DNA of 33,691 bases from Pirellula staleyi DSM 6068 (lineage in GTDB: Bacteria; Planctomycetota; Planctomycetia; Pirellulales; Pirellulaceae): assembly GCA_945900945.1 (NCBI GenBank), contig CAMDKL010000059.1:1-33691 (forward strand), given 5' to 3'. The translations under genes were made by a program, and so were the position numbers. Shown here in pieces: positions 1 to 33,691 of the stretch. The number at the start of each line of letters is the position of its first letter. Positions within the stretch are counted from its first letter, which is position 1. Under the pieces are notes generated by a model that had not been told where the DNA came from, did not search any database, and saw only the letters and a list, made by a program, of their open reading frames with translations.

Positions 1-1383
1 TCCACCGCCAACTCCGCCTCTACCTCCGCCTTGTCCGCCGCCCGGTCCACCGCCGCCCGGTCCACCGCCACCAGGTCCGCCTCTACCTCCGCCCGGTCCG
101 CCACCGTCCGGTCCTCCTCTGCCTCCGCCAGGTCCGCCACCGGCACCGCCTCGGCCACCACCACCGATTCCTCCTCCGCCGCCGCCTAATCCTCCTCCGC
201 CACCTCCGGCTGAAGCCCCGCCAGCGCCACCCGCACCAGCCCCATTGCCTCCCGCCACAGCGCCATTGGCTCGATACGCAATGATAAACGTTGCGAGATC
301 GTCTCCAACGGCTGTCGACAAGTCCGTTTGTAGTGTTGCCAAGTCCGAACCGTTAATGTTCACACGCGGAGTACCGTCCCCCGCAACATTCTTTTCCTTG
401 GAATACAAAGTCAAATAAATCGCCCAACCCAAATCTGGCAACTCAGCTTGTGTGCTCGAAGATCCCGTTGTCTCCGCGTTGGGTGTGGATCCGCTCGACG
501 CAGCAGCCATGGTCTCAGACTGCTCAAGAACCCCATTCCGATTTTGGTCCAAGCCAAAGAGCAGACTTGGGGTTACACCGCGAACAAGAAGCAACTGTTC
601 GATGGATTGCAGTGGACCATTGGCGGGCGCATAAGGAATTGGCAACTGAGTGTAGTAGTCTCTTTCTGCACCATACTCTCGCGGCTCATCGTCCGCGTCA
701 ATAAAATCAAGAATCGCATCAGCTACATCTTCGGTCATGCTCGGAAGCGCCATGAGAAGTGTTCTACCAGCTCCAGCCCCAGCACTTGTCCCACCAGAAC
801 CGGGGCCAGCAGCGGCACCTAATCCGGACGAAGAAGCACCCGAGGCACCTGCTCCCGCCCCAGTTGCTCCGCCCGCCGAAAGCCCCAAACTTGACAGGTC
901 CAAGCCACCCATTTGCTGTGCAATTTGGCCGATCGACATCATACTGTCGATAATAGGTAGAACATTCACGTTGAGACGTGCGGATTCATTGTGGAGCCCG
1001 AATCGATAACTTGCGTATTTGCCATTTTCATTCAGATCGGGAGCGACCAAAGAATAATTGCACAGGTTTCCTTGCCCTCGCCCAGTCAAGACCGGAATGG
1101 CTTGAAATGTATTCGCATTGCTATACGTTCCGCCCGAATCATCACGCGTTTGCCGTGGGGAAGCCAAAAAAAGTCGTGCTGCGTCTATTCCCGAATCCGC
1201 AGCATACCTCGCTTGGATCGATTCACCTGCCAATCGAGATTCCTCGTGGCCGATCAACATCGATTGTGAAAAAGCCAATGCGCTCAGCGTGATTGCCGCC
1301 AACACAAGCATCACCGCCAACAAAATAAATGCGTTGCGGTTCGCCTTTGTTGTTTCCAAGTTGCGTTTTTTCGTTTTGGTCAT
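1..1383 (-). CDS. gspK: Type II secretion minor pseudopilin GspK, partial (C-terminus beyond left edge)
   Basis: GspK-family minor pseudopilin, thought to sit at the tip of the T2SS pseudopilus with GspI and GspJ. Reading the minus strand from 1383 gives 461 residues with no stop before the edge. The N-terminus has a short basic leader, then NAFILLAVMLVLAAITLSAL, a class III signal segment; it lacks Glu5, as is usual for GspK. The GspK core is clear: ADAILDFIDADDEPREYGAE, then SIEQLLLVRGVTPSLL, and later PRVNINGSDL. A Gly/Ala/Ser-rich insert (about residues 170-205) precedes the core, and the visible C-terminus is a long Gly/Pro/Arg-rich tail of GPGGG and RGG type. An ATG at 1395 is 2 bases after the gspJ stop, but AAGGA is placed correctly only for the ATG at 1383, so 1383 is preferred. 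Confidence 0.9.
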   Translation of the reverse strand, partial: MTKTKKRNLETTKANRNAFILLAVMLVLAAITLSALAFSQSMLIGHEESRLAGESIQARYAADSGIDAARLFLASPRQTRDDSGGTYSNANTFQAIPVLTGRGQGNLCNYSLVAPDLNENGKYASYRFGLHNESARLNVNVLPIIDSMMSIGQIAQQMGGLDLSSLGLSAGGATGAGAGASGASSSGLGAAAGPGSGGTSAGAGAGRTLLMALPSMTEDVADAILDFIDADDEPREYGAERDYYTQLPIPYAPANGPLQSIEQLLLVRGVTPSLLFGLDQNRNGVLEQSETMAAASSGSTPNAETTGSSSTQAELPDLGWAIYLTLYSKEKNVAGDGTPRVNINGSDLATLQTDLSTAVGDDLATFIIAYRANGAVAGGNGAGAGGAGGASAGGGGGGLGGGGGGIGGGGRGGAGGGPGGGRGGPDGGGPGGGRGGPGGGGPGGGGPGGGQGGGRGGVGGG

Positions 1384-1397
1384 CGTCGTTTCCATCC

Positions 1398-2561
1398 TTA
1401 TAAACCCACGGAACTCATACCGTTATCCGTTGAACCCGAAGCTGTTGTCCCCTGAGGTGCGACAAGCAATTGTGCCCCAGGGATAATTGTATTTATTGAG
1501 TAAACTTCGATGCCGTATTCCTGCATCATGTCTGTCGTGATCGAGGAAACGGCTATCCCTGGATCCAGCGGTTTCGATTTTGCAAGGCTGTCACGTTGCA
1601 TGGCGATCGTGATCTTGACAACATGAGGGAGCCCTTGTTGACTGCCATCCCACTCCGTTTGCCAAGTCGCTCCATCAAAATATTGAAACTCCAACGCAAG
1701 CACTTCTGGTGCAATCAACTCGCCAGTCCTAAGCAATTGATCGCTCTGTGCGGCCTCGTACGCATATTGAGTTACAGCTCGATCCACCGAACGTCGAACT
1801 AGCCCGCCATTGGGCGATGCAATTGCACCGGTTGTCAGACTCGCTGCTTCTTGGCTAAGTTGCCCTAACGAATCCTGAACTCCATCGGAACGGGGAGACT
1901 GGACGTAATAGCCAACGGTTTTGACGTCGCTCGGCATGTCGCCAAGTGTTCCCGTCGATGTGTTTCCCATCTTAGGATAATACTCATCCGGGCGTGGTAA
2001 TCGACTTACATCAATTTCGATCGAAGTGCTTGATCCATAAATTCCCGGTGGAAGTGCCGCAGTAGCAGTCGAAGTGCTTGCCGCACTGGCTCCGCCACCT
2101 GACGCTCCGCCACCTGACGCTCCGCCACCTGACGCTCCGCCACCTGATGCTCCGCCACCTGATGATCCGCCACCTGATGATCCGCCACCTGATGATCCGC
2201 CACTTGGTGCTCCGCCACCAGACGCTCCACCACCAGACGCTCCACCACCAGACGCTCCACCACCAGACGCTCCGCCACCAGACCCAGTATCGGTTGATAA
2301 GAGTTGCACTAAACCACTCGTGTCAAATTTTTGATAGCGAACGGTCGTGCGAACGTCTTCGGCAATCATATTGAGGATGGCTCTGGCCATTTGAGCTTGC
2401 CGAACGCTATCGCGTCCCGTCTCTTGATTGATCAAATAGAGCTGAACCAAACTGCCAATCAGCCCGGCGATCACTGCGGTCAGAGCCAGCGACAATATCA
2501 ATTCCAAAAGCGTGAAAGCGGAGCGTGGTCGATAACGGAATGAATGCGTCGAACCAATCAT
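1398..2561 (-). CDS. gspJ: Type II secretion minor pseudopilin GspJ with Gly-rich repeat insert
   Basis: GspJ-family pseudopilin of 387 residues, a predicted inner-membrane-anchored subunit of the pseudopilus tip. The leader ends RSA followed by FTLLELILSLALTAVIAG, so Glu5 is present but the residue before the predicted cleavage is Ala rather than the usual Gly. ARAILNMIAEDVRTTV matches the start of the T2SSJ domain. Thirteen five-residue units of SGGGA/SGGGS type (about residues 93-157) separate the N-terminal helix from the globular part, which resumes with YYPKMGN and ends with a hydrophobic/Ser tail. The repeat makes the protein much longer than typical GspJ (about 200 residues). Its ATG overlaps the gspI stop as ATGA, so translation is probably coupled. 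gspK follows within a few bases. Confidence 0.9.
   Translation of the reverse strand: MIGSTHSFRYRPRSAFTLLELILSLALTAVIAGLIGSLVQLYLINQETGRDSVRQAQMARAILNMIAEDVRTTVRYQKFDTSGLVQLLSTDTGSGGGASGGGASGGGASGGGASGGGAPSGGSSGGGSSGGGSSGGGASGGGASGGGASGGGASGGGASAASTSTATAALPPGIYGSSTSIEIDVSRLPRPDEYYPKMGNTSTGTLGDMPSDVKTVGYYVQSPRSDGVQDSLGQLSQEAASLTTGAIASPNGGLVRRSVDRAVTQYAYEAAQSDQLLRTGELIAPEVLALEFQYFDGATWQTEWDGSQQGLPHVVKITIAMQRDSLAKSKPLDPGIAVSSITTDMMQEYGIEVYSINTIIPGAQLLVAPQGTTASGSTDNGMSSVGL
2089..2283. repeat. In-frame 15-bp minisatellite, 13 units, inside gspJ
   Basis: Thirteen consecutive 15-bp units (195 bp). On the plus strand they read mainly gctccgccacctgac, with variants gatccgccacctgat and gctccaccaccagac. 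The unit is a multiple of three, so copy number can change without shifting the frame. Variant units are clustered: an Ala-coding block, a Ser-coding block of three, then another Ala-coding block, which suggests local duplication by slippage. It is not a CRISPR array because there are no spacers. Confidence 0.95.
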
Positions 2562-3166
2562 TGAATGCCCCCTGCAGAACTAGATGAAGTGCCGCCCGAT
2601 GACGTGTCAGTCGTAGATGTTGTTTCCGGAGGAGTGTCCAGTCCCAGGCTGGGGTCGATCATCCATCGCACGATGTAAAACAATTCTGGATTTCCGTTCG
2701 TGGTATCCGGCTGATCGGTCACACTAAGTCGAACACCAATCATGTTGGGACGTTCTGCTGTCGTAGTCTGAATTTGATAATACCAACTACCCCTTCGGCC
2801 AGAGTCAGTAATTTGAGTCCAACTGGATGAAGTCAACGGAATCGCGCCCGCCAATACTTCTGACATTTTGGATTCGCAGAGCATCTGCGCTGTGGAAAGT
2901 CTTTTTGCCATGAGGCCGTTATCGGTCGCTTGTTTGGTTACCTGTGCCAGCAGAGCGGCGGCTACGGCCAAGATCGCAAGTGCCAGCACAACCTCGAGCA
3001 GTGACAAACCAGCACGGCGTAACTTACGCGGTTTGGTGCTAAAGTGTAGCTCGGCACTCCGTGCCGAGTTAAACGGCACGGAGTGCCGTTCTACACTGGT
3101 CGAGGTGACATCGACGCGGGAACAATTGAAGACAATTGTTCGACAATTTGGTTTTCTCGTTTGCAT
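2558..3166 (-). CDS. gspI: Type II secretion minor pseudopilin GspI with repeat-lengthened leader
   Basis: GspI-family pseudopilin, about 202 residues from the ATG at 3166. The prepilin motif is RRAG followed by LSLLEVVLALAILAVAAALL (Gly at -1 and Glu5 present). The globular part carries GspI-type features: a mid-region TAQMLCESKMSEVLAG, then SSWTQ and RLSVTDQ. The leader before cleavage would be 53 residues, far longer than the usual 5-15, because a palindromic repeat (3043-3097) is translated within it as roughly SVERHSVPFNSARSAELHFS. An in-frame TTG at 3205 would lengthen it further and overlap gspH, so the ATG, 25 bases after the gspH stop, is preferred. The C-terminus is Ser/Thr/Gly-rich. 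The stop overlaps the gspJ start. Confidence 0.85.
   Translation of the reverse strand: MQTRKPNCRTIVFNCSRVDVTSTSVERHSVPFNSARSAELHFSTKPRKLRRAGLSLLEVVLALAILAVAAALLAQVTKQATDNGLMAKRLSTAQMLCESKMSEVLAGAIPLTSSSWTQITDSGRRGSWYYQIQTTTAERPNMIGVRLSVTDQPDTTNGNPELFYIVRWMIDPSLGLDTPPETTSTTDTSSGGTSSSSAGGIQ
3043..3097. repeat. Palindromic repeat element embedded in gspI
   Basis: A 55-bp inverted repeat: agtgtag, an inner cggcactccgtgccg palindrome, a ttaaa centre, then cggcacggagtgccg and ctacact. Each half is itself a short palindrome and the two halves are mutually inverted, so DNA or RNA can fold into one long hairpin or two small ones. It lies wholly within the translated leader of GspI without breaking the frame. 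The structure resembles small dispersed bacterial palindromes such as REP or RPE elements. I believe similar motifs recur in planctomycete genomes but could not check. Confidence 0.85.
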
Positions 3167-3191
3167 AGTTTTGGCGCTTTCCAGACGGAGT

Positions 3192-3857
3192 TCATGGTGT
3201 AGCAACAGCGGCCAAACGCATCGACTTTAATTGACCCGTAACACCGCGAATTTGGATCGCCATGCGTCTCCCTTTTTCGTCGATCAAAATGATCTGAGCA
3301 GTAGTGCACGAGCCGTCGGGATAAAGCAACAGCGGAGACGAAAGACCAGATCCGTCCCCTTGAGATGAACCCCCGCCTGTCGGAACAGTTCCGCCCGATT
3401 GTTCAATCGCCAGTGCATTGCGAGAGTCAATCAGCGTTTCAACCATCGAAAACTGAACTCCCTCACTCAACTGCCTTGTGCTGCCGGAAGATTCCGATGT
3501 CGACACCGCACCGCCTCCGGTAGTCGCTTGCGTCTGTATCACTTGTCCCGATTGCATGACGGTTGCGCCGGCAGAGGCATCCTGAGCTTCACTGCCACCC
3601 AACCACGGGGAGATTGAATAATCTTTTCCTTGCAAGGTCATCCGGATGACTTGGGCCTGCCCCGTTCGCATGGCCGTAACCCGCCCTTCCATGATTTCAT
3701 TTCGGATTTTTTCGATAGACTGGCTCAGTCGACGACTGCTGACCATCGACTCAAACGACGGGATTGCAATGCCAGCAAACGCGACCAAGAGCGCCAACAC
3801 GAGCATCAACTCAAGCAGAGTAACTGCGTTTCGCTTGCTTGCTCGTATCTGAGGCAT
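3192..3857 (-). CDS. gspH: Type II secretion minor pseudopilin GspH
   Basis: GspH-family pseudopilin, 221 residues from the ATG at 3857 (MPQIRASKRNA). An in-frame TTG 18 bases upstream is possible, but GGAA about 8 bases before the ATG supports the shorter form. The hydrophobic helix VTLLELMLVLALLVAFAGIA follows Asn-Ala, so Glu5 is kept while the -1 residue is Ala rather than Gly. After the helix, IEKIRNEIMEGRVTAMRTGQ is typical of the alpha-helical part of GspH, followed by a beta-rich domain with a Gly/Ser-rich loop (STSESSGS and TGGGSSQGDGSG). It lies 26 bases after gspG and 25 bases before gspI. Confidence 0.85.
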   Translation of the reverse strand: MPQIRASKRNAVTLLELMLVLALLVAFAGIAIPSFESMVSSRRLSQSIEKIRNEIMEGRVTAMRTGQAQVIRMTLQGKDYSISPWLGGSEAQDASAGATVMQSGQVIQTQATTGGGAVSTSESSGSTRQLSEGVQFSMVETLIDSRNALAIEQSGGTVPTGGGSSQGDGSGLSSPLLLYPDGSCTTAQIILIDEKGRRMAIQIRGVTGQLKSMRLAAVATP

Positions 3858-3883
3858 GATCAGCGTTCCGTTCAAAAGTTCGT

Positions 3884-4294
3884 TTATGGGGTAATATCGT
3901 CAGCCGTCCCGGACTGGCCGTCCGGACCTACGCTAAGCAGAACAAATGAAGTTCCGTTGGGCTTGTAATCATAAGGTTTGTCCCACGGATCCTTCGGGAT
4001 TTCCTTGTCTAACTTCATCACCCAAAGGCTTGCGTCTGTAATATCGGCCGGTTGTGTGTGCAACGCTTCCAGAGCCGATGGCAAGTTCCCAACCTCAAGT
4101 TGGTATTCCTTCAATGAAGTCGAAAGAATGCCTAACGTGATTTTAGCTTGCTTCTTTTTGGCACCGTCTAAAGTGCCTTGTACTGCTCGAATACCAAACC
4201 CGGCGATGACCACCAAAATAATGAGGACCAAAAGCAGCTCCAAGAGCGTAAAACCACGGCGGATGCTTTTTCGGATATTCATTCTACGTTTCAT
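3884..4294 (-). CDS. gspG: Type II secretion major pseudopilin GspG
   Basis: Major pseudopilin, 136 residues, predicted to polymerise into the pseudopilus that pushes substrates through the outer membrane. It has the canonical prepilin site RRG followed by FTLLELLLVLIILVVIAGFG. The GspG core is complete: a long helix with QAKITLGILSTSLKEYQLEVG, then IPKDPWDKPYDYKP and the C-terminal LSVGPDGQSGTADDITP, which matches the conserved calcium-binding loop of GspG. The ATG at 4294 is chosen over an in-frame ATG at 4327 because AGGAG lies 7 bases upstream of it and the longer form would overlap gspF. This is the only pseudopilin in the cluster with both a Gly -1 site and a normal short leader. Confidence 0.95.
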   Translation of the reverse strand: MKRRMNIRKSIRRGFTLLELLLVLIILVVIAGFGIRAVQGTLDGAKKKQAKITLGILSTSLKEYQLEVGNLPSALEALHTQPADITDASLWVMKLDKEIPKDPWDKPYDYKPNGTSFVLLSVGPDGQSGTADDITP

Positions 4295-4316
4295 TCCAAA
4301 ACTCCTAATTTGAAAG

Positions 4317-5519
4317 TTACAGGGCATCTGAACTGTTGAGAATAGGCAGCATCAGGGCCAACACAACAAACATAACCATTCCTGCTAATATCAACAGCAT
4401 GATTGGTTCCAATAAGCGGACTACCGTCTCCAAACGACGAAAAGTAGTTCGCTCTAAATTTTCCGCTATCGTTACTAACACCGAATCGAGGCTGTTGGAC
4501 TCCTCAGCTACAGAAATCATTTCGACAACTGTCTGAGGGAAATGGCCGCTCTTTTCCAATTGCTTGGCCAATCGCTCGCCAGCAGTGATCTCTTCGCTTG
4601 CTGCTGCGATAGATTCCGCCAAAACGACGTTGCCTGCGGCTTGCCGACTGATCTCGAGAGAACGCAATATTGGGACGCCATTTTTCAAGAGTGTTCCTAG
4701 CACTTGACAAAATCTCGCGACGGCCAAGTTCAGAAAAACACTTCCCATCAGTGGTGTCTTGATCTTGAGCAAATCCAAATTGCGTTTGCCATTAATCGTC
4801 TTCAAATACTTGTTAATCACTAGCCCAATTAGAGCTACCGCGCCGAGGATAGCCCACCAATAATACTGAACGATTTTGCTGATCCCTAACAGGATCTCAG
4901 TCGCTTGTGGCAATTTTCCCTTGGCTCGCAATGCCCCAAATATGCCTTCGAATTGAGGCACGAAAAAGATGAGCAGGACCGTCACTACGACTACACCGAC
5001 GGACATGACGAAGACGGGATACGCAATCGCGCCCATTGTCTTGCCTTTGATTTCTTCTTGCTTCTCGACAAAACTGCCAACTCGCTCGAGTGCATCTTCG
5101 AGAAAACCACCTTCGCTACCGGCCCGGACCATGTTGATCGCCATGTCATTGAAAATGCGAGGGTAGCGAGCCATGGCTTCTCCCAACGCTTCACCCTCTT
5201 CGACTCGACCCCGAATTTCAGTGACAGCATTTTGAAGCGTTCGATTGCCGCCCGACTGATTTGACAATAAAGCCAATGTTCGCAACATAGGGACGCCAGC
5301 TCGGAGAAGCGATGCGCATTGTGCGTAAAAGCTTCCCATCTGAGCACCGGACACCCGCTTAGTCATCTTGACTTGCGAAGCTTTGTTGACTGTTATCGAG
5401 ATTGGAAATAGCGACTTTGCACCCAACTGAGTGGCCGCATCGCGCGCGTTTGCAGCGGCTATCGTTCCGGCGGAAGATTTGCCGGCCATGTCTCGTGCTA
5501 AGTATGCAAATTCAGGCAT
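4317..5519 (-). CDS. gspF: Type II secretion inner-membrane platform protein GspF
   Basis: GspF/PilC-family polytopic membrane protein, 400 residues (normal family length), which couples the GspE ATPase to pseudopilus assembly. Two T2SSF repeats are visible, beginning near residue 62 (GSFYAQCASLLRAGVPMLRT) and near 262 (FLNLAVARFCQVLGTLLKNG). Each has the family pattern of four helices and is followed by hydrophobic segments: AYPVFVMSVGVVVVTVLLIF, a second stretch around WWAILGAVALIGLVI, and a C-terminal MLLILAGMVMFVVLALML. The start MPEFAYLARD matches the family. No good Shine-Dalgarno precedes it. The 92-bp gap after gspE is mostly occupied by a palindromic repeat. Confidence 0.95.
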   Translation of the reverse strand: MPEFAYLARDMAGKSSAGTIAAANARDAATQLGAKSLFPISITVNKASQVKMTKRVSGAQMGSFYAQCASLLRAGVPMLRTLALLSNQSGGNRTLQNAVTEIRGRVEEGEALGEAMARYPRIFNDMAINMVRAGSEGGFLEDALERVGSFVEKQEEIKGKTMGAIAYPVFVMSVGVVVVTVLLIFFVPQFEGIFGALRAKGKLPQATEILLGISKIVQYYWWAILGAVALIGLVINKYLKTINGKRNLDLLKIKTPLMGSVFLNLAVARFCQVLGTLLKNGVPILRSLEISRQAAGNVVLAESIAAASEEITAGERLAKQLEKSGHFPQTVVEMISVAEESNSLDSVLVTIAENLERTTFRRLETVVRLLEPIMLLILAGMVMFVVLALMLPILNSSDAL

Positions 5520-5543
5520 GATATTGGGGTGGGGTAGGCTTAC

Positions 5544-5601
5544 TGAGCCTGAGGCGCTAGCCGATCTACGCCGCAGGAAATCGGCTAGCGCCTCAGGCTC
5601 A
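5544..5601. repeat. Perfect 21-bp-arm palindrome between gspE and gspF
   Basis: Perfect inverted repeat: left arm 5544-5564 (core gcctgaggcgctagccga), 16-base loop 5565-5580, right arm 5581-5601. It starts about 10 bases after the gspE stop and ends about 25 bases before the gspF start in the direction of transcription. A transcript could form a long GC-rich hairpin. There is no T-run after it, so it is more likely an mRNA-stabilising or attenuating hairpin, or a dispersed palindromic repeat, than an intrinsic terminator. I recall similar gcctgaggcgctagc motifs in planctomycete genomes, unverified. Confidence 0.9.
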
Positions 5602-5611
5602 GCTAAGTCCG

Positions 5612-7315
5612 CTAACCTAGCGAGTCCCCTTTCGTGGCTCGGAGCACTTCTTCCATGCTCGTCGTTCCCTCAATGGCTTTGCGAAATGCATCGTCTCTCA
5701 AAGTAAGCATACCATGTCGCAAGGCCGCTTTTTTGATTTCGAAACTACTGGCCCGATCATGGGCCAATTGGCGAACATCTTCGGTTGTCGCTAACAATTC
5801 GTAAATTCCGAAACGGCCCGCGTAACCCAGGTTTCGACAGGCCCTGCAACCTGTTGGTCGAAATAGTGGCTTTCCATCCAGTTTTTCCCATGGAAAATCC
5901 TTGGGAACCTCGTCGGTTGATGGATGATACGCTTGCTTGCATTCGACGCACAATCGACGAACTAGTCGCTGTGCCATGATTCCCTCAACGGTGCTCGCAA
6001 CCAAAAACGGTTCGATTCCCATATCGACAATTCGAGTAAATGCACCAGCCGCATCGTTGGTGTGCAAAGTGCTAAACACGGTGTGACCTGTGAGCGAAGC
6101 CTGGATGGCATTTTCGGCCGTTTCCGCGTCGCGGATTTCACCCACCAGAACAATGTCTGGGTCATGACGCAATATGCTTCGTAGCGAAACGGCAAACGTC
6201 AATCCAATTTTCGCATGGACTTGGATCTGGTTGATTCCATCGAGCTGATATTCAACAGGATCCTCTGTTGTAATGATCTTGTTCTCAGGCGATTTGATCT
6301 CAAGCAATGAACTGTACAGCGTCGTGGTCTTTCCGGAACCCGTTGGTCCGGTTACCAAGATGATTCCGTGCGGCAGGCGAATCAGCTCGCTGAAGAGCTT
6401 GTACGTCGCGTCGCCCATCCCCAAATTGCGTAGATCGAACTTCATCGAGCCTTTGTCGAGGATACGCATGACCAAGCTTTCGCCATGGATCATCGGTATA
6501 ACGGACACCCGGATATCGATCTCGCGGCCATGCACTCGCAGCTTGATTCGTCCGTCCTGTGGCAACCGCTTTTCAGCGATATTCAGGTGAGCCATGATCT
6601 TGAGTCTCGAGATGATGGCTGCTTGAAAGCGATTGATTTCAGGCGGAATAGCTTGGGAGTGCAAAATACCGTCGATACGATATCGGACCACGATCCCTGC
6701 GGCTTGTGATTCAATGTGAACATCGCTAGCACGCGTATCGATCGCTTCAACCAACAGCTCATTCACCAAGCGAACCACGGAAGCTTCTTGAGCTTGTTCG
6801 CCCAGCTCGCTACCATCCGCTTCGATCTTCTCGAGCAACTCAATTTCGGCGTCTTCATCCGATTTCGAGGCCATGAGCCCTTCGACGGTTTCGCTGCCTA
6901 CGCCAAGGTGTTTCTTGACCAGCTTTGCGATTTCATCTTTTTCTGCAACCAGCGGAACAACAGCTAGACCTGTGGCCGCAGACGCTTCGTCGAGCGCATA
7001 CAGATCCAACGGATTACTCGTCGCAACGAATAACTGCCCACCCTCGCGTTTGACTGGAAACAAGGCATGGCGGTAGATGAGCTTGAGCGGAAATGTTTGC
7101 AACAACGCTAGATCTACGTTGGCTTCTCGAAGATCGATGAAATCGAGTCCGAATTCCTCCGCCACAACCCTTAGGGCGTCCTCTTCTTTTGCGAAGCCTG
7201 CTTTGATAACGCTTTCAAGGATGCCGCCACCATTCGCGGTTGCGCGAGATTGTTGAAGTTGTTCGCGGTTGATCAGACCGCGTCGGAGTAGGATTTCGCC
7301 AGCTTCTGTAATCAT
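5612..7315 (-). CDS. gspE: Type II secretion ATPase GspE
   Basis: Cytoplasmic hexameric ATPase that powers pseudopilus assembly, 567 residues. The N-terminal region (about 1-140; GEILLRRGLINREQL and LRVVAEEFGLDFIDL) is an MshEN/T2SSE-N type domain. The ATPase core has Walker A GPTGSGKTTT (about 323-332), the Asp box IITTEDPVEYQLDG, Walker B DIVLVGEIRD (about 387-396) and the His box LTGHTVFSTLHTNDA. A four-cysteine zinc site is present as CVEC (about 456-459) and CRAC (about 490-493), the usual GspE/PilB form. The ATG at 7315 gives the family-typical MITEAGEILLRRG start, although no clear Shine-Dalgarno is seen. It follows the gspD-like gene by 83 bases. Confidence 0.95.
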   Translation of the reverse strand: MITEAGEILLRRGLINREQLQQSRATANGGGILESVIKAGFAKEEDALRVVAEEFGLDFIDLREANVDLALLQTFPLKLIYRHALFPVKREGGQLFVATSNPLDLYALDEASAATGLAVVPLVAEKDEIAKLVKKHLGVGSETVEGLMASKSDEDAEIELLEKIEADGSELGEQAQEASVVRLVNELLVEAIDTRASDVHIESQAAGIVVRYRIDGILHSQAIPPEINRFQAAIISRLKIMAHLNIAEKRLPQDGRIKLRVHGREIDIRVSVIPMIHGESLVMRILDKGSMKFDLRNLGMGDATYKLFSELIRLPHGIILVTGPTGSGKTTTLYSSLLEIKSPENKIITTEDPVEYQLDGINQIQVHAKIGLTFAVSLRSILRHDPDIVLVGEIRDAETAENAIQASLTGHTVFSTLHTNDAAGAFTRIVDMGIEPFLVASTVEGIMAQRLVRRLCVECKQAYHPSTDEVPKDFPWEKLDGKPLFRPTGCRACRNLGYAGRFGIYELLATTEDVRQLAHDRASSFEIKKAALRHGMLTLRDDAFRKAIEGTTSMEEVLRATKGDSLG

Positions 7316-7357
7316 GGGAGCAATTGAACTCTATTTTTGGGTTGTATATTGGCCGTA

Positions 7358-7411
7358 GGGCGATAGCCCAAGGTTGTCATCTTTACCACAACCGGCGGCT
7401 AACGGCCGCCT
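7358..7411. repeat. Small palindromes at the 3' end of the secretin-like gene
   Basis: Two short inverted repeats sit at the junction of the gspD-like gene and gspE. One is gggcgatagccc (7358-7369). The other, ggcggc-taacg-gccgcc (7395-7411), straddles the stop codon of the gspD-like gene. They may act as a processing or stabilising signal between D and E, or be remnants of dispersed palindromes. There is no T-run. Confidence 0.5.
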
Positions 7412-10400
7412 CGGCCACCACCTTGAGTACCACCGCCTCCGCGTTGACCGCCGCCTCCGCGTTGACCGCCGCCTTGATTTCCGCCACCACCAAAACCACC
7501 GGCGTTGCCTCCACGCTGGCCACCGCCACCCTGGGCACCACCGAATCCTCCTCCACCGAATCCGCCACCGCCGCCTGGAAATCCACCACCACCAAAGCCG
7601 CCACCGCCTGGAGCTCCGCCCCCACCCGCCCGATTTCGGAACTGCTGTAGGAAATCAGCAGGATTACCCGCAGCGCCCGTTGCGCCTTGGGTTGCATTTG
7701 TGCCCGAAGCAGTACTTGTTTTTACACTCGCACCAAACGCAGATTTTAGCGCATTTTGCATCGTTGTGGCATTCACTTCGGCAGGCATGGGCACGACGAT
7801 GAACGATGGATCGTCGTCTTCTGAAGCCTGGTCAAGCTCTTCAACCAACTTCTTGACATCCTGGAAAAGCATCGGGGGTGCGACCACGATGAGCGCATTG
7901 TTCTTTTTGTCTGAGCTGACCGTCATTGTCTGCTCTTTTAGCTCCTTTTGAGCAGCACCGCCACCGCCGCCACCTCGACGTCCACCACCACCACCACCTA
8001 TAAGTTGAAGAATCTCTTGGGGTGATGGCTGACGTTGTGCACCCGCGCCTGGAGCCGAGCCAATTCGATCCGCGAAAACTTGCTTGACAATCGCTTCGAT
8101 GTCGGCGACCGGGACATTGTTGATGAAGATGGTTTCAGGAGTTCCTCGAGTCAAATTCACGATCCCGCTGTCTGGAATATCGATCATTAAGACCAAATCT
8201 TCGACCATTTGCATGTCGGATCCATTGGCCTGAACCCAAAGCGCGTTGAGTCGGGGATCCGGGGTAATTACTACGTTTCCGGTCGCTGCTGCGCCTGTGA
8301 TAGCCGAACTGCTGCTAGCACTACTCCCACCGCCGCCGCCACCAAAAAGACTACCGAAGATTCCGCCACCGCCCAAGACACTCGAGGCTACGTCACCGAG
8401 AAGTCCCCCACCGCCACCACCGCCAGTTGCTGCCTCGCCGGCGATAATACTCTGGATCAACTCGGCTGCAGCCGCAGCTTTAATGTGTTTCAAGACAATG
8501 ACGGCCGGTTCAGCGGGTGCATTGGCCATCTGCTCTTGAGCAATTTTATACAGTTGATTGAACTCCCTGAGAGCATCTGGGTTTTCACTGGTGACGATCA
8601 AACCGTTTGGACCGCGACGGATCACGATTTCGTCAAAAAGTCCGCCTTTCGACTGAGCGTTTGCTGCTGCAGCCACGGGCTTAGTCTGCTGCGGGCTTTC
8701 GCTTTCCTGGGCAACCGTTACAAATTTGGAAAATGGGTTGGTAGGACGACCATACAATGCGCTTCGGCCATCCGTCGGATTTTTCGGTGCAGGAACTGGC
8801 TCGTCAGCGGCTTTCTCACCATTATTGATTTTGGATTCCCCTGGCGGTAGGACCATGCGGAAACGCGACTTGCTCTTCCTGGCATCCATGAGCAATTGTA
8901 TTTGCTCCAACATGCGATCTGCTGATTTGCCTTTGAATGGCAGCAGGAGCAATCCATCCATCAAACTTTCCGCTTCAGGACTCGAAGCCTCGACCGTAGT
9001 CAACAGTGTTCGAATTTGTGCGACTTCCTCTTTGGTCCCCTTCACCATGATTCGCTTCGAAGCAGCGTCGCCGTAGAAAATAGGTCCTTTCGCGGTGGCC
9101 GCATCTTTGCTTTGCTTACCAAAGAACTTTTCCAATGTCAAAATAGCTGCTTGCGTGTCTAGCTTCGTTAACTGAATGACTTCGAAATCACTGTTTTGAC
9201 CTGCAAGTTCGGCAATGATCGCTTCTATCTTTTCGTGATCTTCCTTAGTCGAGAAAGCGAGAATATTATTGGTCTTCGGATCGCTCGATAGCTTCATATT
9301 GGTCTGACCAGAAAAGGTCGATTGGAGCACGTCCATCGTAGTGGACGGATCCGAACCGAGCAGCCGATGGGTCTTGAAATAAGGTGGATCCGCAACCGTA
9401 GCCTTGGCTGCTTCGTCGCTCGGCTTTACGTCGATTTCAGTAGTGATGTCTCGCAATATTTGAAGCTTGTCTGCGGTTCCTGTCGCATAAATGGTATTGC
9501 CAAACGTGTCCGTCGACATACTAAATACATCCGACGTGTTCAAACCATCCTTAAGTCCCAGCAACGGTCTTGCAATGCCCAGTATTTCGTCTGCGCTAAC
9601 ATACTTCAAAGGGAGAGTCACGATCTTTGCAGACCGAGCCCCATTCGGCTTTTCCGACCGCTCGATCAAGTCACGAATGATTCGTAATTTGCCACCCGTC
9701 TCGCAAACGAGTACTTGGCTAGCCGTTGGCAACGGCACAACAGACCCCTGAGGTCCAATCAGCAACTTGACCTCCTTTTCGATCTCCTCCACAGTGGATC
9801 GCTCCAGCGTAAACACGCTTTTAACGATTTCGTAGTCGCCGCGTTTGTCCAAATCTTCCGGGGCGACCAATTCCGCCAACTCGCGAACGAGTAGTCGAAT
9901 TACATCGGCAGATTCACCGCTGCCCAAATCGACGCTGATTAGTATCCGCTGTTTCTTGACTAGTGTGTAGCCTTTACCAAGCAAGACACCATTCATGATA
10001 TCCATCGTTTCAGCGACCGAATATCGACGGTAGGGATCCCGATAGGTAAACGTTCCCGTCGGATATGCGTCGCCTTGCAAACTCAATTCCGCTTCTTTCG
10101 CAAGCCACTTGAGGACTTCGCTCCATGGAGCAGCGTTGAAATTAATGCTGAGTCCATCCTCAGGGCCAATCATTTTTGGCTTTAGTTTCACCGCGACATC
10201 CGACGTCAATGGTGCACTTTGCGAGACACCGCTTTCTAAAGAGACACCGCTTTCTGAAGAGACTGCGTTTTCGACCTTCGTGTCACTTCGCAATGGCTTG
10301 CCGATCAATGCCTGCCAAGCCGTTCGCTGCGATTCGTCGAGAATCGCTAGAATGCGTGAATTCAGTTCGGCAGTTGCTTTGATCGGACCCAATTCGCGAT

Positions 10401-10860
10401 TGAGTATCGATTTTCCTTCAAGGATGTTTTTGATTTTTGCGATTTGCTCCTCGCTAACCCCCATAAGAATGGCAACCTGAGGCTCCAACAGTGCCGCCGG
10501 CCCGAGTTTTTGCAGACGCCACTTTTCGGCTGTCGACTGTTGAGCTTCGGTCAGAAGTGCAAATCCTTGCTTTTCGACAGATCGAATGCTTTCCGACTTC
10601 TTGGTTCGCTGTTCCGCAGATGGCAGCTGTCGAATCTGGCTGGAAAACGTTAATGCTTGGCTTTCATGCTGCTTTATTAACGCATTCAACCTGTCTAATT
10701 GGTCTTGTGTTAATCCGAGTTCTGATGCGTTTCCTGGCTCGGTAATGGAAGCCAAAACACCCACAAGATCTGGGTCGGATGCATTGATACAGGCTGTGCC
10801 AGAAGCAAAAAATGCGGAAAAGGCAAGGAGACTGTTTCTGAGTAGGTTTTTGGTTTGCAT
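7399..10860 (-). CDS. GspD-position protein: multi-module secretin N-domain protein, no recognisable barrel
   Basis: Secreted protein of 1153 residues from the ATG at 10860; an in-frame TTG lies upstream, but MQTKNLLRNSLLAFSAFFAS gives a proper signal peptide. After a helical region (about 30-190) with two LT/VS-x-x-Q-type segments comes an N0-like domain (SINFNAAPWSEVLKWLAKEA) and then about seven or eight secretin-N-like modules. Their recurring pattern is L-x-x-A-x-E followed by a V-x-x-x-N-x-L strand, e.g. IVTLPLKYVSADEILGIARP, VIVLKHIKAAAAAELIQSII and TIFINNVPVADIEAIVKQVF. The rest is Gly-rich: loops around GGGGGGGLLGD and RRGGGGGG, and a tail of about 80 residues of GGGGF/GGQRGGGG type. 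No VPxLGDIPxLGxLF-like motif or other secretin barrel signature appears. It heads the operon in the gspD position, so it is called a secretin-like component rather than a confirmed channel. Confidence 0.8.
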   Translation of the reverse strand: MQTKNLLRNSLLAFSAFFASGTACINASDPDLVGVLASITEPGNASELGLTQDQLDRLNALIKQHESQALTFSSQIRQLPSAEQRTKKSESIRSVEKQGFALLTEAQQSTAEKWRLQKLGPAALLEPQVAILMGVSEEQIAKIKNILEGKSILNRELGPIKATAELNSRILAILDESQRTAWQALIGKPLRSDTKVENAVSSESGVSLESGVSQSAPLTSDVAVKLKPKMIGPEDGLSINFNAAPWSEVLKWLAKEAELSLQGDAYPTGTFTYRDPYRRYSVAETMDIMNGVLLGKGYTLVKKQRILISVDLGSGESADVIRLLVRELAELVAPEDLDKRGDYEIVKSVFTLERSTVEEIEKEVKLLIGPQGSVVPLPTASQVLVCETGGKLRIIRDLIERSEKPNGARSAKIVTLPLKYVSADEILGIARPLLGLKDGLNTSDVFSMSTDTFGNTIYATGTADKLQILRDITTEIDVKPSDEAAKATVADPPYFKTHRLLGSDPSTTMDVLQSTFSGQTNMKLSSDPKTNNILAFSTKEDHEKIEAIIAELAGQNSDFEVIQLTKLDTQAAILTLEKFFGKQSKDAATAKGPIFYGDAASKRIMVKGTKEEVAQIRTLLTTVEASSPEAESLMDGLLLLPFKGKSADRMLEQIQLLMDARKSKSRFRMVLPPGESKINNGEKAADEPVPAPKNPTDGRSALYGRPTNPFSKFVTVAQESESPQQTKPVAAAANAQSKGGLFDEIVIRRGPNGLIVTSENPDALREFNQLYKIAQEQMANAPAEPAVIVLKHIKAAAAAELIQSIIAGEAATGGGGGGGLLGDVASSVLGGGGIFGSLFGGGGGGSSASSSSAITGAAATGNVVITPDPRLNALWVQANGSDMQMVEDLVLMIDIPDSGIVNLTRGTPETIFINNVPVADIEAIVKQVFADRIGSAPGAGAQRQPSPQEILQLIGGGGGGRRGGGGGGAAQKELKEQTMTVSSDKKNNALIVVAPPMLFQDVKKLVEELDQASEDDDPSFIVVPMPAEVNATTMQNALKSAFGASVKTSTASGTNATQGATGAAGNPADFLQQFRNRAGGGGAPGGGGFGGGGFPGGGGGFGGGGFGGAQGGGGQRGGNAGGFGGGGNQGGGQRGGGGQRGGGGTQGGGRGGR

Positions 10861-10907
10861 AGAAATGCTGGGGGTGGATCTTTGTTCGCGAATTGGTTTC
10901 AAATCGC

Positions 10908-10934
10908 CATATATCGACTTTAGTTAAAGGGCAA
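10908..10934 (-). promoter_or_regulatory. Weak candidate promoter for the T2SS operon
   Basis: On the minus strand, TTGCCC (10934-10929) and TATATG (10913-10908) are separated by 15 bases, about 50 bases before the start of the gspD-like gene. Spacing is short and the match is partial, so this is tentative. The rest of the 368-base divergent gap (10861-11228) holds only a small inverted repeat ttgcag/ctgcaa (11075-11094) and the leader described separately. Confidence 0.2.
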
Positions 10935-11186
10935 CCGATGGCTAGACACGATCGACTACCTAGAGACAATTAATTCGGCTTCTCAAGTAAAATCTTGGAA
11001 CTGAAGTGGATTGTAAGGGGGGTGGTCGCCGATCTAGCCCATTCCCTAACCCATACCAGCAAATAAGGTTCCGTTTGCAGAAATAAAGCTGCAACTGGTT
11101 TGGTCAAAACAATCGTGCTACTCTAAGGGACACCTACCCCGCCAGAATTGAATTAGCACTAGCGGCAGTTCGAATACTATTAATCT

Positions 11187-11220
11187 TGAAACACGGAGGC
11201 AAAGAGATCGCAGAGAAAGC
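11187..11220 (+). other. Repeat-like leader (cacggaggcaaagagatcgcagagaaag) before the HTTM operon
   Basis: The 5' leader contains a purine-rich run of alternating gag/gca words, beginning gaaacacggaggcaaagag and ending gcagagaaag. It resembles a dispersed 'cacggaggcacagagaacacagagaaag' word that I recall from several bacterial phyla, unverified. GAGAAAG at its end lies about 9 bases before the ATG at 11229 and could serve as the ribosome binding site, so the repeat may have been co-opted as the translation signal. Confidence 0.35.
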
Positions 11221-11228
11221 AATGAATT

Positions 11229-12002
11229 ATGACGTCCAACAAACCGCCGAAACTGACTAAAAACGGAGAAAACCTGGAAAACTCGGCCCTTTCAGCCGAC
11301 GGCACCTCCGAGGATCCCGTCATCCTTTGCCCTACATGGCTCAGGACCGTATTGTTGGTTATGTTGCTGATCCACTTTTTGGGTGTCTTGTCAGAGCCTC
11401 TCCGCTTCTTTTCTAGAAGCGAAATCCAAACAGCGCCAGAATTTGCCTGGCTCAGCGAGACGATGAAGCCCTGTTCGCAATGGCTTTACATGAACCATGG
11501 ATATTTCTTTTTTGCTCCCAATCCAGGCCCAAGTCACTTGATTCAGTGCTCGCTTTCGTCCCGTTCCGAGACGGGCCTCTCCGAAAACGAGCCATTTCAG
11601 ACACTTTTCCTGCCAGATCGTATGGAACATTGGCCTCGATTGCTTTACCACCGTTACTTCATGCTGTCCGAATTCTATACGAGTCGCTATGCTCCCGAGC
11701 AAGTCACCGAGGAACTGAAAAAGGATCTGGAGTTTATGCCTCGCTGGGCATTTGATAAAGAGATTTACGATCAAATCCAATCCTCCATTGTTGCCAGCCT
11801 AAAGCACTCTCGCGGCAAAGAAAAAGTTCAACTTCGACGCGTGGAGCGCCTTTTGCCTGAAGTGCATCAAGTCCTTCGGGAGGGTTGGAGTTTGAACGAT
11901 CCGCGCCTGACCGTTGTTCTTCCGGAAACGATGATCGAATCGGCCGCAACCGTGCCTGCCAATGAGCTTCCCAGTAAATCCGCTGCAGGAGTCTCACGAT
12001 GA
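11229..12002 (+). CDS. Membrane-anchored protein of unknown function, partner of HTTM protein
   Basis: Protein of 257 residues that I do not recognise as a named family. One clear membrane segment lies near residues 36-55 (TWLRTVLLVMLLIHFLGVLS), after a polar N-terminus. The rest is soluble, with the distinctive stretch MNHGYFFFAPNPGPSHLIQC and a helical, charged C-terminal half (EEL, KEK and RRVERLL runs). I recall proteins with a 'GYxFFAPNPGPSH' stretch beside HTTM genes in planctomycetes, unverified. Its stop overlaps the next ATG as ATGA, so it is almost certainly translated with the HTTM gene. An ATG at 11222 is out of frame and closes after 12 codons, so 11229 is the start. Confidence 0.8.
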   Translation: MTSNKPPKLTKNGENLENSALSADGTSEDPVILCPTWLRTVLLVMLLIHFLGVLSEPLRFFSRSEIQTAPEFAWLSETMKPCSQWLYMNHGYFFFAPNPGPSHLIQCSLSSRSETGLSENEPFQTLFLPDRMEHWPRLLYHRYFMLSEFYTSRYAPEQVTEELKKDLEFMPRWAFDKEIYDQIQSSIVASLKHSRGKEKVQLRRVERLLPEVHQVLREGWSLNDPRLTVVLPETMIESAATVPANELPSKSAAGVSR

Positions 12003-13018
12003 GTCCAATCTCGCCTGCACAGCTCGGAGTTGGAGATGATGGTTCGGAACTGTCGTTTTTTAATTCGTTACAGGACTTTTTCTTTCGGCCAAACTCAGCC
12101 CACACCTTGGCATTGATTCGAATCGCAACCGGCTCGATGATCGCCTACATTCATTTGGTTTGGATGTTGAATCTGGAATCGTTCCTGGGGCCGTTCGCCC
12201 TCATCAACAATGCAACCTGGAGAGCATTGCATCACGGGACAGTTCCTGACTTCAAATGGACTTACCTTGCTCAGACCGATTCGATGCCGATACTCTGGCT
12301 CCATGAAATTTTCGCTTGCCTAGCAGGGGTAATGCTCGCCTTAGGCTTTTTAACCCGGGCGTTTTGCATCTTGGCTTGGTTTACGACCCTCATGACGGTT
12401 CATCGAATGACCGGAATGCTATTTGGATTGGACCAAATTACGCTCATGCTAGTCATGTATCTGTGTTTAGCAGGTTCTGGCAATGTTTGGAGCCTAGATT
12501 GTGGGCTTCATCGGAGATTTGGCAATTTCTATTTAAAGCACACGTGGCTCCATGCTATTTCGGGTTTACCCGTAGGTGCACGCGACGGGGTAATGCCAAA
12601 GTGCTGGTCCAATACGTTTGCAATGCGTTTGATACAACTTCATTTGTGCGTGATTTATCTCTTTGGCGGCCTGGGTAAAATGCGGGGTGAGATGTGGTGG
12701 GATGGGAGTGCGATGTGGTACTCGGTCGCTTCGTACGAATACCAATCAATGGACATGACATGGACGGGGCATTTTCCGGTTTTATCCTCGATTTTCACGC
12801 ATTTGACCCTATTTTGGGAAGTCAGCTACTGCGCGATCGTTTGGCCGCGATGGACTCGGCCTTGGACTCTCCTGGTCGCGTTGTTGGTCCATGGAGGCAT
12901 CGCATTTTTTCTAGGGATGGTTACGTTTGGCTTCATGATGATCGTAGCCAACATTTCTTTTGTTCCCCCGGCCCTGATTCAAAACTTGGTTGGAATCGGA
13001 CGACGACGCGATGAATGA
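11999..13018 (+). CDS. HTTM-domain membrane protein (vitamin K-dependent carboxylase-like)
   Basis: Polytopic inner-membrane protein of 339 residues with the HTTM domain, the bacterial relative of the membrane part of vitamin K-dependent gamma-carboxylase. Supporting stretches are the N-terminal HTLALIRIATGSMIAYIHLV, then WLHEIFACLAGVMLALGFLT, GLDQITLMLVMYLCLAGSGN, and the family signature around YLFGGLGKMRGEMWWDGSAM, followed by YSVASYEY. About seven to eight hydrophobic segments are visible. The catalytic activity of bacterial HTTM proteins is mostly unknown, so carboxylase activity should not be assumed. It overlaps the upstream gene by 4 bases and the downstream DUF2459 gene by 8 bases, forming a compact three-gene unit. 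Confidence 0.9.
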   Translation: MSPISPAQLGVGDDGSELSFFNSLQDFFFRPNSAHTLALIRIATGSMIAYIHLVWMLNLESFLGPFALINNATWRALHHGTVPDFKWTYLAQTDSMPILWLHEIFACLAGVMLALGFLTRAFCILAWFTTLMTVHRMTGMLFGLDQITLMLVMYLCLAGSGNVWSLDCGLHRRFGNFYLKHTWLHAISGLPVGARDGVMPKCWSNTFAMRLIQLHLCVIYLFGGLGKMRGEMWWDGSAMWYSVASYEYQSMDMTWTGHFPVLSSIFTHLTLFWEVSYCAIVWPRWTRPWTLLVALLVHGGIAFFLGMVTFGFMMIVANISFVPPALIQNLVGIGRRRDE

Positions 13019-13796
13019 TTCACCAGATGCAAAAACGATAAATTCCGATGAGAAATCACTCAAGGCAATCAAGCGAAAGTCGTGGTTCTCATTTTTATGG
13101 CGATGGGGCATGCGAGCTATTGGACTGGTGATAGCGGGAATTCTTTGTTTCGTTGCGGCAGCTTGGATTTTGGGGAACACGCCCGTCAATCAAGGTTTTC
13201 AGCACGCCGATGCGAAAGACGGGATAGACATTTTGGTTATCAACAATGGAGTGCACGTGGATCTTGTTTTACCGATTGATGAGCCGACATTTCGGTGGAT
13301 CGATCGGTTTTACTCGACCGACTTTCTAGTCTTTGAACCTCAATCTCGCTATGCTGTTTTCGGTTGGGGAAATCGCCAGTTCTATATGGAAACAGAAACC
13401 TGGGACGACCTCAAAATTTCGAATGTATTTTATGCCTTCGCGGGATTGGGAGAAACAGTCGTACACGTCGAACTGTGTGGTGATTTGTTCTGGTCTCTCG
13501 AACGGTCGAGAAAAATCCGACTTTCTCCTGACCAATTCAAACGCCTTTGCGAATACCTGTTGTCTTCATTCCAGAAAAAGTCGGGTGACGGTTCATTTAT
13601 ACCAATAGCTAAAGCCCACTACCGAAGTAGGGATGCCTTTTACGAGGGAACAGGCCATTACAATCTTTTTCGTACGTGCAACGTTTGGGCCGGAAGCGGA
13701 TTGGCCAAGGCAGGCGTCCGCGTCGGCTATTGGACTCTCACACCAGGTTTTCTTTTTGCATGTCTACCTGAGCCGCCACAGGAGAGCCCGAATTAG
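13011..13796 (+). CDS. DUF2459 (TIGR02117-type) membrane-anchored protein, possible permuted papain-fold hydrolase
   Basis: Protein of 261 residues from the ATG at 13011, which overlaps the HTTM stop by 8 bases; an in-frame TTG at 12990 is less likely. A basic N-terminus and one membrane segment (LVIAGILCFVAAAWILG) put the rest in the periplasm. DUF2459 hallmarks are present: INNGVHVDLVLP, the FGWGNRQFYMETETWDDL block, and YNLFRTCNVWAGSGLAKAGV near the C-terminus. The early conserved His and the late conserved Cys have the order seen in circularly permuted NlpC/P60-like cysteine hydrolases. That functional reading is inference; the family is uncharacterised. Confidence 0.85.
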   Translation: MNDSPDAKTINSDEKSLKAIKRKSWFSFLWRWGMRAIGLVIAGILCFVAAAWILGNTPVNQGFQHADAKDGIDILVINNGVHVDLVLPIDEPTFRWIDRFYSTDFLVFEPQSRYAVFGWGNRQFYMETETWDDLKISNVFYAFAGLGETVVHVELCGDLFWSLERSRKIRLSPDQFKRLCEYLLSSFQKKSGDGSFIPIAKAHYRSRDAFYEGTGHYNLFRTCNVWAGSGLAKAGVRVGYWTLTPGFLFACLPEPPQESPN

Positions 13797-13870
13797 CCCC
13801 GACTCGCTTGCCTCAGGCGTAGATTCAAGCGATATTGCGATAGACCTCAGCGATCGCCACCTGGGAAATC

Positions 13871-15322
13871 CTATTTCTTAGGAATCACTTTGCTCAGGAA
13901 GGGCAATGTCTCCGGAAGAATCTTCACCGAGGTGCTAAGACGCATTGGGACAGGTGCTCCAACATCGAACTCACACTGAACAAACGAAGCCTGCCAGCCT
14001 TTTTCCGGTACAAGCAATTGGGCTTCGAAAATGCCATCGGCGACCTCTTTCAATTCTAGCGGTTTGTAGGCCTTTCCGATCGTATCCACTCTGAAATCGC
14101 GAGAGTCTGGATTCGCGGCTTGCCATAGAACCACTCGCGTTGGTTGAGTTTTGCACTGCACCTGCACCTTATGCTTATCGTCAAACGTCCAAACAAATTC
14201 GGGGCGGGCTGTGCCATGCACAATGGTGTGGTGAAATGCGATCAGCGTTTCGAGAGCATTGGAGTCCTTCAACGAATGCTCCGTGTTGGGGACGTAACAA
14301 AGGTGTTTTTCCCCAGGAAGGTCATCGAAGTAGAATTGCGATGAGTCTGGGCAGAAGAATTGATCCCCCGTTGAGTTTACGATGCACTTCGGCATAGTGA
14401 ATCGATTTCGATAAGCGAATGGATCCTCAATTTGCATGAGCTCCTTGTAGCGTTTTTCGCCTCGCCGTTGCATGATGCGATGGTCCACATACTCATCGAT
14501 GGCTGGTGCCCAAAACCCATAGGCGCCATAGTGGTGTCGCATCGATACATCCAAGTTGAGAACATCGATTACCATAGGAGCAATGGCCACAACTCGCTTG
14601 TCGACGGCCGCTGTCATCCAGGTGGTCCATCCTCGTTTCGAGCCACCCGCAACCACAAATTGGTTTACCGGCAACGTGCCACCTGCGTCGCTCGCCATGA
14701 AGGCTTCGACGGTGTCCATGGCGCGCACCACGGCCTTGGTCATCGGCCCTCTCGCTGGCCATCGTTCGTCGCCTGTTTTGATATACTGATCCCAAGTGTA
14801 GCCGATCAAATCGTCCTCGACTCGAGGTTTACCGTCGCCATGAAAAATCAATGGTTGATTAGGAACTTGCTTGAGCTCGGCAACAACACTTTTTGTGCCC
14901 GCTGCAATGGCGGCAATCCGGGCATCCAACCCCGTAGGTGCTTCGCCGCCGTTTCCACCGCCTCCAATGAACATCAACGCTTTATTGGATGTAACTCCGG
15001 TCGGTTTGAAAATAGTTAGCCAGTGTTGCCATAGTGGCCGATCTACTTCGCTAGGTTTGAGCCAGGTCTGGGATTTGAGATCGATGACGAAAAGTGTTCC
15101 TGCAGGTGTCACCTGGGAACTTACCAAATCCCATCGGTAGGTCGGATCCGGGGCCGCAACATACCGATCGATGGAGGTAAGCTCAGTATTGATCACGGCA
15201 TGGCTGACAGGATTTGGGTCCAGTTTTTCGCGATCACGGACCGAAGTCTCTTGTGCGTTCGCGTGTATTGAAACGCCCAAACCAAAAAGCGTCACAAATA
15301 AAAATCGATTCAAAATGCGCAT
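13871..15322 (-). CDS. Secreted PhoPQ-activated pathogenicity-related (PqaA-like) alpha/beta hydrolase
   Basis: Secreted protein of 483 residues in the PhoPQ_related (PqaA) family. Signal peptide: MRILNRFLFVTLFGLGVSIHANA, then QE. The ATG at 15322 has GGAG about 8 bases upstream, whereas an in-frame GTG at 15358 would spoil the signal peptide. The alpha/beta-hydrolase triad is visible: nucleophile elbow VVAGGSKRGW (Ser about 228), acid in IVNSTGDQFF (Asp about 320) and His in VPNTEHSL (about 349). A glycine-rich oxyanion-type stretch FIGGGGNGGEA lies earlier. Substrate is unknown. In enterobacteria the family was named from PhoP regulation, which need not apply here. It lies downstream of flhF on the same strand after a 118-base gap. 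Confidence 0.88.
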   Translation of the reverse strand: MRILNRFLFVTLFGLGVSIHANAQETSVRDREKLDPNPVSHAVINTELTSIDRYVAAPDPTYRWDLVSSQVTPAGTLFVIDLKSQTWLKPSEVDRPLWQHWLTIFKPTGVTSNKALMFIGGGGNGGEAPTGLDARIAAIAAGTKSVVAELKQVPNQPLIFHGDGKPRVEDDLIGYTWDQYIKTGDERWPARGPMTKAVVRAMDTVEAFMASDAGGTLPVNQFVVAGGSKRGWTTWMTAAVDKRVVAIAPMVIDVLNLDVSMRHHYGAYGFWAPAIDEYVDHRIMQRRGEKRYKELMQIEDPFAYRNRFTMPKCIVNSTGDQFFCPDSSQFYFDDLPGEKHLCYVPNTEHSLKDSNALETLIAFHHTIVHGTARPEFVWTFDDKHKVQVQCKTQPTRVVLWQAANPDSRDFRVDTIGKAYKPLELKEVADGIFEAQLLVPEKGWQASFVQCEFDVGAPVPMRLSTSVKILPETLPFLSKVIPKK

Positions 15323-15440
15323 GCACAATACTCCAAAGCGGGAGAGGAGAGTAGTCACTATTCCAACTTCAATAAATCAAGCTCTAGTTTACTGTGCCCC
15401 AGGCTGTGACTCAATGACCACCATGCTTTCATTCTGGAAT

Positions 15441-16604
15441 CTACGAGACGGCCATGATCTGCTGCGCGAGCCGGATTCCTGTCGCCTGCATGAAGTCGGA
15501 TGGGATTCGCGGACCGTTGGACAAATAGCTGATTGGCAACGAGCTACTTTGCAAACACGAAAAAAACTCGCCCAAACCACCCGATTCATCTAGTCGCGTG
15601 AGTATCATTCTATTGGGATTGAGTCGTTCGAAGCCTTGCTCATATCGGAGAAACGATCGAACGTTGCAAGTGCTTGGAATCACTAAATGCGTTTCTTTGG
15701 GTTCGGTTGCGATCAAAAGCGCGTTCACCCGATCCATCGATTCGGTATCGCCGGGCGAGCATCCACATGTATCAATCAGAACAAAGCGGCAACCGACGAA
15801 GCCCTCCCTACACAAAGGCAACTGTTCGACGGAATCCACAAAATCAAAATGCCAGCCAAATACTTCGGCGCAATTTTGCAATAGGTGGTTTGACCCTAAT
15901 CGCACCGAATCTAAGGAAAGCACTCCGACGGAATATCCGCATTGCATCGAAAGGTTGGCAGCGAGTTTCGCGAGCGTCGTTGTTTTTCCAACGCCAGATG
16001 GGCCTACCAATGCGATAACCTGTTGTCGTGAATCATCCATTTCGAACGGCGGTGCGACATGAACGAAATCGCGAATCAAGTTTTGAAGTTCGGAGCGAAG
16101 CGTCCAAACATCTTGCATTATTGCGGGATCATTGGAATAACGGATGGCCTCCATCCATTGACAGGCAATGCTCGGGGCGATTCCTGCATCGATCAGTTCT
16201 TGATGAACCTGTTTAATCACGCGCTCTGGGCCATCGAACTCAATCGCCGCTGCTCTACATTCATTGCAATCTGGATCACTGCAATCTGGATCACCCATGT
16301 CTGCAATTCGGTAGCCTTGGTCAGGTTCTTCCGTAGAGGTTGCCTGGAATTTTTCTGGCTCTGAATTTTGATTTGGTTCAGTGTGCCTTATGAAATCCCA
16401 TGGGTTCTGGTCGACGTCGCTGGGATGGAGCTCTTTTGTTGTGTTGCTAGCAGTCACTTCGATTCGAGAGAGTCCGAAGATTCCGTATCGCGCAGCCTTG
16501 GTTTCTAAAATCGAAGCGTCCGGACCAAATTCAGTCCTGATCTGCTGAAAGGCATCCTGAAGCGTTCTTGAGCGAAAGGTTTTAATACGAATGGGAGAGT
16601 TCAT
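15441..16604 (-). CDS. flhF: Flagellar SRP-like GTPase FlhF (divergent)
   Basis: FlhF-family protein of 387 residues, normally the GTPase that sets flagellar position and number at the membrane. The N-terminal IRIKTFRSRTLQDAFQQIRT and FGPDASILETK stretch matches FlhF. The NG domain has the P-loop GPSGVGKTTTLAKLA (from about 201), LDSVRLGSNHLLQNCAEVFG in place of the usual DTYRIGA-EQL motif, DTCGCSPGD in place of DTAG-R-D, and TRLDES in place of TKLDE. The linker holds a Cys cluster (C108, C113, C116) created by a 15-bp duplication. It starts 18 bases after the flhA stop. flhG does not follow. Confidence 0.88.
   Translation of the reverse strand: MNSPIRIKTFRSRTLQDAFQQIRTEFGPDASILETKAARYGIFGLSRIEVTASNTTKELHPSDVDQNPWDFIRHTEPNQNSEPEKFQATSTEEPDQGYRIADMGDPDCSDPDCNECRAAAIEFDGPERVIKQVHQELIDAGIAPSIACQWMEAIRYSNDPAIMQDVWTLRSELQNLIRDFVHVAPPFEMDDSRQQVIALVGPSGVGKTTTLAKLAANLSMQCGYSVGVLSLDSVRLGSNHLLQNCAEVFGWHFDFVDSVEQLPLCREGFVGCRFVLIDTCGCSPGDTESMDRVNALLIATEPKETHLVIPSTCNVRSFLRYEQGFERLNPNRMILTRLDESGGLGEFFSCLQSSSLPISYLSNGPRIPSDFMQATGIRLAQQIMAVS
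16265..16294. repeat. 15-bp tandem duplication within flhF
   Basis: Two adjacent copies of tgcaatctggatcac (16265-16279 and 16280-16294, plus strand). On the coding strand they give Asp-Pro-Asp-Cys-Ser followed by Asp-Pro-Asp-Cys, doubling a Cys-containing acidic motif in the linker before the NG domain. Identical copies and retained frame suggest a recent duplication. Confidence 0.9.
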
Positions 16605-16622
16605 TTTTTAGGCGATTTTACC

Positions 16623-18701
16623 TTAATGGTCACTGACCATAGCAATGGATTCGACACTCGTATCTCTTGATATTTCGTTGTAACTGAGAACACGGAGGTC
16701 CGGCAATGCCTCATGTGTTATCTGTCGAAGCGGTACTCGAATTTTTGGACTGACGACAACACATCTCGGTTTTCCAATCTGGTCTAGTTTCTTGAGTTGA
16801 TCGGCAATTCGATTGCATGTTTTGGAAATCGCGTCGGGCGACATGCGGATGAAGATGCCACGGTCGGTCTGTTCGGTACCGGCTGCGATGCGATCCTCCA
16901 TCGCCGGGTCGAGAGTTATCACTCGCAACACACCAGAACTATCGCGATACCGGTGCGATATCGTTCTGGCCAATCGATGGCGAACGTATTCGGTTAACCA
17001 AATCGGGTCTTTGATCCTATGTGCGTAGTCGCCGAGCGTTTCGAGAATGATGCTAAGCTGCCGAATGGGAATATCTTCACGAAGTAGGTTTTGAAGAACT
17101 TGCTGAACCTCTGCAAGTTTCATTTGCCCCGGTATCAACTCATCGACAACGGTCGAGGATGACTTCTTGAGTTGATCAATAAGCTGTTTCGTGACTTCGC
17201 GAGTCAGCAGTTCATCCGCATGCTTCCTGGCCGTTTCTTGGACATGCGTTGCCAGGACTGCACCGCACTCGACAACTTGGTAGCCGTAGATTTCGGCCTG
17301 CTGACGGTTTCTCGGATCGATCCAAACGGCTCGTTTACCAAACGCCGGATCGGTTGTCTCGTCTCCCGGGATGGAGCCCTTGGTGAGGCCCGTGTCGATC
17401 GCTAGTAATCGATCAGGTCGAAGAGTTCCTGTTGCGATTCGATTTCCCGCCATTTCAAGTTCATAGGTATACTCAGGCAAACTCATTCGATCCTTGATCC
17501 GGACCATGGGCAGCAGCACGCCCATCTCCGTTGCAAGTGTGGCTCGCACGGTCGAGATACGTTTCATGAGGTCGCCGCCACGATTTGGATCTGCCAACAC
17601 GATCAGTTGGGCGCCCAGTTCCAGACGCAACGGGTCTACTTCTAAGTAGTCTTCGACTTTCTTCTCGGACGGAGCTTTCTTGGCATGGTCATCGTCTTGG
17701 GCCTTCTTCTGGACCCATTGTGCGTCTTGTTTTTTCTGTCGTTGCATTATCAGTGCCAATCCAATGCACCCGCCCCCCATGGTTACCATCGGGATAGCAG
17801 GAAGCTGGGTAAAAGTCATCAGGAGCAAGAAGACTCCAGAGATAATCAACGCTTGGGGACGCGAAAAGATCTGACGCAAAAACTCGCCAGAGAAATCCGA
17901 TTTTTGTGTACTTCGGGTTGTTAACAATGCGGCCGCCAACGAAATCAAAAACGCTGGCACTTGGCTGGCCAGTCCGTCACCGATGGTAAGCTTTGTATAG
18001 ACGTTAGCCGCTTGCGTCAGCGTCATGCCCGAGTACATGTAACCCATGTATAGCCCGCCAACAATGTTGAGCAGGGTGATCGCGATACCCGCGATTGCGT
18101 CTCCGCGTACAAACTTACTAGCACCGTCCATCGAACCATAAAAATCTGCTTGCTTCGTGATTTCCTCTCGGCGGCGTTGTGCTTCTTTTTCGTCGATTGC
18201 ACCAGCGCTCAAGTCGGCGTCAATGGCCATCTGACGTCCTGGCATACCGTCCAATGCAAATCGTGCGGCAACCTCTCCAATTCGCGAAGCACCCTTCGTA
18301 ATAACGATGAAATTGATCAAAAAGATGATAATGAACAGGACGATCCCAACCTCGAGGGAGTCACCGGACACGAACTCTCCGAAGGCTTGAATGACGTGCC
18401 CAGCAGCGTCGATTCCCTCCGAGCCTGTCCGCGTCAAGATCAATCGCGTCGTGGCTAAGTTCAGCACCAGCCGCGACAGAGTCGTGGCAACCAGCATCGC
18501 CGGAAAAATATTGAATTCAAGCGGAGATTCGATGTAAATTGTCGTCAAGAGGATGACGACGGCAATTGCGATATTCGCGGAAAGCAACACATCGAGCAAG
18601 GCCGGGGGGAGCGGAACCAGAATTACCACGAGACAGCCGATGATCCCAATCGGAACAATTGCATGCCGGTGTCGCAGAAATAATTTCGTCCAAAAATCCA
18701 T
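16623..18701 (-). CDS. flhA: Flagellar export gate protein FlhA
   Basis: FlhA/FHIPEP family, 692 residues, the large inner-membrane export gate of the flagellar type III apparatus. The N-terminal half has about eight membrane segments starting at AIVPIGIIGCLVVILVPLPP. The FHIPEP signature is clear: VITKGASRIGEVAARFALDG, then MPGRQMAIDADLSAGAIDE and a charged RRREE run. GDGLASQVPAFLISLAAALL precedes the last membrane segments. The cytoplasmic half (from about 330) carries LEVDPLRLELGAQLI, PGDETTDPAFG and RDSSGVLRVITLDP, matching the FlhA-C domain. A short Lys-rich linker separates the halves. It precedes flhF by 18 bases and is the first gene of its transcription direction. Confidence 0.95.
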   Translation of the reverse strand: MDFWTKLFLRHRHAIVPIGIIGCLVVILVPLPPALLDVLLSANIAIAVVILLTTIYIESPLEFNIFPAMLVATTLSRLVLNLATTRLILTRTGSEGIDAAGHVIQAFGEFVSGDSLEVGIVLFIIIFLINFIVITKGASRIGEVAARFALDGMPGRQMAIDADLSAGAIDEKEAQRRREEITKQADFYGSMDGASKFVRGDAIAGIAITLLNIVGGLYMGYMYSGMTLTQAANVYTKLTIGDGLASQVPAFLISLAAALLTTRSTQKSDFSGEFLRQIFSRPQALIISGVFLLLMTFTQLPAIPMVTMGGGCIGLALIMQRQKKQDAQWVQKKAQDDDHAKKAPSEKKVEDYLEVDPLRLELGAQLIVLADPNRGGDLMKRISTVRATLATEMGVLLPMVRIKDRMSLPEYTYELEMAGNRIATGTLRPDRLLAIDTGLTKGSIPGDETTDPAFGKRAVWIDPRNRQQAEIYGYQVVECGAVLATHVQETARKHADELLTREVTKQLIDQLKKSSSTVVDELIPGQMKLAEVQQVLQNLLREDIPIRQLSIILETLGDYAHRIKDPIWLTEYVRHRLARTISHRYRDSSGVLRVITLDPAMEDRIAAGTEQTDRGIFIRMSPDAISKTCNRIADQLKKLDQIGKPRCVVVSPKIRVPLRQITHEALPDLRVLSYNEISRDTSVESIAMVSDH

Positions 18702-18745
18702 CCAGGGTTTTCCCGCAGCGAGAACTTTAGTAAATCCGACAAGTA

Positions 18746-18795
18746 TTCGGAAAACTAACTAGGTTTCCTGGCTGATGTCTATATCGTTTTCCGAA
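18746..18795. promoter_or_regulatory. Inverted repeat in the flhA/sulfotransferase divergent gap
   Basis: Perfect 10-bp arms ttcggaaaac (18746-18755) and gttttccgaa (18786-18795) with a 30-base spacer, 45 bp upstream of flhA and about 95 bp upstream of the sulfotransferase. Being between divergent starts, it is not a terminator for either gene. It could be an operator bound by a dimer at two half-sites, or the stem of a leader structure. No regulator is identified. Confidence 0.5.
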
Positions 18796-18890
18796 AGCGG
18801 ACGATAATGTTTGGGAACAAGTGCCCAAAAACGGATTTGGATTTTGCACTATTCAATCGATAGCATTAGCTTTAACGACAAATTCGGCGA

Positions 18891-20015
18891 ATGGCCTCTA
18901 ACGAATCGCCTCAATCCATCAAGTACTCACTCCACTCGCCTAGGTTTTGGCACGGAATGCCCTCACGAGTTTGGCTGCCCCTACTCTACAAAAATTCCTT
19001 TCGGGTCTCCCTATCACGGTTGCACCTCGCGGCGGGCGTGACTGCATTCATGCCACTTTCCGATCTGATTGGATTTGCTCAGCATTGCATCTACGGTCGC
19101 CAAATTGAAGCGACGAAACTCGCTGGCCCTCCTTTATTTATCCTTGGGCATTGGCGGAGCGGTACCACTCTGCTGCATGAGCTTCTTGGCTTGGATGATC
19201 GGTATGCTTCCCCCACGACTTTCCAGTGTTTTGGACCGACACAATTCTTACTGACCGAGTCTCTCGTTTCCAAGTACGGCAATTGGCTAATTCCGAATCG
19301 ACGGCCAATGGACAACATGAAGGCTGGCTGGGCTTTGCCGCAAGAAGACGAATTTGCGCTCATGAACCTTGGAGCTCCGACTCCGTATCTTCGACTCGTT
19401 TTTCCATGCCAAGACTACCCGTTCCAAGGTACTCTTGCGTCGGATGGTTTTAGTGCCCTGGAATTGAAACGATGGAAATACCTGTTTGATTGGTTTCTAA
19501 AAGCGGTCACGTTCAAAACCAAAAAACCGCTGCTACTGAAAAGCCCGCCTCACACGGGGCGTCTGGGGATCCTCAAATCGATGTATCCGGACGCTAAGTT
19601 CGTGCACATCGTGCGAGATCCACGAAAACTATTCCCATCGACCATGAAATTGTGGAAGTCATTGGATCAGGTTCAATCCCTTCAGGTCGGTGAGTATCAA
19701 TTGAAGCTGAAAGAATTTGTCTTCCAGTCTCTAAAAACCATGTACGATTCATTTGAAAAAGAGCGAGTTGGACTTACCGAGAAACAACTTATTGATGTTC
19801 ATTACGAAGACTTAGTTAAAGACCCGGTGTCTGTTTGCAGGAATATCTACAGCCAACTTGAGTTGACGGGATTTGAAAAGATTGAGCCGTTGCTTCAAAA
19901 TCGAATACGTCAGGAAAAGGAATACAAGACCAATCGCTTTGGCTCTGATCCCGAGGAAGACGCAGAAATCATGACCGTATGGCATAAGTATGCGACCAAG
20001 TACGGATATGCGTAA
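18891..20015 (+). CDS. Sulfotransferase family protein (PAPS-dependent)
   Basis: Protein of 374 residues in the P-loop sulfotransferase superfamily (Sulfotransfer_3 type), which transfers sulfate from PAPS to an unknown acceptor. The 5'-phosphosulfate loop is FILGHWRSGTTLLHELLG (about 83-100), and the 3'-phosphate loop is FVHIVRDPRKLFPSTMKLWK (Arg241, Ser249). KPLLLKSPPHTGRL precedes it, a usual feature of this subfamily. LIDVHYEDLVKDP and a C-terminal YKTNRF also fit. There is no signal peptide, so it is probably cytoplasmic. Sulfatases and sulfotransferases are abundant in planctomycetes, where sulfated polysaccharides are common substrates. It overlaps hrpB at its 3' end. Confidence 0.92.
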   Translation: MASNESPQSIKYSLHSPRFWHGMPSRVWLPLLYKNSFRVSLSRLHLAAGVTAFMPLSDLIGFAQHCIYGRQIEATKLAGPPLFILGHWRSGTTLLHELLGLDDRYASPTTFQCFGPTQFLLTESLVSKYGNWLIPNRRPMDNMKAGWALPQEDEFALMNLGAPTPYLRLVFPCQDYPFQGTLASDGFSALELKRWKYLFDWFLKAVTFKTKKPLLLKSPPHTGRLGILKSMYPDAKFVHIVRDPRKLFPSTMKLWKSLDQVQSLQVGEYQLKLKEFVFQSLKTMYDSFEKERVGLTEKQLIDVHYEDLVKDPVSVCRNIYSQLELTGFEKIEPLLQNRIRQEKEYKTNRFGSDPEEDAEIMTVWHKYATKYGYA

Positions 20016-22584
20016 GCCGTTACCGATCGACTCCCACGTGTCGTCCCTATGCGAATATGTTCGAACCAGTCCGATTACGATCGTTGAAGCGCCACCTGGC
20101 TCAGGCAAAACGACTCGTGTTGCACCGGCACTCATGGACATGCCGTTTACCGCAGGGAAAAAAATCTATTTACTACAACCGAGACGCATCGCGGCGAAAT
20201 CGGTAGGCGAGCGAATCGCTTGGGAGCAGGATAGCCGTATCGGCGAGCGCATTGGCTATCAAGTGCGTTTCGATTCCCAGGTTTCTCGAGAAACACAGCT
20301 TATCGTCGCGACGGAAGGAGTGTTGCTTCGACGATTGCAGGACGACGTTGCCCTTTCCGACACCAACATTGTTTTGCTGGATGAGTTTCACGAACGGTCC
20401 CTCGATTCGGATTTGTTATTGGGGATGCTGCGTCGCGTCCAGCAGGCCTTGCGCGATGACTTGAAGATCGTAATCATGTCCGCCACTCTCGATTCTGGCC
20501 TGATCCAATCGCAACTCGGCAACGCTCCGATCGTCCGCGTCGATTCACCCAGTTTCCCGGTTTCGATCCGCTATTGCTCTTCAAAACCGAATGACAGCAT
20601 CGAGGATTGGATGGTCGATACTATTCGTGATGTCGCCGACAATAATGATGGAGATATACTGGCTTTCTTGCCCGGTGTGGGCGAGATACAACGATGCTCC
20701 GATTCACTTCTGCAAACACGACTGGGCCGCGATTGCGAAGTGGTACAACTCTTTGGCTCCATGCAACTCGACGAACAAGCGAGAGCCATTGAACCAGGCA
20801 GTGTTCGCAGGATCATTCTTGCTACCAATGTTGCCGAGACTTCCTTGACGATTGAGGGGATTCGAATTGTTGTCGACAGCGGATTGGCTCGCGTCATGCG
20901 ATTTTCATCCGATGTTGGATTGGATCGCCTCTCGCTTGAAAATATTAGTCAAGCGTCCGCGACGCAGCGTGCAGGTCGCGCGGGCCGTGTTGCACCCGGT
21001 ATTTGCTGTCGACTGTGGACGGAGGCTTCCGAACGCGCCCGAGCTGCTTTTTTAGAGCCTGAGATTCGGCGGGTAGACATCGTTTCAGCGATACTTCAGT
21101 TGTACGCTTGGGGAGAGGGCGAAAGCGATGATTTCCCTTGGCTGGAAAAGCCAAGACCAGAGTCCGTATCCAGGGCTCGAGGCCTTCTTGAACAACTAGG
21201 TGCGATCCATCAAGGCAAGATTACTGAGATCGGCCGGGCCATGTCGCGACTGCCTGCCCACCCTAGGCTTGCTCGCATCGTGATCGCGGGATTCGAATCG
21301 GGTTGTTTCGAGCGAACGTGCTTGTTGTGCGCTTTGCTTTCGGAGCGAGATCCGTTCGATAGACGCGAACAACGATTCGCCTCCCATCAAAACCGGTCGA
21401 TGCAAACACGAGCAACCAAAAGATGGGATAGCGATTGTGTCGAGCGGCTTGTTGCTATCGAGGAGTTTTTGGATCGACGCACCAGCGATACGCCATTCGG
21501 AACGCTTCATCGCAACGGTGTTCGATCGATCGTCAACGCTGCTCAACAACTTCAGGAACAGTGCATCAACACCCTCAAGGGGTCGCGCATCCTACGCGAA
21601 CGACAACGCGTGGACCAGCCCGACGCGGTCATGCAAGCCATGTTATCGGGTTATCCAGATCGGCTGGCAAAACGCCGAGTCGTCGGCAAGCCACAAGGAT
21701 TGATGGTCGGTGGCAAGGGTGTCGCCATTTCACCCCAAAGCGGCGTGACTGAAGCTGAATTGTTTTTGTGCATCGATATCGATGCGGGTGCGGGTGCGGG
21801 TGATGCAGTCGTCAGACAAGCGAGTCGAATCGATTTGGATTGGTTGCCAAAGGATCAGATGATTACGCAAGATGAACTCTTTTTCCATCCAAGCCAAAAG
21901 CAGGTTGTAGCGAGACGGCAAGTAAAATGGCTTGATCTTGTACTCAATGAAACGCCAACCGCAATTTCAGACGCTGACCAATGCGCCGCAATCCTATGGC
22001 GAGCAGCAATCAAAAATTGGGACCAAGCGTTTCCGGTTGACGACGACCGAGTTCAAGGGCTGGTCGATCGCGTCAACTGCCTTCGCATGTGGCTACCCAA
22101 TTTAGAATTACCAGAATTGGGAGCGACGTTTATCCAAGACATTGCCAAAGATCTCTGCCAGAATCGTCGTTCCCTGAGTGAACTACGTGCGGCACCCTGG
22201 ATCGACTGGATTCAATCGCGATTCAGCAGTAGTCAATGGCAAGCGATCGAGAAAGAGGCTCCAGCAAAAGTTCAAGTTCCAAGTGGCAGCTGGATCAAGA
22301 TTCAATACGCGCTTGGCAAGCCACCAACGATCGCGGTAAGAATTCAGGAGGTATTCTCCATGAAAGCAACTCCTCGAATTGCAATGGGGAGAGTGCCGAT
22401 CCTACTGCATCTTCTTTCGCCAAACATGCGACCGCAACAAATTACTGACGACCTCGCCTCCTTTTGGACCAACGGCTACCCGATCGTGAAAAAGGAACTG
22501 AAGCGACGGTACCCCAAGCATGCATGGCCCGACGATCCAACGACCGCAATACCACAGCGGACTGCAGAACGAAAAAAAACGTAA
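20008..22584 (+). CDS. hrpB: ATP-dependent helicase HrpB
   Basis: DEAH-family helicase, 858 residues, of the HrpB type. Motif I is VEAPPGSGKTTRVAPAL, motif II is LLDEFHERSLDSDLLLGML (DEFH form), motif III is MSATLD, followed by FLPGVGEIQRC, then TNVAETSLTIEGIRIVVDSG and motif VI SQASATQRAGRAGRVAPG. The C-terminal half, with WLDLVLNETPTA and FSSSQWQAIEKEAPAKVQVP, matches the HrpB C-terminal domain. Two in-frame starts exist, 19990 and 20008. The later one gives MRKPLPID, closest to the family start, and overlaps the sulfotransferase stop by 8 bases. It has no clear Shine-Dalgarno, so re-initiation after the upstream stop is likely. Its cellular role is poorly defined in most bacteria. Confidence 0.92.
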   Translation: MRKPLPIDSHVSSLCEYVRTSPITIVEAPPGSGKTTRVAPALMDMPFTAGKKIYLLQPRRIAAKSVGERIAWEQDSRIGERIGYQVRFDSQVSRETQLIVATEGVLLRRLQDDVALSDTNIVLLDEFHERSLDSDLLLGMLRRVQQALRDDLKIVIMSATLDSGLIQSQLGNAPIVRVDSPSFPVSIRYCSSKPNDSIEDWMVDTIRDVADNNDGDILAFLPGVGEIQRCSDSLLQTRLGRDCEVVQLFGSMQLDEQARAIEPGSVRRIILATNVAETSLTIEGIRIVVDSGLARVMRFSSDVGLDRLSLENISQASATQRAGRAGRVAPGICCRLWTEASERARAAFLEPEIRRVDIVSAILQLYAWGEGESDDFPWLEKPRPESVSRARGLLEQLGAIHQGKITEIGRAMSRLPAHPRLARIVIAGFESGCFERTCLLCALLSERDPFDRREQRFASHQNRSMQTRATKRWDSDCVERLVAIEEFLDRRTSDTPFGTLHRNGVRSIVNAAQQLQEQCINTLKGSRILRERQRVDQPDAVMQAMLSGYPDRLAKRRVVGKPQGLMVGGKGVAISPQSGVTEAELFLCIDIDAGAGAGDAVVRQASRIDLDWLPKDQMITQDELFFHPSQKQVVARRQVKWLDLVLNETPTAISDADQCAAILWRAAIKNWDQAFPVDDDRVQGLVDRVNCLRMWLPNLELPELGATFIQDIAKDLCQNRRSLSELRAAPWIDWIQSRFSSSQWQAIEKEAPAKVQVPSGSWIKIQYALGKPPTIAVRIQEVFSMKATPRIAMGRVPILLHLLSPNMRPQQITDDLASFWTNGYPIVKKELKRRYPKHAWPDDPTTAIPQRTAERKKT

Positions 22585-22604
22585 ATCCACCCCAGGCCAT
22601 TCAA

Positions 22605-22634
22605 CTCGATCCCAAGCTAGAGCTTAGGATCGAG
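22605..22634. terminator. Bidirectional terminator hairpin between hrpB and thrC
   Basis: Inverted repeat ctcgatcccaagct / agcttaggatcgag (22605-22618 and 22621-22634, one mismatch) with a 2-base centre, lying between two convergent genes, 20 bases after the hrpB stop and 3 bases after the thrC stop. The T-runs are weak, so efficiency is uncertain. Confidence 0.65.
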
Positions 22635-22637
22635 GGT

Positions 22638-24068
22638 CTAAGAATACAACTGAATGGCTTTGACGATCGCTTCCATGTCGTTGGGGACGGCAATGGCTCG
22701 ATTGGCGTAGGAAGCTCGTGTAACACCACGGCTACCAAGCACTTCGTTAAATTTGTCTTGATCGGTCGTATGATAAGCAACGGTTGCGGTTGGATCTTTG
22801 AGTTGGTGCCCTGTTAGAATACAGACCACTCGGTCATCCATTCCAATGACACCTTGCTGTCGAAGCAACTTGGCACCCGCAACGCTTGCCGCACTCGCTG
22901 GTTCGCAACCGATTCCACCTGCACCGACCTGAGCTTTTGCATCTAGGATCTCCTGGTCGGAAACTTTGCGAACCACTCCGTCGCAAACATCAAGTGCACG
23001 CAAGCATTTTTTTAAATTGACGGGTCGGTTGATTTCAATTGCGCTTGCGATGGTGTCAGCCTTGTGCTTGGCTTTGTCCATTTCATCATAATACAGGCAA
23101 GCAATCTCCATTCTTGGCCGACCTCGGTTCCATCGGAGATTGCGTTGGTTGTAGACCACGTCGAGCGTATCGGCGCCTGCTGCATTGATCACCGCCAAGC
23201 GAGGTATGCGATCGATCAATCCCAATTCCTTGAGTTCCGTAAAGGCCTTGCCGAATGAGCTGCTATTACCAAGATTTCCACCGGGAACCACAATCCAATC
23301 GGGCACCTCCCACCGAAGCGACTCGAGCACACGGTACATGATCGACTTTTGACCTTCGAGCCGAAATGGATTGATACTGTTTACTAAATAGATTCCGAGT
23401 TCCTTGGAGACTTCTTTGACCCGGGCCATCGCATCATCAAAGTCCCCTGAAATCTGTACGGTCAGGGCACCGTATTCCAGTGCTTGAGAAAGTTTGCCAT
23501 AGGAAATCTTTCCAGAGCCGATAAAGATCACGGCTTTCATCAATTGCGTGACCGAGCAGTACATTGCAAGCGAAGCGCTCGTATTGCCCGTCGAGGCGCA
23601 TGCAGCCCTCTTAGCGCCCACCATGTTAGCGTGGGTAAAGGCAGCGCTCATGCCGTTGTCTTTGAACGACCCGGAGGGGTTCATGCCTTCGTACTGGAGA
23701 TACAACTGCCCTTGACGAATTCCTACATAACGCGCGACCGAATTGGCCTGTTGGAGCAGTGTCTGGCCTTCTCCGACGGTGATGACGCGTTCTGCAGGCG
23801 CGAACTGAAGCAATTCGTGGAATCGCCAAACTCCGCTAAAACGCAATGGCTCATGCCGTCGCGTCCACATCTGCTCGAAATCACTCATTCGATTCGGAAC
23901 CTTGATTCGATCCCAGTTGTAAACGATATCCAGGAGGTCGCCACATTTGTTGCAACTTGTCAGTGCTTCGTCGGTGCCATAGGTTAAACCGCAATCGACG
24001 TTGATGCATTTTTGGTATGCCAAGTCCGACTTGATGCTGGCCTGTGCTGGCGAGACTGCGATTGCCAT
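22638..24068 (-). CDS. thrC: Threonine synthase
   Basis: PLP-dependent threonine synthase, 476 residues, converting O-phosphohomoserine to threonine in the cytoplasm. The N-terminus has a small zinc-ribbon-like set of cysteines (C21, C26, C39, C42), seen in many bacterial ThrC of this class. The PLP lysine lies in [19 protein letters not shown] (Lys about 136). [16 protein letters not shown] and [18 protein letters not shown] are the substrate/phosphate-binding stretches, and [18 protein letters not shown] and [12 protein letters not shown] complete the fold. The 235-base gap to lspA (24069-24303) holds a 65-codon minus-strand frame without family resemblance, not called as a gene, and otherwise presumed promoter sequence. 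Confidence 0.95.
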
Positions 24069-24303
24069 AATGATTTGGGATGTCTATCGGTTCTTAGGAA
24101 TCAGCTCCAAGCTGCAACGCGAAATCGGCATTTTCGGTGTGCGAAACCCCTCATTCTCGGAATATCCGTCTTGATTGCTCATTGGATATTCTGCCCAGCT
24201 TGTGGTATCTGTATAGTCTACCCCGTAATCAGGCTTTTCGGAAATAACCATCGAAATTCCAATGAGACAATTTTCTACCACCCCTTCATTTTAATCGACT
24301 TTC

Positions 24304-24867
24304 ATGGACGAGCCTAACCGAACCGCAGAAGGAATTCGCACACCGATTCCAAAATTATATTATTTGATCTTTGGATTCTTAATGGTCGCAGGGGCCTCCT
24401 CAGATTTGCTTTCTAAGCAATGGGTCTTTCAGTGGCGAGGTCTTCCACAGCAAATGCCGCCTTGGTGGTTGATTGAGCCCTATGTTGGAATTGAGACCTC
24501 GGTCAATCAAGGAGCATTGTTCGGGATGGGGCAGGGACAAGGCTGGCTATTTGCAATCTTGTCTATAATCGCATTGGTCGGAATTTGCATCTGGCTGTTT
24601 GTTTTCAAAGCAGCCGAATCCCGATGGTTGCTAGTCGCAATGGGACTCGTAACTGGCGGAATAATTGGGAACCTCTACGATCGCCTTGCGATCCCGGATA
24701 TGCCAGGCGAATATCGAGGCGGGGTACGCGATTGGATCTTGTTTAAGTACCAAGACTACGTCTGGCCAAACTTCAACATCGCCGACTCGTTATTGGTGGT
24801 TGGGGCAGTCATGCTGGCTATCCATTCGCTATTTCTTAGCCCAACAGAACCGAAGAAATCCTCCTAG
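24304..24867 (+). CDS. lspA: Lipoprotein signal peptidase (signal peptidase II)
   Basis: Signal peptidase II, 187 residues, the inner-membrane aspartic protease that removes prolipoprotein signal peptides. Four membrane segments are visible (PKLYYLIFGFLMVAGASSDL, WLFAILSIIALVGICIWLFV, WLLVAMGLVTGGIIGNL, and DSLLVVGAVMLAIHSLFL). The catalytic motifs are GGIIGNLYDRL and VRDWILFKYQDYVWPNFNIADSLL, supplying the two aspartates. ETSVNQGALFGMG matches the conserved NxGxxFG region. The N-terminus is slightly longer than usual. A hairpin (24877-24893) follows the stop. Confidence 0.95.
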   Translation: MDEPNRTAEGIRTPIPKLYYLIFGFLMVAGASSDLLSKQWVFQWRGLPQQMPPWWLIEPYVGIETSVNQGALFGMGQGQGWLFAILSIIALVGICIWLFVFKAAESRWLLVAMGLVTGGIIGNLYDRLAIPDMPGEYRGGVRDWILFKYQDYVWPNFNIADSLLVVGAVMLAIHSLFLSPTEPKKSS

Positions 24868-24876
24868 TGCTAGAAC

Positions 24877-24893
24877 CCGGAAGTTCCTTCCGG
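24877..24893 (+). terminator. Short hairpin after lspA
   Basis: Perfect 7-bp stem ccggaag-ttc-cttccgg, 10 bases after the lspA stop. No poly-T follows, so it is a weak intrinsic terminator or a stabilising hairpin. The stretch to 25209 has no gene I can support. Confidence 0.4.
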
Positions 24894-25142
24894 TCTCTAA
24901 ACCGCCCAGGTTATCCAGTCTGTCGTGAAAAAATACCGATCCAAGGTTTGATGAGGATTCTAAACTCACACACCCATCCAAGAATGTCCGCACCGTTTGC
25001 TTTGATGAAATGACCAACCTTCAAGCGAATGAAAAGCGAGCGGCGACCAAACGCCCTACTCCTGGCCATTGTGGAAAAGAAGAATGCCAATAAGTAACAC
25101 TTGATTGGGTTCGTATCGCGGTTGCGAAATTCGAACGAAACG

Positions 25143-25180
25143 TCAAAATTGGATTGCAGAATCAAAATTGGGTTGCAGAA
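25143..25180. repeat. 19-bp tandem duplication upstream of the DUF2752 gene
   Basis: Two adjacent copies of tcaaaattgg-a/g-ttgcagaa (25143-25161 and 25162-25180) differing at one base, followed by a partial third copy (tcaaa). The duplication lies in the probable 5' untranslated or promoter region. Confidence 0.85.
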
Positions 25181-25209
25181 TCAAATTTTCGAAGCAAGCT
25201 ATCGGTCCA

Positions 25210-25668
25210 ATGGAACAATCAACTAACCAACTTATCCAGACCCACCAAAATGGCCTTCGATACAATCGCCGCGAACGTGTTGTTTTTTTTTCCCTCGGCT
25301 TTTTTCTGTTTCTGCTTTTGGCAATTGCCGCATGGTTGAAACCAGACGCGTCCGGAATGGGTACGCACACGCAGCTAGGATTGCCTGGTTGCAGCCTGTT
25401 TACATGGGTTGGGATTCGATGCCCAGGATGTGGCATGACGACCTCCTGGGCGCACACCATGAAGGCGGACTTCCCTAGCGCGATCAAAGCAAACGTTGGC
25501 GGCGTTTTATTGTGTCTGCTTTCGGTAGCGGTCTTTCCGTGTTTTTGGTGGATGGCGATACGTGGGCAAACCATCAACAACCGTTGGTTTACGCATGTCG
25601 TAGCAACCGTACTTGTGATTGCCATGTCGATTTCAATTCTCGAGTGGCTGATCCGTCTGGCGTTCTGA
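25210..25668 (+). CDS. DUF2752 membrane protein
   Basis: Small membrane protein of 152 residues with the DUF2752 core: LPGCSLFTWVGIRCPGCGMT followed by TSWAHTMKADFPSAIKANVG. Three membrane segments are visible (VVFFSLGFFLFLLLAIAAWL, GGVLLCLLSVAVFPCFWWMA, and VVATVLVIAMSISILEWLI). The conserved CPGCG cysteines are intact; function is unknown. The ATG at 25210 is preferred over an in-frame TTG at 25105, which would add a non-conserved extension that includes the tandem duplication. The next gene begins 74 bases downstream on the same strand. Confidence 0.85.
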   Translation: MEQSTNQLIQTHQNGLRYNRRERVVFFSLGFFLFLLLAIAAWLKPDASGMGTHTQLGLPGCSLFTWVGIRCPGCGMTTSWAHTMKADFPSAIKANVGGVLLCLLSVAVFPCFWWMAIRGQTINNRWFTHVVATVLVIAMSISILEWLIRLAF

Positions 25669-25742
25669 TAATTTTTTTGTTACAAGAAAGTGCAAGGACG
25701 CATGTCATTGAGGCAAAAAGTGCAAATCGAAAGGATTCCTGC

Positions 25743-26453
25743 ATGGCTGCAAACATTCAAATTGAATCGCTTTGGCGAAGATCTTTGTTCAAAAACTTCG
25801 ACGCATTGTCGAAGCTTTGCCTTGTTTCTGCGGCCTGTTTGGCTGTGGCAACAACCTCAGGCTGTGGACTACTAGCGAATGCTATGTACATTGTTAAAGG
25901 AGCAGATGCACCAGCCGAGTTCGACGAATTCAAGGACAAGAAGATCGCCGTAGTGGTAAGCACTACGGCTGGTCTCAACGCAGACGCTTCTGGGATTCTC
26001 ATGTCGAGGCACATCAACGAGCTACTGTCTAGAAACATCAAAAAAGTGGAAATGGTTAATCCTGAAGAAGTCGATCGCATCATCAATGATCAGCCAGTCG
26101 GGGATCGATCACTGCCGGTCATTGGGAGCCGATTGAAAGCAGACTACGTCATTTTAGTAGACGTTAGTGATTTGAAGCTACGAGATGGCCAAACACTTTA
26201 CAAAGGTCGAAGCAACACAACGGTTGCTGTTTGCAAAGTGTCAGAAGGAGAACGTTTCGTCTTCAAGAAGTCCTTTCCTGAATTTGTCTATCCACAACAC
26301 GGTGCACCCATTACCGATTTCGACGAAGCCACTTTTCAACGCATCTACCTGTCTGAACTTGCACTTCGAGTCGCTCGAACCTTCTATCCATACGATCCCA
26401 CGATCGATGTCGCCAAAGATGCAGCGGTTTCCTCGTTGGGTGCTCTTCAGTAA
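25743..26453 (+). CDS. Lipoprotein of unknown function
   Basis: Predicted lipoprotein of 236 residues. The start at 25743 has a strong AAGGA 7 bases upstream. A basic N-terminus, hydrophobic LCLVSAACLAVATT and the lipobox TSGC at about residues 38-41 mark it as a lipoprotein. The mature part begins GLLANAMYIVKG and contains KKIAVVVSTTAGLN and KADYVILVDVSDLKLRDGQT. The alternating strands and the 'kIAVv...L..k.vemVnpeevdrii' layout remind me of CsgG/LpoB-like outer-membrane lipoproteins, but that is only inference. It sits shortly after lspA, whose product would process it. Confidence 0.75.
   Translation: MAANIQIESLWRRSLFKNFDALSKLCLVSAACLAVATTSGCGLLANAMYIVKGADAPAEFDEFKDKKIAVVVSTTAGLNADASGILMSRHINELLSRNIKKVEMVNPEEVDRIINDQPVGDRSLPVIGSRLKADYVILVDVSDLKLRDGQTLYKGRSNTTVAVCKVSEGERFVFKKSFPEFVYPQHGAPITDFDEATFQRIYLSELALRVARTFYPYDPTIDVAKDAAVSSLGALQ
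25947..25969. repeat. Perfect 9-bp-arm hairpin inside the lipoprotein gene
   Basis: gccgtagtg-gtaag-cactacggc lies within the coding region just after the start of the mature protein (the codons for AVVVSTTAG). A transcript could form a stable stem-loop. It may be coincidental. Confidence 0.7.
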
Positions 26454-26465
26454 GGCTTGGCAAAC

Positions 26466-27224
26466 ATGCGAATTTTCGAATCATCACTCACCGTCATTGT
26501 ACTCCAATTCGTCCTAATAGTTGGAATTGCGGTCGGGCAGTCAGAGCGGGACATGAACGCTTTTCGAATCGATATTGATATTTATGAGGACGAAGGAAAA
26601 CCTCCTGTTAGCTGCGTACAAACGATTTTCTGCGAGGGCCAGTATATCGAGTTGGATGACGCCAAGGGACGAATCACTGTCGTTGATCCTGGCCTTGGAC
26701 AGATAACAATTCTCGATTCCATACGAAAGTCATTCGTCCGTCTCGAGATGGCGGATATAGAAAGGCAGCTTAACCAAGTCCGTTCCGAGATGACTTCTGA
26801 TCAGCTGCGCAAGTTTTTAAGCGACGGCGATCCAGTCATTGAGGTTGACAACTACGTTAGCGTTGGAAACGAATGGTTTCGATACAAATTCCGCTCGGTC
26901 ACTCCTGCGAATCCCAGCATGGCGATAAGCTATGGAGATTTCGCCAACTGGTCGGCGCGGGTCAATGCACGATACTACAACGCCCCGCCTTTTATCCGGA
27001 TGCAATTGAATCATATGCTGATGGACCAGCGGCAGTTGCCAGCAGAACTTCGCCGATTGACGGTCGTTCCTAGCAAGAACGAGGCTCCTGCCAAGAAGGA
27101 AGAGGTCATTGCTCGAATGATAATCAAGGAGTCACTCTCAGAAAGCGATCGAACGCGCGTTGCATCTGTAATGAAGTCGATGGACGAATACAAGAAGACG
27201 ACCGACAAAGAGTTCTTTCGCTGA
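26466..27224 (+). CDS. Secreted protein of unknown function
   Basis: Protein of 252 residues from the ATG at 26466 (an in-frame TTG lies 9 bases earlier), 12 bases after the lipoprotein stop, with AAGG about 10 bases upstream. MRIFESSLTVIVLQFVLIVGIAVG is a signal peptide or uncleaved anchor. The mature part is acidic and begins with a beta-rich stretch (RIDIDIYEDEG, then ITVVDPGLGQITILDS); a helical segment MADIERQLNQVRSEMTSDQL follows. I do not recognise the family. Co-orientation with the lipoprotein and the downstream protease suggests co-expression. Confidence 0.75.
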   Translation: MRIFESSLTVIVLQFVLIVGIAVGQSERDMNAFRIDIDIYEDEGKPPVSCVQTIFCEGQYIELDDAKGRITVVDPGLGQITILDSIRKSFVRLEMADIERQLNQVRSEMTSDQLRKFLSDGDPVIEVDNYVSVGNEWFRYKFRSVTPANPSMAISYGDFANWSARVNARYYNAPPFIRMQLNHMLMDQRQLPAELRRLTVVPSKNEAPAKKEEVIARMIIKESLSESDRTRVASVMKSMDEYKKTTDKEFFR

Positions 27225-27287
27225 TCACCCGCACAAGCACGGCGGGCAAGCTAGTGTGTGTTTCTTTCCCTCCAATCAACCTGAAGC

Positions 27288-28136
27288 ATGCGACATTTCT
27301 ACTACCGGAACGTTCTTCTGCGTCGCTTCGGTTCACTGCTTATTGTATTGTTGGGCTTAGGACGCAGCATGTCTGCACAGGAGTCCGGAGTGCAGCTCGC
27401 ATCGCTATCCGCTGTTTCAAGAAACCCGTTACAAAGCAATCGCTGGCCTTTTGAGTGTGGCGAAGGACAGTTTCAAATCCACTCGACGGTATCTATTGCA
27501 AGACTTGAACCGTACTTGGCCAAGCTGAATTCTCTACCAAGTGAGCTGAAGCAGTCGCTTGCGATCTCAGTCGTCGAGCAACCAATCCACCTGGTCGTTC
27601 TGGAAAGCCGTGACTCGCTGGACGCCTATGTGAAAAGGCTCTTGCCAAACGCTCCAAGTCGGCGAGCGCTTTACATTCGGCATCGCGGGCCGGGATTGGT
27701 GCTCACCTACTACAATTCCGCTTGGCTAACGGATGCGCGGCATGAGTGTACACACGCATTACTCGATGCCAGTGGAGTCAAAGTCCCTCAATGGCTTGAT
27801 GAAGGCTTAGCCGAGTATTTCGAGACAGCTAATGAAAGCCCGCTCGATCACGCTACGCATCGTCTTTCAGTTAAAACTCAAATTCGATTCGGACAAGTTG
27901 CGGATTTAGAACAATTGGAGCGGATGGACTCCAACTCGGTCATGACGGCCAAAGACTATAGGGACGCCTGGAGCATTACTGCGTTCCTGCTAAATTCATC
28001 CTCGCAATCTAGAAATGCACTGCAGGTGTACCTATCGGATCTTCAAAGCGAGCGGGCGGCAGGGTTCCTAAGTCATCGATTACAAACGGGAATTCACTCC
28101 TGGCGCGATGATTACACCAGGTTTTACACAAGGTAG
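27288..28136 (+). CDS. Secreted HExxH metalloprotease (gluzincin-like, DUF1570-type)
   Basis: Protein of 282 residues with an N-terminal signal (LLIVLLGLGRSMSAQ). The zinc site is DARHECTHALLDASG (His152, Glu153, His156), followed 16 residues later by WLDEGLAEYFE, which supplies a third ligand, the gluzincin pattern; the spacing resembles planctomycete DUF1570-type peptidases. The early part (HLVVLESRDSLDAYVKRLLP) and the late helical YRDAWSITAFLLNSSSQSRN also fit such proteins. Substrate is unknown; being secreted, it probably works in the cell envelope. It is the last gene of the plus-strand group and converges on tex. Confidence 0.82.
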   Translation: MRHFYYRNVLLRRFGSLLIVLLGLGRSMSAQESGVQLASLSAVSRNPLQSNRWPFECGEGQFQIHSTVSIARLEPYLAKLNSLPSELKQSLAISVVEQPIHLVVLESRDSLDAYVKRLLPNAPSRRALYIRHRGPGLVLTYYNSAWLTDARHECTHALLDASGVKVPQWLDEGLAEYFETANESPLDHATHRLSVKTQIRFGQVADLEQLERMDSNSVMTAKDYRDAWSITAFLLNSSSQSRNALQVYLSDLQSERAAGFLSHRLQTGIHSWRDDYTRFYTR

Positions 28137-28146
28137 CCCTGCTTTG

Positions 28147-28173
28147 CCGTTCGTGGCCGAAGGTCGTGAACGG
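28147..28173. terminator. Inverted repeat between convergent protease gene and tex
   Basis: ccgttc (28147-28152) and gaacgg (28168-28173) with a 15-base GC-rich loop lie in the 41-base convergent gap. The stem is short, so termination function is only plausible. Confidence 0.35.
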
Positions 28174-28177
28174 TTAC

Positions 28178-30349
28178 CTAAAATTTCCTAGTAACAGCGA
28201 TCCGTTTGCGATCGATATCCACTTCGAGCACTTTTACTTTGAGAATGTCCCCTACCGCAACAATCTCACTTGGGTCCTTGACGAACACGTCCGCCAACTG
28301 CGAGATATGAATCAACGCATCCTGATGGACACCGATATCGATGAACGCGCCGAAATGCGTTACATTAGTAATGGACCCTTCGAGCACCATGTCGGGCTTG
28401 AGATCCTGGATGGAGTGGACGCTTTCTGAAAAATGGACCACCCGAAACACACTTCGCGGGTCGCGGCCTGGCTTCGCGAGTTCTTGCAATATGTCCATGA
28501 CCGTCGGCAATCCGAACTGATCGTTTACAAAGTCTTTTGCCGCAAGTTTTTGTAACAAATTAGTGTGGCCGACCAATGACTTGGTATCCGCGCTGAGGTG
28601 CATGGCCATGCGTTCGACAACACCATAACTCTCTGGATGCACAGCTGAATTGTCAAGCGGCTGCTTACCATCCCGTATCCGCAAGAAACCTGCCGCCTGC
28701 TCGAATGCCTTGCCACCAAGTTTTGGAACTTTGAGCAATTGCGTTCGGCTTTCGAATCGTCCATTTTCAGCTCGGTATTGGATAATGTTTTCTGCCAGCT
28801 TTGGGCCGATGCCAGCGACGTGCGACAGCAGTGACGCGCTTGCCATATTGAGATCGACCCCAACGCTATTCACACATGACTCCACTTCACGGTCCAATCG
28901 CTTTCGTAATAGCTTTTGGTTGACGTCATGCTGATACTGGCCCACACCTATTGATTTGGGATCTGCTTTAACCAGTTCCGCCAGTGGATCCTGTAGTCGA
29001 TGAGCAATACTGATGGCTCCGCGGACAGTCAGGTCAAGATCGGGATACTCGCGAGCAGCTAACTCGCTCGCAGAATAGATCGAGGCTCCAGATTCACTGA
29101 CGAGAACCTTTGTAATCTTTAAGTCATGTTGACGAACCAGATTTGCAACAAATGCATCCGTTTCTCGCGAGGCAGTACCGTTTCCGATCGCGATCAGCTC
29201 GACATGGTACTTTGAAATCAAGCCTACGAGGACTTTACCCGCTCCGTCGACATCGTTTTGGGGTGGTGTTGGATAGATAGTTGTGTTGGTCAGAAACTTA
29301 CCTGTACCATCGACGACGGCGACTTTACAACCGGTTCGGAATCCAGGATCGATTCCGATCGTGACTTTGGGTCCGGCGGGTGGCGAGAGCAACAATTCGC
29401 GTAGATTTTTGCCGAAAACTGCAATAGCTTCTTCGTCCGCTTTTTCCTTAAGTTCATGAAGAACCGTCGTTGTCGTTGCTGGCATCAACAGCCGTTCGCA
29501 ACAGTCTTCGACGGCTCCGAGTAGATCGCTGTGAAACTCAAACTGTCGATTGGTTACGAGTTGATGTTTTAGCTGGGAGACCGTTTGTTCTTTATCCACT
29601 TCGATACAGATGCTTAGCATGCCTTCTGATTCGCCACGCAACATCGCGAGCAATCGGTGGGAGGGTATTTTAGCCGCAGGTTCGCCAAACTCGAAATACA
29701 TTTCGAATTTGCTGGCTACCTCTTTCTTGCCGCGTTTGACTTGTGAGGTGATGCGTCCACGCATTTTAGCTTCTTTGGCAAGCCACGCGCGAGTGCTCGC
29801 TTGATCGGCCCATGACTCGGCAACGATATCTAGGGCACCTTGCAATGCAGTTGCAGAATCGGGCACATGCAAGTCAAGGTTAATGTATTGTTCCAAAACG
29901 ACTTGCTTTGGTCGACCGAGGACTTTCTGATTCAACAGCAAATCGGCCAACGGTTGTAGACCACGTTCTCGAGCGATCGTTGCACGTGTCCGGCGTTTGG
30001 GTTTAAAGGGTAAGTAGATTGCCTCGAGCGTTTGCATGTCCGCGCAAGCTATGATTAGTTTGCTGAGAGCGTCCGTGAGGAGTCCTTGTTCGTCGATTGT
30101 TTTGAGGACAGTTTTTTTCCGAGCTGCCAACTCTCTGAATTTTTCTAGAGTATCCTCGATCGCACGCAAGGCCATTTCATCGAGTCCTTGGGTAGCTTCT
30201 TTGCGATAGCGGGCGATGAAAGGGATGGTATTTCCAGCGTCCAGCAGTTCGATGGTTGCCCGAGCTTGTGTTTCTGAAATCGAAAGCGTTAGCGCAATTT
30301 GCTTGACAGTTGCAAGCAAATCCAAATTGGCGAGGATTTCAGTAGCCAT
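28178..30349 (-). CDS. tex: Transcription accessory protein Tex (S1 RNA-binding)
   Basis: Tex/YhgF family protein, 723 residues, a nucleic-acid-binding factor thought to affect transcription. The order is typical: Tex-N helical part with LDAGNTIPFIARYRKEATQG; a YqgF/RNase H-like domain with VTIGIDPGFRTGCKVAVVDG; YSASELAAREYPDLDLTVRG; a helix-hairpin-helix region with SHVAGIGPKLAENIIQYRAE; and a C-terminal S1 domain (LEGSITNVTHFGAFIDIGVH, then QDALIHISQLADVFV). It is somewhat shorter than E. coli Tex. Upstream, an 80-codon minus-strand frame (30591-30349) ends in TGATG overlapping the tex ATG. It has no family resemblance, so it is not called as a gene but may matter for translation. Confidence 0.95.
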   Translation of the reverse strand: MATEILANLDLLATVKQIALTLSISETQARATIELLDAGNTIPFIARYRKEATQGLDEMALRAIEDTLEKFRELAARKKTVLKTIDEQGLLTDALSKLIIACADMQTLEAIYLPFKPKRRTRATIARERGLQPLADLLLNQKVLGRPKQVVLEQYINLDLHVPDSATALQGALDIVAESWADQASTRAWLAKEAKMRGRITSQVKRGKKEVASKFEMYFEFGEPAAKIPSHRLLAMLRGESEGMLSICIEVDKEQTVSQLKHQLVTNRQFEFHSDLLGAVEDCCERLLMPATTTTVLHELKEKADEEAIAVFGKNLRELLLSPPAGPKVTIGIDPGFRTGCKVAVVDGTGKFLTNTTIYPTPPQNDVDGAGKVLVGLISKYHVELIAIGNGTASRETDAFVANLVRQHDLKITKVLVSESGASIYSASELAAREYPDLDLTVRGAISIAHRLQDPLAELVKADPKSIGVGQYQHDVNQKLLRKRLDREVESCVNSVGVDLNMASASLLSHVAGIGPKLAENIIQYRAENGRFESRTQLLKVPKLGGKAFEQAAGFLRIRDGKQPLDNSAVHPESYGVVERMAMHLSADTKSLVGHTNLLQKLAAKDFVNDQFGLPTVMDILQELAKPGRDPRSVFRVVHFSESVHSIQDLKPDMVLEGSITNVTHFGAFIDIGVHQDALIHISQLADVFVKDPSEIVAVGDILKVKVLEVDIDRKRIAVTRKF

Positions 30350-30643
30350 CAGGCGGAACAGTCTGGTTGGGAAGACGAAATTGGAAGTAGATCGCGTAAT
30401 GAACGATCAATGAGGTTCCAGCATTGCATTTCATAAGCAAACCGCGGAAACAAAACAAGGCGTTCGCTGAGGAGAAAACTTGCATCCAGCGGGTAAATCC
30501 TGTTGTTTGCTTGGCAGATTGAAGATGGCTTATTGAAAAAGGGAACGCGGGGCAATGTTTCTCGGGCGAACCTTGGCGAGAGAAGGTTCATCCGTTACAC
30601 TTCGTGGTTCTGACCTGGAAGCGATTCTGGGTTAGAACAAAAT

Positions 30644-30718
30644 CGGGCCGTAGCGCAGCCTGGCTAGCGCGCTACCTTGGGGTGGTAGAGGTCGTGGGTT
30701 CGAATCCCGCCGGCCCGA
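30644..30718 (+). tRNA. tRNA-Pro (anticodon GGG)
   Basis: Cloverleaf fits: acceptor 5' cgggccg pairs with 3' cggcccg; D arm gcgc/gcgc; anticodon stem ctacc/ggtag with loop ttggggt, giving anticodon GGG at the usual loop position (codon CCC, proline); TpsiC arm gtggg/cccgc with ttcgaat loop. The discriminator base is A at 30718; CCA is not encoded. The 3' half serves as the insertion site of the element to the right, since the integrase frame ends inside the gene. Confidence 0.93.
30672..30718. other. Probable attachment site, tRNA-Pro 3' half
   Basis: The tRNA remains intact while the integrase frame enters it and stops at 30672. This is the arrangement expected when an element inserts at a tRNA 3' end and restores the tRNA with its own copy. 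The exact crossover cannot be fixed because the other att copy lies outside the window. Confidence 0.6.
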
Positions 30719-32204
30719 TTAGTGAAAACCCTGTAATTCTCAATGGATTACGGGGTTTTTTCGTTTCTACTCCACTCGCTTTAGAGCCCTCGAAATGGTC
30801 AGGAATGGACTCAATTTGACCATAGTCGACTGAATCTGGTGCAAGATTTGGTGCAAGGGTTCGAAAGAGCTGAATGGATTCAACCGCGGAAGCGATATCG
30901 AGCAACCGTGAATCCGTGTAAGTGTTCATTGTCAGGCTGATATTGCTGTGTCGCATCGCTGCTTGTGCGGTTCGCGGCAAGACACCTCCCAATGACAAAT
31001 GGGTGCCGAAGCTATGACGCAAGGCGTGAACGTGAACCACGCAACCGTCGACGTCATGTTTCGGAATCTTTGCGACTATCAAATCGCGGTTCATAATTCG
31101 AAGCAAGCCAGCAGGAACCACGAATACCGGGGCCCCACGATCTTTGCCATTGGTCCATTCCTTCAACTCGACGGCCAAATCGCTTCTCAGGGGCAAAGTT
31201 GAGCCTTTGCGGTTCTTCTCATTCGTTGAACGCAACCGAACGAACGGAACGTCGCCGAACGATAGATCGCTGTTGATTAGGGTCCGAAGTTCATTCAACC
31301 GTAAACCGGTCAGAACGGCAGTCTTGTAGATCAACGCTCTTTCCTCACCAAGTCGCAACAACTCCGATTTGCGGTCGTCGCTCACCTTTGCAAGCTTCTC
31401 GCCTTTTTTCGGTCCCTTGCGAATCGTCAGAGCATCATCGAGCGGACGTTGCCGAGCAGCTCCAAGCAGGCGCTCGAGTTCGTCGTCGGTCATCGCTCTT
31501 GCTTTCCGCTTGGGATCTGCTTTTTCATCCAGCTTGCCCATTCCTTCAAACGGATTGTTCAAAAATCGGACTTCGCCCTTCATGGTGGTCCGTTTGCCAT
31601 GAATACGCTTACCGGTAAGCCAGTTGCCGAAAGAAATCCAAACTTGAACAAAACCATTGTGAACGCTTGCCGACATTTTTCGTTCGCCGCTTACTTGTTC
31701 GCCAAGCCAGCGTTGCAACCTGTCGGCGTTCATGTCTCTCATGTATCGAAACCCACAATCAGTAGCAGATTCCTTCAAACGCTTGTCTGTGTTCTTCACT
31801 CGGTGAGGATGAACGCGGCGCTCTTTCAGATGACGAATGTATTCGCCGATATGAACGGACAACGGCATGTCGGCAAAAAGTTCACCGATTTTCGCTTCGG
31901 CACTGGTAATGATGTTTGCTTTAACACGTTCTGCCATCGTTTCCAAGTCGTTCAAAATCGACATTGCGGCTTGCTTGTCGCGACAACCGGTTGAGACTTC
32001 GCACACAACGCCATCACCATCGCGAAACTTGGCAATGTAAGTGCCCGTTTCACAGCGTATTCGGTCGCCAGCTTCATTCAACTCAGCCGTCTTTACTTTG
32101 CCGCTTCGATTGGTCCATTGTGCAAGTCGTTTACCTTTGCGAATGACAATCTTCGAGTCGGCTGGAATTGGTTCAGTGTATTGCTTGCGGTAGATCGTAC
32201 CCAT
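30672..32204 (-). CDS. Tyrosine-recombinase integrase of an integrated element
   Basis: Tyrosine recombinase of 510 residues. The catalytic set is visible: Arg in VLTGLRLNELRTL (about 302), the His-x-x-Arg box VHVHALRHSFGTHLS (His393, Arg396), His in AAMRHSNISLT (about 419) and the nucleophile in TMNTYTDSRLL (Tyr429). The N-terminal part has a SAM-like core-binding domain (roughly 110-215). The start has AAGGA about 9 bases upstream. The last residues, LIGPAGFEPTTSTTPR, are an antisense translation of the tRNA, so the element's own version of this C-terminus may differ. It should catalyse insertion at the tRNA-Pro site. A TACAAT at 32305-32310 (minus strand) is a possible -10 without a convincing -35. 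Confidence 0.92.
   Translation of the reverse strand: MGTIYRKQYTEPIPADSKIVIRKGKRLAQWTNRSGKVKTAELNEAGDRIRCETGTYIAKFRDGDGVVCEVSTGCRDKQAAMSILNDLETMAERVKANIITSAEAKIGELFADMPLSVHIGEYIRHLKERRVHPHRVKNTDKRLKESATDCGFRYMRDMNADRLQRWLGEQVSGERKMSASVHNGFVQVWISFGNWLTGKRIHGKRTTMKGEVRFLNNPFEGMGKLDEKADPKRKARAMTDDELERLLGAARQRPLDDALTIRKGPKKGEKLAKVSDDRKSELLRLGEERALIYKTAVLTGLRLNELRTLINSDLSFGDVPFVRLRSTNEKNRKGSTLPLRSDLAVELKEWTNGKDRGAPVFVVPAGLLRIMNRDLIVAKIPKHDVDGCVVHVHALRHSFGTHLSLGGVLPRTAQAAMRHSNISLTMNTYTDSRLLDIASAVESIQLFRTLAPNLAPDSVDYGQIESIPDHFEGSKASGVETKKPRNPLRITGFSLIGPAGFEPTTSTTPR
30727..30761 (+). terminator. Rho-independent terminator after tRNA-Pro
   Basis: aaccctgtaat (30727-30737) pairs with attacggggtt (30747-30757, one G-T-type mismatch) over a 9-base loop, followed by tttttt. 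It lies within the element-derived side and is also read through in antisense by the last codons of the integrase frame. Confidence 0.8.
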
Positions 32205-32340
32205 AGTGATTCATCCTTCACGTTCATCAAACGAATTGAAAATGCGACGGCGGGCGGGTGATGAAGCCCGGTTTCGGATGTACGGTCCTAGCCGTTGCAA
32301 CCAAATTGTACCGAATCACCCGAGCCGATGCTATTGTTGT

Positions 32341-32847
32341 TTACTGTGTAACTACCTCGACAAGGGATCGAAGCTCCCGATACCGCCTCTTGGCAACCGT
32401 GTATAAGAGCCTGGCAACATGTCGCCCAGCTCTCGCATGATCGCCCGCCATGTGAATACTTAGCCCCGCTGCTTGCCATCCGAGTAGCGAACCGATAACC
32501 GCTTCTTTGGTTACCTTACCTCTCCATTGAGGCATTGCGGGTTCATGTGACTCGATGGTCTCCCAAGCGCTCTCGATTATCAATACTCGCACAGGATAGG
32601 CCAATAGTCGCGATACTTCTCGTCCGAATCGATCTCGGTCAACACCAACACAGCCAACGAGGTCCACCAAGCTCTTCCTTTCGATACGGCAAACGTCGGG
32701 ACAACTGGCTAGGGCATAATCCCCGGTGTCTAACGTTCCTCGTTCGGCGGAAAGGGGGGCTAGGTCAAGCGGAGTTTGTTCGCGGGTGTCGACCGTAACG
32801 ACCACGCTTTCGGGCGCGAGCGTCGCGGGTAGTGGATTCTTGCTCAT
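32341..32847 (-). CDS. ERCC4-domain nuclease
   Basis: Protein of 168 residues with an XPF/ERCC4-type nuclease domain. The catalytic pattern is VDTREQTPLDLA (Asp20, Arg22, Glu23), TLDTGDYALAS (Asp43) and CRIERKSLVDLVGCVGVDRD (Glu-Arg-Lys), the GDxx(n)ERKxxxD form, followed by DRFGREVSRL. It has no helicase or HhH domain, so it is a stand-alone nuclease, as often found in phages and mobile elements. AGGAGG lies about 5 bases before the ATG at 32847, the strongest ribosome site in this part. Its ATG overlaps the stop of the preceding gene as ATGA. It probably processes branched or replicating element DNA, by inference. Confidence 0.9.
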   Translation of the reverse strand: MSKNPLPATLAPESVVVTVDTREQTPLDLAPLSAERGTLDTGDYALASCPDVCRIERKSLVDLVGCVGVDRDRFGREVSRLLAYPVRVLIIESAWETIESHEPAMPQWRGKVTKEAVIGSLLGWQAAGLSIHMAGDHARAGRHVARLLYTVAKRRYRELRSLVEVVTQ

Positions 32848-33197
32848 GACGCCCTCCTGTCGAGAAACGAAGTCTGAACAAGCGGTTGAACCTGCTCAAA
32901 AGTTGGCAAAGGCGGCATTAACCGACGACATCCAGAACACTCGCCACAACTTTGGCATTCGAAGTTCTCGAACCCATCAAACGTAGGGACAGCTAGAAAA
33001 GAACCTTGGCATCGTTGGCAAGTGGGTAGTCCAACCGATCGCTCCAACATCGCGACAAGAGCCTGTTTGTGCTCACGGACGAATTCCGAAGCTTTAGAAG
33101 TTACTCGATTGGTAGGAGTGACCAACAATCCGTTATTCCGAAGCGCAACGCTCAGTCCCAACCCTCGTAAGACATCAAAAACGTGGTATCCGCTCAA
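32844..33197 (-). CDS. Small protein: TubC_N-like domain plus zinc ribbon
   Basis: Read from a TTG at 33197 it is a 117-residue protein. AGGGGG lies about 8 bases upstream, and TTGA overlaps the stop of the preceding frame. The first part, HVFDVLRGLGLSVALRNNGL followed by a Thr-Pro and helical EFVREHKQALVAMLE, has the layout of the TubC N-terminal docking-like fold (two-helix, beta hairpin). The second part holds CQRC, then CQSC and CSGC pairs, a zinc-ribbon pattern. A longer frame to 33455 exists, but its N-terminal Trp/Arg/Cys-rich stretch is unlike a real protein and overlaps the upstream gene. It is translationally coupled to the ERCC4 nuclease. Function is unknown; a DNA- or protein-docking role is inference. 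Confidence 0.7.
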   Translation of the reverse strand: MSGYHVFDVLRGLGLSVALRNNGLLVTPTNRVTSKASEFVREHKQALVAMLERSVGLPTCQRCQGSFLAVPTFDGFENFECQSCGECSGCRRLMPPLPTFEQVQPLVQTSFLDRRAS

Positions 33198-33549
33198 AAT
33201 AGCACCCCCTCGGATTCGTCGCAGGGTTGGCAGGTTTGTTGCGACAGACGCGATTCCAAGTCCAACTGAGCCGAATTTGACCCTCCTAACCCACCATACC
33301 CACCATCTGCAAATCCACCAGCAACAGACCTGACACGCCAGCGGCAAACGCCACCACGGGCTGAATCTACATCCAGAAACTTGCCGCCTTGAACGCGGCC
33401 AACGAATCCCCGCACTCGCCGACCGAATTGCCGACCATTGAAATGCTCTCCGCATATCTCGAATACCGCTTCTGCCAAAGCTGCGTTCTCTTCAAAGTCT
33501 CCTTGGCTTCCGAACGTCTTGCGTTGAATCTCTTTCGTGGTTATCCTTC
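33194..33549 (-). CDS. C-terminal part of an element primase-like protein, possible frameshifted piece
   Basis: Minus-strand frame from just after a TGA at 33550 to the stop at 33194. It reads ...GSQGDFEENAALAEAVFEIC, then GEHFNGRQFGRRVRGFVGRVQGGKFLDVDS and a Gly-rich region (GGFADGGYGGLGGSNS). I do not recognise a named domain. The helical, Arg-rich NGRQFGRRVRGFVGRV part resembles a small winged or primase-tail module. It has no good start: a TTG at 33478 is the first plausible one, but the conserved-looking coding extends upstream of it. The adjacent TOPRIM frame overlaps it in a different phase, so the two may be one gene with a frameshift. Confidence 0.5.
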
Positions 33550-33691
33550 ACCATGCCCGGCAATCGAGCTACTTTCACTGACGAAGCAATACCGGATAGA
33601 TTCCCGGCAGTGTGATCGGCACCGATGGTTCCAGCCGTATCCAAATCAGGAACGACAATCACGTCCACGCCTTCAAACAATCGAGCGTACT
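33492..33691 (-). CDS. TOPRIM-domain protein, partial (N-terminus beyond right edge)
   Basis: The minus-strand frame enters from the right edge, reading YARLFEGVDVIVVPDLDTAG, then TIGADHTAGNLSGIASSVKV and ARLPGMVKDNHERDSTQDVR before stopping at 33492. PDLDTAG with the following GxxHTAG helix is the DxDxxG part of a TOPRIM domain, as in primase-like replication proteins of mobile elements. In related proteins 'KDNHGKDxRDVL' would follow; here the frame ends soon after. The coding signal seems to continue in the +1 neighbouring phase (33549-33194), which suggests a frameshift or programmed shift near 33500-33540. Confidence 0.6.
   Translation of the reverse strand, partial: YARLFEGVDVIVVPDLDTAGTIGADHTAGNLSGIASSVKVARLPGMVKDNHERDSTQDVRKPRRL

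What the first reader, a model, noticed from the sequence alone, without database searches (positions are those of the whole stretch)
7399..10860. GspD-position gene has many secretin-N-like modules but no visible secretin barrel
Established: secretins end in a C-terminal beta-barrel with a recognisable VPxLGDIPxLGxLF-type stretch. Seen: about seven or eight N-domain-like repeats, then only a Gly-rich tail. Inference: either the channel is another protein or this is a long periplasmic ring/stalk stack adapted to the wide planctomycete periplasm.
Basis: partly seen in the sequence, partly recalled or inferred. Interest (0 to 1): 0.7.

Follow-up and report, generated by a model that had tools for sequence, protein, structure and literature searches.

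The report
Two-part secretin in planctomycete secretion system
This gene makes a long stack of ring-forming domains without the pore-forming end that such proteins normally have, and in some related bacteria the same gene cluster ends with a second protein that has the pore, so these bacteria probably build their secretion channel from two proteins instead of one.

Summary
The protein (1153 aa, window 7399-10860, minus strand; "D") has a helical domain, an N0 domain, six clear Secretin_N domains, one atypical one and a half-domain, then a 61% Gly tail. Pfam, a custom barrel profile and AlphaFold2 show no secretin barrel. None of 91 distinct D proteins that end in their own stop codon has one, so truncation is excluded. 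D heads a T2SS-like operon (E-F-G-H-I-J-K).

In five relatives the same operon runs on through L and M to a second secretin ("S") with several N domains and a normal barrel. In the window's order (Pirellulales), 19 of 19 S proteins examined have the barrel and 0 of 19 have N0. A paralogous second system repeats the plan with a 1600-3700-aa barrel-less protein ("D2"). The window's genome has both S types on other contigs. Best explanation: a two-protein secretin, D docking at the inner membrane and S forming the outer-membrane channel. Against a simple split: in another family of the same class S keeps N0 although D is present. D-S contact is inferred, not shown. Rhizobial T3SS split secretins are a precedent, so this is a new variant of a known kind.

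The parts
7399..10860 (-). D: barrel-less multi-N-domain GspD-like protein, 1153 aa
10780..10860 (-). signal-peptide-like N-terminus of D (residues 1-27; judged by eye, no predictor run)
   Evidence: N-termini of 30 homologues listed
10291..10782 (-). N-terminal all-helical domain of D (residues about 27-190), no PDB match at E<=0.001; 13 related stand-alone proteins of 245-378 aa in loci of relatives
9907..10164 (-). N0 domain of D (residues 233-318)
   Evidence: weak direct PDB hits to secretin N0
8980..9834 (-). four consecutive N-type (KH-like) domains of D, residues 343-627
8521..8952 (-). atypical N-type domain of D, residues 637-780, interrupted by a disordered linker 675-741
   Evidence: not found by the N-domain HMM
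7813..8511 (-). two N-type domains with Gly-rich insertions, residues 784-1016
7402..7797 (-). half N-type domain (marginal) and Gly-rich tail (residues about 1022-1153), mostly predicted disordered; place where a barrel would follow in a secretin
5612..7315 (-). GspE-like ATPase with MshEN domain
4317..5519 (-). GspF-like platform protein
3884..4327 (-). GspG-like major pseudopilin
3192..3875 (-). GspH-like pseudopilin
   Evidence: weak
2558..3205 (-). GspI-like pseudopilin
1398..2561 (-). GspJ-like pseudopilin
   Evidence: weak
1..1395 (-). GspK-like protein, cut by the contig end

Best explanation
D is the inner-membrane-proximal half of a two-protein T2SS secretin. Shown: D has N0 and about seven N-type domains and no barrel, and its homologues with a complete 3' end have none either; the same operon in several relatives ends in S, a secretin with 5-8 N domains and a barrel; the Pirellulales S proteins examined have no N0. 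Inferred: D is exported, oligomerises through its N domains into a stack of rings, docks by N0 on the inner-membrane platform (GspL/M-like; no GspC was seen), and meets the lowest N ring of S. S inserts in the outer membrane and is the gated channel. The pseudopilus (G-K) driven by E and F works inside this composite tube. In the window's genome the predicted partner is the 1276-aa S on contig C33.
For: No barrel in D. Of 101 distinct D proteins over 400 aa in the loci scanned (the window's included), 91 end in their own stop codon and 0 of these 91 have a barrel; 101 of 101 have N0 (the N0 profile was built from D). 0 of 21 have PF00263 in Pfam. N0 versus barrel in 25 chosen genomes, six frames: 35 N0 frames in 17 genomes, 34 without PF00263 (E<=1e-10) in the same frame; the exception is the small GspD on own contig C161 (crossed by eye). 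S: 14 of 14 scanned have PF00263 and list no N0 family at E<=0.5; 19 of 19 distinct full-length S from the window's order have the barrel, 0 of 19 N0; hhalign of N0 against their profile 0.4% probability, against six S of another family 98.6%. Operon D to M then S in G028, G027 (I not detected) and G048, and in G107 and G128. Second system D2 to M then S in G030 and G036 (H and I not detected in G036), partly in G037, D2 beside S in G024. Tree: within the window's family, S linked to D2 and S linked to D fall in separate clades. Co-occurrence over 60 genomes: 49 both, 2 D only, 0 S only, 9 neither (thresholds chosen after seeing the data; genomes not independent).
Against: In family f21 of the same class, S keeps N0 although a barrel-less D heads the same operon, so D did not arise just to supply N0. 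In the window's own genus D and S were not linked in any genome searched: they lie on different contigs, or about 460 kb apart in closed genome G006. G031 and G046 have D but no S at E<=1e-50. In G041, G042, G052, G059 and G030 the D gene is not next to E-F. Outside the window's family the D/D2 pairing with S clades is unresolved: S of G037, G048, G053 and G055 fall in neither clade. No oligomer or D-S interface was modelled; the D model has pTM 0.34 and 326 residues under pLDDT 50. A direct profile search of N0 against the PDB gave secretin N0 domains on top but only at E 0.28-0.83.
Confidence: 0.6

Rival explanations
1. D is an accessory ring or scaffold, not part of the channel wall: a barrel-less ring stack that sits at the inner membrane around the pseudopilus (compare SpoIIIAG or FliF-type rings, from recall) or clamps the machine to the peptidoglycan, while S alone spans to the outer membrane.
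For: In family f21 S is complete (N0 to barrel) and D is still present in the operon of G107 and G128. D carries a helical N-terminal domain with 13 related stand-alone proteins in loci of relatives, and D3, a third barrel-less paralogue, exists.
Against: In the window's order the S proteins examined have no N0, which is what would be expected if D took over docking.
Confidence: 0.27
2. The channel for this system is the ordinary barrel-bearing GspD of the second, compact T2SS on contig C161, or another unrelated secretin of the genome.
For: The genome holds several PF00263 proteins, and C161 carries T2SS genes with a 666-aa GspD that has N0 and barrel.
Against: Matches of 64% identity or more to the C161 GspD were found in only 3 of 60 genomes (own, G003, G012), whereas 51 of 60 have a D-family match at E<=1e-20; S, not this GspD, sits in the D operons.
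Confidence: 0.05
3. D is itself the outer-membrane channel through an unrecognised barrel made by its Gly-rich C-terminus.
For: The consensus of the D alignments keeps a Gly-rich tail.
Against: No strands predicted after residue 994, tail pLDDT under 50; no barrel profile hit in 91 D proteins with a complete 3' end.
Confidence: 0.03
4. Truncated gene, frameshift or assembly error that removed the barrel.
For: Window is a contig of a 313-contig assembly.
Against: 0 of 91 distinct D proteins with their own stop codon have a barrel; 83 nt separate D from E and no frame of the window has a barrel.
Confidence: 0.01

Closest known systems
Split secretin of Rhizobium-type T3SS (RhcC1/RhcC2, HrcIIC1/HrcIIC2)
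   Same: Two genes, one for an N-terminal part and one for the barrel part of a secretin, in one secretion system (PMC3574062 passages; PMC4500985 whole text).
   Different: T3SS, not T2SS; RhcC1 is a short remnant and RhcC2 a Tad-like secretin by PMC4500985, while here the N part has about eight domains and the barrel part matches T2SS secretin structures best and has many N domains.
Mitochondrial T2SS (GspD plus GspDN1-3)
   Same: T2SS-derived secretin split between polypeptides (PMC8134430 passages).
   Different: Eukaryotic; N0 seems to be lost altogether; N parts are single or half domains.
T2SS secretin GspD (PulD, XcpQ, EpsD)
   Same: N0-N1-N2 architecture; best Foldseek matches are PulD and XcpQ/GspD N domains; profile matches N domains of GspD structures.
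   Different: Barrel absent; 115 bits against the family cut-off of 351; about twice as many N domains (N0-N3 in GspD, from recall).
Thermus PilQ and Deinococcus secretin (PDB 8co1)
   Same: Long stack of N rings; PilQ with six rings called one of the largest characterised (PMC5745081 passages and one section); 8co1 is a profile hit.
   Different: PilQ is a single chain that ends in a barrel; the same is taken for 8co1, whose entry was seen only as a hit.

Membership tests
Secretin (PF00263 / GspD) | C-terminal secretin barrel | tested here: not met
   homologues
Secretin (PF00263 / GspD) | N0 followed by repeated N (KH-like) domains | tested here: met
Secretin (PF00263 / GspD) | curated GspD cut-off (TIGR02517, 351 bits) | tested here: not met
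   115 bits
Secretin (PF00263 / GspD) | oligomeric ring in the cell envelope | not testable with these tools
   no oligomer modelling; bench work needed
Type II secretion system (gene cluster) | GspE, F, G and minor pseudopilins incl. K beside a secretin-type gene | tested here: met
   (E and F just under or under NCBIfam equivalog cut-offs; H and J weak); L and M seen only in relatives, L by a PilM_2 match under its cut-off, M by position
Type II secretion system (gene cluster) | GspC | tested here: inconclusive
   no GspC family among the Pfam results; not searched for with a GspC profile
Split secretin (Rhc-T3SS kind) | N-terminal and barrel parts on two genes of one system | tested here: met
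   for the clusters; 56, 57, 74, 76 for the domain division in the window's order; in the window's own genome the two genes are on different contigs; in family f21 S is complete
Split secretin (Rhc-T3SS kind) | the two parts work in one channel | not testable with these tools
   needs interaction or structure data
Split secretin (Rhc-T3SS kind) | T3SS gene cluster | tested here: not met
   cluster is T2SS-like

The most novel reading that the evidence does not exclude
The D-S and D2-S assemblies are the machines inside the two kinds of crateriform structures of planctomycetes (outer-membrane pits, some of them tied to the inner membrane, with 12-nm or 6-nm fibres; PMC5394234 passages): composite tubes of about 15 (D-S) to 25 or more (D2-S) stacked N rings that tie the inner membrane to the wall and extrude fibres or proteins. 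Some other planctomycetes would build the same tube as one giant secretin of 4000-5000 aa with 42-47 N domains.
Probability: 0.17. Interest if true: 0.88.

Novelty: new variant of a known kind. Interest (0 to 1): 0.7.

Why it matters
Secretins are normally one chain that both docks at the inner membrane and forms the outer-membrane channel. Here docking domain and channel seem to have been parted between two proteins, in two paralogous systems of the same genomes, with the number of stacked ring domains raised well above the six of Thermus PilQ. If true it gives a natural system to ask how a secretin stack is divided, matched and assembled, and a testable candidate for what lies inside planctomycete crateriform structures. 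My eight searches of the open-access library were seen as listings of 3 to 40 titles; I read passages of eight papers, one section of one of these and the whole of one more. None of this described it. Subscription papers and preprints were not covered.

Tried and rejected
Truncation or assembly error: rejected, 0 of 91 D proteins with a complete 3' end has a barrel. Compact GspD on C161 as partner: unlikely, close matches in 3 of 60 genomes. Helical N-terminal domain: AlphaFold2 pLDDT 92 but no Foldseek match in the PDB (best E 5.6); function left open. GspC: none seen, not searched with a profile. Simple gene fission as origin: weakened, because S of family f21 still has N0, beside a barrel-less D in G107 and G128; duplication followed by N0 loss in S fits better, and the S of the window's order form one group in the tree (support 91/94, under the program's 95 mark). 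Protein after S (333-459 aa, eight examined) has no Pfam family over its cut-off. Paper searches for precedents in planctomycetes showed nothing on target in the titles listed.
Full report
WHAT WAS CHECKED. The window is a whole contig (C59, 33,691 bp) of a 6.47-Mb, 313-contig assembly. Among the named loci the closest matches are planctomycetes, many labelled Pirellula, so I take the window's order to be Pirellulales. Pfam gives Secretin_N (8.5e-48, six stretches) and no PF00263 at E<=1. NCBIfam's GspD model matches at 115 bits, cut-off 351. A barrel HMM built here from 14 S proteins and three other secretins of the genome finds nothing in six frames of the window (best E 0.97). Controls score 3e-52 to 5e-70, though they were in its training set. 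AlphaFold2 with 57 sequences (mean pLDDT 72.5, pTM 0.34) shows a helical domain (30-187), an N0 fold (237-311), seven N-type folds to residue 1015, a half-domain, and mostly disorder from about 1048. Foldseek's best PDB matches are PulD, XcpQ and GspD chains, among them crystal structures of N domains alone. A D profile against PDB sequences hits 15 distinct secretin sequences; in 5wq7, for example, its best stretch is 101-244, where the S profile's best stretch is the barrel, 406-578.

IT IS NOT AN ACCIDENT. Of 60 genomes (own included), 54 have a match at E<=0.001. In the genome collection 122 places were confirmed and 80 kept; their titles are planctomycete except two titled only 'bacterium'. 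Among 21 aligned D proteins, 21 have Secretin_N, 0 have PF00263 and 6 match the Pfam N0 family weakly (best E 0.0031). Among 101 distinct D proteins over 400 aa in the loci scanned (the window's and six of family f21 included), 101 have N0, 0 have a barrel and 75 have the helical N-terminal domain. Ten of the 101 are cut at their 3' end, so the fair count is 0 of 91; 84 are complete at both ends. The N0 profile was built from D, so the 101 is not an independent test; its hit to the compact GspD of the same genome (2.8e-18) is. Against the PDB an N0 profile ranks PilQ and XcpQ N0 first but only at E 0.28 to 0.83.

THE PARTNER. In G028, G027 and G048 the D operon runs E to K, then a PilM-like L and an M-position protein, then a second secretin S of 1298-1411 aa (I not detected in G027; in G048 one gene on the other strand and one relative of the helical domain lie between D and E). 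L was recognised by a PilM_2 match under its cut-off; M is named by position. In G107 and G128, of another family (f21) of the same class, the order is D-E-F-G-H-I-J-K-L-M-S on one strand. A second, paralogous system repeats the plan with D2, a barrel-less N0 protein of 2070 aa in G030 and 2433 aa in G036 (H and I not detected in G036). It is partial in G037 (D2 1614 aa; E, G, H not detected), and D2 lies divergently beside S in G024. In G055 D3, D and S are neighbours. In the tree of barrel regions, S genes near D2 in G030, G033, G036 and G024 group with own C223 (97/96), and those in D operons of G027 and G028 group with own C33 (100/99). S of G037 (near D2) and of G048, G053 and G055 (near D) fall in neither clade. 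The window's genome holds both S types: C33, 1276 aa, and C223, 1038 aa. In the window's own genus D and S were not linked in any genome searched.

DIVISION OF DOMAINS. All 14 S proteins scanned have PF00263 and Secretin_N and none lists an N0 family at E<=0.5. Of 19 distinct full-length S from the window's order, 19 have the barrel and 0 have N0; hhalign of N0 against their profile gives 0.4% probability, against six S of family f21 98.6%. A six-frame search of 25 chosen genomes found 35 N0 frames in 17 of them. Crossed by eye with the PF00263 places at E<=1e-10, 34 of 35 lack a barrel in the same frame; the exception is the compact GspD on own C161. That N0 profile leans towards D, so secretins with very divergent N0 would be missed. 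Across the 60 genomes, taking D-family matches at E<=1e-20 and S at E<=1e-50 (or 33), 49 have both, 2 D only (G031, G046), 0 S only, 9 neither; Fisher p = 3.7e-9. The thresholds were set after seeing the tables (G025, 80% complete, has a D-family match at 2e-15 and counts as neither), the weakest D matches are to D2 or D3, and related genomes are not independent.

HOW IT PROBABLY WORKS. Shown: domain contents, operon order, co-occurrence. From established knowledge: N domains stack as rings, N0 is the inner-membrane-facing end, the barrel is the outer-membrane channel (PMC5745081 passages and one section). Inferred: D forms the lower ring stack and docks by N0; S forms the upper stack and channel; pseudopilus G-K works inside. 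The Gly-rich insertions of the last two D domains sit inside the N-type folds; a role as gate or joint is a guess. The main fact against a plain split is family f21, where S keeps N0. I read this as duplication of a secretin into a barrel-less copy, with later loss of N0 in the S of the window's order, which form one group (91/94). An accessory-ring role for D remains open.

A WIDER PATTERN. In two other planctomycete genomes of the phylum the secretin is a single giant chain. One is 4213 aa with 42 Secretin_N stretches and a barrel by Pfam; it follows two genes that weakly match L and M (28 and 19 bits). The other is 5073 aa with 47 N domains and a barrel by the custom profiles. A barrel-less D2 of G033 is 3749 aa with 27 Pfam stretches or 45 by the custom profile. 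Of 159 genomes drawn from the phylum, 20 had an N0 match at E<=1e-6 with the D-leaning profile. Growth of the ring stack thus seems to recur in the phylum, in one piece or in two.

WHAT IS KNOWN. Split secretins are described for Rhizobium-type T3SS and for the mitochondrial T2SS of some protists. I saw no account of a split or barrel-less T2SS secretin in planctomycetes in the open-access searches (listings). Crateriform structures, at least some of them tied to the inner membrane, with 12-nm or 6-nm fibres are described in Planctopirus limnophila (passages). Linking them to D and S is my speculation.

Noticed in passing
L188:2096-14737 (G170) and L187:2308-17529 (G093): Single-chain giant secretins of 4213 and 5073 aa with N0, 42-47 Secretin_N-type domains and a C-terminal barrel; the first follows two genes that weakly match L and M.
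   Followed up: partly
L163:3037-14286 (G033): Barrel-less D2 protein of 3749 aa with 27 Pfam Secretin_N stretches (45 by a custom profile).
   Followed up: partly
window 10291-10782 (-) and for example L090:6567-7454, L149:16057-16794: Helical domain at the N-terminus of D has 13 stand-alone relatives of 245-378 aa in loci of relatives, several of them between D and E; confident AlphaFold2 model, no PDB match.
   Followed up: partly
L049 (own contig C161): A second, compact T2SS cluster with an ordinary 666-aa GspD (N0 and barrel); matches of 64% identity or more in only 3 of 60 genomes, and its barrel groups with family f21 (100/98), which may mean transfer.
   Followed up: partly
L046:1054-4086 (own contig C220) and L146:5405-8680: D3, a third barrel-less N0-bearing multi-N protein of about 1000 aa; beside D and S in G055; no T2SS gene matched in the 7 kb read around it in the window's genome.
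   Followed up: no
window 5612-7315 (-): The GspE-like ATPase carries an MshEN domain (6.8e-19), a domain tied to cyclic-di-GMP binding in other ATPases (recalled).
   Followed up: no
window 1-1395 (-) and L054, L061, L062, L068-L082: GspK-like proteins of the nearest relatives are 806-926 aa where not cut, far longer than the roughly 300 aa of model GspK (recalled).
   Followed up: no
own contigs C240 (end) and C119 (start): Two open frames of the D2 type run off contig ends (715 and 1343 aa in the stretches read); probably one gene broken by the assembly, not joined here.
   Followed up: no
window 15441-18701 (-): An SRP54-type GTPase (FlhF-like by position, recalled) and an FHIPEP (FlhA-type) flagellar export gene lie some 5 kb from the D gene.
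   Followed up: no
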